The notes under the pieces are model-generated. The model was given only the letters and a program-made list of their open reading frames with translations. It searched no databases and was not told the origin of the DNA. The position numbers were made by a program, and so were the translations under genes. Shown here piece after piece: positions 1-64,000 of a DNA stretch of 64,000 bases (positions are counted from its first letter, which is position 1; each line of letters begins with the position of its first letter). This stretch comes from Gemmatimonas groenlandica (lineage in GTDB: Bacteria > Gemmatimonadota > Gemmatimonadetes > Gemmatimonadales > Gemmatimonadaceae): the NCBI RefSeq assembly GCF_013004105.1, contig NZ_CP053085.1, forward strand, positions 4,836,001-4,900,000, in the 5' to 3' direction.

Positions 1-1131
<1,131 letters not shown>

Positions 1132-1173
1132 GGCGATAAAATAACGCCTGAACGAGCGCTCCATGCGCTCATG

Positions 1174-2403
1174 CTACGCGCCCTTGGCCCGGTAGCGCTC
1201 CAGCCAGGCCGTCGACCAGCTCTCGAACCGCTCGTCCCTGATCGCGGCGCGTATCTGCTCCATGAGCCGCAACAGGAACGTCAGATTGTGCAGCGCGAGC
1301 AGTCGTTGCCCGAGCGGCTCCTCGTTGGCGTGCAGGTGCCGCAGATAGGCGCGATCGTAGTCGGTGCAGGCAGGGCAGGGGCAGGTGCCGGTGAGCGGTC
1401 GACGGTCGGTTCGGTGACTGCTCTTCCGGATCGACACTTTGCCGTCTTCGGTGAACACGGTGCCGTGCCGGCCCATCTTCGTGGGGGCCACACAGTCGAA
1501 CAGGTCCATGCCGCGGCGTACCGCCTCGATGAGGTCGTCGGGAAAGCCGACGCCCATGAGATAGCGGGGCTTGTCGCGCGGCAGCAGCGGCGCGCACGTG
1601 TCGAAGGTGGCATACATGAGCGGCTTGGCCTCGCCGACTGAGAGGCCGCCCATGGCAATACCGGCCCAGTCTCCCGTCTGCAGGATGCCGTTGATCGACG
1701 CCGTGCGCAGGTCGTCGCTGGTGCCGCCCTGAATGATCGGGAACAGCGCCTGTGGCGGCGCCATGCGTTCCTGCTCCACGTCGCCGCCGTACATCGCGGG
1801 CGCGCCCTCCGGCACCGCGAACGGTGTGGCTGACTCACGCCCTTCGCGCTCGAGCCGATCGAACTCGACGCGGCACCGCTCGAGCCAGCGCAGACTGCGC
1901 TCCATCGCCGCCCGCGAGGCCGCATGCTCGGCGCCGCCCTCGATCAGTTCGTCGAGCTGCATGATGACATCGGCGCCGAGATTGCGCTCGATCTGCATCA
2001 CGCGTTCAGGCGTGTAGTTGTGGCGCGAACCATCGACGATGCTCTTGAACGTCACGCCCTCTTCACGCACCTGCCGGAACTTGGCCAGCGAGAACACCTG
2101 ATAGCCGCCGGAATCAGTGAGCATCGGGCCGCTGAAGCGTGAGAACGCGTGCAGTCCACCTAATGCCCGCACCATGTGGTCGCCGGGATTGAGATACAGG
2201 TGATACGCATTGGCGAGCAACATCTGCGTGCCCATCGCGCGCATCTCCCGCATGTCGATGCCACGCACTGCCGCACGCGTGCCCACGGGCATGAATTCCG
2301 GTGTCTGCACCACCCCATGTGGCGTGGTGAACCATCCCAGCCGTGCCCCTTCGCGATCGTGCGACGCGCGGAACGCGAAGCCCGGTGAATTGGTGATCGT
2401 CAC
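1174..2403 (-). CDS. tgt: queuine tRNA-ribosyltransferase
   Basis: The protein exchanges the wobble guanine of tRNAs with GUN anticodons for a queuosine precursor, in the cytoplasm. Its 409 residues are close to the usual family length (about 370-400). It has the substrate-site Asp in TDSGGYQ (D97), the nucleophilic Asp in DLFDCVAPT (about 303), and the C-terminal zinc ligands CPCPAC followed by a His in ALHNL. The start is GTG at 2403, which forms a GTGA overlap with the stop of the upstream HD-domain gene and implies translational coupling. No other queuosine biosynthesis gene is in the window, so preQ1 supply must come from elsewhere. Confidence 0.97.
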   Translation of the reverse strand: MTITNSPGFAFRASHDREGARLGWFTTPHGVVQTPEFMPVGTRAAVRGIDMREMRAMGTQMLLANAYHLYLNPGDHMVRALGGLHAFSRFSGPMLTDSGGYQVFSLAKFRQVREEGVTFKSIVDGSRHNYTPERVMQIERNLGADVIMQLDELIEGGAEHAASRAAMERSLRWLERCRVEFDRLEREGRESATPFAVPEGAPAMYGGDVEQERMAPPQALFPIIQGGTSDDLRTASINGILQTGDWAGIAMGGLSVGEAKPLMYATFDTCAPLLPRDKPRYLMGVGFPDDLIEAVRRGMDLFDCVAPTKMGRHGTVFTEDGKVSIRKSSHRTDRRPLTGTCPCPACTDYDRAYLRHLHANEEPLGQRLLALHNLTFLLRLMEQIRAAIRDERFESWSTAWLERYRAKGA

Positions 2404-3011
2404 GACGCCTCGGGGGGCGCGGCCTGTTCGCGTGCGCGCTGCTGCGTTTCCGTATCGAGCACCGTGCGCAACGCGGCGAGGACCGGATGATCCCGAGTGT
2501 ACGCCGCGCCGTATTCGATGTTGAACAGAAAGTCGAAGCCGGCCGGCATCACCCCCTGATTGTGCTGCAGGATGGTCTCGAGCTTGTCGAGCCCCTTGGC
2601 CAGTTTGGCTTCGGGGCTCGAGGCCGCGTCGTACTCATCCCAGAGCGCCACGAGATCCGCGCGCATGGTGTCCGGCAACGGCTGCACCAGTTGCACCAGA
2701 TCAGCGCGCTCCTGCTCGGCCTTGTTCGGCAGCGATGCCTGCAGCGCGGCCGAGATATCGCCGCTGATCGCTTCTCCCAGATCATGCACGAGGCAGATGC
2801 GCAGCAGTTTGCCCACGTCGATGCCCGGGAAGTGCGGTGCCAGCACCAACGCCATGAGGCAGAGCCGCCAGGTGTGCGCGGCCACTGTTTCCTGTTGGCC
2901 GTTCGAGGTCCACGACGTACGCGTCATGTACTTCAGCGACTCGGCCGCCCGCAAAAATGCGAGCGTGCCCTGCAATTCGGCGCCCAACGGCGACGTGGGA
3001 GATTCACTCAT
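2400..3011 (-). CDS. HD-domain phosphohydrolase (YfbR/HDDC2-like 5'-nucleotidase)
   Basis: The predicted cytoplasmic metal-dependent phosphohydrolase has 203 residues. It contains the HD-domain metal ligands H46 (AAHTWR), H76-D77 (LVHDLGE) and D142 (LDKLE), in the order and spacing of the YfbR/HDDC2 group, whose members dephosphorylate deoxynucleoside 5'-monophosphates. The start is ATG 3011, because it overlaps the stop of the upstream VTT gene (ATGA). A longer in-frame reading to 3518 would run through that gene and is rejected. It is the middle gene of a VTT-HD-tgt operon. Nucleotide salvage is the likely role; the exact substrate is not visible. Confidence 0.85.
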   Translation of the reverse strand: MSESPTSPLGAELQGTLAFLRAAESLKYMTRTSWTSNGQQETVAAHTWRLCLMALVLAPHFPGIDVGKLLRICLVHDLGEAISGDISAALQASLPNKAEQERADLVQLVQPLPDTMRADLVALWDEYDAASSPEAKLAKGLDKLETILQHNQGVMPAGFDFLFNIEYGAAYTRDHPVLAALRTVLDTETQQRAREQAAPPEAS

Positions 3012-3583
3012 GACGGCTTGGTTGACGACGAGTCGGACGGTGCGACGCGCGTGTGCTGGGTGAACTTGGCCACCGCGTCGGCGCCACCGTGACGCACCAG
3101 CCACGCCAACGCCATCGTGCGCGAGAGGCGGCCAGCCGTGAGCGCCAGCAGGAACTGCAGAAACGGTACACCCGCCGCTCCTGAAGCAATGCTGGTCAGC
3201 TTGGTCGACAGCGGCGACATCGTGCTGGCGAAGATCGCCCACCCGCCGTACTCGGCGAGTGTCGCACGATACGCGTCGACCGTGGCCGGCGTGATGGAGA
3301 AAAACCGCGAAACAGGCCCCTCGAGCCACGAGAGCGCTTCGGCACCCGCAATGTAGAGCAACACACTGCCGATGATGGTGCCGACGGTGGCAACCAGCGC
3401 GTAGCGGTACGCGCGTTCGGGACGCGCGAGTGCCAGCGGAAGGAAGAACAGGTCGACGAAACCGGGGAAGACGCAGCCCTGCAGCAGCCCCCACCCGAAT
3501 ACCACGCTGTTCGACCATCCCGCATCAGCCCACTGTTCCAAGCGCGCATGGGTGCGCGCCAGCCAAGTCGACTCGCGTGACAT
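3008..3583 (-). CDS. VTT/DedA-like membrane protein (YqaA type)
   Basis: This 191-residue integral membrane protein has several hydrophobic segments and a family-like ordering: an N-terminal GCVFPGFVDLFFLPLALARP stretch, a GTIIGSVLLYIAG helix and a small-residue-rich SGAAGVPFLQFL segment, as in YqaA/SNARE-associated (VTT) proteins. VTT proteins are implicated in lipid flipping and membrane homeostasis. ATG 3583 is preferred; an ATG 30 nt further upstream (3613) is possible. The stop overlaps the HD gene start by 4 nt. The gene is first in the VTT-HD-tgt unit and divergent from the ABC exporter genes. Confidence 0.7.
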   Translation of the reverse strand: MSRESTWLARTHARLEQWADAGWSNSVVFGWGLLQGCVFPGFVDLFFLPLALARPERAYRYALVATVGTIIGSVLLYIAGAEALSWLEGPVSRFFSITPATVDAYRATLAEYGGWAIFASTMSPLSTKLTSIASGAAGVPFLQFLLALTAGRLSRTMALAWLVRHGGADAVAKFTQHTRVAPSDSSSTKPS

Positions 3584-3673
3584 ACCGCAAAAGATAGCAC
3601 GATCGTGTAACACGACGGTGGCTTTGCACGTACGTTCTCTTCACCCGTCCCGTCGCCCCGAGATCCGAGAACC

Positions 3674-4549
3674 GTGCTTGCTGTAGACCTGCAACACCTC
3701 ACGAAACGCTACGGCCGCGTCACGGCGGTCGACGATCTCACGCTGGCCATCGCGCCGGGCGAGATCGTGGCCTTCCTCGGTCCCAATGGTGCCGGCAAGA
3801 CGACCACGATCGACATGATGTTGGGCCTTGCCCGTCCGGACAGCGGCACGGTGCAGGTGTACGGCCAGGCTCCGGCCGACGCCATCGCCCACGGCGACAT
3901 TTCGGCCGTCATGCAAACGGGCGGCCTGCTCAAGGACTTCACGGTGGGCGAGACGGTGCGCTACACGGCGTCGCTGTACGCGGTGGCGCGACCACCGGCC
4001 GAAGTGATGGAACGGGCCGGCATCGCGCACATCGCCGATCGGCTCGTGGCCAAGTGCTCGGGCGGTGAACAGCAACGCCTGCGTTTCGCCATGGCGCTGT
4101 TGTCCGATCCACGCTTGCTGGTGCTCGACGAACCCACCACGGGCATGGATGTGGAGGGGCGCCGCGAGTTCTGGAGCGCGATTCGCAAGGATGCCGAGCG
4201 GGGGCGCACGATTCTGTTTGCGACGCACTATCTCGACGAGGCCGACGCGTACGCCGATCGGATCGTGCTGGTGCGACAGGGGCGCATCGTGGCCGACGGC
4301 ACCACGGCTGAAATCAAGTCGCTGGCCACTGGCCGTTCGGTGCGGGCCACGCTGCCCGGTGCGGAACTCTCGATGTTCGCCAATCTGCCCGGTGTGCTGA
4401 ACGCCGAGATCCGCGGCGATACGGTGCTTGTGCAGTGCACCGATTCGGATGCCGTGGCGCGCATGCTGCTCACTACCACCCAGGCGCGCGATCTCGAGAT
4501 CGTCGCGCAAAACCTCGAGGCGGCGTTTGTGGCGCTGACATCCGAATGA
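3674..4549 (+). CDS. ABC transporter ATP-binding protein (ABC-2 exporter class)
   Basis: This 291-residue ATPase subunit carries Walker A GPNGAGKTT (36-44), signature CSGGEQ (128-133), Walker B with LDEPTTGMD (151-159) and a switch His in FATHYLDEA. The family pattern (DrrA/NatA/CcmA-like) pairs it with the ABC-2 permease that follows, and the two genes share an ATGA overlap. The start codon is GTG at 3674. A C-terminal extension of about 70 residues is typical of the class. The exported substrate (lipid, drug or polysaccharide) cannot be told from sequence. Confidence 0.95.
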   Translation: MLAVDLQHLTKRYGRVTAVDDLTLAIAPGEIVAFLGPNGAGKTTTIDMMLGLARPDSGTVQVYGQAPADAIAHGDISAVMQTGGLLKDFTVGETVRYTASLYAVARPPAEVMERAGIAHIADRLVAKCSGGEQQRLRFAMALLSDPRLLVLDEPTTGMDVEGRREFWSAIRKDAERGRTILFATHYLDEADAYADRIVLVRQGRIVADGTTAEIKSLATGRSVRATLPGAELSMFANLPGVLNAEIRGDTVLVQCTDSDAVARMLLTTTQARDLEIVAQNLEAAFVALTSE

Positions 4550-5343
4550 CCAGTACGTCACCTCTGGCCGTCACGGCCCCCGTGTCCAGCGATCGGCGGC
4601 CGCCGGCGTTCGGCGGCTTCAACCTCACGGCATTGTCGCTCGAGCTGCGTCGGGTCATGCGGAACCGGCGCACGGTGATGTTCTTGCTCGTCTTTCCGAC
4701 GATGTTCTTCTTCCTCTTCGGCGTCGCCGGCAGCGGAAAGCGCGGCGGACCTGCGGCGTTGGCCTATGTCATGCTGAGTATGGCGGCGTACGGCGCGATG
4801 GTAGGCACGACGTCTGGTGGAGCCGCCGTGGCCGTGGAGCGGAGTCTCGGCTGGAGCCGCCAACTACGACTCACACCGCTCAACCCGCTGGCGTACGTGG
4901 CCATGAAAGTCATGTCGGCGATGACACTGGGGTTGGTGTCGGTCTGCGTCACCTTCCTCGTCGCGTCGACGGCCGGTGGCGTGCATCTCACGCCGCAACA
5001 GTGGATGCTCTCCATCCTGTCGTGCTGGGTCGGCTCGCTGGTGTTCGCCGCCTTCGGCTTGTTCATGGGCTTTCTGCTGCCCAGCGAGAATGTGATGCAG
5101 TTCGTGGGGCCGATGCTGGCCGTTATGGCCGTGTTCGGGGGCATTTTCATCCCGCTGAAGCAGCTGCCCCAAACGCTGCAAACGATCGCGCGCTATACGC
5201 CGATGTTCGGCGTCGGCCAGATTGCCCGGGCACCGTTGTCGGGCGAGCTCACGGCCTGGGCGGTGGGCAGCGTGCTCCTCTGGGCCATCGTCTTCGGGAC
5301 GGGCGCGATGTTGCTCTTCAAGCGGGACACCACGCGCGTGTAA
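4546..5343 (+). CDS. ABC-2 type transporter permease
   Basis: This 265-residue membrane subunit pairs with the preceding ATPase. An N-terminal cytosolic segment leads into about six hydrophobic helices (TVMFLLVFPTMFFFLFGVAG first). The conserved ABC-2 region includes the PLNPLAYVAMKV stretch and the GGIFIPLKQLPQTLQTIARYTP motif before the last helices. The ATG at 4546 overlaps the upstream stop (ATGA), so expression of both subunits is coupled. The longer reading from 4435 lies within the ATPase gene and is rejected. Confidence 0.93.
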   Translation: MTSTSPLAVTAPVSSDRRPPAFGGFNLTALSLELRRVMRNRRTVMFLLVFPTMFFFLFGVAGSGKRGGPAALAYVMLSMAAYGAMVGTTSGGAAVAVERSLGWSRQLRLTPLNPLAYVAMKVMSAMTLGLVSVCVTFLVASTAGGVHLTPQQWMLSILSCWVGSLVFAAFGLFMGFLLPSENVMQFVGPMLAVMAVFGGIFIPLKQLPQTLQTIARYTPMFGVGQIARAPLSGELTAWAVGSVLLWAIVFGTGAMLLFKRDTTRV

Positions 5344-5366
5344 GCGGCGACGCGCATATTTGGACC

Positions 5367-6557
5367 ATGCGAATTCGCGCTTTCGTGTGGCCGCTGCTGG
5401 CCGCGCTTCCACTGCTGTCGGCCTGCCGCACCGTGCTGCCGGGCCGCGCGCCGCGCTTTCCGTTCGTGGTGTCACCGTCGGTGGCCGACACCATCGACAC
5501 CGAGGTGCTCTCCAACGCGGTGCGACTGCATCGCCTGGTAAACGTGAAGGCGCCGTGGCGGGCGTGGGTCCTCGACGTCAACATGTCGGCGTGCGTCAGC
5601 GTGCAGGCGGTGAAAGGCGAGGCCACTGCGGTGGGGCGCAACACAACCAGCGTGCTGTTGTCGCGGCTGCCGGCGGCGTCGCACCCGATCGCGGCCGTTA
5701 ACGCCGACTTCTTCTTGTTCGCTCCGCCCGGCGTGCTCACCAATGCCCACATCGAACGCGGTACGGTCATCGCCGGCCCGGGCCCCAATGTGCTGTTGGG
5801 GTACGACGCGCAGCGTGGCCTGTTCATCGACTCCGTCCGCGTGAGCGGCGCCGTCACGTCGACGCACGGTACGGTCGACGTGCAGAACTGGAATCGTCCG
5901 GCCGCCAATCGCGCCGGATTGGTGGACGCCCGCTGGGGCGTGCCGCTCGACACGCTGGTGCGCACGCGCGCGCTGCGACTCGAGCCCATCGTGGCTGTGC
6001 GGCAGGATACGAGCGCCGGCCGGTACGTCGTGCGCGCCGCGCGCGCGGGCGACACGCTAGTGTACGGCGACACGCTCTTGCTGATCGTGCCACCGGCCCT
6101 GCGCGCACGGGCGGTGGCCGGTGATACCGTCACCGTGCAGCGACGCCTCACGCCCTACTGGCCTCGCGAAACCGTCGGCGGTCGCGGCGTGCTGCTCGTC
6201 GACAGCGTGGTGGGCGCTGACGTGGACCGTGAAGGCAACGCTGGCTTTCAAGGCCTGAATCCGCGCACCGCCGCGGGCATCGCGCGAGTGGGCAACTCGC
6301 AGCGACTGCTGCTGGCCGTCATCGACGGACGCCAGCCCGGCTACAGCGTGGGGATGACGCTGCGGCAGACGGCCGAGCTGTTGCAGTCACTCGGTGCCCA
6401 GAGCGCCATCAATCTCGATGGCGGCGGATCGTCGGCCATGATCGTGCGCGACAACGCCACCGGTGCTCTGCGTGTGCGCAACAAACCGTCTGATCCGACT
6501 GGCGAGCGGCCAGTTGGTAATGGTCTCGCTGTCCTGGGCGTTTGCGCGGGGCGATAG
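5367..6557 (+). CDS. phosphodiester glycosidase (NAGPA domain) lipoprotein
   Basis: The 396-residue exported protein has a lipobox near residue 20 (LPLLSAC), so it is probably anchored in the envelope. Family hallmarks are AVNADFF in the first half and INLDGGGSSAM close to the C-terminus, as in the phosphodiester glycosidase/NAGPA (DUF2233-like) fold, which hydrolyses sugar-1-phosphodiesters in cell-wall or exopolysaccharide material. It starts 23 nt after the ABC permease and may be in the same transcript. The ATG at 5367 is the only start giving a clean signal peptide. A long inverted repeat begins 6 nt after its stop. Confidence 0.85.
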   Translation: MRIRAFVWPLLAALPLLSACRTVLPGRAPRFPFVVSPSVADTIDTEVLSNAVRLHRLVNVKAPWRAWVLDVNMSACVSVQAVKGEATAVGRNTTSVLLSRLPAASHPIAAVNADFFLFAPPGVLTNAHIERGTVIAGPGPNVLLGYDAQRGLFIDSVRVSGAVTSTHGTVDVQNWNRPAANRAGLVDARWGVPLDTLVRTRALRLEPIVAVRQDTSAGRYVVRAARAGDTLVYGDTLLLIVPPALRARAVAGDTVTVQRRLTPYWPRETVGGRGVLLVDSVVGADVDREGNAGFQGLNPRTAAGIARVGNSQRLLLAVIDGRQPGYSVGMTLRQTAELLQSLGAQSAINLDGGGSSAMIVRDNATGALRVRNKPSDPTGERPVGNGLAVLGVCAGR

Positions 6558-6563
6558 CCCGTA

Positions 6564-6659
6564 GGTTCACGCGAAGGGCGCGAAGGGCCGCGAAGGCTCG
6601 CGAAGATTTCTGCTGTTCTTCGCGTAGCTTCGCGGCCCTTCGCGCCCTTCGCGTGAACC
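6564..6659. repeat. long inverted repeat with 32-bp perfect arms
   Basis: Arms 6564-6595 and 6628-6659 are perfect reverse complements. Inside them lies a second 7-bp stem (6599-6605 with 6618-6624), separated by a 3x3 mismatch and closed by a 12-nt loop. Each arm is built from imperfect 9-10-nt units of the type GCGAAGGGC. The element sits between convergent genes (glycosidase and YciI-like), so it could act as a bidirectional terminator, but it lacks a U-tract and looks more like a REP/MITE-type element. Confidence 0.9.
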
Positions 6660-6707
6660 GCTGGACTGTCCGCTCAAGACGAACAATCCAAAAGCACACC
6701 CAAAAGA

Positions 6708-7001
6708 CTACAGCGTGTCCAACCCCTCCTTCCCGATCACCGGATTCCACGGCAGCAGTTCGTACTGCGCCAGCGCCAAGCGGGTAAACGGATCGCCGTT
6801 GCGAATGCGATCGAGTGCGGCCGGACCGTCGGCGTCGGGCACCCGCAACAGCAATCCGCCGCCGACGCGGGGATCGAACGGTCCTGACGCGAGCAACAGC
6901 CCCTGCGCCTTGAGTTCCTTCAAGTAGGCCCGGTGCTCCTCGACATACGGAGCAATCTCTTCGAACGGGCGACGGTAGCGGATGATGGCGAGTGCGTACA
7001 T
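6708..7001 (-). CDS. YciI-like protein
   Basis: This small 97-residue protein of the YCII ferredoxin-like fold has the family pattern of an early RPF...PYVEEHRAYLKEL segment, a central LLASGPFDPRVGGGLLL strand-turn and NGDPFTRLALAQY near the end. YCII proteins are presumed small-molecule enzymes or dimeric binding proteins, mostly uncharacterised. The ATG at 7001 gives a standard-length domain. It is the last gene of the SUF gene string, 64 nt behind sufU2; whether it belongs functionally to Fe-S assembly is unknown. Confidence 0.8.
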   Translation of the reverse strand: MYALAIIRYRRPFEEIAPYVEEHRAYLKELKAQGLLLASGPFDPRVGGGLLLRVPDADGPAALDRIRNGDPFTRLALAQYELLPWNPVIGKEGLDTL

Positions 7002-7065
7002 GTCAGGGAATGGAACGCCCTGCGTTGGTCGCGTCAACCGTTTCAGCGCTGCGGGATCAGTCGTG

Positions 7066-7536
7066 TTACCGCTTCGCCGTGAGCGCCTCGCGCAACGCCT
7101 GCCAGGGCAGCATCGCGCAGCCGTGACGCCCCGGAAACGGCGCCACGCCGCGGAGCGGGGTGAGCGCATCCGGCAACGGCTCGGGCACCGCATCCGCGCT
7201 ACCGGCCTGGCCCGCGTCGGGATGCAGCATGCGGTCGACCGCGTCGGCCAAGGCCAGCGCGTCGCTCACCGTGAGCCCCAGCACCGCGTCGGTCATCATC
7301 GACGCCGAGGCTGTGGCGATCGAGCAGCCGCGTCCAGTGAACGCTACGTCGCGCACTGCGTCGGACTCGAGCGTGACCATGACCGTGATGTCGTCACCGC
7401 ACACCGGATTCTTGCGCGCCCCGACTGCGCTGGGCGACTCGATCACGCGCCGGTTGTGCGGCGCGCGATGATGCGCCAGCAGCGCATCCTGGTACATGGC
7501 CGCGATGCTGGCGGTGAACGGAGCAACGCTGCTCAT
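7066..7536 (-). CDS. second SufU-type Fe-S/sulfurtransfer protein
   Basis: The 156-residue protein is a paralogue of the SufU encoded at 9154-9615. It keeps the three cysteines and the Asp of the metal site: C46-G-D48, C71 (RGCS) and C140 (HGCAML). SufU proteins accept sulfur from SufS with the help of a bound zinc. It begins 13 nt after sufS. Compared with the first copy, the N-terminus is longer and the insert between C71 and C140 is Pro/Ala-rich. Two intact SufU copies in one operon is unusual; the second may act as scaffold or as an alternative acceptor. Confidence 0.88.
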   Translation of the reverse strand: MSSVAPFTASIAAMYQDALLAHHRAPHNRRVIESPSAVGARKNPVCGDDITVMVTLESDAVRDVAFTGRGCSIATASASMMTDAVLGLTVSDALALADAVDRMLHPDAGQAGSADAVPEPLPDALTPLRGVAPFPGRHGCAMLPWQALREALTAKR

Positions 7537-7549
7537 CGGCCGCGCTCCT

Positions 7550-8776
7550 TCAATCGACCGTCGCGAAGAGCTGCTGCGCGGCCGTGAGCGCGCCGACCAG
7601 CGCGTCCACGTCGCTACCGTCGCTGTACACGTAGAAGCTGGCCCGCGCCGTGGCACTGACGCCGAGCCGCCGCATGAGCGGCTGCGCACAATGGTGGCCA
7701 GCCCGGATGCAGACGCCGTGCTGATCCAGAATCGTGGCCAGGTCGTGCGGATGCACGTCGGCCAGCGAGAAGCTGAGCACCCCGCTGCGCTGCGCCGCCG
7801 GCGGTCCGTACACGGTGACGCCCGGCAGAGCCCGCACACGGGCCTCAGCGGCCTCCAGCAGCGCGATCTCGTGGGCGCGCACGTTGGCCATGCCCAGACC
7901 GTCCAGATACCGCACAGCGGCCGCCAGGGCCACCGCGTCGGCCGCGTTGGGAGTGCCGGCCTCGAACTTGTGCGGAAGCACATTCCACGTGCTGTCGGCG
8001 TCGCGGACCCACTCGATCATGTCGCCACCGAACTGATACGGCGGCATGGCCTCCAGCAGCTTGCGACGCCCCACCAACACGCCGATACCCATCGGGCCCA
8101 GCAGCTTGTGGCCGCTGAACGCGTAGAAGTCGATGTCGAGCGCATCGAAGTTGACGGCCAGATGCGGCACGGCCTGCGCGCCGTCCACCACGATCACCGC
8201 CGCCGACCGCGAGCGCACGATGCGCACCACGTCTTGCAGCGGCGTGATCGACCCCACGGCGTTCGACACGTGGGTAATCGCCACGATCTTCGTGCGCGCG
8301 CCGATCACGTCGCGCAGCATGTCGAGGTCGATCGTCTGCGTGGATGTGAGCTCCACGATGCGCAGCGTGGCGCCCGTGCGCAGGGCGAGCTGCTGCCAGG
8401 GCACGAAGTTGGCGTGATGCTCAATCGCCGAGACCACGATCTCGTCGCCGGGGCCTACGTGCGCACCGCCCCAGCTCGACGCCACGAGGTTCATCGACTC
8501 GGTGGTCCCACGCGTGAAGATCAGGCAGTCGGCATCGGCGACGCCGACGAAGCGCGCGATCGTCGCGCGGGCATCGTGGTAGGCATCGGTGGCCAGCGCC
8601 GACAGCGCATACGCGCCGCGATGCGGGTTGGCGTTCGACGTTTCGTAGAAGTGGCGCAATGCATCGAGCATCGCCGCCGGCTTCTGCGACGTGGCCGCCG
8701 AGTCGAGGTAGTGCAGGGCCGGGTTGGCGGCGAGCAACGGAAAATCAGCGCGGGGCGCCAGAGATGCGATCGACAT
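7550..8776 (-). CDS. sufS: cysteine desulfurase SufS
   Basis: This PLP enzyme converts cysteine to alanine and provides persulfide sulfur for the SUF machinery. Of its 408 residues, the PLP lysine is K224 (SGHKLLGP) and the active cysteine is C363 in RAGHHCAQP, the pattern of group II (SufS) enzymes that need a SufU/SufE partner. ATG 8776 is preferred because an AGAGG Shine-Dalgarno-like stretch lies just upstream. The gene sits between the Rieske gene and the second sufU, which supports direct pairing with SufU proteins. Confidence 0.96.
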   Translation of the reverse strand: MSIASLAPRADFPLLAANPALHYLDSAATSQKPAAMLDALRHFYETSNANPHRGAYALSALATDAYHDARATIARFVGVADADCLIFTRGTTESMNLVASSWGGAHVGPGDEIVVSAIEHHANFVPWQQLALRTGATLRIVELTSTQTIDLDMLRDVIGARTKIVAITHVSNAVGSITPLQDVVRIVRSRSAAVIVVDGAQAVPHLAVNFDALDIDFYAFSGHKLLGPMGIGVLVGRRKLLEAMPPYQFGGDMIEWVRDADSTWNVLPHKFEAGTPNAADAVALAAAVRYLDGLGMANVRAHEIALLEAAEARVRALPGVTVYGPPAAQRSGVLSFSLADVHPHDLATILDQHGVCIRAGHHCAQPLMRRLGVSATARASFYVYSDGSDVDALVGALTAAQQLFATVD

Positions 8777-8824
8777 AGAACCTCTCGAATACGAACGGGC
8801 CACCAACCAGCCACGCACGACGAA

Positions 8825-9157
8825 CTACGTGCGACGCGGCCCGACAAAGACATCACCATCGGCGACCTGTACGGGATACGTACCGAGATCGTCGGTGGAT
8901 GGACCGGAGAGCACCGCGCCAGTGCGCACATCGAAGCGCGCGCCATGCCACGGACACTCGAGCACACACGGCTCCACCAGATCACCACCGGAGATCGCGA
9001 AGTCCCGATGCGGACAGCGATCGTCCACCGCGTGCACCGTATCCCCATCGCGCACCAGACACACCCGCCGGCCGTCGGTCATCACCACACCCAGCGGCAG
9101 TCCCGCGTCGATCTCCCGCAATGCCGCCGCCCGAACGAACCCGTCCGGCACACTCAC
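8825..9157 (-). CDS. Rieske [2Fe-2S] ferredoxin-like protein in the SUF operon
   Basis: This 110-residue soluble protein has a Rieske motif: C48-x-H50 (DRCPH) and C68-x2-H71 (ECPWHG). It has no signal peptide or membrane segment, so it resembles the small Rieske ferredoxins that pass electrons to oxygenases or to Fe-S assembly. The start is GTG 9157, which forms a GTGA overlap with the sufU stop. Reading upstream of this would enter sufU. Location between sufU and sufS suggests it provides electrons during cluster assembly; this is inference. Confidence 0.9.
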   Translation of the reverse strand: MSVPDGFVRAAALREIDAGLPLGVVMTDGRRVCLVRDGDTVHAVDDRCPHRDFAISGGDLVEPCVLECPWHGARFDVRTGAVLSGPSTDDLGTYPVQVADGDVFVGPRRT

Positions 9158-9615
9158 GCTTCGGTACTGACCGACGTCACCGCGTCGGTCGGCCCGTCGT
9201 CGAGCGCCGCCTTGAGGGTGTGCCACGCCAGCGACGCACACTTCACCCGCACCGGAAAGCGCGACACTCCCGAAAAGACCACGAGCTGCCCCAGATCCTT
9301 TCCGCCGCCGGCATCCTGCCCAAGCACCAACGCGTGGAAACGATGAAACAGCGTCTCCGCCTCTTCACGCGTCTTGCCCTTCACCGCCGCCGTCATAAGC
9401 GAGGCCGATGCCTTGGAAATCGCGCAGCCGTGGCCGGTGAACTTGACGTCGGTGATCACGTCGCCGTCCACGTGCAACGCCACATGGACTTCATCACCGC
9501 ACAACGGATTCTTGCCGTCCGCCGCGCGGTTCGACCCCTCGAGCACACCGAAATTCCGCGGCTTGCGGTTGTGGTCGAGAATGACGGATTGGTAAAGCTC
9601 TTGAAGATCGGACAT
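9154..9615 (-). CDS. sufU: SufU sulfur acceptor / Fe-S assembly protein
   Basis: The 153-residue protein has the canonical zinc/sulfur ligands C39-G-D41, C64 (GHGC) and C126 (KCASL), and the region between C64 and C126 is of the length typical for SufU rather than IscU. It stimulates SufS by taking over the persulfide. The ATG is at 9615; the stop overlaps the Rieske gene (GTGA). A repeat-rich 103-nt gap separates it from sufD, so it may be expressed from its own promoter. Confidence 0.95.
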   Translation of the reverse strand: MSDLQELYQSVILDHNRKPRNFGVLEGSNRAADGKNPLCGDEVHVALHVDGDVITDVKFTGHGCAISKASASLMTAAVKGKTREEAETLFHRFHALVLGQDAGGGKDLGQLVVFSGVSRFPVRVKCASLAWHTLKAALDDGPTDAVTSVSTEA

Positions 9616-9647
9616 GATTCCTTGAGGACGTCCGTGGGTCTTGAGTG

Positions 9648-9699
9648 GTGAGTTCAAGTTCCGGGTCGTGAGTACTCACAACTCCAAACTTCAACTCAC
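9648..9699. repeat. imperfect 52-bp inverted repeat between sufD and sufU
   Basis: The element is centred on a perfect 12-bp palindrome, GTGAGTACTCAC (9668-9679). The 26-nt arms match at 21 positions. Its words (GTGAGTT, AACTCAC, ACTCC) recur beyond the arms up to about 9712. It is located 32 nt upstream of the sufU start and 19 nt after the sufD stop. It could form a processing or attenuating hairpin inside the operon, or be a mobile-type repeat. Confidence 0.75.
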
Positions 9700-9718
9700 A
9701 ACTCCAAGCTCACAAAAT

Positions 9719-11058
9719 TCAGTGGTGGGTCTCACCAGTAAACCGCACCATCGTCAACTGCTCCAACGCCTCTTTGACCGCCTCGTTCTCGATCGTCTCC
9801 AGTACGTCGGCGGCAAACGCGTACATCAGCAGCTGACGCGCGAGCAGCTGGCCTACGCCGCGGCTCTTCAGGTAGAACAACGACGTTTCGTCGATGCGAC
9901 CCACCGTGGCGCCGTGCGTGCACTTCACGTCGTCCGCGAAGATCTCGAGCTGCGGCTTGGTGTCGATCTGCGCGTCCTTCGACAGCAGCAGCGTGTTGTT
10001 GGTCTGCTTGCCGTCGGTCTTCTGCGCTTCGGGGTGCACGTACACCTTGCCGTTGAACACGCCGTGCGACGCGTCATCGAGCAGGCCCTTGTACGCCTCG
10101 CGGCTGAAGCAGTTCGGGGCGACATGCTCCACGCGCGTCTGATGGTCGCCGTGCTGCGTGCCGCCCAACATGTACAGACCGTTCAGCGTGGTGCCGCAGC
10201 CTTCGCCGGCCAGCACGGTGAAGACGTTGCTGCGCGAGAGCGCCGCTCCGGTCTGGAACGTGAACGCCATGAAGTGACTGTCGCGCCCCTGACGCGCTTC
10301 CACCGTGCCCACATGAAACGCCGTGGGGGACTCCCGCTGGATGCGCAGCAGCTGCAGCGTAGCGCCGTCGTCGACCGACACTTCGACGACCGAATTGGTG
10401 AAGTACGAGACGTCGGCCAGCGACACGTAGCTCTCGATCACCGAGGCTTTGGCATGACGGTCCGCTACCAGCAGATGACGCGCATGGCTCATCACGCCGG
10501 CGCCGTTGGCGTCGGTCACGTGCAGGATATGCACCGGTACGTCGGTCACCATCTCCTTCGCCACATGAATCAGCACGCCCTCGCCGGCGAACGCGGCATT
10601 GAGCGCAGTGAATCCGTCGCGGTCGGCCGGAGCCGACACACCGAGATGACGCGCCAACAGCTCGGGCTCCTGCACGGCTGCCGTGGCCAGATCCATCACC
10701 CGCACGCCATCGGGCAGCGCGCCGATCGACGACAGCGCCGGCGCGAAGCGGCCATTCAGGAAGACCACCAAGGGCCACGCGCCACCGAACGTGTACGGCT
10801 CGAGCGCCGCGGCGTCGAGCGTACCCACGGCACGCTCCTGCGCGGCCACGAACGGCGTGTTGGCGATGGCCGACACACTCGTGTACTTCCAGTCTTCACT
10901 GCGCGTGGTCGGGAAGCCCAGGCGCGCGAACGCCTCGGCGCCGGCGGCGCGCAACGTGGCGAGCGGGGCCGGAGCGCTTTCGGATGCCGACGCAGCGAAC
11001 GCGCTGGCCTGCTCCTGAAACGTCACCGTGGTGCTCACCGGGGTGCTCACAGAAGCGC

Positions 11059-11062
<4 letters not shown>
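9719..11062 (-). CDS. sufD: Fe-S cluster assembly scaffold subunit SufD
   Basis: The 447-residue component of the SufBCD scaffold has a long N-terminal helical part followed by the right-handed beta-helix core and the C-terminal region with CTHGATVGRIDETSLFYLKS. It ends with the expected helical tail. The start is GTG 11062, producing a GTGA overlap with the sufC stop. SufD with SufB and SufC builds 4Fe-4S clusters and is required for iron entry in the E. coli system. Confidence 0.95.
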
Positions 11063-11805
<743 letters not shown>

Positions 11806-11820
11806 AGAAAAGCGAAGTAA

Positions 11821-11845
11821 GGAGTAGGGAGTACGGAGTAGGGAG
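11821..11845. repeat. GGAGTA phrase repeat between sufB and sufC
   Basis: The block consists of reiterated 6-8-nt units of the type GGAGTAGG / GGAGTACG on the plus strand (read as CTCCCTAC on the coding strand). It fills about half of the 48-nt gap between sufB and sufC. It is not a stem-loop; more degenerate units extend to about 11812. Confidence 0.7.
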
Positions 11846-11853
11846 GACGTCGT

Positions 11854-13287
11854 TTAACCGACTGAACCTTCAAGCGTGATGCCGAGCAGCTGCTGCGCTT
11901 CGAGCGCGAACTCCATCGGCAGCTCCTTGAACACTTCCTTGCAGAACCCGCTCACGATCATCGAGACCGCCTGTTCAGCGTCGAGCCCGCGCGCCTTGAG
12001 GTAGAAGATCTGATCTTCGCCGATCTTGCTCGTGCTCGCCTCGTGCTCGAGAATCGCGCTGTTGTTCCCCACTTCGACGTACGGGAACGTGTGCGCGCCG
12101 CAGGCATTGCCCACCAGCATCGAGTCGCACTGCGTATAATTGCGCGCGCCCTCAGCCTTGGGCAGAATCTGCACCTTGCCGCGATAGCTGTTCTGCCCCT
12201 TCATCGCCGAAATGCCCTTCGACACGATGGTGGACTTCGTGTTGCGGCCGATATGGATCATCTTCGTGCCCGTGTCGGCCTGCTGCATCTTGCTCGCCAC
12301 CGCCACCGAGTAGAACTCGCCGACGCTGTTGTCCCCCTGCAGGATCACGCTCGGATACTTCCACGTGATCGCCGAACCGGTTTCGACCTGCGTCCACGAC
12401 ACCTTTGCATTCGTCATGGCCTTGGCGCGCTTGGTGACGAAATTGTAGATGCCCCCCAGGCCGTTCTCGTCACCGGCGTACCAGTTCTGCACGGTGCTGT
12501 ACTTCACCGTCGCGCCGTCGAGCGCGATGATCTCCACGATGGCCGCGTGCAACTGGTTGGTGTCGCGCTTGGGCGCGGTGCAGCCTTCCAGGTAGCTCAC
12601 GTACGAGCCTTCATCGGCGATGATCAGGGTGCGCTCGAACTGACCCGTCTCCGCCGCGTTGATGCGGAAGTACGTGCTCAGATCCATCGGACAGCGCACG
12701 CCCTTCGGGATGTAGCAGAAGGAGCCGTCCGAGAACACCGCGCTGTTCAGTGCGGCGAAGAAGTTGTCGCTGTACGGCACCACCGAGCCGAGGTACTTCT
12801 GTACCAGCTCCGGATGCTCACGCACGGCTTCGCCGAACGACATGAAGATGATGCCGAACTTGGCTAACTCTTCCTTGTACGTCGTGCCCACCGACACCGA
12901 GTCGATGACGGCATCGACGGCCACGCCGTTCATGCGCTTCTGTTCGCTCAGCGAGATGCCGAGCTTGTTGTACATGTCGAGCAGCTGCGGATCGACTTCG
13001 TCGAGCGACGCAAGCGGCTTCACCGACGTCGGCGCGGAGTAGTAGCTCGCCGCCTGATAGTCGATGGGCGGATACGTCACGTTGCCCCAATGCGGCTCCG
13101 TCATGGTGAGCCAGCGGCGGAACGCCTTCAGGCGCCAGTCGAGCAGCCACTCGGGCTCGCCCTTCTTCGCCGAAATGAAGCGGACCGTGTCTTCCGACAA
13201 GCCGGGCGGGAGCGTCTCCGCCTCGAAATCTGTCGTGAATCCGTACTGGTACTCGCGATTGACCAGCGACTCGATGGTCGAACTCAT
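11854..13287 (-). CDS. sufB: Fe-S cluster assembly scaffold subunit SufB
   Basis: This 477-residue core scaffold subunit is close to the usual SufB length (about 470-495). It has the conserved [20 protein letters not shown] region, the [12 protein letters not shown] stretch and the C-terminal [19 protein letters not shown] segment that carries the cluster-building cysteine. The ATG 13287 overlaps the sufR stop (ATGA). It is the first structural gene of the operon and therefore directly under the sufR promoter. Confidence 0.97.
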
Positions 13288-13970
13288 GCCTGCTCCTGTT
13301 TCTCAGCCAAAAGGTGGCTCAACACGCCGTATTCACATCGGCCGCAGCCGTCCTTCCGATGCGCGCCGCGCACCAGAGGGACACCCAGCAACCGCTCCAC
13401 GAACTTTGCTTCCGCCGCGCACGCTTCCGGGAACCGCTCGGCGATTTCACGCACCGCACAGTTATGAATCCGCAACGTGGTCACGGCGGGTTCCCCGTCG
13501 GCGCGATCGACCTGCACCGCCTCCGCCATGTAGCCCTTGGCCGTCAACAACTCGGCCACCAACGGCATGCGCTCCTCGAGCGGCAATGCGTCCAGCACCG
13601 GTCCGGCCTCGTCGGCCAGCCGATTCCACTCCGACTCCAGCACCCCCGCCACGGCCGCGCTGCCCCGCTCGGCCCGCAGCGCATCGAGCGCCGTGGCCAG
13701 CACCGAGACGTAGCTGCGCGGAAAGAGCGCTTCGCCGGCCGCCGTGAGCGAATACGCGAACACGGGCGCGCCCACGCCATGCACGGCACGCTGATAGCGC
13801 ACCAGACCATCCTCTTCGAGCGCCTTGAGATAGCGACGGAGTCCGTTGGTCGTGAGACCGAACTGTTCCCCGAGCTCGTGCGCCGTGAGCGGCTGCGCTT
13901 TCTTCAGCGCCACCAGTAACTCGGCTCGCACACCCCGAAAGCCCCCCAGTGCCCCGATCACATCCTGCAT
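13284..13970 (-). CDS. sufR: SufR-like Fe-S transcriptional repressor
   Basis: The 228-residue regulator has an N-terminal winged helix-turn-helix ([20 protein letters not shown]) and a C-terminal cysteine set C171 (HNC), C184 (EAC), C209 and C212 (GCGRCEYG), the SufR pattern for binding a 4Fe-4S cluster. In cyanobacteria SufR represses suf genes when clusters are plentiful. It is the first gene of this operon, and an inverted repeat that matches the SufR operator overlaps its promoter, which supports autoregulation. With the predicted start point near 13971, the transcript would be leaderless or nearly so. Confidence 0.92.
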
Positions 13971-13977
13971 GAGGGAC

Positions 13978-14007
13978 AGTATAACTCGGCTTTGACCATT
14001 ACGTCAA
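13978..14007 (-). promoter_or_regulatory. sigma70-type promoter of the suf operon
   Basis: Read on the minus strand, -35 TTGACG (14007-14002) and -10 TATACT (13983-13978) are separated by 18 nt. Both match the consensus at five of six positions. The predicted transcription start, about 7 nt after the -10, coincides with the sufR ATG at 13970. Confidence 0.8.
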
Positions 14008-14021
14008 CGAATCTGTTGACG
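14002..14021. promoter_or_regulatory. SufR operator (CAAC-N6-GTTG)
   Basis: A perfect 7-6-7 inverted repeat, CGTCAAC-gaatct-GTTGACG, contains the CAAC-N6-GTTG pattern known for the cyanobacterial SufR operator. The promoter-proximal half contains the -35 hexamer itself, so a bound repressor would directly block RNA polymerase. Confidence 0.82.
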
Positions 14022-14226
14022 AATTACCGCCGCGAGGATTCCGCGGGCGAAGGCAACCGCAGCATTTCAGCGGACGTCGTCCAGGGCGCGTATACCAGCG
14101 AGTCGAAAAAACAGGAAAGTTCATCGTCGGCATCGCGCGAACGCCGTAAAATGAGTAGCATATCGGCGTTGCGCGATTGCACGCAGCCCCTTCTGAACGA
14201 AATCCCCACCGGAGGCATCGAACGTC

Positions 14227-14640
14227 GTGCGTCTGACCGTCATCGTTGCCGTCGTGGTGCTCGTAATCGGACTGTTCGCCTTGATTCGCGCGCAGCGGAT
14301 CAATCAGGCGTCGATCGAGCGCGACGGGCTGTCGCGCTTCCGTGATGCGTTCCGGGGCCGCTATCCCGAACTGCTGCTGTCGCAGGTGTATGCGTATCTG
14401 GCCGAGCGACATGGCGCCGTGGGGCCGCACTATATCGTGAATCCCAACGACATTCTCGAGCAGGAGTACGGCCTGATCGATCTTGATCTCGAGGATGCGG
14501 TACTGGTGATCGCCGATCGTGCCGGGGCGCGCTTGCCCCGCGCCAACGAGCTCGACGAGCTCAAGGTCAAGGTGCGCTCAGTGGACGATCTGCTTCGCTA
14601 TCTTGAGCCGTTCTTCCGCCCGGAAGTGGTCAAGGGGTGA
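14227..14640 (+). CDS. conserved-looking membrane-anchored protein of unknown function
   Basis: The 137-residue protein is not recognised. An N-terminal hydrophobic segment (residues 2-20, VIVAVVVLVIGLFALI) is followed by a cytosolic or periplasmic region with alternating charged helices and a strand-rich centre (YIVNPNDILEQEYGLIDLDLED). The start is GTG 14227, with GGAGG 11 nt upstream. Its stop overlaps the GTG of the following LytM-type peptidase gene, which suggests a joint envelope function. No catalytic motif is visible. Confidence 0.65.
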   Translation: MRLTVIVAVVVLVIGLFALIRAQRINQASIERDGLSRFRDAFRGRYPELLLSQVYAYLAERHGAVGPHYIVNPNDILEQEYGLIDLDLEDAVLVIADRAGARLPRANELDELKVKVRSVDDLLRYLEPFFRPEVVKG

Positions 14641-15308
14641 GTGTGGCGCGCGCCGCGGCCCGGTCCCCGACCCGGTTGGCGGCTGCGGTGGTGCTGCTCT
14701 CGGTGTTGGGCGCGTGTTCGTCATCACGTACCCTCCGACCTGCCGTCGAGCCCTTGCCGGCCCCGGGGGGCGAGTCGTCGGCCGATCCCGGGACGATCGG
14801 CCCCACCCCGGCCCACGTGGGCCCCCTCGATGCGCGGGTCAGCGACGACGACCTCGCTGCCCTCTGGCATCGGCAATTGATGGTGCCGGTCGAAGGGATC
14901 CCGCGCAGTGCGCTCCGGGACAACTTCACGGCCAAGCGTACCGGAGGCATTCACGGGGCGCTCGATATCCTGGCGCCGCGCTATTCGGCCGTCGTGGCCT
15001 CCGATGACCTCATTATCGGACGTCTCTTTTCCGGGCCCGTCGGGGGCATCGTGATCTACGCCTACGATGCCGAACTGCGATTCGTGTACTACTACGCCCA
15101 CCTCCAGCGCTACCGGAAAGGGCTCGCGGTGGGTGACCGAGTCGCCAAGGGGTCGGTGATCGGCTACGTTGGAACCACGGGCAATGCACCGCCGGACACG
15201 CCGCATCTCCATTTTCAGGTGATGAAGCGGGCTGTGGGTCGCGCATGGTGGGACGGTCCTGCCATCAACCCGTTTTCGTTCTTTGCGCTCGATGCCCTGC
15301 GTCCCTGA
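14637..15308 (+). CDS. M23 (LytM-type) metallopeptidase lipoprotein
   Basis: The 223-residue exported protein has a lipobox (VLGAC, Cys about 27), a Pro/Gly-rich linker and a C-terminal peptidase_M23 domain. The zinc motif has H-x3-D in GIHGALD and HLHF near the end (TPHLHFQV), with a YYAHLQRY strand between them. All key residues appear present, so a peptidoglycan endopeptidase activity is plausible. The GTG start overlaps the previous gene's stop (GTGA). It lies 28 nt upstream of yhbY. Confidence 0.88.
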   Translation: MSVARAAARSPTRLAAAVVLLSVLGACSSSRTLRPAVEPLPAPGGESSADPGTIGPTPAHVGPLDARVSDDDLAALWHRQLMVPVEGIPRSALRDNFTAKRTGGIHGALDILAPRYSAVVASDDLIIGRLFSGPVGGIVIYAYDAELRFVYYYAHLQRYRKGLAVGDRVAKGSVIGYVGTTGNAPPDTPHLHFQVMKRAVGRAWWDGPAINPFSFFALDALRP

Positions 15309-15336
15309 CGTCGGCTCGCTGGCGCCCGAGGGATTC

Positions 15337-15642
15337 ATGAGCATGAAGGGCAAGGACCGTGCGGCGTTGCGCGCGGAAGCACACCACCTGAACGTGCAGG
15401 TGCATATCGGTCACGCCGGACTCACGCCGGCGCTGCTCACCAGTCTCAATGACGTGCTGCGCACGCATGAATTGGTGAAAGTCCAGGTGGCCAAGGCCGG
15501 CGATCTCACCGCCAAAGACGCGGCCCGTGACGCGGCAGAGCGCACGCGCGCCGAGGTGATTCAGGTCATCGGCCGCACGTTCACGCTGTACCGTGAGAAT
15601 CCCGATCTCAAGCGCGGCGAATTGCCGCCCTGGCGCGGATAA
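15337..15642 (+). CDS. yhbY: YhbY/CRS1-type RNA-binding protein
   Basis: This 101-residue protein consists of a single CRM/YhbY domain, which binds pre-50S ribosomal particles. The family pattern is visible in [28 protein letters not shown] and the C-terminal [16 protein letters not shown] 15337 is chosen because GAGGGA lies just upstream; the longer reading from 15283 overlaps the LytM gene and is unlikely. Its role is in ribosome assembly; it stands near the LytM gene without an obvious functional link. Confidence 0.9.
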
Positions 15643-15740
15643 GTTCCCACGATTTTTCCGCTTGTCGCGCGTGCACTGTCGAGTATCTTCCCTTCTCAAA
15701 CGCCGCCATTTCCGGTCGCGTCGGACCCGAGACTTCGCTC

Positions 15741-16004
<264 letters not shown>

Positions 16005-16024
16005 GGCATGTGCATGAAGTACAC

Positions 16025-16059
16025 AAAGCGGGCCGCGACGTCATGTCGCGGCCCGCTTT
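16025..16059. terminator. bidirectional hairpin terminator
   Basis: A perfect 15-bp stem (16025-16039 with 16045-16059) and 5-nt loop has an A-run on the left side and a T-run on the right. It lies between the ferredoxin gene and the convergent methyltransferase gene and can serve both. Confidence 0.85.
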
Positions 16060-16084
16060 CGTCTTGCGGCGGTTATGAAGGCGT

Positions 16085-16690
16085 TTAGAACGCCCAGCCG
16101 CGGTTCTTGAGCCAGAACAGTCCGCACAACACCACGTACTGCAGCACCGTCGAGCGCTCACTCCAGATGGCCTCGGCCCAGTCGTGCTGGCCTTCTGTGC
16201 TGCCACTGGGCGGACGACCGAACCAACGCGGCGTGCGTGCCTTGTAGTCCAGATACTCCTGACCGAAGATCGACTCCAGCACGCCTTCTTCGTAGCGCAC
16301 GATCAGCGTGTACTCGATCGCGAAGATCACGATCGCCACGGGAATGAACCAGTTCACGCCCGACACCACCGTGAAGCCGATCCACGCGAGGAAGTTGCCC
16401 ACGTACAGTGGATTGCGACACCAGGCGAACGCGCCGTACGTGACCAGGCGCTGCACATCGCGCGAGCGACGACGCGTCACGGTACCCGCGGCCGCTACAC
16501 CCGCCGTGCGCACCAATTCGCCCAGCAGCACGAGCAGCAGGCCGGCGATCCAGGTCTTCGGCGACTGTACGCCGGGCACCAGCAGCGGCACGGCCAGAAA
16601 CGGCACGGGAAGCCAGCCGCGGTTCTTGAACAGCACCTGCCCGACACGGGCGGCGGTTGAACGTTCGGCTTCGGAAACAGGAGCAGTCAT
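16085..16690 (-). CDS. isoprenylcysteine carboxyl methyltransferase/phospholipid methyltransferase-like membrane protein
   Basis: The 201-residue polytopic protein has about four hydrophobic helices and the family core RNPLYVGNFLAWIGF followed by IEYTLIVRYEE...FGQEYLDYKARTPR. This core, with the conserved arginine and YEE pair, forms the AdoMet site in ICMT-type and PEMT-type enzymes. The bacterial substrate is unknown. It is 51 nt downstream of the alpha/beta hydrolase gene stop and shares its strand. Confidence 0.8.
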   Translation of the reverse strand: MTAPVSEAERSTAARVGQVLFKNRGWLPVPFLAVPLLVPGVQSPKTWIAGLLLVLLGELVRTAGVAAAGTVTRRRSRDVQRLVTYGAFAWCRNPLYVGNFLAWIGFTVVSGVNWFIPVAIVIFAIEYTLIVRYEEGVLESIFGQEYLDYKARTPRWFGRPPSGSTEGQHDWAEAIWSERSTVLQYVVLCGLFWLKNRGWAF

Positions 16691-16741
16691 CGACGGCGGA
16701 AAAGAGCGAAATGAAAGGCGCCGTCGAGGAGTCGAAACGAC

Positions 16742-17542
16742 CTAATCGGCGAGCGTCGCGAGGAAATCAGAGAATGCGTGTGTCGTCGCCGCAGGGCGCT
16801 CGACGCAGGGCAGGTGTCCCGCCCCCGCAATGATCTCCATGCGGACGCGCGCCGCGGCGGGAAGGGCTTCGGCGATCGCGCGCGCCTCCTTGATCGGCGT
16901 CAGCACATCGTCTTCTCCCACTACCACGAGTGTGGGAACGGTAATCGTCCCGAGCGTTTCCCGTGAGTCCGGGCGGTCCCGGAGCGCCTGCAGCGCTCCC
17001 GTGATTCCGGCCACGGACTGCCGCGCCATCATCACCCGGATCGTGTTCACCACGTCGGGGCGCCGCGCCCGCGACTCCTTGCCCAGCATCCCCTGCAGCT
17101 GCGCGTCGGCGATGGCCCGCGAGCCGTCCCGCTTCACGATCGCGATCAGCTCGTCCCGCTTGCCCCGGGTCTCCTCGTTGTCGGCGCCGGCCTTGGTATC
17201 CGAGAAAATGAGCGCCCGGATCCGATCGGGATGCCGACGCCACATGGCCATCGCGACGTAGCCGCCCATCGAGAGACCGCAGATCACCGCCGCTTCGATC
17301 CCGAGCCAGTCGAGCAGCGCCACGACATCGTCGGCGTACTGGTCCATCGAAAACGGGCCGTGTGTGCTCGAATGACCGAAGCCGCGGAGATCGGGCACGA
17401 TGCAGCGGACGTGCGGCGCCAGCGACATACGCTGCGCGGTCCACAAGGTCCGGTCGTGCGGAAATCCGTGCAGGAACACGACAGGCAGCCCCTCGCCGTT
17501 GTCGTCGAATCCCACCTGATAACCCGGGAGCTGAGCGATCAT
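16742..17542 (-). CDS. alpha/beta-fold hydrolase
   Basis: The 266-residue hydrolase has an oxyanion-hole motif HGFPHD, nucleophile elbow GLSMGG, Asp in VVGEDDVLTP and catalytic His in GAGHLPCVE. The architecture resembles 3-oxoadipate enol-lactonase and related esterases, but no specific substrate can be assigned. ATG 17542 overlaps the stop of the AI-2E family gene (ATGA). Confidence 0.9.
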   Translation of the reverse strand: MIAQLPGYQVGFDDNGEGLPVVFLHGFPHDRTLWTAQRMSLAPHVRCIVPDLRGFGHSSTHGPFSMDQYADDVVALLDWLGIEAAVICGLSMGGYVAMAMWRRHPDRIRALIFSDTKAGADNEETRGKRDELIAIVKRDGSRAIADAQLQGMLGKESRARRPDVVNTIRVMMARQSVAGITGALQALRDRPDSRETLGTITVPTLVVVGEDDVLTPIKEARAIAEALPAAARVRMEIIAGAGHLPCVERPAATTHAFSDFLATLAD

Positions 17543-18858
17543 ATGGTTGCCCCCGTCACGGGCCCACTGTCGGCCACGTCCATGACGGTGTCCGGATCCA
17601 CGTCGGCGTGCGCCAGCTCCTTCTGCATCTTGCCGTGCCTCACCATCGCCTTCTCCCTGGCATTTTCGCGCTCGGCCATCATGCGCAGCGGCACCAAGAC
17701 CGCCGCCGTGAGCGGTACCGCGACCATGAGCCCGACGAAGCCGAACACCAGCGTCATCAGCGATTGCGCGACCAGCGTGATCGCCGGCGGCAGGTCCATT
17801 TCGCCGCGCATGAGATAGGGGATAAGCAAATTGTTCTCGAGGAACTGGATCCCCCAATACGCGATCAGTACCGCCAGCGCCTTCTCCGGTGAGTCGACGA
17901 ACGCCATCAGTACGGCCGGCACGGCGCTCAGCACCGGACCCACCGTGGGGATGAACTCGAACAGACCGGCGATGAACGCCAACGCGAACGGGGCCTTCAC
18001 GCCGAGCAGCAGCAGCACGATCATGCTCACCACACCGATCACCACCATGGCGATCATCTGGGTGACGAGCCACTTCCGGAGTACGGTCGCGATTTCGGCC
18101 AGGACCAGTCGTACCTGCGCCCTCGAGGTGGCGGGTACCACTGCGAGCAGCCACCCGCGATAGACCTCGGGCTCGGCGCCGATGTACATCGCCAGGAACA
18201 CGAGCAGAAAGAACGCGGCCACCGCGGCCAGCGTGTTCGACACGAAGGAGAAGAGGTAGCGGGACGCCCCGCCCAGCCCGTCGGTGATGCGCTTTTTGAT
18301 CGCCTCACTGGGCGACGCGGCGATGGAGTCCGCTTCCTGCCGCAGCACCTGCGCCGCCGTCGGCTTTCGCGTGCTCGCGTTTGGCATCACCGTGACCGGC
18401 ACGACGACCGTCGGCGCGCCGGCATTGGGCGGCGGCGTGGCCGCAGACTTGATGATCGTGCCGACCAGCCCGGTGCGCTTCGAGTCGATCCATGTCTGGA
18501 GCTTGTGGACGGCCTCCGGGAAGTCGCTCTGCAGCTGTTTGCCCTGCTCGATCAGCGTCGGCGCCGTCCAGGCCAGCACGCCGCCGATGGCGCCAATCGT
18601 ACCGAGCACGATCAGCGCCGACGCGATGCCACGACGGATGCGGAACCGTTCGAGGTAGTCCACCCCCCTGCCCACCGCCAGACCGAAGAGCGTGGCGAGG
18701 AAGACGAGGAAGAGCAGCGAGCTCACGGACCAGGCCAGCTGCAGCCCGAACCAGACGGCCAGCGCAACGACAGAAGCCCGGGCGAGGTCGGCGGTGCGCC
18801 AGCCTCGCCGCTCAGGGGACAGCGGCTCGGGGAGTAAATCCTGATCGACGGTGGTCAT
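17539..18858 (-). CDS. AI-2E family transporter (PerM-like)
   Basis: The 439-residue inner-membrane protein has a TM pair at the N-terminus, a periplasmic region with a Pro/Ala-rich insert of about 50 residues near the middle (SAATPPPNAGAPTVV and following), and the conserved C-terminal helices containing FEFIPTVGPVLSAVPA and GIQFLENNLLIPYLM. The AI-2E family is diverse: sodium/proton antiporters and quorum-signal exporters are both known. ATG 18858 is chosen; an ATG at 18900 is possible. It is translationally coupled to the downstream hydrolase. Confidence 0.88.
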   Translation of the reverse strand: MTTVDQDLLPEPLSPERRGWRTADLARASVVALAVWFGLQLAWSVSSLLFLVFLATLFGLAVGRGVDYLERFRIRRGIASALIVLGTIGAIGGVLAWTAPTLIEQGKQLQSDFPEAVHKLQTWIDSKRTGLVGTIIKSAATPPPNAGAPTVVVPVTVMPNASTRKPTAAQVLRQEADSIAASPSEAIKKRITDGLGGASRYLFSFVSNTLAAVAAFFLLVFLAMYIGAEPEVYRGWLLAVVPATSRAQVRLVLAEIATVLRKWLVTQMIAMVVIGVVSMIVLLLLGVKAPFALAFIAGLFEFIPTVGPVLSAVPAVLMAFVDSPEKALAVLIAYWGIQFLENNLLIPYLMRGEMDLPPAITLVAQSLMTLVFGFVGLMVAVPLTAAVLVPLRMMAERENAREKAMVRHGKMQKELAHADVDPDTVMDVADSGPVTGATI

Positions 18859-18970
18859 AGCGACGAAACTACTGCGGAAGACACGCCGACGCGGTGCCAT
18901 AGGTACCAGACGCATTCATTCGGCAAATTTCCCCCTCTGTGAAGCGGACCGATGTACCTTTCGGATAGCC

Positions 18971-20140
18971 ATGTCAGCATCCGCACCGCTCTATCTCGAT
19001 ACGGTCGACTCTGTCGATCAGTTCCTCGCCAGCCTCTCACCGGTCCGAGCCATCGCGCTCGATACGGAAGGCGCGAGTTTTCACCGCTTCGTGGACCGCA
19101 TCTATCTGCTGCAGATGTCCACCGATCGACATGAAGCCGTGATCGATCCGCTCCCGATCGGCAAGCCGTCGCGTCTGGGTGCATTGATCGAGGATCCGCA
19201 GGTGGAAATCGTGTTGCACGACGCCGATTACGATCTGCGACTGCTGCATCAGGACTATGGATGGCAGGTGAAGAATCTGTTCGACACGCGCGTGGCCGCA
19301 CAGCTCTTGGGTATTCGGGCATTCGGTCTCGCTGCGTTGCTGGAACAGTATTTCGGCCTGAAGCTCGACAAGAAGCATCAGCGCGCCGACTGGAGCATGC
19401 GTCCCCTTACGGCGGACATGCTCGATTACGCAGCGCAAGACACACGCCACTTGCTCGGCCTTCGCGACAAGCTACATCAGCAGTTGGTGACGAAGGGTCG
19501 CTGGCATTGGGCGCAGGAAGAATTCATTCGTGCGGAAACCACGCGATGGGATCCCGATCAGGCCGAGAACAGCTTTCTTCGCATGAAGGGCGCACGCGAT
19601 CTCACGCGTCGTGAACTCGCGCGTCTTCGCGAGCTGGTCAAGTGGCGTGACTCGATCGCCGCCGAGCTCGATCGCGCGACGTTCCGCGTCGCCGGCAACG
19701 AAACACTGCTCGATCTGGCACGTCTCGCGCCAATGACGCGCGACACGCTGTTCGCGGTGAAGGGCTTCCCGCGCGGTATGAACGACGGGCGCGCCCAGGA
19801 AGCGTTGCAGGCCATCGCTCGCGGTAACGACGTGGCTGAGGCCGATCTACCGCGCTTTCCGAAAGCGGCGCGCTGGGATCGCGAGGCCGACTTCGACGAT
19901 CGCGTGGCGCGGCTCAAGGCCGTGCGTGATGTCGTGGCGACCGACCTCGATCTTGATCCGGGCGTGCTCTGCTCGCGCGACCGGATGGAAGCGGTGGCGC
20001 GTCGTCGTCCGCGCCACGTGGATGACCTTCAAGAGCTCCCCGAGCTCCGGAAATGGCAGGCCGAGGTGCTCGGTCCTGGCTTCGTGAAGGCGCTCGCGCC
20101 GTTCGCGACCACTGCCGATTCGCCGTACAAGGCCGAGTAA
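18971..20140 (+). CDS. rnd: ribonuclease D
   Basis: The 389-residue 3'-5' exoribonuclease has a DEDD-type nuclease domain (D31 and E33 in ALDTEGASFH, D in LHDADYDLRLL, Y/D in DYAAQDTRHLL) followed by an HRDC domain at about residues 215-290 and a further C-terminal helical region. It processes tRNA 3' ends. It is divergent from the AI-2E gene across a 112-nt gap. Confidence 0.93.
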   Translation: MSASAPLYLDTVDSVDQFLASLSPVRAIALDTEGASFHRFVDRIYLLQMSTDRHEAVIDPLPIGKPSRLGALIEDPQVEIVLHDADYDLRLLHQDYGWQVKNLFDTRVAAQLLGIRAFGLAALLEQYFGLKLDKKHQRADWSMRPLTADMLDYAAQDTRHLLGLRDKLHQQLVTKGRWHWAQEEFIRAETTRWDPDQAENSFLRMKGARDLTRRELARLRELVKWRDSIAAELDRATFRVAGNETLLDLARLAPMTRDTLFAVKGFPRGMNDGRAQEALQAIARGNDVAEADLPRFPKAARWDREADFDDRVARLKAVRDVVATDLDLDPGVLCSRDRMEAVARRRPRHVDDLQELPELRKWQAEVLGPGFVKALAPFATTADSPYKAE

Positions 20141-20437
20141 TCGTGATCGGCCCGCCGCGCCGAATTGTGGCGCGGTCGCTACGACCGTATCGGGAGCGCA
20201 CTAGGTGTGCATCGCGCGCTACACATGGCGCTCAGCAAAATCGTCCACAGCCATCATCGGCCCCGGTCGCTCCGAACGCGATAAAGAGCCGCAATGAAAT
20301 GACTTAACGAGAGATGGTGACCCCGCCCCGGTCGCCACAGAAATGTCGATCCATTCACGTCGTCGCGGCACGCAGAGTGCGCTAGGAGGAGCCAATAACC
20401 GCTCAGGTTTGTCTCTTCCCTCCCGCCGCCCCACAGC
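20141..20437. other. intergenic gap with no recognised feature
   Basis: About 300 nt separate rnd from the LspA-like gene. I see no open reading frame with a plausible start, no strong hairpin and no recognised motif; the GC content appears slightly lower than in the neighbouring genes. A GGAGGAG stretch near 20385 is not followed by a start codon at working distance. Confidence 0.5.
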
Positions 20438-21001
20438 ATGCGACTCGATACGCTTCGCGCTTCACGCGTCCAGGGCTTGTTCGACACCGTCCGTGCCCGC
20501 TTCATCGGGATCACGGCGCTCGTTGCCACCGTCGATCTCCTGGCGAAAGAAGTCGCGGTTCGGTCACTGGGATCGAGCGGGGTTGTGCCCTTCAGCGATC
20601 GGTTCTCACTGTTTGTCGTGTTCAACACGGGCAGTGCCGGCGGCGTGCAGGTCGGCCCCTACACGTGGCAGCTCAACGTTCTGGTCACCCTGTTGGCCGT
20701 CGGCTTGATCGCGTCGGTGGTGCAGGCGATGGCTGCGGTAGACCGTCGCGCTACGCGGGCGCTGGCGTTCGTCGCTGGCGGCGCCGTAGGCAACCTGCTC
20801 AGCATGCTCTTCGGCCCCGAAGGCGTCGCCGACTTTTTAGCGATCCGACTGTCCGGCGAAACCACGATTGTGGCCAACGTGGCCGACTTCGCCCTCTGGA
20901 CGGGCGCGGTCATGCTGGTGCCGGTGGCGCTGTTGCTACTCCGCCTGGCGCGGGCCGAGCGGGCCGAGCGGGACGCGGTGCTGCGCGCCGAGCTTTCCTG
21001 A
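20438..21001 (+). CDS. LspA (signal peptidase II)-like membrane protein lacking a catalytic Asp
   Basis: The 187-residue, four-helix protein aligns over its length with LspA: VDLLAKEVA (for DxxxK), VVFNTGSAGG (for NxGxAF), GGAVGNLLSML (for GGALGNLxDR) and NVADFAL (for NxAD). The second catalytic Asp is kept, but the first, in GNxxD, is Ser. Since both Asp residues are essential in aspartyl signal peptidase II, the protein is probably inactive as a peptidase. A different function such as lipoprotein binding is possible. A genuine lspA must lie elsewhere. Confidence 0.82.
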   Translation: MRLDTLRASRVQGLFDTVRARFIGITALVATVDLLAKEVAVRSLGSSGVVPFSDRFSLFVVFNTGSAGGVQVGPYTWQLNVLVTLLAVGLIASVVQAMAAVDRRATRALAFVAGGAVGNLLSMLFGPEGVADFLAIRLSGETTIVANVADFALWTGAVMLVPVALLLLRLARAERAERDAVLRAELS

Positions 21002-21014
21002 GCGTCTGGGCAGC

Positions 21015-21356
21015 CTAGAAGCCCATGTAGGCGCGGACCCGGGGCTCGATGCGCTCGGGCGTCCAGGGCGGCGACCACACCAGGTTCATCGTGACGTCAC
21101 CGATGCCCGGAATCGTGCGCAGCTGCTGTTCTGCCTCGCCCATGATTTCCGGTCCTGACGGGCAGCCAGGCGACGTGAGACTCATATCGATCTGCACGTT
21201 CGAACCGGTTACGTGCACCTCGTAGATCAAGCCGAGATCGACGATGTTGAGATTGAGCTCCGGGTCTTTCACGCGACGAAGCACCAAACGCGCTTGGTCG
21301 GCCGAAATCTCGCCAGCGGGTTCCGCTTCAGGCGTCGGGTCTTGGATCTGATCCAT
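21015..21356 (-). CDS. DUF59/MIP18-type Fe-S assembly factor (SufT-like)
   Basis: This 113-residue protein has a DUF59 domain: VKDPELNLNIVDLGLIYEV and MSLTSPGCPSGPEI with the reactive Cys, ending in a VWSPPWTPER stretch. In other bacteria such proteins (SufT, PaaD) help insert Fe-S clusters into targets. It lies away from the suf operon, convergent with the LspA-like gene and 37 nt downstream of the serine hydrolase start region on the same strand. Confidence 0.9.
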   Translation of the reverse strand: MDQIQDPTPEAEPAGEISADQARLVLRRVKDPELNLNIVDLGLIYEVHVTGSNVQIDMSLTSPGCPSGPEIMGEAEQQLRTIPGIGDVTMNLVWSPPWTPERIEPRVRAYMGF

Positions 21357-21393
21357 GGAAGAACAATAACCGACCAGTCCAGTCCCTGTTCCG

Positions 21394-22914
21394 CTAGCGC
21401 TTCTTCTTGGTGCTCTTTTTGACCACGGGCTTCTTCACCGAGGTCTTCTTTTTGGCGCTGACCGACGACTTGGATACCGTCGCCTTGGTGCCCGATTTCG
21501 CCGTGGACTTCGATGACGACTTGGCCGACGACTTCTTGGACGCCGCCCGCTTGGCTGAGGCCCGCTTGGCTGAGGCCCGCTTGGCGGCCGCTGCCCGCCG
21601 ACGAGAAGCCGCGCTGCTGGCCCGACTGGACCGCAGGGGACGGTTCCAGTCCTGCGCGCGGTCGGCCCGGAAGCTGACCGGCATCGCCATGACGCCGGTG
21701 GGATCGTCCATCACCGCGAGCACCGCGGCATCGGCGAGGTCGTTCCGTACGTCGGCGATGACCTTGCTGGGACGTCGAGCCCGGGCCGCATGCACCCGGT
21801 TGGTGAGGAGAATGACGAACATCTGCCGGTCGGGATCGATCCAGAGCGACGTGCCCGTGAAGCCGGTGTGGCCGAAGGCGCGCTCGGACATGTACTGCCC
21901 GCAGCCGGCGCCGCCGTCGCAGGTATCCCAGCCCAACGCGCGATGACCGGCGGCCCGCTTCGTGAACAGCGCGACCGCCGAATCGGAGACCACGCGCACG
22001 CCGTTGTAGACGCCGCCGTCGAGCAGCATCTGGGCGAACACCGACAAGTCTTCGGCGGTGCTGAACAACCCCGCATGCCCCGCCACGCCACCGAGCGCGT
22101 AGGCGTTCTCGTCATGCACCTCGCCCCGCAGCGGATAACCGCGCGGCGGTGCGATCTCGGTGGGCGCCGTGCGCACCGACGACATCGCGTCCGGGCGGAA
22201 ATGCGTGTCCGACATGCCCAGCTTCGCGAAGACGGCACGCTCCAGGAAGGCATCGAGCGTTTGGCCGCTGGCCGCTTCGGCGACGAAGCCCAGGAGGTCG
22301 GCGCCGAGGTCGGAATACTCGTAGCAGTTACCGGGCGCGCACTGGATCGGCGAGGTCATCACGGCCGCACGCGCTTCGGCCGGGGTCTTCGCGATACGCC
22401 AGAGTTCACGGCCGGCTGGCAGACCGGCGCGATGTGTGAGCAGATGACGAACCGTCACCTGATCGCGCAGTCCGCCGGAAAAGTCAGGGAGGTACCGCGA
22501 CACGGGTGCGTCGATATCGACCTTGCCCGCATCGTACAACACCATGATGGCCGTGGTGGTCGCCACGACCTTCGTGAGCGACGCGAGGTCGTAGATGCTT
22601 TCCCGCGACGAGACCCGGGTCCGGCCCGACCAATCGAGCGCGCCGAAGCCGCGCGACAAGACCGAGTAGCCCTTTCGACCCACTACGACCGATGCGCCGG
22701 GATACCCGCCCGCCTCGACCCCGCGCTGGACTACGCGATCGATCGTGGCCAGGCGCGCCGAGGACATGCCAACGGCGGCCGGTTCCCGTTCGGGGAGCCC
22801 GTTGGTGGCCGTCATGTCGGCAGCAGCGATGACGAGTGCGGCGAGCAGTAACACCAGTGGTGTCCGGCCGTAGGGAAAAGAACCAACGGTGGGCAAAAAC
22901 CCCACCATGGGCAT
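21394..22914 (-). CDS. serine beta-lactamase/esterase-family hydrolase with lysine-rich C-terminal tail
   Basis: The 506-residue protein has an N-terminal hydrophobic signal or anchor (about residues 18-35), then a class C beta-lactamase fold with S112-x-x-K115 (SLTK), a YSD motif in YEYSDLG and GHTG near the end. Such enzymes are penicillin-binding, esterase or D-aminopeptidase types. Unusually, residues from about 428 to 506 form an Ala/Lys/Ser-rich tail (AKRASAKRAS, KKSSAKSSSKS, VKKSTKKKR) resembling histone H1. DNA in the tail has 15-bp tandem repeats. The tail might bind anionic cell-wall polymers or nucleic acid. Confidence 0.85.
   Translation of the reverse strand: MPMVGFLPTVGSFPYGRTPLVLLLAALVIAAADMTATNGLPEREPAAVGMSSARLATIDRVVQRGVEAGGYPGASVVVGRKGYSVLSRGFGALDWSGRTRVSSRESIYDLASLTKVVATTTAIMVLYDAGKVDIDAPVSRYLPDFSGGLRDQVTVRHLLTHRAGLPAGRELWRIAKTPAEARAAVMTSPIQCAPGNCYEYSDLGADLLGFVAEAASGQTLDAFLERAVFAKLGMSDTHFRPDAMSSVRTAPTEIAPPRGYPLRGEVHDENAYALGGVAGHAGLFSTAEDLSVFAQMLLDGGVYNGVRVVSDSAVALFTKRAAGHRALGWDTCDGGAGCGQYMSERAFGHTGFTGTSLWIDPDRQMFVILLTNRVHAARARRPSKVIADVRNDLADAAVLAVMDDPTGVMAMPVSFRADRAQDWNRPLRSSRASSAASRRRAAAAKRASAKRASAKRAASKKSSAKSSSKSTAKSGTKATVSKSSVSAKKKTSVKKPVVKKSTKKKR
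21546..21585. repeat. 15-bp tandem repeat inside the serine hydrolase tail
   Basis: Two full units of CCCGCTTGGCTGAGG (21546-21560, 21561-21575) and a partial third (21576-21585) encode the repeated AKRAS pentapeptide on the minus strand. Exact identity between units indicates recent slippage. Confidence 0.9.
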
Positions 22915-23042
22915 TTAAGACGGACTGCTGCGCCCGTCAAGCGGATCTACCCTGTTTTCACGATTCGGTTCGCCGAAAGCAACGGGGGTTTTGTGATGTC
23001 GCGGCAGAGGCAACCCATTCTCGACATCTGGTGACAGATTCG

Positions 23043-23627
23043 ATGGAACCCATGGAAACCGACGCCGCTATCGTCCGCCGGGCGATCGAGGGCGACGAGC
23101 GAGCCATGCGCCTGCTGTGGAATCAGCACGCCGCGCATGTCGACGCCGTCGTCCGTCGACTCGCCGCGGATCCCGACCTTGCCGAGGACATCGCGCAGGA
23201 AGTATGGATCCAGATCTTTCGCGCCCTCCCGTCATGGCGGGGCGACGCGAAGTTCAGCACCTGGGTACATCGCGTCGCCATCAATCGCACGCTGAATGCA
23301 CTTCGGCGTACCAAGCGACTTGCCGCGACCGAAACGGCGATCGAAGAAGACTCGGCCTATGTGGAGCAGGACGCCGATCGCAGCATGCTCGCGCACACGA
23401 TCGATGAGGCGGCGCGCAAGCTGTCGCCCGGCGCCCGCACGGTGTTCCTGTTGCACGATGTGGAAGGCTATACCCACGAAGAGATCGCGACGGAGCTGGG
23501 GATCACCCCCGGCGGTTCGAAGTCGCAGCTCTTCAAGGCGCGTGCGAAGCTTCGCCGGTTGCTCGCCCCGCTTGTCGACACTTCATCAACCGGCATGGAT
23601 CGCAGCTATGCAGCACCTGGATTCTGA
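23043..23627 (+). CDS. ECF-type sigma-70 family RNA polymerase sigma factor
   Basis: The 194-residue sigma factor has only regions 2 and 4. Region 2 has DLAEDIAQEVWIQIFRALPSWRG and FSTWVHRVAINRTLN; region 4 has LHDVEGYTHEEIATELGIT with a following SKSQLFKARAKLR helix. ATG 23043 is used; ATG 23052 is also possible. Its end overlaps the start of an anti-sigma gene, so the pair forms a switch whose regulon may include the downstream PDZ gene. Confidence 0.94.
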   Translation: MEPMETDAAIVRRAIEGDERAMRLLWNQHAAHVDAVVRRLAADPDLAEDIAQEVWIQIFRALPSWRGDAKFSTWVHRVAINRTLNALRRTKRLAATETAIEEDSAYVEQDADRSMLAHTIDEAARKLSPGARTVFLLHDVEGYTHEEIATELGITPGGSKSQLFKARAKLRRLLAPLVDTSSTGMDRSYAAPGF

Positions 23628-24405
23628 GCGGCTCGCCGCGTTCGATCACGAAGCCTTCACGGCCGAGGAGCACGCCCACCTCGCGGCCTGTACCACCTGT
23701 CGTGGTGAGGTCGAGGCGTATGCGCAGCTGGTGCAGATGGCCGGCGCGCTGGTCACGCACGACGCGAGGGATACGACACATCGACTCTCATCTTGGGAGT
23801 CCATTGCCAGTGGGCTGCGGCCGGTCGAACAACAGACCACCGTATCCACATCTGTATCGGCTTCTGCACCGAGAGCCGCCACGATCCCGATCAACGATGC
23901 GTCGGCACCGGTCACCCCGTGGTGGGCCCGCTCGTCGCTGCGTGCCGCCGCGGCCGTCGCCTTGATGGCCAGTGGTGCCGTGTTGGGACGCGTCACCGCC
24001 GGAGGGACCCCGGCGTCGGCTGATCGTGCCGCCGGCGTGGCCGGAGTGATGGCTGAATCGCTGGGGCTTGGTGATGTCTCATTGCGTCCCGCCACGTATG
24101 GCGCCGCCGGAGAATTCGCGTCGGTGAGTCAGGCCACCAGCCTGCTGAATCGCGCGCAGCGGGACTACGAACGCGCGTCGTTGTGGCTGGCCGCCAATGA
24201 CAGCACGCCGCACGACTCCGATGTGTATCGCGCCCGCTTGGCGGCGCTCGACCAGATGATGGCCGCCTCGCGCGCCGCCCTCAGCGACGCACCGCAGGAT
24301 CCTGTCCTCAACCAGTACTATCTCGCCGCCTTCTCCGCGCGCGAGGCCACGCTGCAGCAGCTCGGCACGTCGCTGCCCGTGGGTAAGACCATCGAGCGAT
24401 ACTGA
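23608..24405 (+). CDS. anti-sigma factor with zinc-finger-like N-terminus
   Basis: The 265-residue membrane protein has an N-terminal zf-HC2 type anti-sigma domain with H-x3-C-x2-C (HLAACTTC, about residues 27-34), one transmembrane helix around residue 112 (LRAAAAVALMASGAVLG), and a periplasmic helical part. The ATG 23608 lies 20 nt inside the sigma gene. It should bind and hold the ECF sigma until an envelope signal releases it. Confidence 0.88.
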   Translation: MQHLDSERLAAFDHEAFTAEEHAHLAACTTCRGEVEAYAQLVQMAGALVTHDARDTTHRLSSWESIASGLRPVEQQTTVSTSVSASAPRAATIPINDASAPVTPWWARSSLRAAAAVALMASGAVLGRVTAGGTPASADRAAGVAGVMAESLGLGDVSLRPATYGAAGEFASVSQATSLLNRAQRDYERASLWLAANDSTPHDSDVYRARLAALDQMMAASRAALSDAPQDPVLNQYYLAAFSAREATLQQLGTSLPVGKTIERY

Positions 24406-24407
24406 TT

Positions 24408-25670
24408 ATGCGTCTCCCTTTGTTGTCCGCCGTTGTCCTGTTCGTCACCGCCAGCGCGCTGAGTGCCGACGCGCTCCTCGCCCAGACCACGGTGCGCACG
24501 CCTACCCGCGTGCGCGGAACGATCATCGCCAGTTCCGCCGCGAACGCCTGCGCCGAGTTGGCGGCGACCCCGTCGGCGTTGGTGAATGCGCCCGAAGGCA
24601 TGGCCCTGTTGCGTCTCAGGCGCGAGCTCGAAAGCGTCGCGTTCACCCTCGAACAGCAACAGCAACTGCAGGGTGTCGATGTGCAGCGAATCACGCAGGC
24701 GCAGCGCGGCGTCGATTCGCTCATGCAAACCATCATCGTGCGCGTACAGCATCGCGATGGTCCGGATGGTGAGGTGATCACCGTGCAGCGCGGAGACAGT
24801 ATCCGCACATTGCGATTGAGCGCGCCCGCGATCGAGGCGAACATCCGCTCGTTGCAACCGCAGATCACCGCGTTCATCGCCGCCGCCGAAGCGCAGTCGG
24901 GCCGCGCCGTGAGCGAGACGGGCTACATGGGTGTCGGGTTGCTCGGCGCGCAGGTGCGCACGGTCACTCCCGAGGGCGTGCTGGTCAGCCATTGTGACTA
25001 TCCCGTCGTGGAGACGGTGGATATCGGGTCGCCCGCGTCACGGGCCGGCGTACTCGCCGGTGATACGGTGCTCGCCTACAACGGACGCGACCTCAAGCTG
25101 CGCGCGGTGAACTACCAGAGCATGCTGGTGCCCGGAGAGACGGTGCGTCTGCGCGTGAAGCGCGGAACCAAGGCCCGCGAGATTCCGGTGACCGTCGTGG
25201 CGCGCAAGGTGGAGCGACAGATCGTGGTGATGCGTGGCCCCGATGCCCCGATGTCGTCGCTGCCGCCCGACGCGCCCCGGGCGCTCAGTGGTCGTCTTAT
25301 GATTTCGTCGGCGGCACCGTCGGCCTCACCCTCGTCTCCAATCATGAGTACGATATCGGGCCCGATTTCAGGTCCCGTCCCCGCGAACGGTGTCGCGGTC
25401 CTGCTTGGCGCGCAGCTGTCCACGGTCGACGACGACTTTGCCGAGGTGTTGGGACTCGAACCGGGCATTCTGCTGTTGCGCGCCATGCCGGGATCGCCAT
25501 TCGCCGAGGCCGGACTGCGGAGCGGCGAGATCATTCGCGCGTTCAACGGCACGGCGGTGCGCGATGTGCAAGCGATGCGTCGTGCCATTGCCGGGGCGGC
25601 GTCCCGCGATGCGCGGCTTACCGTGTTCTCCCGCGCGAACGGCACGCGGACGGTCACGCTCCGCTGGTAA
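24408..25670 (+). CDS. exported protein with two PDZ domains
   Basis: The 420-residue protein has a signal peptide (LSAVVLFVTASALSADALLA) and two PDZ domains: about residues 175-265 (GYMGVGLLGAQVRTV, DIGSPASRAGVLAGDTVLAYNG) and 330-420 (GVAVLLGAQLSTV, PGSPFAEAGLRSGEIIRAFNG). No protease triad is visible, so it is not a DegP enzyme; it may bind unfolded or C-terminal peptides in the periplasm. It begins 2 nt after the anti-sigma gene, suggesting it is an effector or sensor in this envelope-stress circuit. Confidence 0.82.
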   Translation: MRLPLLSAVVLFVTASALSADALLAQTTVRTPTRVRGTIIASSAANACAELAATPSALVNAPEGMALLRLRRELESVAFTLEQQQQLQGVDVQRITQAQRGVDSLMQTIIVRVQHRDGPDGEVITVQRGDSIRTLRLSAPAIEANIRSLQPQITAFIAAAEAQSGRAVSETGYMGVGLLGAQVRTVTPEGVLVSHCDYPVVETVDIGSPASRAGVLAGDTVLAYNGRDLKLRAVNYQSMLVPGETVRLRVKRGTKAREIPVTVVARKVERQIVVMRGPDAPMSSLPPDAPRALSGRLMISSAAPSASPSSPIMSTISGPISGPVPANGVAVLLGAQLSTVDDDFAEVLGLEPGILLLRAMPGSPFAEAGLRSGEIIRAFNGTAVRDVQAMRRAIAGAASRDARLTVFSRANGTRTVTLRW

Positions 25671-25686
25671 GCGCCGGCTTACTCCC

Positions 25687-26511
25687 CTACTTCACACTGC
25701 CGGCGGGCACCGTATACAGCAATCGTACGGTAGCGCGGTCGGTCTCGCTGAGTTCTCGCACCCGTACGCGAGCCGACATGATGTCGTCGGAGGATTCAGC
25801 GTGATCGAGACCAAGCAAGTGACCGACTTCGTGCAGCGCGATAGCGCGCATCTGCGGGGGCGTGACGTAGCCGCCGCCCGGATGTGACACGGCCAGCTGG
25901 ATATCGCTCGAGACGAGCCAATACGCGGCATCGCGGCTCCAGATGGTCTTGCCGCTGATCCCATTGGCGAACGAGCTGGTGAAGCGCACGTGCACGTCGG
26001 CGCTCGCCGAGTCGATGACGAACGTGAAGCGCACGGGAATGCCGGCTTGCACCCAGGTGTCGAACGCATCGCGCACGACCGGGAGATAATCCGGCTTCCA
26101 TCCCTCGATGGTCTCGCCATCGCGGATGAACACGCGCAGCGGCCGCGTCGTGCGGTCGGGCCAGCGCGTGAGGGCGGAATCGCGGGAGCGCAACAGCGCG
26201 TTCATGTAGGTGCCCTCGATGCCGGGGGCGAGGCGACGACGCATTTCGTCGGCGGAGATCGACGGGCGATCAGGGCGCACGAGCAATGACGATGGCACCA
26301 GCAGCTCCTCGCCGTGCCGTAGCGCGCGTGGCACGATCGTGCCGCTGTCGACCGCGATGCGGAGCCCGCGACCGGTACGGGGGGCGCGTTCATCGATCGC
26401 GCCGGCGGCCTCGTTCCGCGTGGCGGACGTGCGCACGCCGACACTCTGCCCGCCGATGAAGCAGGCCAATCCGACCACACAGCAGGCGAGCAGCGTTTCC
26501 GCGGTCTTCAT
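25687..26511 (-). CDS. matrixin-like zinc metalloprotease
   Basis: The 274-residue exported or membrane-anchored protein has an N-terminal hydrophobic segment (LLACCVVGLACFIGGQ) and a zinc motif HEVGHLLGLDH starting at H227, followed by the IMSA met-turn. This is the M10 (matrixin) or related metzincin pattern. Substrate is unknown. It lies 9 nt downstream of the hydrolase gene on the same strand and converges on the PDZ gene. Confidence 0.85.
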   Translation of the reverse strand: MKTAETLLACCVVGLACFIGGQSVGVRTSATRNEAAGAIDERAPRTGRGLRIAVDSGTIVPRALRHGEELLVPSSLLVRPDRPSISADEMRRRLAPGIEGTYMNALLRSRDSALTRWPDRTTRPLRVFIRDGETIEGWKPDYLPVVRDAFDTWVQAGIPVRFTFVIDSASADVHVRFTSSFANGISGKTIWSRDAAYWLVSSDIQLAVSHPGGGYVTPPQMRAIALHEVGHLLGLDHAESSDDIMSARVRVRELSETDRATVRLLYTVPAGSVK

Positions 26512-26520
26512 CGAGTCGCG

Positions 26521-27438
26521 TCAGGAGTCTGGTGATCCCTCCGCGAGGAAGGTCTGCACCGCAGCGAAGAACGCGACGGGGGCTTCCCAGAAGGGATTGT
26601 GGCCCGCCTCCGCGACCGGCAGCAGACGCGCGTGGCCCAGGTGCGCCGCCGTGCGTGATGCTTCCGCAAGCGGCAGGACGTCCGCCGCTCCATGCACGAC
26701 GAGCGTTGGCGTGGGCAGGTCACGCAGCGCGTCGCCCCAGTCGTAGCCTTCTCGGCGCAGTCGCGCCGCGACCACCGCGCCGGTGACGCTGGTGCCTTTG
26801 GGTGGTGTCACACTGGCGGCGAACTGCTGGTCGGCAAACCAGGCGGGAAAGAACGCCTGCGTGTAGCGCGCGTGCGCGTCGAGATCGGGTGTCGTGAGTG
26901 ACGCCGGGTCGAACGCGGCGAGCCGCTCCTGCGCGCTTCCTTCAAGTCTCGCCACGCCGGCCTTGTGGAGTGGCGGGAGCCATGCACTGGTGACGCCGAC
27001 GGCGTTGACCAGCACGAGTTTCCGCGTGCTCGCGAGGTCCTGCGCCGTTGCGAGCATCGCGATACCGCCGCCCCACGAGTGACCGAGCACATCCCACGCC
27101 GGGATGCCGAGCGCACGGCGCAGCGCGGGCACGTCGCCGGCGTCGAACTCGATGCGCGCGGCCTGCACACCGGGTGGCGACCCGCTTCGGCCACGGCCGC
27201 GTCGATCGAAGAAGATCAATTGCCGGTCGGTGGCGAGTGCGGCGAGCGCGGGCCAGAGCAACGTGTGATCGAACAACAGACCGCCGTTGATGCACACGAG
27301 CGGCGGCGTGCCCGCCACGGCCGGCGTGCGATACACCGCGAAGTCGAGTCCGCGGGCGCGGACGGTGAGCGGCTCGAGCGCCGGACGCGCTCCGAGTGAA
27401 CGGCGAAAGGCCAGGTAGCGATCGAGGGTGGACGACAC
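26521..27438 (-). CDS. alpha/beta hydrolase (proline iminopeptidase-like)
   Basis: The 305-residue hydrolase has a nucleophile elbow GHSWGGG, Asp in VVHGAADVLP and His in EAGHNPFWE, with the DRRGRGRSGSP strand typical of the proline iminopeptidase/lactonase group. The specific substrate cannot be given. It precedes the metalloprotease gene by 9 nt and follows the patatin gene, so all three may be an operon. Confidence 0.87.
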   Translation of the reverse strand: MSSTLDRYLAFRRSLGARPALEPLTVRARGLDFAVYRTPAVAGTPPLVCINGGLLFDHTLLWPALAALATDRQLIFFDRRGRGRSGSPPGVQAARIEFDAGDVPALRRALGIPAWDVLGHSWGGGIAMLATAQDLASTRKLVLVNAVGVTSAWLPPLHKAGVARLEGSAQERLAAFDPASLTTPDLDAHARYTQAFFPAWFADQQFAASVTPPKGTSVTGAVVAARLRREGYDWGDALRDLPTPTLVVHGAADVLPLAEASRTAAHLGHARLLPVAEAGHNPFWEAPVAFFAAVQTFLAEGSPDS

Positions 27439-27446
27439 GCCTACGT

Positions 27447-28508
27447 TCAGGGCACGATGGCGTCGACCAGTCGGCCGGTCTCGATGAGCTCATGCAACTC
27501 ATCGCCAAGTGCGGTGCTCGCGTCGAGAATCGTTTGCCATCGCGTCATGCGTTCGGCTTCGCTGAAGTCGAAGAAGTCACGGCGGTCGGGAAGGCGTTTG
27601 CCCGGTAACGACGCCAGGAACGCCGGCGACGGTGCGATGAGCAATGTGCGAGAGAAATTCGCTGCACCGGCGCGTCGCCACGGCAGCGATTTGTCAAACC
27701 AACCCGGCACGACATGATCGTAGAAGTGCGCATACAGCACGAGGCCGGGACCGGGCCCGTAGTCGAGGTCCAGGTGGTAGTCGGTCACGCCGCCGTCCCA
27801 GTGCAGGCCAGGGGCACCGGGAATGCGCACGCCTTCCATGAGCAGCGGAATCGATCCTGAGGCAAGCAGCGCCGCGCGCAAATTCTCGGGCGTGAGTGCG
27901 CGATGCACGGTCGGCAAGTCGCGCAGGTGCAAGAACGGTGAGTCGTCGCCGGCGGAATGAAAGATCGTGCGTTTCATCTGCCAGGCGAGCGAGCGCCGCG
28001 TCACGATGTTGGCGGCGGCGGCGAGGGCCATGGCGGTGGCCAGCAGAGGCCGACGTGCACTCGACGCGAGGCCGCGCGATTCGGCCGTGATCACGTGCAC
28101 GCGAAACGTCGGATGCGACAGGATCTCATGCACGCCCTCGGCGCCGAGCAGATAGTCGAGGGCGCGGCTGAGGACGTCGCTGACCTCGCGTGCATCCGGC
28201 TTGGGCGAATAGCGCTGGCGGTAGATGTACGCCTCGTGTCCGCGCGCGAGGGCGGCCACTGGATCGCGTTGAGCGAGCGAGGCCATGCGCCAGCTGCCGA
28301 TCGAGGAGCCGATGAGGTGCAGCGGGTGGCTGCGCGGCCTTTGGAGCAGGTGCCCGAACAGATATCGGTCGAGTCCGCCGATGCCGATCCATTTGGCGCC
28401 TCCCGAGGCACCCGGCACGATGTCGATGTGATCGGCGCGGAGGCCGCCATGCTCGCGCAGGTGGGCGACCGCGGCGGGGCCGGCGCGCAGGGTGAGCAGG
28501 GAGGTCAT
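27447..28508 (-). CDS. patatin-like phospholipase
   Basis: The 353-residue acyl hydrolase has a nucleophile motif GSSIG (67-71, Ser69), preceded by an oxyanion-type PGASGGAKW, and the Asp of the dyad in WDGGVTDY around residue 240. This matches the patatin fold (lipid acyl hydrolase). ATG 28508 is used; a TTG nine nt upstream is possible. It leads a run with the hydrolase and metalloprotease genes. Divergent upstream lies the Fur-boxed PepSY gene. Confidence 0.88.
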   Translation of the reverse strand: MTSLLTLRAGPAAVAHLREHGGLRADHIDIVPGASGGAKWIGIGGLDRYLFGHLLQRPRSHPLHLIGSSIGSWRMASLAQRDPVAALARGHEAYIYRQRYSPKPDAREVSDVLSRALDYLLGAEGVHEILSHPTFRVHVITAESRGLASSARRPLLATAMALAAAANIVTRRSLAWQMKRTIFHSAGDDSPFLHLRDLPTVHRALTPENLRAALLASGSIPLLMEGVRIPGAPGLHWDGGVTDYHLDLDYGPGPGLVLYAHFYDHVVPGWFDKSLPWRRAGAANFSRTLLIAPSPAFLASLPGKRLPDRRDFFDFSEAERMTRWQTILDASTALGDELHELIETGRLVDAIVP

Positions 28509-28595
28509 TGCGCGCAATTTGCCGACGGAGGCAAGGCCTGTTCAATACCCGATTGACTTGATCGGGATAGATCGCTTAACCTTAACTTCCCTTCA

Positions 28596-28610
28596 TGAGA
28601 ATCATTCTCA
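28596..28610. promoter_or_regulatory. Fur box
   Basis: A perfect 7-1-7 inverted repeat, TGAGAAT-C-ATTCTCA, matches the Fur box logic (TGATAAT-N-ATTATCA; two substitutions per half, symmetric). It ends 12 nt before the GTG start of the PepSY protein. A possible -35 TTGACT is at 28553, and the -10 is unclear. Confidence 0.8.
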
Positions 28611-28622
28611 ACTAAGAATCCC

Positions 28623-29804
28623 GTGCGCCTTCTCCGCCGCCTCCTGTTCTGGACCCACCTCGTGATCGGCGTCGCTGCCGGCGCCCTCGTATTCATCATG
28701 GCCGTGACCGGTGTGCTGCTCACGTACCAGAAGCAGATGACGGTCTGGGCCGACCTGCGGGGGCTCGACGGCGCACCGCCAGCGGCGGGGCAGTTGGCCT
28801 TGCCCGCCGACACACTCCTGTCCCGCGTCGCCGCCTCCCAGCACGCGACCCCCACGGCGATCGTGTGGCGATCGGGTGCGAGCACGCCGGTGGAGCTGCA
28901 GTTCGGACGGGAGAAGCGCGTCTTTGCCAACGCCTACACGGCGGAGGTGGTGGGCACGGGATCGGTCGGCATGCGTGGCTTCTTCCGGCAGGTCACCGAC
29001 TGGCACCGCTGGCTCGCGGCCAAGGGTGAGCGGCGCGATCTCGGGCGCGCCGCGACCGGCGCCGCCAATCTGGCGTTCTTGGCGATCGTGCTGAGCGGCA
29101 TCTGGCTCTGGTGGCCGCGCAACCTCACCTGGGCGTCGGTGCGCAGCGTGACCTGGTTCCGCCGCGGCCTGTCGGGCAAAGCGCGCGATTTTAACTGGCA
29201 CAACGTGATCGGCTTCTGGAGCGCGATCCCGCTGGTGATCGTGGTGGCGTCGGGCGTCGTGATCTCCTATCCGTGGGCCAGCGCACTGGTGTTTCGCGTG
29301 GCGGGCGAGGCGCCTCCAGGGCGTACCGCCGCCGGTCCGTCGCCCGCCGGCCCGTCGCCCAGCGAGCGCTCCGCCGGCGAAGGACGGTCCGGCGGCCCGT
29401 CTGGCGCCCTCCCCGGCTCGCTGCAGCCGCGATTGGCCGTCGCGAAGTCTCAGATGCCCGACTGGCGCACGATCACGCTCACGCTGCCCACCAAGCCCAA
29501 CGCTGACGCGTCCTTCGCGCTCGACCGCGGCATGGGTGGTGAACCCCACAAGCGCGCCACAGCTGTGATCACCACCGACGGCCATGTCGCAGAACTGCAG
29601 TCCTTCGCCACGCAGACCCCCGGCCGACGCCTGCGCTCGATCCTGCGCTTCGCCCACACCGGTGAAGTCCTCGGTGCATTCGGCCAGACCATCGCTGGTC
29701 TCATCTCGCTCGGCAGCGCCCTGCTGGTCTTCACCGGCATTGCTCTTTCACTCCGCCGCCTGAGTGCCTGGCTTCGCCGGCGCTCCACCCCCGCTCTGCA
29801 GTAG
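28623..29804 (+). CDS. PepSY-associated membrane protein (iron-related)
   Basis: The 393-residue inner-membrane protein has four hydrophobic helices: the first (HLVIGVAAGALVFIMAVTGV) near the N-terminus, a second pair after the HRWLAAKG segment with LAFLAIVLSGIWLWWPR and NVIGFWSAIPLVIVVASGVVISYPW, and a last one. It has a periplasmic region and the PepSY-TM ordering of HRWL and WP. PepSY_TM proteins are often induced by iron limitation and linked to siderophore or heme uptake and reduction. The Fur box just upstream supports that role. The start is GTG. Confidence 0.85.
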   Translation: MRLLRRLLFWTHLVIGVAAGALVFIMAVTGVLLTYQKQMTVWADLRGLDGAPPAAGQLALPADTLLSRVAASQHATPTAIVWRSGASTPVELQFGREKRVFANAYTAEVVGTGSVGMRGFFRQVTDWHRWLAAKGERRDLGRAATGAANLAFLAIVLSGIWLWWPRNLTWASVRSVTWFRRGLSGKARDFNWHNVIGFWSAIPLVIVVASGVVISYPWASALVFRVAGEAPPGRTAAGPSPAGPSPSERSAGEGRSGGPSGALPGSLQPRLAVAKSQMPDWRTITLTLPTKPNADASFALDRGMGGEPHKRATAVITTDGHVAELQSFATQTPGRRLRSILRFAHTGEVLGAFGQTIAGLISLGSALLVFTGIALSLRRLSAWLRRRSTPALQ

Positions 29805-29853
29805 GCCCCAAAGCCCACGGCCCATAGCCTACGGTCCGTAGCCCAAGGCCCAC
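29805..29853. repeat. GCCCA/GGCCCA phrase repeat
   Basis: The region directly after the PepSY gene stop is a run of related words (GCCCCAAA, GCCCACGG, CCCATAGCC, CCGTAGCCC, AAGGCCCAC) containing a small palindrome, CTACGGTCCGTAG. It abuts the left arm of the next inverted repeat. It codes for nothing. Confidence 0.7.
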
Positions 29854-29854
29854 A

Positions 29855-29969
29855 AACAGCCTGAACACGGAGATCACCGATTGCACCGAAGCCGCCACAG
29901 ATAAGCAAAAAGCGCTGTTTGATTATCTGTGTAGTCGGTGCAATCGGTGATCTCCGTGTTCAGGCTGTT
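29855..29969. repeat. long inverted repeat with 35-bp perfect arms
   Basis: Arms 29855-29889 and 29935-29969 are perfect reverse complements. A further 9-bp perfect stem (29896-29904 with 29923-29931) continues inside, leaving an asymmetric bulge, and the remaining loop has a short CAAA/TTTG stem. The whole forms a roughly 115-nt hairpin. It is unrelated in sequence to the inverted repeat at 6564-6659 but built the same way. Confidence 0.92.
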
Positions 29970-30014
29970 GCCGTTTCGGTTGCTGTTGCGGTTGCCGCGG
30001 CTTTCCGCGCCACC

Positions 30015-30055
30015 TGTCGCGCGACACGCGACATCCACGATGCGACAACTGTCGC
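30015..30055. promoter_or_regulatory. cluster of five TGTCGC/GCGACA half-sites
   Basis: Hexamers lie at 30015 (TGTCGC), 30021, 30028 and 30042 (GCGACA) and 30050 (TGTCGC), giving a perfect 12-bp palindrome (30015-30026) and a 6-2-6 palindrome (30042-30055). They lie 130-170 nt upstream of a sigma54-like promoter, as expected for an enhancer-binding activator. Confidence 0.6.
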
Positions 30056-30184
30056 GCGCTGGGACGTCCCGCTGATCTTCGCGGACCGCTCAATGGTCAT
30101 CTCCGCCCACGACATACCGCAATGCGTTTACCGGTATGCGGTTGCGTAACACCTCCCGAGCGGCAGCATCTGCCGGTCGCGCGC

Positions 30185-30198
30185 GGCATCCCCTTTGC
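30185..30198 (+). promoter_or_regulatory. sigma54-like -24/-12 promoter
   Basis: The stretch GCGGCATCCCCTTTGCCT holds GG-N10-GC with the GGCA and TTGC flanks of the -24/-12 consensus. Initiation about 12 nt downstream would leave a leader of about 45 nt before the aldehyde dehydrogenase ATG. Confidence 0.6.
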
Positions 30199-30255
30199 CT
30201 AGCTCGTCCGCGGTAGCAGTCCCATTCGGCATCCACCGGATTCATCGAGGCGAGC

Positions 30256-31809
30256 ATGGCCACGTCAGCTGTACCGAGCAGTACCGCCACTCTTCCGCAG
30301 GGCGCGGCGCAGTACGCAATCACGATCCCCATCAAGAGTCGGTACGAGAACTGGATCGACGGCAAGTTCTCCGCGCCCGTCCGTGGCCAGTACTTCAGCA
30401 ATCCGACGCCGATTACCGGTCAGCACCTGTGCGACGTCGCGCGCTCGACCGCCGAAGACGTTGAACTCGCGCTCGACGCCGCGCACCGCGCGGCGCCGGG
30501 GTGGGGACGCACGTCGGCCACACATCGCGCGATTATTCTCAACAAGATCGCCGATCGTCTCGAAGAGAATCTCGAAGCCATCGCCGTGATCGAGACCATC
30601 GACAACGGCAAGCCGATCCGCGAAACCAAGGCCGCCGATCTGCCGCTGGCCGTCGATCACTTCCGCTACTTCGCGGGTGTGCTGCGCGCGCAGGAAGGCA
30701 GCGCCGGTGAACTCGACGAGGACATGGTGGCGTACCATTTCCACGAGCCCCTCGGTGTCGTCGCGCAGATCATCCCGTGGAACTTCCCGCTGCTGATGGC
30801 CGTGTGGAAGCTCGCCCCGGCGCTCGCCGCCGGAAACGCGGTGGTGCTCAAGCCCGCCGAGCAGACGCCCGTGGCCATCATGGCGTTCGTCGAACTCATC
30901 GCCGATCTGCTGCCGCCCGGCGTGCTGAACGTGGTGCAGGGCTTCGGCGTCGAAGCCGGCAAGCCGCTCGCGTCGAGCCCGCGCGTGGCGAAGGTCGCCT
31001 TCACCGGTGAAACGACCACCGGTCGCCTGATCATGCAGTACGCGTCGGAAAATCTGGTGCCGGTCACGCTCGAACTGGGTGGCAAGTCGCCGAACATTTT
31101 CTTCGCCGACGTGATGGAACAGGACGACGCGTTCTTCGACAAGGCGCTCGAAGGCTTTGCGATGTTTGCGCTCAATCAGGGTGAAGTGTGCACCTGCCCG
31201 TCGCGCGCCCTGGTGCAGGAGTCGATCTATGACAAGTTCATGGAGCGTGCGATCGATCGCGTGAAGAAGATCAAGATGGGACACCCTCTCGATCCCAGCA
31301 CGATGATCGGCGCACAGGCCTCGAACGATCAGCTCGAGAAGATTCTGAGCTACTTCGACATCGGCGTGAAGGAAGGCGCCAAGGTGCTCACCGGCGGCAA
31401 GCGGGCGCACCATGAGGGTGAACTGGCCGGCGGCTACTACGTCGAGCCCACGATCTTCGAGGGACACAACAAGATGCGCGTGTTCCAGGAAGAAATTTTT
31501 GGCCCGGTCGTCTCCGTCACGACGTTCAAGGACATGGACGACGCGCTCGCCATCGCCAATGACACCCTGTACGGACTCGGTGCCGGCGTCTGGTCGCGCG
31601 ACGTGAACACGCTGTACCGCATGGGTCGCGGCATCAAGGCGGGACGCGTCTGGTCGAACTGCTATCACCACTATCCGGCCGGCGCGGCGTTCGGGGGGTA
31701 CAAGCAGAGCGGCATCGGACGTGAGAATCACAAGATGATGTTGAACCACTACCAGCAAACCAAGAACCTGCTCGTGAGCTACAGCCCGAACGCGCTCGGT
31801 TTCTTCTGA
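30256..31809 (+). CDS. NAD(P)-dependent aldehyde dehydrogenase
   Basis: The 517-residue dehydrogenase has the nucleotide-binding and oxyanion motifs [21 protein letters not shown], the general-base Glu in LELGGKSP and the nucleophile C312 in [11 protein letters not shown]. The CTCPSR context and full length match the acetaldehyde (AldB/ExaC-like) branch. The start ATG 30256 has a GAGGCGAG stretch just upstream. It is followed by the DUF779 gene, a frequent partner of this branch, and is preceded by an apparent sigma54 promoter. Confidence 0.95.
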
Positions 31810-31837
31810 CCCCGGGCCGAGACACGTGGGTAACCCG

Positions 31838-32239
31838 ATGATGGAATCACCAGTGCCACGGGTGGGTGTCACCCCGGCTGCCGCAGCCCTGCTGCACAAG
31901 CTGCAAGCCCAGCACGGACCGCTGCTGTTCCATCAGTCGGGCGGCTGCTGCGACGGCAGCACGCCCATGTGTTTTCCGCGCAAGGAGTTCCGCATTGGTC
32001 AACGGGATGTCTACCTGGGGACCATTGCGGACACTCCGTTTTACATCGGCGACCAGCAGTTCGAGTACTGGAAGCACACGCATCTGACCATCGATGTCGT
32101 GCCCGGCCGTGGTGCCGGCTTCTCGGTGGAAACGCCGGAAGGGATGCGTTTCCTCACACGCTCGCGCCTCTTCGAGGATGCCGAGTGGGCGGCACTCGAG
32201 GCCGCCGGTCCACCGTTGCGAGGCGAACAGTCTGGCTGA
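31838..32239 (+). CDS. DUF779 family protein
   Basis: This 133-residue protein has the family signature HQSGGCCDGSTPMC around residues 33-46 and a YIGDQQFEYWKHTHLTIDV strand set. DUF779 genes commonly follow aldehyde dehydrogenases of the ExaC type, as here (29-nt gap); the biochemical role is unknown. ATG 31838 has a weak GGGT upstream; a GTG 12 nt further upstream is possible. Confidence 0.85.
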   Translation: MMESPVPRVGVTPAAAALLHKLQAQHGPLLFHQSGGCCDGSTPMCFPRKEFRIGQRDVYLGTIADTPFYIGDQQFEYWKHTHLTIDVVPGRGAGFSVETPEGMRFLTRSRLFEDAEWAALEAAGPPLRGEQSG

Positions 32240-32252
32240 GTCCGGGCCAGAC
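32230..32252. terminator. weak hairpin at end of the DUF779 gene
   Basis: A 7-bp stem (GTCTGGC with GCCAGAC) and 9-nt loop span the stop codon. There is no T-run, so termination is doubtful. A third copy of GTCTGGC lies at 32269. Confidence 0.35.
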
Positions 32253-32313
32253 ACCCAAACATGGACGAGTCTGGCGGTTGCCGCCGACAGCCTCGTTGTG
32301 CGATAGTCAGGCC

Positions 32314-33183
32314 ATGACGTCACCGCTATCAGAGATTGCCGGGCTCCCTCGTCCGAAGGACGATGAACTCGATCTCTTCGGGATCACGCATCAGGGGCGT
32401 GTCCGCACCAGCAATCAGGATCATTTCCTGCTCTGCACTGTGCACCCGCAGGTGGTCGTGCGTTCGACCAGTCTTCCCACGATCGACGAGATTACGCTCC
32501 GCGGAGAGCGACTCGCCACGATCATGCTGGTCGCCGACGGTGTGGGTGGCAGCGTGGACGGTAGCGAAGCCAGTCGCCTCGCCACCATCGCCGTGACCGA
32601 GTACTTCGCCTCGGCGATGCGCTGCTACCACACGGTCGGCTCGGCCAGTGAGCACGAGTTCACAGAGGCGCTACGCGAGGCCGCCATCGAGGCCCACAAC
32701 CGCGTCCGAACGCAGGCTGAGGCGCAGTTCGAAGGGCGCCGTATGGCCAGCACGCTTTCCGTCGCGATCGTGGTGTGGCCGTGGCTCTACGTGGTGCAGG
32801 TGGGCGATAGCCGCTGCTACACCTACCACGACGGCGTGCTGCGTCAGGTCACGCGCGATCAGACCATCGCGCAGGAGATGGTCGACCGCGGCGCGCTGTC
32901 ACCCGAGCGCGCCCAGAACTCGCCGCTCAATCACGTGCTCTCGAGCGCGATCGGCGCCGAGGAAGCGCTGCCGGTGATTTCGCGCGTTGACGTGGGCAAG
33001 CGCGGTACGGTCACGCTGGTGTGCTCGGACGGTCTCACGAAGCACGTCTCTGACGACGAAATCGGTGCCGCCATCGGGCGGATGACGTCGGCCGAGCAGC
33101 TGTGTCACGAGCTGCTCGACCTCACGCTCGAACGTGGTGGGAGCGATAACGTCACGATCGTGGTGGGTCGCGCACTGCCGTAG
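32314..33183 (+). CDS. PP2C-family Ser/Thr protein phosphatase
   Basis: The 289-residue phosphatase carries the PP2C metal-site motifs in order: TSNQDHF near residue 34, VADGVGG near 73, GDSRCY about 165, CSDGLTKHV about 240 and GGSDNVTIVV at the C-terminus. It is cytoplasmic. It is a candidate to reverse phosphorylation by the Hanks-type kinases of this genome, though none is directly adjacent. The ATG is at 32314. Confidence 0.94.
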   Translation: MTSPLSEIAGLPRPKDDELDLFGITHQGRVRTSNQDHFLLCTVHPQVVVRSTSLPTIDEITLRGERLATIMLVADGVGGSVDGSEASRLATIAVTEYFASAMRCYHTVGSASEHEFTEALREAAIEAHNRVRTQAEAQFEGRRMASTLSVAIVVWPWLYVVQVGDSRCYTYHDGVLRQVTRDQTIAQEMVDRGALSPERAQNSPLNHVLSSAIGAEEALPVISRVDVGKRGTVTLVCSDGLTKHVSDDEIGAAIGRMTSAEQLCHELLDLTLERGGSDNVTIVVGRALP

Positions 33184-33235
33184 CACCCGCTGGTGCGTCC
33201 GCGAATGGCACCGCCTCCCGCCATTCTGCCGGCGA

Positions 33236-33733
33236 CTACTCTGCGGCGATGGGCTGCACGGTCACTTTGCCCGTGGAGCGAGACGTTCTCACGGATTGCG
33301 TTTCCCGACCCAACGGCCCGCCGCACGTGAAATGCGGCGCTGTCGGCTGACAGGCGAATGGGTCGTACTCGTGGCGCGCCGTGGTGGGCACATCAAACGA
33401 AATGGTGGCTTGCGGCGCGATGGAACGGTTGGCGACCGCGAGTCGTAACTGCACCGTCCCACAGCTGAGCTGTAGATTGCGGTCGTTCACCCACCGCTGA
33501 CTCTCGCATCGGAACGCACCGGCCGGTGTGCTGCGGAGTACGACGAAGGTGCGGCCGGTGGAGTCGAAGCGGATCGCGCCGTCAATGCGCCGTCCGGCCA
33601 GGCTTCCTGTGAGGCTATAGTCGCCGGCCAGCGACTCAGTTGGCGCGGCCGCCACCTGGGGGCCGCGGTTGCCGGCGCATCCGGCCAATGTCGTGGCCAG
33701 CAGGACCATGGTGGTTTTCACGACAGCATTCAT
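33236..33733 (-). CDS. lipoprotein of unknown function
   Basis: The 165-residue protein has a signal peptide ending in a lipobox (TTLAGC, Cys about 19). The mature part is beta-strand-rich (DYSLTGSLAGRRIDGAIRF, RTFVVLRSTPAGAFRCESQRW) with three further cysteines. No catalytic motif is recognised. The upstream reading of 30 nt more would precede the obvious signal peptide, so ATG 33733 is chosen. Confidence 0.75.
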   Translation of the reverse strand: MNAVVKTTMVLLATTLAGCAGNRGPQVAAAPTESLAGDYSLTGSLAGRRIDGAIRFDSTGRTFVVLRSTPAGAFRCESQRWVNDRNLQLSCGTVQLRLAVANRSIAPQATISFDVPTTARHEYDPFACQPTAPHFTCGGPLGRETQSVRTSRSTGKVTVQPIAAE

Positions 33734-33776
33734 TGGGCGCTCCGCGTAGGATCGAAAAAGCATCGACGCTGGAAAC

Positions 33777-35441
<1,665 letters not shown>

Positions 35442-37679
35442 TCAGGTCCACTTGAGGTCGACCTTGGAGAGCGGGATCTGACGTACGCGCTTGCCGGTGG
35501 CAGCGTAGATCGCGTTGATCATCGCCGGCACGACGGGCGGCAATGCAGGCTCACCGATACCAGTCGGCGAGAACGCCGTCTTCACGAAATGCACTTCGAT
35601 CGGCGGCGCCTGCCGGATACGCAGCAACGGATAGTTGTTGAAGTTCGACTGATCCGCCTTGCCCGCCGTGAAGGTGATTTCCTGGCCGTAGGCCTGGCTC
35701 ATGCCGTCCATCGCGGCGCCCTGCACCTGCTGCTCGGCGTGGTTGGGATTGATGATATCGCTGCCGACATCACCGACCGCCCACACCTTATCGACCTTCA
35801 CATCACCCGCCTTGCTCACCGTGACTTGCACGACTTCGGCGAAGTATCCGCGATGGCTGAAGTAGAAGGCACATCCCATGCCCGTGCCCTTCGGCAGCGT
35901 GGTCTTGCCCCAGCCAGACACCTCGCGCGCCTTCTCGAGAATGCCGATCACGCGCTGCGCATCCATCTGTCCGGCCTGCTGCTGCGGTGTGAGCGGCGTG
36001 GTCGGCGCAATCTCCGCTTTGAGCGTGTCGATGCGGAACTGCAGCGGATCCTTTCCGGCAGCCACCGCGCACTCGTCGATGAAGCCTTGGAACGCGAACG
36101 ACAGCGCATTGGATCGCGGCGCACGCAACGCGCCCGTGGGCACGCCCAACGGCATCACCGACACGTCCATCTTGAGATTCGGCACGAAGCGCGCCGGATA
36201 CTCGGTGGGGCCGATGTCGGCGCTCGGCGCGAAGCGCTCGCCTTCGCCGTACGTCGCGAAGTGATTGCGGAAGGCGATCAGCTTGCCGTTGGCGTCGAGT
36301 CCACCGGTGAACGAGTGGAATCCGCCCGGACGGAACATGTCGTGCTGCATGTCGTCTTCGCGCGTCCAGAGCAGCTTCACGGGCACCTTGGCTTCGCGCG
36401 CGATCCACGCCGCTTCCACGAGCGGATCGTTGTACAAGCGACGACCGAAGCCGCCGCCGGCGCGCACCATGTGCATGGTGACCTGGTCTTCCTTGATGCC
36501 GAGCGTGGTGGCCACGAGCGCGCGTCCGCCTTGCGGTGTTTGCGACGTGGTCCAGAGTTCGCACTTGTCGGCCGTGACGTGCGCCGTGCAGTTCTGCGGC
36601 TCGAGCGGCGCGTGGGCGATGAACGGATAGCTGTACTCGCCTTTCACCACTTTCGCGGCGCCCTTGATGGCCGTGTCGAAATCGCCGTCGTTGCGGATCG
36701 TGCGCTGCGGCGGGCTGGCGAAGAACTCGGCGGCCTTGGCCGCGAATGCGGCACTGGACTGCTGCGCCGTGGGGTGAGCCGCCCACTCGACGACGAGCTT
36801 CTTGCGCGCCTGCTGCACCATCCACCAGTTCTTGCCGATGATGGCGACGCCGGGCATGAGTCCCTGCAGGTTCGTCGTGCCTTCGACCACGAACGCGTGC
36901 GTCACACCCGGCATCGCTTTGATGGCCTCGATGTTCGCGCTCGCCACCTTGGCGGCGAACACGGGGCTTTTCACGAATGTGGCGTAGTGCATGTTCGGCA
37001 CGGTGACATCGATGCCGAACATCGGCTTGCCCATCAGAATGTCGCGCAGGCCGACGGTTTTCTTGCGGGTGCCGATGATCGTGAACTTCTTCGGGTCCTT
37101 GAGCGGCACGGTGGCGAGGTCGGGCGGCTTCACCGACACCGCCGCGCTGGCCAGTGAACCGTAGGTGGCCGATCGTTTCGAGGCGCGGTGATGCACGACG
37201 CCCTTCTCGGTTTCCAGTTCAGCGGCGGGCACGTTCCACTGCGTCGCGGCGGCCGACACCAGCATGGCGCGTGCGGCGGCACCAACCCGGCGCTGCGGCA
37301 GCCAGTTGGTGGGCGTGGCGGTGCTGCCGCCGGCGACCTGCGCCTGATACTTGGCCGGGTCGAAGTCGGCCTGCTCCACGCGCACGTTCGCCCAGTCCAC
37401 GTCGAGCTCCTCGGCGATCAGCATGGGCAGCATCGTCTTGATGCCCTGGCCGATTTCGGGATTCTTGGCGGTTATGGTGACGATGCCGTCGGGCGTGATG
37501 CGCACGAACGCGCTGAGCATCGGGTCGGCGGCGGGAGGGAGCGCGCCGTTCATCCCGAGTCGTTCGATCGCCTCGAGCGGTTCGGCGTAGCTGGCGAGCA
37601 GAATGCCGCCGCCGGCGAGGGCGGTGGCGCGCAGGAAGTCGCGACGGTTCACGCCCGGCTTGTCGGATTGGGTCGTCAT
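35442..37679 (-). CDS. molybdopterin-binding subunit, isoquinoline 1-oxidoreductase type (large subunit)
   Basis: The 745-residue large subunit belongs to the xanthine oxidase family. A twin-arginine signal (NRRDFLRATALAGGGILLA, RR at 12-13) shows export of the folded enzyme. It has the beta-subunit pattern PEIGQGIKTMLPMLIAEELDV, GGGFGRRLYNDP, SHRGYFAEVVQV and a late GIGEPALPPVVPA motif. It hydroxylates an unknown N-heterocyclic or aldehyde substrate. It is paired with the 2Fe-2S subunit gene upstream. Confidence 0.92.
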   Translation of the reverse strand: MTTQSDKPGVNRRDFLRATALAGGGILLASYAEPLEAIERLGMNGALPPAADPMLSAFVRITPDGIVTITAKNPEIGQGIKTMLPMLIAEELDVDWANVRVEQADFDPAKYQAQVAGGSTATPTNWLPQRRVGAAARAMLVSAAATQWNVPAAELETEKGVVHHRASKRSATYGSLASAAVSVKPPDLATVPLKDPKKFTIIGTRKKTVGLRDILMGKPMFGIDVTVPNMHYATFVKSPVFAAKVASANIEAIKAMPGVTHAFVVEGTTNLQGLMPGVAIIGKNWWMVQQARKKLVVEWAAHPTAQQSSAAFAAKAAEFFASPPQRTIRNDGDFDTAIKGAAKVVKGEYSYPFIAHAPLEPQNCTAHVTADKCELWTTSQTPQGGRALVATTLGIKEDQVTMHMVRAGGGFGRRLYNDPLVEAAWIAREAKVPVKLLWTREDDMQHDMFRPGGFHSFTGGLDANGKLIAFRNHFATYGEGERFAPSADIGPTEYPARFVPNLKMDVSVMPLGVPTGALRAPRSNALSFAFQGFIDECAVAAGKDPLQFRIDTLKAEIAPTTPLTPQQQAGQMDAQRVIGILEKAREVSGWGKTTLPKGTGMGCAFYFSHRGYFAEVVQVTVSKAGDVKVDKVWAVGDVGSDIINPNHAEQQVQGAAMDGMSQAYGQEITFTAGKADQSNFNNYPLLRIRQAPPIEVHFVKTAFSPTGIGEPALPPVVPAMINAIYAATGKRVRQIPLSKVDLKWT

Positions 37680-37689
37680 CGTCGTGGCC

Positions 37690-38208
37690 TCAGCGGTTGT
37701 CAGGGGAGCCGTTCTTCGACGGCGTCGATCCACCCACGGCCGGCGCGGCGCCCGACTTGATCTCCGCCGCGCGGTGCACGGCGTTGCGAATGCGAATGTA
37801 CGTCGCGCATCGGCAGAGATTCGTGTTCAACGCGGTGTCGATCTCGGCGTCGGTGGGCTTCGGCGTCTTGGCCAGCAGTGCTGCCGCACCCATCATCTGG
37901 CCGGCCTGACAGTAGCCGCACTGCGGCACGTCGAGCTCTTCCCACGCCTGTTGTACCGCATGCAGGCCATCGGGCGAGAGCCCTTCGATGGTCGTGATGT
38001 CGGCGGTGGCCACGCGGGACACCGGCGTGTTGCACGAGCGCGTGGCGACACCGTTCACATGGACGGTGCAGGCGCCGCAGCGGGCGATGCCGCATCCGAA
38101 CTTGGTGCCTTTGAGATCGAGTTCGTCACGGAGTGCCCACAACAGGGGCATGTCGGCTGGCACGTCGAGCGTGCGCGGCGTGCCGTTGACCTTGAGCGTA
38201 ATCGGCAT
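37690..38208 (-). CDS. [2Fe-2S] subunit of molybdenum hydroxylase (IorA type)
   Basis: The 172-residue protein has two 2Fe-2S sites: plant-type C39-x4-C44-x2-C47-x11-C59 and C97-x2-C100 with C132-x-C134. It passes electrons from the molybdenum cofactor of the large subunit. There is no signal peptide; it is likely co-exported with the Tat-targeted partner encoded 10 nt downstream. A Pro/Ser-rich tail ends it. No FAD subunit and no cytochrome subunit is in the window. Confidence 0.95.
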
Positions 38209-38295
38209 GAGACCAGGCGGGACAGGGGCGGGGGCGGACTGTCGGGCGACAATCCAACCCCTGAATCTCGTGCCGCGCGGTCGGGGCGTCCAGAG

Positions 38296-39210
38296 CTACG
38301 GCAGCTTCTTTCCCGTGAAGTACAGCTCGTCGTCCTCACCCCGGCACTCGAACGTCAGCACGCCCCCCACGACCTTGAACGTGAACATCATGTCGGGCTT
38401 GAGCACCTCGTAGATCTCGCCGCCGGCGTACACCTCGGCGCTCTCGTATAGGCCGACGGTGAAGACCTGCGGCCCGGTCCGCATGAGCGCGAAGGTTTGC
38501 AGGTAGTCGTCTTTGGGGTCGAAGCGCGCCTTGAGACCGCCTCGGGCGTAGGTCACGATCATCTTCGCGTCGACCTTTCCCGTCTTGCCGTTCGTCAGCT
38601 CGAAGGTGCCGAGATAGGGACGCGCCTCCGCCTCGGGCAGCAGCTCCGAGATCGACGGTTCGACGGCGAAATCGGTGGTCACGCGCATGTTCGCCCAGTG
38701 CATCGCCAGCGTTCCGCCGCGCACGGTGATCGCCGGGAACGACCAGGTCAGCGCCTCCTCGCGGGCGGCATTGGAGTCGGCGCGCACGGCCACCCGGATC
38801 TGCGTGTCGTTCGGCTTGGGATGATCGGTGTGGTACTGCTTCCACTTGGGGTCCAGCAGCATGGTCCAGTTGGCGCTCCGGTCGACGATCATCCAGATGC
38901 CGTACTTGCCCTTGGGGACCTTCGTGCCCGCGATCGTGAGGTCCTTGTTCACCTCGAGCAGGGTGGCCCAGTTGGCGCCAGGCGTCCACACTTCGCCCCA
39001 CTGCACCCTCTTGGTGCCGAAGATCGGATACCGACCGCGCATGCGCGGCCGGGAATAGGTCACCCGCACCGTGGTACCGTCCACCGTTTGTGCGATGCTC
39101 TGCAACTCGCTCGCCTTGATCTGCCCCTGCGCCCGGGTGGGCGAGATGACCGACGACAGCGCAGCCAACAGGAGTACGCGCGTGACCAGACGAGCCGGGA
39201 ATTGCGACAT
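38296..39210 (-). CDS. DUF2911 domain exported protein
   Basis: The 304-residue exported protein has a signal peptide (VTRVLLLAALSSVISPTRAQ) and a DUF2911 domain with characteristic VTYSRPRMRGRYPIFG, VWTPGANWATLLEVNKDL and KGKYGIWMIVD motifs, then a second beta-rich region (FELTNGKTGKVDAKM). Function is unknown. It lies 88 nt upstream of the IorA-type gene start on the same strand. Confidence 0.85.
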   Translation of the reverse strand: MSQFPARLVTRVLLLAALSSVISPTRAQGQIKASELQSIAQTVDGTTVRVTYSRPRMRGRYPIFGTKRVQWGEVWTPGANWATLLEVNKDLTIAGTKVPKGKYGIWMIVDRSANWTMLLDPKWKQYHTDHPKPNDTQIRVAVRADSNAAREEALTWSFPAITVRGGTLAMHWANMRVTTDFAVEPSISELLPEAEARPYLGTFELTNGKTGKVDAKMIVTYARGGLKARFDPKDDYLQTFALMRTGPQVFTVGLYESAEVYAGGEIYEVLKPDMMFTFKVVGGVLTFECRGEDDELYFTGKKLP

Positions 39211-39235
39211 GGTGGCGGGGATAAGGGGAATCCGA

Positions 39236-39670
39236 TCAGCCAAACTGCGCATCGATGGCCGTGCGGATGTCATTCAGTGATTTCCCGGCTTTGGCGAGGC
39301 GCACCGCAACGCGGCCCTCTCCCTGGCAGATCGGGCAAGACTTGGCCATCGCTTCGCCCTCGTAGCAACTCAGCAGCGAATAGTGGCCACTCAATTCGGC
39401 GCACCCGCAGTGACAGCCGATACCATCGGCGATTTGCGGAATCGCCCGAATTCCATCAAAGAGTTCGACCAGATGAGGCGATCTCGTGAGATCCGCCGCC
39501 GTCAGGACCTTCGCGCCGGTGATTCCAGCGCGCGGCGTCGGATGCGAGAACCGACGCGCATCGAACGCCGACGCGCGGCTGGGAAGCAGGACAATCCCCA
39601 GACCGGCGGACAGAAGCGCAGCCAGCGCCGCGCGACGCGTGGGGTGAGTGGATGGATCAGCGTGTTCCAC
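39236..39670 (-). CDS. PCYCGC-like cysteine-rich exported protein
   Basis: The 144-residue protein has a twin-Arg-containing signal (TRRAALAALLSAGLGIVLLPS) and then cysteines C86-x-C88-x-C90, C102, and C112-x2-C115 (SCPICQGEG). The CHCGC motif and LSCYEGE context resemble PCYCGC-domain proteins, thought to bind metal or heme, and of unknown function. GTG 39670 is preferred since an AGAGG stretch precedes it by 5 nt; a GTG at 39724 is possible. It lies 25 nt upstream of the DUF2911 gene. Confidence 0.75.
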   Translation of the reverse strand: MEHADPSTHPTRRAALAALLSAGLGIVLLPSRASAFDARRFSHPTPRAGITGAKVLTAADLTRSPHLVELFDGIRAIPQIADGIGCHCGCAELSGHYSLLSCYEGEAMAKSCPICQGEGRVAVRLAKAGKSLNDIRTAIDAQFG

Positions 39671-39747
39671 AAGTGCCTCTGAAGGGGCGAACCAAGCCAA
39701 TGTACCCTCGGGCACGATCGGCACAAGTCAGCGTGGGGGCAACGCGA

Positions 39748-40785
39748 CTATCGGAGCATCATCCAGACGGCAGCGGCCGCCGCCACCGCGACCACGATGC
39801 CAGTGATCACCGTTCGCGACGCGACTGCCACGGACTCCCGTGATGGCGCAACCGGCTCAGCGCCCGCGGGCGCGGGGGCCGTCACCTCAGTGCCACTCGC
39901 GCCCTCGATGGCGCGGATGATCCACGCGGCCGACGCCGGACGCTCGGCCGGGTTTTTCGCCAGGCATCGCATGACCATATCGGCGATCGGCTGCGGCAGC
40001 TCGGGGCGCTGCTGCCGTATCGGCACCGGCGCCTCGGCGAGCTGGGCGGCCAGCGTGGCGCGCAACGAGCTTCGTGCGAACGGCGGTGCGCCGGTGAGCA
40101 GTTCATACGCGACGCAGCCGAAGGCGTACAGATCGGCCCGATGATCGACCACGTGCGCCGCGCCGATCTGCTCGGGCGACATGTAGTCGGGTGTGCCCAG
40201 GACGGTGCTCACCGTGGTCACGCGACGCCCGGTGCGAAGCGCCGCGTCACTGGCATCGTCGAGCGCCTTGGCGACGCCGAAGTCGGAGATCATCGCGATG
40301 CCATCGTTGAGGAGCACATTCTCCGGTTTGATGTCGCGGTGCACGACGCCTCGCGCATGGGCATACGCGAGAGCGAGCGCCATCTCCCGCAGCAGGCGAA
40401 TGGCTTCCGCGTACGGCGGCGCCCCCCGTCGCACGAGCAACTCGCGGAGCGTCTGCCCCTCGATGTACGGCATGCTGTACCAGCGCACCTGGTCCGATTC
40501 GCCATCGGCGGCGCTGAGGGCTGCACTGAGCAGCGGCACGAGGTGCGGGTGCTGCAGCTTGGCGGCGAACTGAATTTCACGACGGAAGCGTTCGGCGTCG
40601 ACGTCGGCCGTGAACTCGGGTGGCAACACCTTCAACACCACCGAGCGATCGAGCGACACCTCGGTCGCGAGAAACACGTGTGACGAACCCGCGCCACCAA
40701 GCTCGCGCTCGATGACGTACGTGCCCTCGAGCTGTCGCTGAAGCCGGGTGCGCAAAGCGCCGGCATCGATAGGGGCGGTGGACAT
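39748..40785 (-). CDS. Ser/Thr protein kinase, tail-anchored
   Basis: The 345-residue kinase has a modified glycine loop (ELGGAGSSHVF), HRDIKPEN at about residue 153, DFG near 172 and the LGTPDYMSPEQ segment. An Ala/Pro-rich linker leads to one transmembrane helix at the very C-terminus (ITGIVVAVAAAAAVWMML), with just an Arg after it. There is thus no external sensor domain, unlike the kinase at the window start. The ATG is 40785. Confidence 0.93.
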   Translation of the reverse strand: MSTAPIDAGALRTRLQRQLEGTYVIERELGGAGSSHVFLATEVSLDRSVVLKVLPPEFTADVDAERFRREIQFAAKLQHPHLVPLLSAALSAADGESDQVRWYSMPYIEGQTLRELLVRRGAPPYAEAIRLLREMALALAYAHARGVVHRDIKPENVLLNDGIAMISDFGVAKALDDASDAALRTGRRVTTVSTVLGTPDYMSPEQIGAAHVVDHRADLYAFGCVAYELLTGAPPFARSSLRATLAAQLAEAPVPIRQQRPELPQPIADMVMRCLAKNPAERPASAAWIIRAIEGASGTEVTAPAPAGAEPVAPSRESVAVASRTVITGIVVAVAAAAAVWMMLR

Positions 40786-40844
40786 CCTTGCGAAAGGTAC
40801 GCGGGCCAAGGGACGCCGCAATCAGGAGCTTCCGTGACCCATGT

Positions 40845-40883
40845 CACGAAGGGCAGCAAGACTTTCGTCTGCTGCCCTTCGTG
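40845..40883. terminator. strong hairpin downstream of the PEP-CTERM gene
   Basis: A stem of 14 perfect bp (40845-40858 with 40870-40883) extends by GAC/GTC pairs inside, with one bulged A and a TTTC loop. No T-run follows on either side. It stands between the PEP-CTERM gene (ends 40912) and the kinase start at 40785, so it probably terminates the former. Confidence 0.7.
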
Positions 40884-40911
40884 TACGACTCAAACGACGC
40901 GTGATCGAACG

Positions 40912-41613
40912 TTACGACGTGCGACGCTTGCGCTTCAGCATACCAAGCGCAACCAGCCCGCTTGCCATCAGCAGATACGTAGACGGCTCCGGTACCACCG
41001 ATGTCGTACCACCGCCCGCGTCGGTTCCGACCGAAAACGATTCCTGTCCACCAGTAACATTGGTCAGCGAAGCGCCGACGCCGATGGTGGCGCCCGGATT
41101 CGCCATCAACGCGGCCTGGAAGAGTGCCTGATCAGTGGTCGACAAGCCGAACAAGAATCCATAGTTGCCCGTACCGGGCAAGGTGTTGTTCAGCGTCAGC
41201 GGCGAGGTGAACGCCACGCTGCTGAATACCTGCGTGTTACCGCTGTACAAACGCACGACCGCGTTGTTAACGGTGATCGAGTTGTCGCCGGTGGGTTCCG
41301 CCGCGTTCAAGAACAGTCGGAAGTTGCTGCCGGTAAGACCCGGAAACGCCGAGACCAGACGCAGCTGTGACTGTCCCGATTGCACGTTCGCATCGGTAAA
41401 GCCGCAGTTCACGCCCGTGGGCCCAATGCAGCCCGATTCGGCGGTGGTGCTGCCGGGGCTCTGCAGGGTGAGCACCGTGGCGACGGCACCAAGTCCACCA
41501 CCGCTGAGGCCTGTCGCTGACTGTCCGAGCAGCGTGAGCTGCGCGTGCGCTTGCGCCGGTACCGCGGCGAACATCGCCGCCGCAATCCAGCCCAGCTTGT
41601 GAAATTTCTTCAT
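40912..41613 (-). CDS. PEP-CTERM sorting-domain protein
   Basis: The 233-residue exported protein has a signal peptide ([19 protein letters not shown]), a Ser/Thr/Gly-rich beta-strand body and a C-terminal [20 protein letters not shown] helix followed by KRKRR, the PEP-CTERM signal for exosortase (XrtA) cleavage. Members are secreted matrix or floc proteins. No exosortase or exopolysaccharide gene lies in the window. ATG 41613 is chosen. Confidence 0.92.
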
Positions 41614-41781
41614 GAAGCACCCTCGAGTTCGAGTAAACACAACAGCTCGTGCGCCCGATGTGGTTCATCGCGTTCGCACTACGCGCGTGTAACGCAAAAC
41701 GAGGCCCACGATTCGTCCCGCTGTGATATTCTTTGCAACAATCTCGCTAGCAGTTCGCCTGCAGATGAGCGAGAGTTCGAT

Positions 41782-42837
41782 ATGGAACTTGGCATTTACA
41801 CCTTTGGCGAAACGGATCCGCGCTCGACGCACAACGCGACCGTCGCCGCGCGTCGTATGCAGGAGCTCGTCGAAGAGATCGTGCTCGCTGATCAGGTTGG
41901 CCTTGATGTGTTCGGTGTCGGTGAACACCATCGTCCTGACTATGTCGTGTCGAGCCCGGCGGTTGTGTTGGCCGCAGCGGCGTCGCGTACACAACGCATT
42001 CGATTAACGAGCGCGGTCACGGTGCTGAGCTCGGATGATCCGGTGCGCGTGTTTCAGGACTTCGCCACTCTCGACCTGATCTCGAATGGTCGCGCGGAGA
42101 TCACCGCCGGACGCGGCAGTTTCATCGAGTCGTATCCGCTCTTCGGTCAGAATCTCGACGACTACGACGAGCTCTTCACGGAGAAGCTCGCGCTGCTACT
42201 CAAGCTGCGTGAGCAGGAGCGCGTGACATGGTCGGGTGCGCTGCGGGCGTCGATCGATGATCGTGGCGTGTATCCGAGGCCACTGCAGTCGCCGCTGCCG
42301 GTATGGATCGCGGTCGGTGGTACGCCGGCATCGGTGGTGCGGGCCGGCACGCTCGGACTGCCACTCGCGGTCGCCATCATCGGGGGCGCGCCGGAGCGCT
42401 TCGTGCCACTGGTTGCGCTGTACCGCGAATCAGCCGAGCGCGCTGGACATGACCCTTCCACGTTACCGGTCAGCATCAACTCGCACGGATTCATCGCGGA
42501 CAGCGACGCCCGCGCGGTCGCGGTGTCGTTCCCGCCGTATATCGAGGCGATGGGACGCATTGGGCGCGAGCGTGGGTGGCCGATGCCGACTCAGCGGCAG
42601 TTCGACGTGGAGCGCTCGCCGCGCGGCGCGCTGCTGGTGGGGGCACCGGAGCAGGTGATCGACAAGATTCTGTTCGAGCACGAGCTCTTCGGACACAACC
42701 GCATGCTGATTCAGTTCAGCGTAGGACCGATGGCCCACGCCGATATCATGCGGAGTATCGAGCTATTCGGGACAGTGGTGGCGCCTGCGGTGCGCAAGGC
42801 GCTGGGAGTGGCCACCCCGGCGATGCCGCCGGGGTGA
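41782..42837 (+). CDS. LLM-class flavin-dependent oxidoreductase
   Basis: The 351-residue luciferase-like monooxygenase has the family N-terminus [10 protein letters not shown], the [16 protein letters not shown] strand, [19 protein letters not shown] and [16 protein letters not shown]. The ATG at 41782 gives the standard domain; longer readings add unlikely sequence. It uses reduced flavin to oxidise an unknown substrate. The gene is convergent with the 42855-43250 gene, 17 nt away. Confidence 0.93.
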
Positions 42838-42854
42838 TCTGCACTCAGGCCGAA

Positions 42855-43250
42855 TCAGGCCGCGGGTGCGTCGTCGTCGTCACCCGGAAGCTCGGCAATC
42901 TCTTCCTCGATCTCGGCCACGACTTCTTCAGTCTCGGCGTCCATCTCGATCACGTCTGACCCTTCGTCGCTCGTGGCCGCTGCAGCCTGCGGCGCCGGGC
43001 GGCTCCACTTCTTCACCACCGGGGCGGCGCGACGCTCGAGCAGATTGTCGTAGTAGGCCACCATCCGCTGCTGCACGACTTCGAGCGTGTCATCGGGGTC
43101 CGCGCGGAACGGCGCATGACGCTGATGCTGCTCGGTCGAGACCTCGAACCACCACCACGGATCCGGTCCCGTTACGCGCGACGCGGCGACACGACACTGG
43201 AACGTCCGACCTCGGTCAACGAAGGAAAATTCCTGCAGTACATCCGACAT
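42855..43250 (-). CDS. hypothetical protein with acidic C-terminus
   Basis: The 131-residue protein is not recognised. The first 70 residues form a small domain (FSFVDRGRTFQCRVAASRV, PWWWFEVSTEQHQRHAPFR) that resembles no family I can name; the last 45 residues are strongly acidic (ETEEVVAEIEEEIAEL, DDDDAP). The codon usage fits the neighbours. ATG 43250 is taken. It is cytoplasmic. Confidence 0.7.
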   Translation of the reverse strand: MSDVLQEFSFVDRGRTFQCRVAASRVTGPDPWWWFEVSTEQHQRHAPFRADPDDTLEVVQQRMVAYYDNLLERRAAPVVKKWSRPAPQAAAATSDEGSDVIEMDAETEEVVAEIEEEIAELPGDDDDAPAA

Positions 43251-43300
43251 GGGCAAAACCTTCGCTGATGGGCGTCAAAAAAGCTTCTTCCGAAACGTAA

Positions 43301-43338
43301 CCGATCCCCCGCGCCGGAGGTACCCGCGGGGAAATCGG
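43301..43338. other. hairpin in the gap before the acidic hypothetical gene
   Basis: CCGAT (43301-43305) pairs with ATCGG (43334-43338) and CCCCGCG (43307-43313) with CGCGGGG (43325-43331). It lies 50 nt upstream of ATG 43250 and 80 nt after the HEAT-repeat gene stop. It may terminate the HEAT gene transcript, though the nearest T-run is 20 nt further on. Confidence 0.5.
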
Positions 43339-43418
43339 TCGGAAGCAGACCCGGCCCCTCCTCGACATCAACGGCATCCGAGGGGAATCGGCACACCGCC
43401 CGTGCGTCGGCCGTTGAC

Positions 43419-44840
43419 TCAGGTGACCGGGAGTGACGGTTCCGCGCGCGCGCGAAGGCGAGCAACCCGTGCCCGCACACCCGCATCGTCGTGGCTATCG
43501 AGGAACCTCAGGAAGTTCGTCACGGAACTCGCGCGGTGACCCACCATCACCTCAATGGCGGCGAGCGCGGCGCTGACAGCGCCGCCGCGTGCGAGCACCC
43601 TGGCACAGAACCGCGACAATGCGTACATGGTCTCGTGGTCCGTGCACCCCGAGAGTGCGGAGATCAAGTCCAACTGGACGACTTCACGATCTTCCCGCTC
43701 GAGCGCTGCGGTCAGTAGCGTCGACGGAAGTGACGCTTTCATGGCATCGAGCGACTGGAGCGCGGCATGTCGCACGTCGGAGCTGCCGTCGTTCATGGCC
43801 AGCAGTAACGCCTGTCCCGCGAGCGGTGTCCCGAGCTGGCCGAGCGCTTGGACGACGGCGACTCGCACGCGAGTGTCGGGATGTCGTAGCGTCTGCACCA
43901 GCGCGTGATCGGTATCGGTCCCGGGCAATGCCCCCAGCAGCGCGGCGGCGTTGCGCACCACGTACCAGCTCGAATGGTGCAGGCTGCTGATGAACAGCGG
44001 CGACGAATGGCCGATCGCGACGATGGCATCGAACACCATGCGCCGTTCACCGGCGGTCGGTGCCGCCGAGAGTTGCGCGAAGAGTGCGGTCGCGGCGCGG
44101 TCGCCAGAGCGCACAAAGACGGCACGCAGCGGGTTGTCTGGCGTACGCACCGGCTCGCCCATCGGGATCAATCGGCCCAGCAGACGCAGCACCGCCGGAG
44201 TCGCCAACTCGTCGAACCGGGCCGCCGCTTCCGCGCGCGTGGGTTCCGGCGCGTCCTGTTCAGCCTGAAGTACCGCCCGCATGATCGCCAGCGCGGCTTC
44301 GGGATGATCACCGTCGACGGCGTCCGCGAGGCGACGAGACCACTGGGTGGCGAGCGTGTGGTCGTCACGCTCAGCGGCCACGCCTGCGGATTGATCAAAC
44401 TGCAACGTGATCCGCCACACGCCGAGCCGCTGCCAGAGCTCGACGAACGACGGTCCATTCGCCCGTGCAGAACCGTTGAGAAGGGCCGCGAGCTGCAGCA
44501 GGTCGCGCTCCGCGACATGACGATCGATCGCCACTTCGCAGACGCTATGCTCGCACAGCATCCGATGGAGGGATGCCACGGTCTCGGGGGCCGCCGGCGT
44601 GTCGTTCACCGTCAACGTCGCAGCGTCGCGGACCACCAGGATGTCGCCGCCCGCCGCCAACTGCTGTGCCCGAGCTACGGCTCGCGCGATCTCCGACGTC
44701 GGCGCCCCACCCGCCAGAAGGTCGAGCAACTGCGACAGCGTTTCGCAGCACGGCATGCTCAACTTGGGTTCGAGACGCCATCCCGGTCGGCGCATCATCG
44801 CACCGGCGCGCGACTCCGCGTCGATGGACGTCGTTAGCAC
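43419..44840 (-). CDS. HEAT-repeat protein
   Basis: The 473-residue protein has a C-terminal half made of HEAT-like repeats (VVRNAAALLGALPG, HPDTRVRVAVVQALGQLG, SSDVRHAALQSLDAM). Its N-terminal half is helical without a recognised domain. GTG 44840 overlaps the stop of the GAF/receiver gene by 7 nt. It is a likely scaffold or phosphorylation partner for that regulator. No catalytic site is seen. Confidence 0.8.
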   Translation of the reverse strand: MLTTSIDAESRAGAMMRRPGWRLEPKLSMPCCETLSQLLDLLAGGAPTSEIARAVARAQQLAAGGDILVVRDAATLTVNDTPAAPETVASLHRMLCEHSVCEVAIDRHVAERDLLQLAALLNGSARANGPSFVELWQRLGVWRITLQFDQSAGVAAERDDHTLATQWSRRLADAVDGDHPEAALAIMRAVLQAEQDAPEPTRAEAAARFDELATPAVLRLLGRLIPMGEPVRTPDNPLRAVFVRSGDRAATALFAQLSAAPTAGERRMVFDAIVAIGHSSPLFISSLHHSSWYVVRNAAALLGALPGTDTDHALVQTLRHPDTRVRVAVVQALGQLGTPLAGQALLLAMNDGSSDVRHAALQSLDAMKASLPSTLLTAALEREDREVVQLDLISALSGCTDHETMYALSRFCARVLARGGAVSAALAAIEVMVGHRASSVTNFLRFLDSHDDAGVRARVARLRARAEPSLPVT

Positions 44841-46318
44841 GTCGCGGATCCGCTGGAAATATCCACACGTCGCGCGCGTACGACGCAGTCGAGGAGGGTC
44901 GGTGGCGACACCGGTTTCGATACGACGCTCACGTAGGCGTCACTCGACGATGTGGCGGTGCCCGTCGATGCCGGCTCGCCGCCGAGCCGGATGACCGGCA
45001 GATCGGGGTTGTCGAACCGGAGCAGCATGCCGATCATCTCACCGTCGACATGCTGCACCGCACTGTCACAGATGATCATGTCGAGTGGCGTCCCGGCTTC
45101 GCGCAAGCTCGCGGCAAGTACGAGAGCCTCGTCGGCGGCGACGGCCGTGTGCACCGTGCATCCGCCATCCTGCAGTGCGGTCCGCGCCCAATCGAGCACG
45201 CTCGGGTAGTCGTCGAGCAGCAGCACGCGGGGGCCAGCACTGCTGGCGACGAGTGACAGGCGCGACGGGGTCAGGCAATGCCACGCTGACGCATCTCGCC
45301 CGGCGTCGGCGGTGCGCAGCAGCGCGCCAAGCGCCTCCGTGGAGTGCGCCGGGACGTGCACCGATCCGACGCGCACCGAGAACGCGCTCCGAGAGCCGAT
45401 GGGCGCGCGCAGGGCGGCTAGCAGGCGCTCTTCGAATGACGCAGGCATCGGCGCCGCCATCGACGAGTCGGCGTGTCCACTCGCGGCGTCGGGGCGAAAC
45501 ATGGCCAGCACTGAAGGCGCCACCCGCGCGCAGACCGCGTTGGCGCCGCCGACCTGCACCAGCGCGGCGGCGACGATCATCCGCGCGAGATCGTCGCCGT
45601 CAATGGCGATCGTATGCAGCGTGCCGGCGGTCTGCACCCCGCGGAGCGCCCGCTCACCACCGGTGCGGCTCAGCAATCCGGTCATGGGGTCGATCGTGGT
45701 AAGGCGCTCGTGTTCCTTCCAAAGGCGCTCCTGTTCGAGGCGCATCACGTCATGTGCGTCCGAGACGTCGCGCAGGGCGGCCCGCAGTTGCAGCTGGGCG
45801 ACGGCCGCCGCCGCGAGGTCCTGCAGTGTCTCGAGGTCGTCGCTCGACCAGAGGCGTGACTGCGTGTCGATCGCGCAGAGCGCGCCAAGCGTTTCCCCGT
45901 CGCGTGTGGTCAACGGGACGCCGGCGTAGGCGACCACCCCCAGGCCCGCAATGGCGAGGTTGTCCTGCAGCCGCTGATCCAGCCGCGCGTCCTCGATAAC
46001 GAGGGGGGCGTCGTCCACGACGACATGCTGGCAAAACGAGTGTGACAACGGGGTTCCGCGCGCTGTACGAGCCCATCCGCCCAGTCCGTGAAGCCCGGCG
46101 AAGGACTGCCCTCGATCATCGACAAGGGAGACGGCAGCGACCGGAACATTCAGGATCCGCGAGACGACCCGGGTGAGGCGATCCAGGACGTCGTCCTTGC
46201 CGCCGTTGAGCAGCCCCGTGGCTCTGAGCACCTCGAGTCTGGACCGATCGCGCAAGACGCGATGCGCAGCGGGATCGGGCACGGTCCGCCAAGTCGGCGG
46301 GGCGGGAATATCCGTCAT
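44834..46318 (-). CDS. GAF - degenerate GGDEF - receiver regulatory protein
   Basis: The 494-residue cytoplasmic protein has a GAF domain (about residues 25-175), a GGDEF-like stretch beginning DPMTGLLSRTGGERAL (about 212) in which the catalytic GGEEF loop is absent, and a C-terminal receiver domain with LLLDDYPS (about 370), phosphoacceptor D in IICDSAV and K in VSKPVS. So it senses a small molecule or redox change and is phosphorylatable, but cannot make c-di-GMP. ATG 46318 is preferred to the TTG before it. It is co-expressed with the HEAT gene. Confidence 0.82.
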   Translation of the reverse strand: MTDIPAPPTWRTVPDPAAHRVLRDRSRLEVLRATGLLNGGKDDVLDRLTRVVSRILNVPVAAVSLVDDRGQSFAGLHGLGGWARTARGTPLSHSFCQHVVVDDAPLVIEDARLDQRLQDNLAIAGLGVVAYAGVPLTTRDGETLGALCAIDTQSRLWSSDDLETLQDLAAAAVAQLQLRAALRDVSDAHDVMRLEQERLWKEHERLTTIDPMTGLLSRTGGERALRGVQTAGTLHTIAIDGDDLARMIVAAALVQVGGANAVCARVAPSVLAMFRPDAASGHADSSMAAPMPASFEERLLAALRAPIGSRSAFSVRVGSVHVPAHSTEALGALLRTADAGRDASAWHCLTPSRLSLVASSAGPRVLLLDDYPSVLDWARTALQDGGCTVHTAVAADEALVLAASLREAGTPLDMIICDSAVQHVDGEMIGMLLRFDNPDLPVIRLGGEPASTGTATSSSDAYVSVVSKPVSPPTLLDCVVRARRVDISSGSATC

Positions 46319-46442
46319 CAACGTCGTACCTGACTGCGGTGAGCATCTGCCCGGCGAGGGCTGCGGCGCCTATAAGACGGAGAGCCAGGACGAAGCGCAA
46401 CAGATGCGCTCCGTCCCGCGCGCCCACCGCGTCCCTTGTGGC

Positions 46443-48248
46443 TTACTTCGCCAGGTCGCGTACCACGCCGCTCAGCAGGCGCACCTTCGCGGTGTCGCTG
46501 GAGGCCAGGGCGTCCTGCGCCAGCGACGCGGCAAGCGCGGAGAACGCGGTGCGGCGCGCGCCACCGGTGGACTGTGCGGCTGCCTCCAGCGCGTTACGGA
46601 TCGCGGTAATGCGCGCCTCCGCCAGCGCCTTGCCACGCTCGAGCTGATCGACGTAGGCGCGGGCAACACTGACATGCGCCGGCCACACGATCTTCGTTTG
46701 CAACTGCGCGTTGAGTTCCTCGCGCGTGACCAGTTTGGCCGCGTCGATCTCGTTCTTCGACAGGAACTCGCTGGGCTGCAGCGTGAAGATGTCGAGTCCG
46801 CGCGCGATCTCGGAGCCGATCAGTTGCCCGTTATACCAATAAACCGACCAGTAGCCCGCCAGCGTCAAGCGCGCCGGGTCGATCGGACCACGGTCGAAGT
46901 ACGCGATCTCCTGCGCTTTCGCCGGGTTGGTGAAGTCGAACACTGAGATGCCACCCTGGTACCAGGCCTGCGCCATGATGTCACGTCCCGGCACCGGGAT
47001 CAGCGAGCCATTGTGCGCCACGCAGTTCTCCGCACTCCCCTGTGCGGCGGGCAGCTTGTAGTAGCCGGCCGGCTTGAGCTTGCGATTCGCGCCCACCGTG
47101 AAGATGGCGTCGGCGCCCCACTCCGGCTTGTCCGTCGCGCGGCAGCGCGCCTGCGTTCCACCGCCCCATTCGTCGGTGAACACCACGGTCTGGCCATCGT
47201 TGCTGAACGTGGCTGAGTGCCAGTACGCGAAGTTCGGGTCGATGACTTCGTCGATGCGCTTCGGGTTGGCCGGATTCGCAATGTCGAGCAGGATACCGTT
47301 GCCCGAGCAGGCGCCGGCGGCGAGTCCGATTTCCGGATACGCCGTGATGTCATGACACTGATCGGTGCGGCCGGTGTTCTGCGTGCCGCGGCCGTGATCC
47401 CCGCCCTTCCACAAGCCCGCCACTTTCCCCGAGGCATCGGCGAAGATGCGCGGCATGTTCACGACCTTTGCCTCCTGCGGTGACGCCAGCGGCACCTTGA
47501 TCACTTCGATACGGAACAGCGAAGTGCTCGTGTCGTCGGGACTGCGCACGCAACCGGCGAGTTCGTTCGGCGAGCGCACGCCACCGGTGCCCTGCACGTA
47601 GATGTACACATTCGCCTTGTCCTTCGGGTCGGTCACGAGTGTGTGCGTGTGCGAACCGCGGCAGGTCTGCACCGCGGCAATCTGCCTCGGCGCATCGAGG
47701 TTCGAGATGTCGAAGATGCGCACGCCCATGAAGCGCGCCGCGCTCACGGTGTCGGACACGCCCTGCGTGCCGCAGTCGAGACGGCCGCTGCCGTCTTCCA
47801 CCGACATGAACAACAAGTTGCCGTACACCGACGGGTCGCCTTGGCCGCCCTGACACACGACCGCGGCGCGACGCTTCGGTGCCTTGGGATCATTGATATC
47901 CCACGCCTGCCAGCCGTGCCAGCCGCCCTGAAAGACGATGTTTTTCTGGAAGGCCAAGTCCGAGTTCGCGTAGCCGAAATCCCCCAGGTCGCGCGGATTG
48001 AACCAGCCCTCGACCTTCGGTGTGCTCGAGACGAGCTCGAGATGTTTGATCGCCTGCTGCGCCTCCTTCGCACCACCTTTGAGCGAAGTGCGCGGGTCGG
48101 CCGTGCGGGCGTCCTGCGCTGCCACTGTGGTGGACAGTACGCCCACAGAGAGCGCGACCGACAGTGCGACCGGTACGAGGTGGGTCGTCGAACGAAAGAG
48201 CGGCACGAAAGCTTTCCTGACGTGAATGGTAGGACGTGGCGAGGTCAT
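46443..48248 (-). CDS. LVIVD-repeat exported beta-propeller protein
   Basis: The 601-residue exported protein has a signal peptide (VPVALSVALSVGVLSTTVAAQ) and propeller blades of the LVIVD type, e.g. GVRIFDISNLDAPRQIAAV, GILLDIANPANPKRI and GISVFDFTNPAKAQEIAYF. Several Cys and His residues (CRGSHTHTLV, GDHGRG) punctuate it. The C-terminal 100 residues are helical. ATG 48248 overlaps the DUF305 stop (ATGA). It ends a five-gene exported-protein operon; no enzymatic motif is visible. Confidence 0.88.
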   Translation of the reverse strand: MTSPRPTIHVRKAFVPLFRSTTHLVPVALSVALSVGVLSTTVAAQDARTADPRTSLKGGAKEAQQAIKHLELVSSTPKVEGWFNPRDLGDFGYANSDLAFQKNIVFQGGWHGWQAWDINDPKAPKRRAAVVCQGGQGDPSVYGNLLFMSVEDGSGRLDCGTQGVSDTVSAARFMGVRIFDISNLDAPRQIAAVQTCRGSHTHTLVTDPKDKANVYIYVQGTGGVRSPNELAGCVRSPDDTSTSLFRIEVIKVPLASPQEAKVVNMPRIFADASGKVAGLWKGGDHGRGTQNTGRTDQCHDITAYPEIGLAAGACSGNGILLDIANPANPKRIDEVIDPNFAYWHSATFSNDGQTVVFTDEWGGGTQARCRATDKPEWGADAIFTVGANRKLKPAGYYKLPAAQGSAENCVAHNGSLIPVPGRDIMAQAWYQGGISVFDFTNPAKAQEIAYFDRGPIDPARLTLAGYWSVYWYNGQLIGSEIARGLDIFTLQPSEFLSKNEIDAAKLVTREELNAQLQTKIVWPAHVSVARAYVDQLERGKALAEARITAIRNALEAAAQSTGGARRTAFSALAASLAQDALASSDTAKVRLLSGVVRDLAK

Positions 48249-48787
48249 TTGGACCATGCTGCCAACAATGTTTGCATGCGGCGGATCTCCGCGCGCTGGT
48301 CGTTGTCGATGTCGTTCACGAACTGAAACAGCATCGGCGACTGCGCCGCACCAGGCACGCGGCGCAGATCGGTCACCATCTGCAGCGCGCCGTCGTGATG
48401 CTGAATCATGAGGCGCAGAAACAGACGGTCGAACGCGGCATCACGGGCGGCGGCCAGTTCGGCCAGTTGCGCTGGCGACAGCATCCCCGGCATCGCGTGC
48501 GCGCCGTGCATCTGGGGCGATGCACCATGGTCGGCGAGCCATCGATGCATGACGGCCAGTTCGTCTCGTTGCGACACCTCGATGCGTTCAGCGAGCAGGA
48601 GCAACTCCACGCGCGAGGTGTGCGTCCGCACCATCGCGGTCATCGTGATCGCCTGCGCGTGGTGCATAATCATGCCTTGCACGAAGGCCATGTCGGCGGC
48701 TGATACCGCTTGCGCCGACACCGCCGGAGCGACGGATGTCAGCGCAAACGCGAGGATCGCGCATGGTGCGACTCGGGAGAGCGTCAT
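48245..48787 (-). CDS. DUF305 family exported protein
   Basis: The 180-residue protein has a signal peptide (ILAFALTSVAPAVSAQ) and a DUF305 fold: FVQGMIMHHAQAITM and MIQHHDGALQM, paired Met/His clusters. Members such as cyanobacterial CopM bind copper in the periplasm. It sits between the Met/His-rich protein and the LVIVD propeller (26-nt gap and ATGA overlap), supporting a metal-related operon. Confidence 0.9.
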   Translation of the reverse strand: MTLSRVAPCAILAFALTSVAPAVSAQAVSAADMAFVQGMIMHHAQAITMTAMVRTHTSRVELLLLAERIEVSQRDELAVMHRWLADHGASPQMHGAHAMPGMLSPAQLAELAAARDAAFDRLFLRLMIQHHDGALQMVTDLRRVPGAAQSPMLFQFVNDIDNDQRAEIRRMQTLLAAWSK

Positions 48788-48813
48788 GGTGACGAAAAGT
48801 ACCCCGATCCTAC

Positions 48814-50430
48814 TCAGTTGCGTCGCCGTGCCGACCAGTGAATGGCCGAGATCCGCCAGCCTTGCGGCGTACGTCGGGCCACGATGAGTTCAGCGCCGGC
48901 CGAGTCGATCGCGCGGTCACGGAAGGTGCCCTTCGTCACCGAGGTGGAGGTGCTGGTGGCGAGGTCGCCTTGCACGAGTACGCGGAGCGGTGCCCTTGTG
49001 CTCTTGATCGCCTTCGCGAGCGCGATGTCGGCAGGCAGATGATGTGCGCGGTAGTCCGCCACCGTTTCCACCGAGCCGCTTTCCAGAATCTCGGCGTCCT
49101 TAGTGAGGAGACTGATCGCCGCAACGCTGTCGCCCCGTTCGAGCGCATCGTGGAAGCGGTGTACCAGCGCGGCCACGTCGGCGCTGTCGTTGGCCGCAGC
49201 TGTCGTTGAAGGCATGGCGGCAGGCATGGCGGCAGGCATGGCGGCAGGCATGGCGGCAGGCATGGCCATCGACGCCATGTCGTGCCCCGCGTGCTCGCCA
49301 CCGGAAGCGGCACCGGCGGCCGCTGACCCGTACGAGAAGCCTTTCATGGCGCCGGTCTCCCAGTCATGCGTCATGACAGCGCCGTAGGTCACCGAAGGCG
49401 TCGGCAGCACGGGCAGGAAGCCCACCGATGAGCCGCCCATGTTCTCGATGCCCATGTGCTTCGACATGGCAAGCCACGCGGCGACGGGCATCACGTACGA
49501 CGTGTCGTCGCGATACAGCCGCGCCGCTCGCATGATCTCGGCGCGCTTCGCGTTGCGCGGCACGGCTTCGTTGCTCAGGATGTCCGACACGACATCATGC
49601 ATCGAATGCAGATTGTCGAAGATGATGGCGGCTTCCGGGAATCGCGTGGCGAACGCGGGTGCCACAGCGGCCGTCATCGGCATCTGGTACGGCAGTGCGG
49701 TCGGCGCACCGTCCACCATCTGCCAGAAGCGGGCAACCGTGGCGCGCACGCCGGCCTGTTTCGCGGCGGTGGTCTTGCCGACGATCAGCGGCTCGTAGAG
49801 TCCGACCTGCAGCCAGTGATAGCCCCAGATAAGCCCATTGAACTTCGGATAGCGTTTGCGGAACGCGAGCGAGTACGACTGCTCCTGCATCAACGCCATC
49901 GTCTTGGGCTTCGAGCTGAATGCCAGGTCGGGGCGGCTCTTGTAGTACGCGATGAGCCGCTGCGCTTCTCGATCACGCTGGGCATCGCTCAGGCGCTCGT
50001 CGGCGAGCACGTCGTACAGCTGCCGGTGCAACAGATGCGCCCAGTCGAACATCACCTTCGCTTCGGGCGCGAGCTGCGCATACTTGGGCTCGATCGCGGC
50101 CTCTTCGAGCGGCACGCGCGGTGGCTTCACCAGCACGGTCTTGGTGAGATAGTCGAACTCCTTTTCTTCGAGCCGAGCGACGGGCGCGTTGGGCTTCGTC
50201 CACAGCGTTTCGTACAGAATTGCGTGGCCGTAATCGAAGGCATTGAACAGCCGGTCGGCCGATGCGTACTGATTGCGGAACGACCAGTTGTGCGAGGCCT
50301 GCAGGTAGAACTGTTCGTACGTGGTGGTCCACTGGGCCAGCGCCGTGCGTGGCGTGGCGAGCGACGTCAGCGCGAGCGCGGTGACGACAATGCCGTGAAC
50401 CAGGGCGCGATGAGAGCGGAGTAAATTCAT
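48814..50430 (-). CDS. exported protein, unknown N-terminal domain plus Met/His segment plus NTF2-like domain
   Basis: The 538-residue protein has a signal peptide (IVVTALALTSLATPRTALAQ), then about 330 residues of an unrecognised helical domain (FNAFDYGHAILYETLW, MFDWAHLLHRQLYDVL). A low-complexity segment near residues 379-405 holds GEHAGHDMASMAM and four PAAM units (12-bp DNA repeats). The C-terminal 110 residues resemble a SnoaL/NTF2-like (DUF4440) fold (VHRFHDALERGDSVAAISLL...). Met/His clusters suggest metal binding. It lies 15 nt after the barrel gene. Confidence 0.82.
   Translation of the reverse strand: MNLLRSHRALVHGIVVTALALTSLATPRTALAQWTTTYEQFYLQASHNWSFRNQYASADRLFNAFDYGHAILYETLWTKPNAPVARLEEKEFDYLTKTVLVKPPRVPLEEAAIEPKYAQLAPEAKVMFDWAHLLHRQLYDVLADERLSDAQRDREAQRLIAYYKSRPDLAFSSKPKTMALMQEQSYSLAFRKRYPKFNGLIWGYHWLQVGLYEPLIVGKTTAAKQAGVRATVARFWQMVDGAPTALPYQMPMTAAVAPAFATRFPEAAIIFDNLHSMHDVVSDILSNEAVPRNAKRAEIMRAARLYRDDTSYVMPVAAWLAMSKHMGIENMGGSSVGFLPVLPTPSVTYGAVMTHDWETGAMKGFSYGSAAAGAASGGEHAGHDMASMAMPAAMPAAMPAAMPAAMPSTTAAANDSADVAALVHRFHDALERGDSVAAISLLTKDAEILESGSVETVADYRAHHLPADIALAKAIKSTRAPLRVLVQGDLATSTSTSVTKGTFRDRAIDSAGAELIVARRTPQGWRISAIHWSARRRN
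49211..49258. repeat. 12-bp tandem repeat, four copies
   Basis: GGCATGGCGGCA occurs in four identical copies, with a partial fifth, encoding PAAM units in the Met-rich segment of the minus-strand gene. The exactness suggests length variation by slippage. Confidence 0.95.
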
Positions 50431-50445
50431 GAGATCGGCTCGTGG

Positions 50446-51291
50446 TTAGCGACGGGGAGACCAGGGCAGTCCAAGCGACACGGCAGCACCGGCGGTGAGA
50501 AACCAACCGGCGTCCGCCCTCGACAGTCGGTAACCACCACCGCCATCGACGGCGAGTCGTGGACTGACTTGATAGCGCGCGCCACCGGCCACGTCCCACG
50601 CTTGTGTTTCGGTCGCATCGAGAGGTTGCGACGTCACGACTTCGGCGGTGAGTAGGAGCGAACGCAACGGCAGCGTCCGATCCACCGCGACACCGACCAG
50701 CCATCGCGAGAGTTCGGCCGACGCCGTCGTTCCGCTTCCGGCAGGCGCGATGCTCGGCGCATCGCCGATCGTCACCTGACCGTTCAGGTGAAAGCGCGCC
50801 CACGGAAAGGTCTTGGTGGCGATGGCCTTGAACGATGGATATGCCTTGTCGGGCGCCATCGCGCCGACCGGGAGCAGCACGTCGGCCACGACCGCGAGCG
50901 CCGGAAGTCGCGTCTCGGTGTTCAGGTTGTACAGCACCGAGGCGTCGATGCCGCCGAGTGCGGTACGACGCGTGCCGGCCACGCCTTCCACATGCGCGAT
51001 CGGAAATCCGATCTCCACTTGGGTGCGCGGGAAGAGGCCGACGGCGAACTCGGGTTCAATGCCCCAGCGGTAGCTGCCGCCGCGGGCACGCTCGAGACGA
51101 AACGGCGCCAGTTGCAGCTCGACCGCGCGCCGTTCGATGGCATAGGCGTCTTCAATGCGGACAGGGCGTCCGGCATCGGTGTTGTAGTAGTCGGTTTGCG
51201 CCGAGAGGGTCGCCAGCGGGGCCGACAGGGCCGTGACAACTACAAGCAACCCTGCGACGCCGAAGCGTGGGGCGTTCAAAAAGGGATTCAT
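50446..51291 (-). CDS. outer-membrane beta-barrel protein (MetA-pathway/transporter-like)
   Basis: The 281-residue exported protein has a signal peptide (LLVVVTALSAPLATLSAQ) and a mature part of alternating hydrophobic beta-strands (FAVGLFPRTQVEIGFPIAHV, LAVVADVLLPVGA, ARYQVSPRLAVDGGGGYRL), ending in aromatic-poor LGLPWSPRR. It resembles outer-membrane transport proteins of the Phenol_MetA_deg group. It is second in the putative copper operon, 142 nt from the first gene and 15 nt from the next. Confidence 0.8.
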   Translation of the reverse strand: MNPFLNAPRFGVAGLLVVVTALSAPLATLSAQTDYYNTDAGRPVRIEDAYAIERRAVELQLAPFRLERARGGSYRWGIEPEFAVGLFPRTQVEIGFPIAHVEGVAGTRRTALGGIDASVLYNLNTETRLPALAVVADVLLPVGAMAPDKAYPSFKAIATKTFPWARFHLNGQVTIGDAPSIAPAGSGTTASAELSRWLVGVAVDRTLPLRSLLLTAEVVTSQPLDATETQAWDVAGGARYQVSPRLAVDGGGGYRLSRADAGWFLTAGAAVSLGLPWSPRR

Positions 51292-51433
51292 GAGCAGGAC
51301 AGGTGCGAGCGGTGCGCTTCTGCGCAGCGCAACGGATAGCAGATGCGGGGCGTCTCGCGCAGAGGGCGCGGACGTGCATCGGCAGCGATGGCGTTGAGAC
51401 GGCTCGATCCGGCATGACCGGAGAGCGGGGTGC

Positions 51434-51853
51434 TCAGCCTCGCGGCGGTGGGGGCTCGGGGGCGATGTCGAGCGAGACCGGCCAATCGGTCACGTGCACG
51501 GGGCGGTGTACATCGACCGCGACATCGACGGTGTTCACGGCGACGGCGGCACTCATAACACCGACCACGGTGCAGGCCATGGCCATCGGGCAGGCGGCTG
51601 GCGCGTGCGAATGCTGCACCGGCACCGGCTGTGGGGCCGGGTCGGCCGCGTGCTCGTTGGCGACCGGTGCGGCGGAAGATGCCTCGCTCACCGCTGACAC
51701 ATGATGCCGATGCAGATCGGCCGGCGCCGCGACGCCAACGGTCTTTTTGGAGACGACAGCGCGTTCACAGTCTGCGCCCGTTGCAGGGAGCACTCCCTGC
51801 AACAGCTGCACGCCAAAGAGCGCGAGGGCGGCGATGCGTCGGCGGACGTCCAT
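51434..51853 (-). CDS. small exported His/Cys/Met-rich protein
   Basis: The 139-residue protein has a signal peptide (IAALALFGVQLLQGVLPATG) and metal-ligand-rich stretches DLHRHHVSA and VQHSHAPAACPMAMAC. It is not assigned to a named family. It is the first gene behind a CsoR-like operator (51874-51890), with a GGA stretch before its ATG. The ligand pattern (Cys-x-Met-x-Met-x-Cys, His clusters) suits soft metals such as copper. Confidence 0.72.
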   Translation of the reverse strand: MDVRRRIAALALFGVQLLQGVLPATGADCERAVVSKKTVGVAAPADLHRHHVSAVSEASSAAPVANEHAADPAPQPVPVQHSHAPAACPMAMACTVVGVMSAAVAVNTVDVAVDVHRPVHVTDWPVSLDIAPEPPPPRG

Positions 51854-51873
51854 AGCGTGAATCCTAATGACTT

Positions 51874-51890
51874 ATGCCCTGGAGGGGTAT
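51874..51890. promoter_or_regulatory. CsoR-like operator
   Basis: ATGCCC-TGGAG-GGGTAT is a near-palindrome of the CsoR/FrmR-family type (ATACCC-N5-GGGTAT); just one position departs from symmetry, and the T/A pair outside extends it to 7-5-7. It lies 21-37 nt upstream of ATG 51853, between the kdpE stop and the exported-protein operon. Confidence 0.6.
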
Positions 51891-51912
51891 AGGTGCCATC
51901 GCGGCGGACGCC

Positions 51913-52644
51913 CTACTCAGCCGTTGGAAGCGACATGCGGTACCCGACCCCCGGCTCGGTCACGATCAGCGTGGGTCGGATCGGGTCGCGCTCGACTTTC
52001 CGCCGCAGATTCGCGACGTAGACGCGAAGGTACTGTTGCGCATCGCCGTGTGAGCGACTCCACACCGCATCGAACAGTTGTTGATGCGTGAGCGTGCGAC
52101 CGGCCGACGTGACCAAAGTCCGCAGCAACTCCCACTCGGTCGGTGTCACGTGAATCGGCTGTCCGTCGCGCGACACCGTGCGGCTGACCAGATCGATACG
52201 CAGTCCGTCAAACGCGTAGGGCACATCGCCACCGCGCACCGGCCCCATGGCCGCGCGCCGCAACTGCGCCCGCAATCGCGCCTGTAGCTCGATCGTGCTG
52301 AATGGCTTGGTGAGATAGTCGTCCGCCCCAGCGTCCAGCAGTCGCACCTTTTCCGCCTCATCATGACGGGCCGACAGCACCACGATCGGCGTGGCGGACC
52401 ACTCGCGAATCTTCGCGCAGACCAGCGCGCCGTCGGCGTCGGGTAGTCCGAGATCGAGTACGATGAGCGACGGCTTGTGGCTTCGCGCCAGCTCGAGGCC
52501 GGTGCGCGCGGTCGCGGCCTCATAGATCACGCTGCCCTCCGACTCGACGGCGGCCCGGATGATGGAGCGGATCGACGGCTCGTCTTCGATCACCAGCACC
52601 ACGGGGGCCGGCGACGCCGACGCTGAACCAGAGCTGGAGGGCAT
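51913..52644 (-). CDS. KdpE-like response regulator (OmpR family)
   Basis: The 243-residue regulator has a receiver domain (VLVIEDEPS, phosphoacceptor D in VLDLGLPD, K in LTKPFS) and a C-terminal winged helix (TPTEWELLRTLVTSAGRTLTHQQL, LRVYVANLRRKVERDP). The order and motifs fit KdpE. ATG 52644 is chosen. It is divergent from the short KdpD-like kinase gene (58-nt gap), its likely partner, and from kup beyond it. Confidence 0.9.
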   Translation of the reverse strand: MPSSSGSASASPAPVVLVIEDEPSIRSIIRAAVESEGSVIYEAATARTGLELARSHKPSLIVLDLGLPDADGALVCAKIREWSATPIVVLSARHDEAEKVRLLDAGADDYLTKPFSTIELQARLRAQLRRAAMGPVRGGDVPYAFDGLRIDLVSRTVSRDGQPIHVTPTEWELLRTLVTSAGRTLTHQQLFDAVWSRSHGDAQQYLRVYVANLRRKVERDPIRPTLIVTEPGVGYRMSLPTAE

Positions 52645-52701
52645 GCGTGGCAACCTAGGCGCTTGTAGCGCACCGCACGAGGGGCACGGTAACCTTCATC
52701 C

Positions 52702-54351
52702 ATGCGATTGCTTCGCTGGTCCATTGCCCTCTCGCTGCTGACGCTGGGCCTACTCCCGCTGCGCCCGTGGCTGGACAAGGCGCATCTGGCCCTGGCGTAC
52801 CTCCTGTTGATTCTGGTGGCCAGTGCGAGCGCTGGGCGGCGGGTCGGACTGGTCCTGTCGGTCGCGGCGTTCTGCTGCTTCAACTTCTTCTTTCTCGAGC
52901 CGCTGTACTCCTTCGTGGTGGCCGAGCCGCTTGATTGGCTCGTGCTGGTGGCGCTGTTGATCACGAGTGGCGTCGCGGCGCACCTGCTGTCGGTGGCACA
53001 AAGCGAAGCGCGTACGGCGTGGGAGCGCGCGGCCGAAGTGGATCGGCTGGCCGTAGTCGGCGCCGAGTCGTTGAACGCCGGTCCTTCAGAGCAGGCGTTG
53101 GCCGCGATCGCCGGCGTGATCCACGAGTCATTGGGCGTCGATCGCTGTCGCATCTTCGCGGTCGACGAGTCGGATGGTGCGTTATCGTTGGTGGCCGAGC
53201 GTGGAACGCTCTCCACTGGCGTAATCGAGTCAGACGCGCCGGAGCCAGCCGGTGCGCCGGCGGTGGCAGCGCTGTCCGCCGCACTCGTGCCCTCACGGGA
53301 TCTCGGCATGCCCACGCGCGCGCATCTGCTGCAGTGGGTCGCAGACAATGGGCGCGCTGCGGTGGAGCGCAGCGACGGAACCATGCGGGTTGGCGCGTCG
53401 CTGAGCGCGAGTCGCAACGCCGCGCGTGCTGTAGACATTGCCGATGGTGCCGGAATCGCCGACGCGTGCGGCTTGCTGTTGCCGCTCCGCGTGCACGAGA
53501 AGGTCGTCGGTGTCGTGCACATCGAACGCCGCGCGCCGCTCGACCTCACACCGTCGCGGCAACGCTTCCTGCGTGCGATCAGCTTCTACGCCGCCCTTGG
53601 CATCGAACGCGCGCGACTGGTGGCGCAGGCGGAGCACACCGAGGCACTGCGGCAGGCCGACAAGATGAAAGACGCGGTGCTCGCGTCGGTGTCGCATGAT
53701 CTGCGCACGCCGCTCACCACGATCAAAGCCCTGGCCAATGCGATCCGACTGGAAGGCGATGATCGGGCGGCGATCATCGAAGAGGAGGCAGACCGGCTCA
53801 ATCGTTTCGTGGCGGACTTGCTCGATCTCTCACGGCTCGACGGTGGCGCCACGCCGATTGCGCCGCAGATCACGGCGGTGGAAGATCTGCTGGGCGCCGC
53901 GCTGCAACGCGTATCAGGGGCGATGGCGCATCGTGTGATCGATGTGCAGCTGTCGTCGGCCGAGCCGCTCCTGTTGGCGCGTCTCGACTTCACGCAGTCG
54001 CTGCGCATCGTCGTCAACTTGCTCGAGAACGCCGACAAATACTCGCCGGTTGATCAGCCGATCCATGTGAGCGCGCAGCGGATCGGCGAGGTGGTACGCG
54101 TCTCGGTGTGCGATCGCGGTGCGGGCGTGGAGGATATCGATCGTGAGCGGATCTTCGAGCCGTTTCATCGCCTGGGCGCGATTCCTGATGCCACCAGCGC
54201 CGGATTGGGGTTGTCGATCGCCAGGCGACTGGCCGAAATACAGGGCGGTCGGCTGCTGCACGAGGCGCGCGACGGCGGAGGCAGCCAATTCGTCCTGGAG
54301 CTCCCCGCGGCCGACATCGAGGCGCTGGCCGACGCGCCCGCATCTTTGTGA
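52702..54351 (+). CDS. KdpD-like histidine kinase without the N-terminal sensor
   Basis: The 549-residue kinase starts directly with the four-helix DUF4118 domain of KdpD (FCCFNFFFLEPLYSF), continues with a GAF domain (about 135-305), the H-box (SVSHDLRTPLTTI, His about 332) and the ATPase motifs (NLLENADKYSP, DRGAGV, AGLGLSIARRLAE). The KdpD and USP domains are absent. It is divergent to the KdpE gene and 64 nt before kup. Confidence 0.9.
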   Translation: MRLLRWSIALSLLTLGLLPLRPWLDKAHLALAYLLLILVASASAGRRVGLVLSVAAFCCFNFFFLEPLYSFVVAEPLDWLVLVALLITSGVAAHLLSVAQSEARTAWERAAEVDRLAVVGAESLNAGPSEQALAAIAGVIHESLGVDRCRIFAVDESDGALSLVAERGTLSTGVIESDAPEPAGAPAVAALSAALVPSRDLGMPTRAHLLQWVADNGRAAVERSDGTMRVGASLSASRNAARAVDIADGAGIADACGLLLPLRVHEKVVGVVHIERRAPLDLTPSRQRFLRAISFYAALGIERARLVAQAEHTEALRQADKMKDAVLASVSHDLRTPLTTIKALANAIRLEGDDRAAIIEEEADRLNRFVADLLDLSRLDGGATPIAPQITAVEDLLGAALQRVSGAMAHRVIDVQLSSAEPLLLARLDFTQSLRIVVNLLENADKYSPVDQPIHVSAQRIGEVVRVSVCDRGAGVEDIDRERIFEPFHRLGAIPDATSAGLGLSIARRLAEIQGGRLLHEARDGGGSQFVLELPAADIEALADAPASL

Positions 54352-54415
54352 AACCTTGATGGCAGAGCGGATGGTCTTTGTACGTTCTTGATGCGGAAGG
54401 CCCTAGCCTCAAGTC

Positions 54416-56344
54416 ATGACACACTCGACCGTTTCGCCATCGCCCGCCCCGTCCTCACATGCGCCTGACAGCGCCGGAGGGCGTCGCCTGACGCTGCTGA
54501 CGCTCGCTGCGTTGGGCGTCGTGTACGGCGACATCGGCACGAGTCCGCTGTACGCGATGAAAGAGGCGTTCGGCCCGTCGCACGGTCTGCTACCCAATGC
54601 CGTGAATGTGTACGGCATCCTGAGTCTGGTGACGTGGTCGATTCTGCTCGTCGTGGTGGCGAAGTACCTCGTGTTCATTCTGCGCGCCGACAACAACGGG
54701 GAAGGCGGCGTGCTCGCCATGCTCGCCCTGCTGCTGCAGGACACGTCGAAGCGCATCGGCCCGCGCCGACGCACGGTGCTCGTCTTGTTGGGCGTGTTCG
54801 GTACGGCGCTGCTGTACGGCGATGGGATCATCACGCCGGCCATCTCCGTGCTGGGCGCCGTTGAAGGGCTCGACATCGTCACGCCCACCCTGTCCGGGTA
54901 CGTCGTGGCGATCACGCTGGTCATTCTGGTCGTGCTCTTCGCCGCCCAACGCTTCGGTACTGCGACCGTCGGCCGTGCCTTCGGCCCACTGACGTTAGTG
55001 TGGTTCGTCGTGATCGGATCGCTGGGCCTCACGTCGATTATCGACACCCCGCAGGTACTGACGGCGCTCAATCCGCTGTACGGACTGCGCTTTCTGCTGC
55101 ACCACGGGACACACGGATTCGTCGCGCTGGGCGCGGTCTTCCTTTCCGTCACCGGTGCGGAGGCGCTGTATGCGGATATGGGCCACTTCGGCAAAGTGCC
55201 CATCCGCCGGGCGTTCTTCGCGGTGGTGTTGCCCGCGCTTTTGCTCAACTATTTCGGCCAGGGGGCGCTGCTGTTGCGGGATCCGGCGGCCGTGAGCAAT
55301 CCGTTCTATCTCCTGGCGCCCTCCTGGTTTCTCATTCCGCTGCTCATCATCGCCACGCTAGCCGCGATCGTGGCGTCGCAGGCGCTGATCTCCGGCGCGT
55401 TCTCGCTGGCGCGCCAGTCGATTCAGCTCGGCTATCTGCCGCGTATGACGATCGTGCAGACGTCGCACGAAGAGTACGGACAGATTTATATCCCGCAGAT
55501 CAACGCGGCGCTCATGCTCGGCACCGTGTGCATCGTGCTGGGCTTCAAGTCGTCGGCCGCGCTCGGGGCCGCGTATGGCATCGCGGTGACCGGCACCATG
55601 TCGATCACGACGCTGCTCTTCGCCGTGGTGGCACGGACGCGCTGGAACTGGCCGCTCTGGCAGGTCGCCACGTTCGCCACGTTCTTCTTCGTGCTGGACT
55701 TCGCCTTTCTCGGCGCCAACGTGATCAAGATCGCGGCAGGAGGCTGGGTGCCGCTCGTGCTCGCCGCCGCGTTGGTGCTGCTCATGACGACATGGAAGCG
55801 CGGGCGCCTTGCGCTGCAGCAGCTGCTGCAGCGGGCCGGGTTGCCGCTCGACCTCATGCTCGATGAACTCGGGCGCCGGCCAGCGCCGCGCGTGCCTGGT
55901 ACGGCCGTCTTTCTCACCAGTGACAGCAAAGGCGCGCCGGTGGTGTTGCTGCATCATCTCAAGCACAACAAGGCGCTGCACCAGCAGGTCGTGCTGCTGT
56001 CGGTAAGCTCGAGCAACGTGCCGACCGTGCCGCGCGAGGAGCGCGTAACCGTGGCGCCACTCGACCACGGATTCTGGCGCGTGACGGCCCGCTACGGATT
56101 CATGGAGAGTCCCGACGTGCCGGCGTTTTTGGCGCAGTGCGCGGAGCAGGGCATTGTCGCCCGCCCCATGGAGACGAGCTACTATCTCGGGCACGAGCGA
56201 CTCTTGCCGACAGGATCGACCCCCATGGCCGCCTGGCGGAAGCGCCTGTTCGTCCTGATGTCACGGAACGCACAGTCGGCGGCGCAGTTCTTCCAGCTTC
56301 CGTCAAACCGCGTGGTCGAGATGGGAGCGCAGATTGAGTTCTAG
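54416..56344 (+). CDS. kup: KUP-type potassium transporter
   Basis: The 642-residue potassium/proton symporter has about 12 transmembrane helices in the first 440 residues, starting with the family signature GVVYGDIGTSPLYAMKEAF, and includes LLYGDGIITPAISVLGAVEGL and GAEALYADMGHFGK. A cytosolic C-terminal region follows. It lies directly after the KdpD-like gene, implying regulation by that two-component pair. Confidence 0.96.
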   Translation: MTHSTVSPSPAPSSHAPDSAGGRRLTLLTLAALGVVYGDIGTSPLYAMKEAFGPSHGLLPNAVNVYGILSLVTWSILLVVVAKYLVFILRADNNGEGGVLAMLALLLQDTSKRIGPRRRTVLVLLGVFGTALLYGDGIITPAISVLGAVEGLDIVTPTLSGYVVAITLVILVVLFAAQRFGTATVGRAFGPLTLVWFVVIGSLGLTSIIDTPQVLTALNPLYGLRFLLHHGTHGFVALGAVFLSVTGAEALYADMGHFGKVPIRRAFFAVVLPALLLNYFGQGALLLRDPAAVSNPFYLLAPSWFLIPLLIIATLAAIVASQALISGAFSLARQSIQLGYLPRMTIVQTSHEEYGQIYIPQINAALMLGTVCIVLGFKSSAALGAAYGIAVTGTMSITTLLFAVVARTRWNWPLWQVATFATFFFVLDFAFLGANVIKIAAGGWVPLVLAAALVLLMTTWKRGRLALQQLLQRAGLPLDLMLDELGRRPAPRVPGTAVFLTSDSKGAPVVLLHHLKHNKALHQQVVLLSVSSSNVPTVPREERVTVAPLDHGFWRVTARYGFMESPDVPAFLAQCAEQGIVARPMETSYYLGHERLLPTGSTPMAAWRKRLFVLMSRNAQSAAQFFQLPSNRVVEMGAQIEF

Positions 56345-56375
56345 GACGAGCTCACCAACTCGCTAGATAGTTGCC

Positions 56376-56403
56376 TTGACAACGATTGTTTGAACGGTAG
56401 ATT
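56376..56403 (+). promoter_or_regulatory. sigma70 promoter of the VOC gene
   Basis: A perfect -35 TTGACA (56376-56381) and -10 TAGATT (56398-56403) are separated by 16 nt. A small inverted repeat, ACAA-CGA-TTGT, lies between the boxes and could be an operator. Confidence 0.65.
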
Positions 56404-56471
56404 GAAGACAGCGCGCCGTGCGGCGTTGCCTTGATTCCGTCACCGTCAATGTCCGCAGGGAGGCACATCGC

Positions 56472-57416
56472 ATGGGTGTCAGCAGCCGCGACATGTTCGG
56501 CGCACCGGCCGATTCGAACACCGGCGCCGATCGGGCACTGCTCGGCAGCTATGGCCGTCCGCCGGCCGGCTATCGATTGCCGGCCGCCACGCGCCTCGGC
56601 ACGGTCGAACTGCAGGTCAGCAACCTCGCGCGATCCCTCGAGTACTATCAGCTGCTGCTCGGTCTGGCCGTTGTCGCGCAGGACGAGGCCACCGCGTCGC
56701 TGGCTGGCGTGGGCGCCACCGAACCGATCGTGATCCTGCGCGAAGTCCCCGGCACGCGTCCGGTGGCACCCGGATCTCGGCTCGGGCTCTATCATTTTGC
56801 GATCCTGCTCCCTGATCGGCCGGCGATGGGCCGTTTCATTACGCACCTGTCGGAGATCGGCGCGCGCGCGGGCTCCAGCGATCACCTGGTCAGCGAAGCG
56901 TTGTATCTGCAGGACCCCGACGGTCTCGGCATCGAGGTGTACGTGGACCGTCCTCGCGACCGGTGGCGCCGCGTCGACCAGGAACTCATGATGGCAACCG
57001 ATCCGCTTGATATGGCCGACCTCGTGCGCGTGGCGAATGGAGCGCCATGGACCGGCATGCCGAGCGACACGGTCATGGGACATGTGCACTTGCACGTCGG
57101 CGATCTCGATGCGGCCGACGCGTTCTATTCGGAAGGGCTCGGCTTCGATCGCATGGTCTGGCGCTATCCGGGTGCCCTGTTTCTCGGCGCTGGCGGCTAC
57201 CACCACCATCTCGGCACCAACACCTGGGCGGGCGGTGCACTTCCCCCGCGCACGCAGGACGCCAAGCTGACGGCATGGACGATTGTCCTGCCGTCGGCGA
57301 ACGACGTGGCGGCGTTGCGCGCGAATCTGGTCGCACGCGGTATCGCCGTCACCGACGAACCAGCGGGTATCCTGTTCGCCGATCCGTGGGGCACGCCGGT
57401 GCGGGTGCGCACGTAG
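56472..57416 (+). CDS. VOC-family (extradiol dioxygenase-like) protein
   Basis: The 314-residue protein has two VOC modules: first LGTVELQVSNLARSLEYYQLL with GLYHFAILLP and a VYVDRP end; second MGHVHLHVGDLDAADAFYSEGLG with HHHLGTNTWAG. The His and Glu ligands expected for a catechol 2,3-dioxygenase are largely present (H in GLYHF, H in GHVHL, E in GIEVYVD). ATG 56472 is preferred, with GGGAGG upstream. It has its own promoter. Confidence 0.88.
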   Translation: MGVSSRDMFGAPADSNTGADRALLGSYGRPPAGYRLPAATRLGTVELQVSNLARSLEYYQLLLGLAVVAQDEATASLAGVGATEPIVILREVPGTRPVAPGSRLGLYHFAILLPDRPAMGRFITHLSEIGARAGSSDHLVSEALYLQDPDGLGIEVYVDRPRDRWRRVDQELMMATDPLDMADLVRVANGAPWTGMPSDTVMGHVHLHVGDLDAADAFYSEGLGFDRMVWRYPGALFLGAGGYHHHLGTNTWAGGALPPRTQDAKLTAWTIVLPSANDVAALRANLVARGIAVTDEPAGILFADPWGTPVRVRT

Positions 57417-57457
57417 CCCACGCGGGTACACCACGCGCACTCGGCACGTCCGGCGGG

Positions 57458-58081
57458 CTACGCCGGCGGGCGCTCCGCTGCGAAGAGATCGATTTGCGGC
57501 AGCTGCGTCGGTAGGCCGAGCTGCCCCACGGCGTCGAGCGTCCATCGCTCGCGTGCCGACGCGTCGAGGCGATGCACGGGGACGGCGAAGTCGTCGATGA
57601 GATCATCGATGATGCCATCGATCTCGTGCTGAAAGCCAACACTGACCGCGCGCTTGCCATCGAAAGTCGGCGCACCAAGCACCGGCACCTTGAAGAGCGC
57701 GTGATAGCCGCGCACCCATTCGCGGACGAGCGGATCGAGTTCCGGTCGACGGCCCACACGGGCCACGAGATACGCGTAGTTATCGAGTACTGACCGGTCG
57801 CAGATCACCACTTCGTAATCGGCTGCCGCTTCGATCTCCTCGGCGATCTGCGTGTGCAGAATCCATCGCTGCGCATCGAGCGTGGTGCCTTCATTGATCG
57901 GCAATGGACAGCGCCGCGCGACTTCCTTGACGATGTCGACGCCCAGGTCGAGGCGCTTGAGCTGCGCGGCGAGGTCGAAGCAGAGGGTCGTCTTGCCGAC
58001 GCCGTGTGTGCCCACGAACGCGACCTTCAGTCGATGACGCCCGAAGGCGTCGAGTGGCAGAAGTTCGGAAACAGCGGTCAT
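57458..58081 (-). CDS. AAA/NadR-type ATPase (AAA_28-like)
   Basis: The 207-residue protein has a P-loop FVGTHGVGKTT (about 21-31), a YEVVICDRSVLDNYAYL strand as Walker B, and a helical rest. It resembles the AAA_28 group of small NTPases or kinases, including nicotinamide-mononucleotide-related enzymes. The substrate is not known. It lies 30 nt after the VapBC-type module on the same strand. Confidence 0.85.
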   Translation of the reverse strand: MTAVSELLPLDAFGRHRLKVAFVGTHGVGKTTLCFDLAAQLKRLDLGVDIVKEVARRCPLPINEGTTLDAQRWILHTQIAEEIEAAADYEVVICDRSVLDNYAYLVARVGRRPELDPLVREWVRGYHALFKVPVLGAPTFDGKRAVSVGFQHEIDGIIDDLIDDFAVPVHRLDASARERWTLDAVGQLGLPTQLPQIDLFAAERPPA

Positions 58082-58111
58082 GGAGCGAAAGCTAGCAGCC
58101 TATCGACGTGC

Positions 58112-58507
58112 TCAGACGACGAGTTGCGCACCGTCAGCTTTCGATAGCTCACGGTCGAACGTTGCGATCGTACACAGATTGGCGCGGTAGTCCGCGAGAA
58201 TGAGCTGATCCATCAGACCAGGTGCCGAGCGTGATGCTCGCGCGGTCGAGTCACGAAGTACATGTCGCGAAACGCCCGTGCACTGGATGCGTGGATCGTC
58301 CAGTAGCGCGGCCATGGCGTGAGCGGCGTCGGCGTGCGGCACGGCATAATGATGGCGCAAGGCGAAGTACGACTCGCTGACCACGAGATCGGACACACAG
58401 ATGGTGTCACGCGAGGCCGCGAGCATTCTGCGGGCCGCATCAGCCTGCTTAGCCGGTGCGCCGGTCAGGAGTCGGAGTACGACCGATGTGTCGAGGCCGA
58501 CGCTCAT
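58112..58507 (-). CDS. PIN-domain toxin (VapC-like)
   Basis: The 131-residue protein has the PIN acidic residues: D6 (LDTSVVL), E44 (VVSESYF), D about 107 (LILADYR) and D about 119 (TFDREL). These form the metal site of a ribonuclease. It is encoded immediately after a small antitoxin gene with which it shares an ATGA overlap. Confidence 0.9.
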   Translation of the reverse strand: MSVGLDTSVVLRLLTGAPAKQADAARRMLAASRDTICVSDLVVSESYFALRHHYAVPHADAAHAMAALLDDPRIQCTGVSRHVLRDSTARASRSAPGLMDQLILADYRANLCTIATFDRELSKADGAQLVV

Positions 58508-58779
58508 CGTGCCGGGTCGGCTACGCGCCCGCGCGCGATGCTGCGCTTCACCGCGCTCATCGAATGATCGTCCACGGCGGCGGCGTACCGGCCGAGCGAG
58601 GCGAACCACATCGGCCGCCAGGCGGCCGCGTCGCTGGTCGCTGTTGGCGTCGCCGCTGTGTCGAGCACGTGGCGGACCCCTTCGGCGACCAGATCGCGCA
58701 CCGTGCGGCCACGTCGTGCCGCTTCCACCTTCAGGCGTCGGTACAGGGCGTCGTCGAATTCGATCGTGGCTTTCATCAT
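58504..58779 (-). CDS. ribbon-helix-helix antitoxin (VapB-like)
   Basis: The 91-residue protein has an N-terminal ribbon-helix-helix DNA-binding motif (MKATIEFDDALYRRLKVEAARRG, read in segments) followed by a toxin-binding part. ATG 58779 (or 58776) is used. Tandem GGGTA sites overlap the likely -10 upstream, suggesting autorepression. Confidence 0.85.
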   Translation of the reverse strand: MMKATIEFDDALYRRLKVEAARRGRTVRDLVAEGVRHVLDTAATPTATSDAAAWRPMWFASLGRYAAAVDDHSMSAVKRSIARGRVADPAR

Positions 58780-58782
58780 GGC

Positions 58783-58799
58783 AATATACCCTGTTACCC
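58783..58799. promoter_or_regulatory. possible VapB operator
   Basis: Read on the minus strand, two GGGTA words (58799-58795 and 58791-58787) are spaced by 3 nt and end in TATATT, a possible -10 box. The antitoxin ATG follows 3 nt later. Confidence 0.35.
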
Positions 58800-58993
58800 A
58801 GTAAACCAGCTCAGCCGCTGCCCACGTCCCTTCCATGGTAGCGGCGAACCGTGCCTCCCCTGTCATCAAATCCTCGCGGCTCGGATGAACAGAACGCGGG
58901 ATTCCCACCATGAGCCGAAATCCGGCGGATCGCCGCCTTCTCCAGTGCGGACGAAATCGACACCGCGCAACGCCACGTTCACCGGACTCTCTG

Positions 58994-59599
58994 ATGACCC
59001 TACGCACCCCGTTGTTCATCCTCGCGGCGTCGGTCGCCGCGATGCTCGCCGCCTGCGCCGGCGATACGGCCGCGCCGACCTCGGCCAACGCCGCCCTGCT
59101 CGACAGCCACGGAGCGCACGTCAAAAGTCTGACCGGCGCACTCACCGTGGAACAGAAGCAGGGCATTGCCCTTGCCCGTAACGGAACGGCACGCTTCCAC
59201 AACTTCAAGGCAGCCGAGGACGCGGGCTATAGCATTCAGTTTCCTGCGGGGTGTGCGGTCGACGCCAGCAGTGGACCCGACGATCCCAGCGAGGGAGCAC
59301 AGGCCTACCACTACATGAACAAAGCGCTCGTGGATGACGGGGTGATCGATCTCGAGCACCCCGAGTTGCTCATGTACGAACCGCAGAAGAACGGCTCGCT
59401 GCAACTCGTGGGCGTCGATTACGTGGTGCCGCGCACGTTTCCCAAGCCCGCCCCGCTGCTCGGGATGGAGTTCGTGGAGGTCAACGTGCAGGGGGCCGAG
59501 GTGTGGGCGCTACACATCTGGGCCTGGCGTCCGAATTCCAACGGCACCTTCTATCCGTGGAATCCGGCCGTGAGCTGCAAATATCAGTTCCAGGACTGA
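58994..59599 (+). CDS. exported lipoprotein of unknown function
   Basis: The 201-residue lipoprotein has a lipobox (AMLAAC, Cys about 21) and a domain with ALARNGTARFHNFKAAEDAGY, AYHYMNKALVDDGV and YVVPRTFPKPAPLLGMEF. Such proteins occur in related bacteria but have no assigned function. A His/Cys pair (FPAGC, HIWAW) could bind metal. It is followed by a hairpin terminator. Confidence 0.78.
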   Translation: MTLRTPLFILAASVAAMLAACAGDTAAPTSANAALLDSHGAHVKSLTGALTVEQKQGIALARNGTARFHNFKAAEDAGYSIQFPAGCAVDASSGPDDPSEGAQAYHYMNKALVDDGVIDLEHPELLMYEPQKNGSLQLVGVDYVVPRTFPKPAPLLGMEFVEVNVQGAEVWALHIWAWRPNSNGTFYPWNPAVSCKYQFQD

Positions 59600-59654
59600 T
59601 CGCGAGCCACTCATGAGCTGATTTGAGCGGATTCCCCGCCTCTTGGTCGTGGGA

Positions 59655-59679
59655 GCACCGGATGCTGGCCATCCGGTGC
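59655..59679 (+). terminator. hairpin terminator after the lipoprotein gene
   Basis: A perfect 10-bp stem (GCACCGGATG with CATCCGGTGC) and 5-nt loop, followed by a short CTTCC tract. It lies 56 nt after the stop codon and 52 nt before the next start. Confidence 0.6.
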
Positions 59680-59730
59680 CTTCCATGCCACAATCATTCA
59701 GGTGCGCGACCCCTTCCCCACGGATTCGAC

Positions 59731-60311
59731 ATGAGCACCCCGCAGACGAGCGATCAGGGCGACATCACCAAGCTACTGCGGCATGCCGGCGACGGTGATG
59801 CCTCGGCGTTGCAGCGCGTGCTTGGGCTGCTGCACGACCGTCTGCGAGGGATCGCGCACCGCCAACTCGCGGGAGAAGGAGAAGGGCATACGCTGGAAAC
59901 CGATGGGCTGGTGCACGAGGCGTATCTGCGCCTCGAGGGACTCGATCGTATTCAGTGGCGCGACCGGCAGCATCTGCTGGCCATGGCGGCGCGGACGATG
60001 CGTCGCGTACTGATCGACTATGCCGAGCAGCGCCGCGCGCACAAGCGCGGTGGCGGCGAATTGGCGGTCACGCTCGACATGGCCGATGTCGCGATGGCAG
60101 CCGTCGATCGCCGCGCCGACGAATTGCATGCGTTGGACGAAGCGCTCGAGCGCTTGTCGGCCCTCAATCCACGGCAAAGCCAGGTCGTGGAATGCCGCTT
60201 CTTCGTTGGGCTGAGTGTCGAAGAAACCGCCGAGACGTTGGAGCTGTCACCGGCCACGGTGAAGCGGGATTGGACCGCAGCGCGCGCGTGGTTGAACCGT
60301 GAGCTGAGCGC

Positions 60312-60315
<4 letters not shown>
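59731..60315 (+). CDS. ECF-type sigma factor linked to a Ser/Thr kinase
   Basis: The 194-residue sigma factor is of the ECF type common in Acidobacteria and Planctomycetes (TLETDGLVHEAYLRLEGLD, HLLAMAARTMRRVLIDYAEQRRAHKRGG). Its region 4 contains FVGLSVEETAETLELSPATVKRDWTAARAWL. No zinc-finger anti-sigma gene is near; instead it shares an ATGA overlap with a giant kinase, so it is likely controlled by phosphorylation. Confidence 0.93.

Positions 60316-64000
<3,685 letters not shown>

Follow-up and report, generated by a model that had tools for sequence, protein, structure and literature searches.

CsoR, RcnR, FrmR and CstR are regulators of one family (PF02583). The operators of CsoR are G-tract pseudopalindromes with TAC/GTA repeats, with a type 2 consensus that reads ATATACCCCTNAGGGGTATAT as printed in the text of the source (PMC3902906). 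Further out in the cell, the DUF305 protein CopM binds copper and lowers the copper of the cell in Synechocystis, where it is partly extracellular (PMC4335983). How copper passes out of the periplasm and through the outer membrane of Gram negative bacteria is poorly understood, even for PcoB, to which one study assigned uptake and another efflux. We have analyzed a stretch of 64,000 nucleotides (the window), part of the 5.18 Mb one-contig genome of Gemmatimonas groenlandica, whose nearest matches are Gemmatimonas-type metagenome genomes. It contains an operon of five genes, P1 to P5, that to judge from sequence comparison is quite probably the envelope arm of the CsoR regulon of this organism. 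Our literature search found nothing joining Gemmatimonas with copper resistance and CsoR.

The five genes and their products

The first-pass annotation had described five consecutive minus-strand genes for exported proteins. All the ORFs were in place between 46443 and 51853, and by eye the N-termini of all five products look like signal peptides. The first gene, P1 (51434-51853, minus strand, 139 aa), codes for a small exported protein with His, Cys and Met, including three invariant Cys, a CPMAMAC motif and a C-terminal PEPPPPR. No family was found for it in Pfam or NCBIfam. CopL, CzcI and DUF2946 were considered and rejected, the matches being isolated and weak; the cut-off of the NCBIfam CopL_fam model was not reached, with one of 15 P1 members matching at E 0.22.

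P2 (50446-51291, minus strand, 281 aa) had been called an outer-membrane barrel, and the predicted structure agrees. The AF2 model (pLDDT 86.5) is a 12-stranded outer-membrane beta-barrel channel, with FapF (Z 24) and the COG4313 channel 4rl8 (Z 22) as fold matches in VIA, at an rmsd of 2.2-2.5 over ~220 residues. In the fold alignment P2 and FapF are only 15% identical in sequence. PcoB (7pge) appeared lower in the list (Foldseek E 1e-4) and as a fold match only; Pfam and NCBIfam scans found no CopB/PcoB sequence family in P2. Phenol_MetA_deg, which we take to be the Pfam family of FapF/COG4313-type channels, was detected in 14 of 45 P2 members, with the P2 of the window below the cut-off. 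Our prediction for P2 is a 12-strand outer-membrane channel of the FapF/COG4313 type.

P3 (48814-50430, minus strand, 538 aa) contains the GEHAGHDMASMAM motif and is made of three parts on that strand: an N-terminal domain (residues 1-372, 49315-50430) modelled as all-helical with an AF2 pLDDT of 93.3, a Met/His-rich linker that includes GGEHAGHDMASMAMPAAMPAAMPAAM (49213-49314), and a C-terminal DUF4440 domain with a YRAHHLPAD motif (48814-49212, Pfam E 6e-7). His 69, 132, 135, 205, 275 and 278 are near-invariant, each being conserved in at least 47 of the 48 sequences, and several Asp and Met are conserved with them. The N-terminal domain belongs to no Pfam family and gave no match to the PDB by sequence, while the fold searches returned unrelated helical proteins in all cases (best E 0.61 in Foldseek, best Z 4.3 in VIA). 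The predicted domain is then one without a known fold match, which does not by itself prove a new fold. No Cu-oxidase (cupredoxin) domain was found in P3. Met/His-rich tails, varying in sequence and commonly of the MDHSKM/HAGH type, are present in most but not all P3 orthologs.

The DUF4440 subfamily with the motif YRxHHLxxD is fused to P3 in Gemmatimonas, and a stand-alone DUF4440 gene is found within a few kb of P3 in four of the fetched loci (L013, L065, L073 and L075). In L073 the P3 ORF (631 aa) appears by eye to be fused to a membrane-spanning domain after the Met/His-rich tail.

The last two genes had been read as a DUF305 protein and an LVIVD propeller. P4 (48245-48787, minus strand, 180 aa) matches DUF305 in Pfam with E 1.4e-36 (126 bits for a cut-off of 27) and CopM in the PDB (5fej, E 4e-11), and its match to the NCBIfam CopM model (E 3e-19, 68.7 bits) lies below the 90-bit cut-off. 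P5 (46443-48257, minus strand, 604 aa) matches the choice-of-anchor-B model TIGR04312 of NCBIfam below its cut-off (E 1e-13, 51 bits for a cut-off of 100) and gave no match to the PDB by sequence. We describe P5 as a putative propeller protein of the LVIVD/choice-of-anchor-B kind. Of the 20 loci closest in P5 (the window among them), 18 have a P4 homolog directly upstream. The P5 family is widespread, with matches in 167 of 200 Gemmatimonadota genomes and seven in the genome studied here. The literature search found nothing joining DUF305 with an LVIVD propeller.

The complete order P1-P5 occurs in the window and, as a search of relatives revealed, in three other loci (L008, L046 and L047). 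The five genes are two modules, P1-P2-P3 and P4-P5, that are also found apart. We have discarded the idea of a single ancient unit because P1-P3 and P4-P5 occur separately.

Upstream of the operon, between 51913 and 56344, there are genes for a KdpE-like response regulator, a divergent DUF4118 (KdpD-like) kinase and a potassium transporter that by eye we call Kup-like. The regulator gene is located 59 nt upstream of the P1 operon and in the same direction. This set sits between the gene of cluster c7 and the copper operon, and relatives such as L007, L008 and L047 do not have it there. Two genes, of clusters c16 and c7, are neighbours in the window (56418-58081), and in the same three loci csoR-copA-copZ is found between them. 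This suggests that in the lineage of the window the copper ATPase cassette has gone from the place between c16 and c7, and that the potassium-transporter cluster now lies between c7 and P1.

The operator before P1

A pseudopalindrome had been noticed 21-37 nt before the first start codon, and the distance is exact: the 17 bp core ATACCCCTCCAGGGCAT occupies 51874-51890 on the minus strand (TATACCCCTCCAGGGCATA with its flanks, 51873-51891), ahead of the P1 ATG at 51853. Its form agrees with the published CsoR operators. Just downstream of it there is, by eye, a putative -10 element, TAGGAT (51861-51866, minus strand), 7 nt before the ATG, a spacing of the leaderless type. A TANNNT element of this kind is found 6-7 nt ahead of the P1 ATG in the window, L002, L003, L006-L009, L012, L046 and L047, as expected if the P1 transcript were leaderless.

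The assignment to the CsoR type was borne out by an independent matrix. In order to avoid circularity, the matrix was trained on sites of relatives, with 17 positions and 14 sites, all before copZ except one before csoR (L074). The operator of the window scored 14.7, and the runner-up in the 64 kb reached 6.8. A third-order Markov simulation gave ~0.25 chance sites per Mb at that score, or ~2e-5 per given 100 bp. Since the matrix sites had been picked by eye from promoters, the training scores are optimistic and the fairer test is the count in held-out loci (58 loci, 834 kb), where 16 of the 17 matches scoring at least 12.5 lay before copZ, copA, csoR or the P1 operon; some of these loci are close relatives of one another, and we already knew the window site when building the matrix. 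A 19-base pattern of the operator has a single exact match in the 5.18 Mb genome, a pattern derived from the site itself. With 3 mismatches allowed it was counted less often than the control, and for this reason we have dropped it as evidence of an excess.

That the operator would be kept in orthologous loci was confirmed only in part. The nearest orthologs, all of the same genus (L002/L152, L003/L153, L012/L155 and L006/L156), lack it before P1, as do the other same-genus copies examined, so the site was either gained in the lineage of the window or lost by its sisters. Outside the genus, L061, L063 and L064 have the operator directly before a P1 homolog with csoR not nearby, just as in the window.

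CsoR and copper genes in the same genome

The genome search for csoR gave one gene, at 2.5116 Mb, that passes the Pfam cut-off (PF02583, E 1.7e-27). By eye its product has the copper-ligand pattern Cys...His-xxx-Cys (RYC..., HLKHC) together with RLRR, and its closest named model is RicR, below the cut-off. A copZ-copA pair is located at 4.26 Mb, and the ATPase passes the copper-ATPase model TIGR01511. No multicopper oxidase of the PcoA/CopA type (TIGR01480) was over the cut-off in the genome, which gave weak matches only to other oxidases.

The exact sequence ATAGGGGNNNGGGGTAT is present only twice in the genome, before csoR and before copZ, with matrix scores of 15.1 and 13.1, to be compared with 14.7 for the P1 operator. 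The latter is the third site of the genome and has a palindromic variant of the left half, ATGCCCT (other strand) instead of the ATAGGGG of the other two. Both variants of the left half are found before one copZ in L047, and in L049, L081 and L176-L178 two differing sites precede copZ or copA. The genome studied here carries a second P2-P3 pair (L045:7347-9308, ~4.278-4.280 Mb), with no DUF4440 and with a short tail only. No operator was found before this paralogous pair.

Linkage to copper genes in relatives

Out of 200 Gemmatimonadota genomes drawn from across the phylum, 85 had a match to P3, some of them to the DUF4440 domain only. Among the fetched loci, P2 is almost always directly upstream of P3. 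In at least seven of them (L048, L049, L050, L051, L060, L065 and L081) a single same-strand series is formed by copZ-copA-csoR-(P1)-P2-P3, with operator sites at the head; copA was not found in L048, and L081 gave no copZ match. Same-strand series with P2-P3 after copZ-copA-csoR, or after csoR and part of that set, also appear in L166 and L168 (the latter ends inside P2), and L071 has csoR-P2-P3. Besides, the copper genes are divergent neighbours of the operon in L007, L008, L009, L047 and L074. The P4-P5 module has its own link: in L176-L178, from three genomes of the same genus with no P2-P3, it adjoins copZ-copA-csoR.

Overall, 10 of 40 loci (L045-L084) included csoR in the stretch fetched, where random placement would give ~0.2, a rough estimate from counts that takes csoR as about one per ~4 Mb genome and involves no fitted test. 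In many distant P2-P3 loci there was no csoR within ~10 kb. Other P2-P3 copies are near genes for CopC/CopD, CusA/CusB or a copper-resistance multicopper oxidase.

A pair formed by a BlaI-type repressor and an M56 peptidase adjoins P2-P3 in L013 (1664-3189), L053, L066 and L083; in L013 CopC-CopD are also near, and the repressor with its peptidase is possibly another copper-linked regulator.

P2 and P3 are also neighbouring genes on a Methylobacterium plasmid, so the pair is not confined to one phylum. The plasmid is the mobilizable NZ_CP155007 of Methylobacterium fujisawaense (L110:11893-14248), where P3-P2 are annotated as 'hypothetical proteins' and lie upstream of genes for subunits of an NADH-quinone oxidoreductase (complex I-like).

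A model for the operon and its alternatives

The copper reading of the operon appears well supported by comparison, because of the specificity of the operator and the linkage to csoR and copZ-copA in relatives. Of the first-pass proposal of a copper system, the copper part gained from the operator, the csoR gene and the repeated linkage to copper genes; the idea of a separate system without an ATPase did not survive, as copZ-copA is elsewhere in the genome behind its own CsoR-type operator. The operon would be an accessory to CsoR/CopZA and not a self-sufficient system.

We propose that CsoR (2.51 Mb) would repress three scattered promoters, its own, that of copZ-copA (4.26 Mb) and that of P1-P5, and that binding of Cu(I) to CsoR would release all three. 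CopZ and CopA would move cytoplasmic copper into the periplasm, where P1-P5 would handle it. There, P1 would act as a small His/Cys/Met copper-binding peptide, P3 may bind copper through its conserved His cluster and its flexible Met/His tail, and P2 would provide the outer-membrane channel for the exit of copper or of a copper carrier. The CopM-like P4 and its partner propeller P5 may buffer copper in the periplasm or outside the cell. From sequences and predicted structures we infer that CsoR binds the site, that copper induces the operon, that metal is bound, which way transport runs and what each protein does.

The direction of transport through P2 cannot be told from the fold alone, and P2 could import copper so that P3 and P4 are loaded to supply cuproenzymes of the periplasm, in which case CsoR would do no more than adjust the level. 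PcoB, likewise a 12-strand barrel, has been reported to aid copper uptake (PMC9210255), although a homolog from Caulobacter has been described in copper efflux (PMC12509749). However, genes behind a CsoR operator are expected to be expressed when copper is in excess, and in relatives P2-P3 shares an operon with an export ATPase, so we consider acquisition unlikely. Another role for P2 would be the export of P1 (or P3), which once secreted would serve as a copper-binding metallophore, in the way that FapF exports amyloid subunits. FapF, a polypeptide transporter, is its best structural match, P1 is small, exported and rich in His and Cys, and CopM is found in part outside the cell. Nevertheless, the COG4313 channel is nearly as good a match, there are P2-P3 loci with no detected P1 (for example L059 and L068), and the signal peptide that P1 has by eye leads only to the periplasm. 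All this makes a metallophore rather improbable.

Two other explanations would take the operon away from copper or from CsoR. The PF02583 family also includes RcnR, FrmR and CstR, and the regulator and its operator might serve persulfide, formaldehyde or Ni/Co. Yet the CsoR of this genome has the Cys-His-Cys pattern and RicR as its closest named model (below the cut-off), and another of the operators controls copZ-copA, whose ATPase passes the copper model, so that a different ligand seems scarcely likely. The pseudopalindrome might instead be accidental and the operon read through from the KdpE-like gene, which has the same direction; the absence of the site in the nearest orthologs would fit. 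Against this, such a score has a chance of ~2e-5 per given 100 bp, the site is placed beside a -10-like element and the operator occurs independently before P1 outside the genus, which makes an accident very unlikely. The envelope arm of a CsoR regulon is the reading that we keep.

Within such an arm, P2 and P3 appear to represent a mode of envelope copper handling that has gone unrecognised. It is conceivable, although we would put it at somewhat less than an even chance, that the N-terminal domain of P3 has a fold not described before and binds copper, that this domain and the FapF-like P2 work as a pair to export copper at the outer membrane, in the place of PcoA-PcoB and with no multicopper oxidase, and that this pair has spread through Gemmatimonadota and onto Methylobacterium plasmids. 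A conserved channel and a soluble partner tied to CsoR and a copper ATPase, with no oxidase domain, offer a second and independent test case for the passage of copper across the outer membrane. Candidate functions are also offered for families without a Pfam name (P1 and the N-terminal domain of P3) and for the DUF305-propeller pair.

Comparison with known systems

A close parallel is the CsoR-CopZ-CopA copper export regulon known from Streptomyces and others. The operator is of the same type, with a 17-bp core, G tracts and ATA...TAT ends, csoR and copZ-copA are present, and in relatives P2-P3 is part of that operon. The differences are that the operon described here adds an exported channel, a His/Met protein, a peptide, a DUF305 protein and a propeller, and that its three parts lie apart from one another in the genome studied here.

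On paper there is also a likeness to the envelope copper resistance of pcoAB/copAB (copLAB), in the 12-strand barrel of the outer membrane with its exported Met/His-rich soluble partner, near which CopC/CopD are found in other genomes, and in the small His/Cys protein at the head. However, the soluble partner P3 is a predicted helical domain with no fold match instead of a multicopper oxidase, the predicted P2 barrel is closer to FapF/COG4313, the regulator would be CsoR and not a two-component system, and no match to the CopL model was obtained for the head peptide P1. P4 belongs to DUF305 and is homologous to CopM (5fej), but it falls below the NCBIfam CopM cut-off and is paired with a propeller gene. 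Finally, P2 shares the predicted fold of the FapF/COG4313 channels (Z 22-24), whereas its context is one of copper genes and its identity to FapF is 15%.
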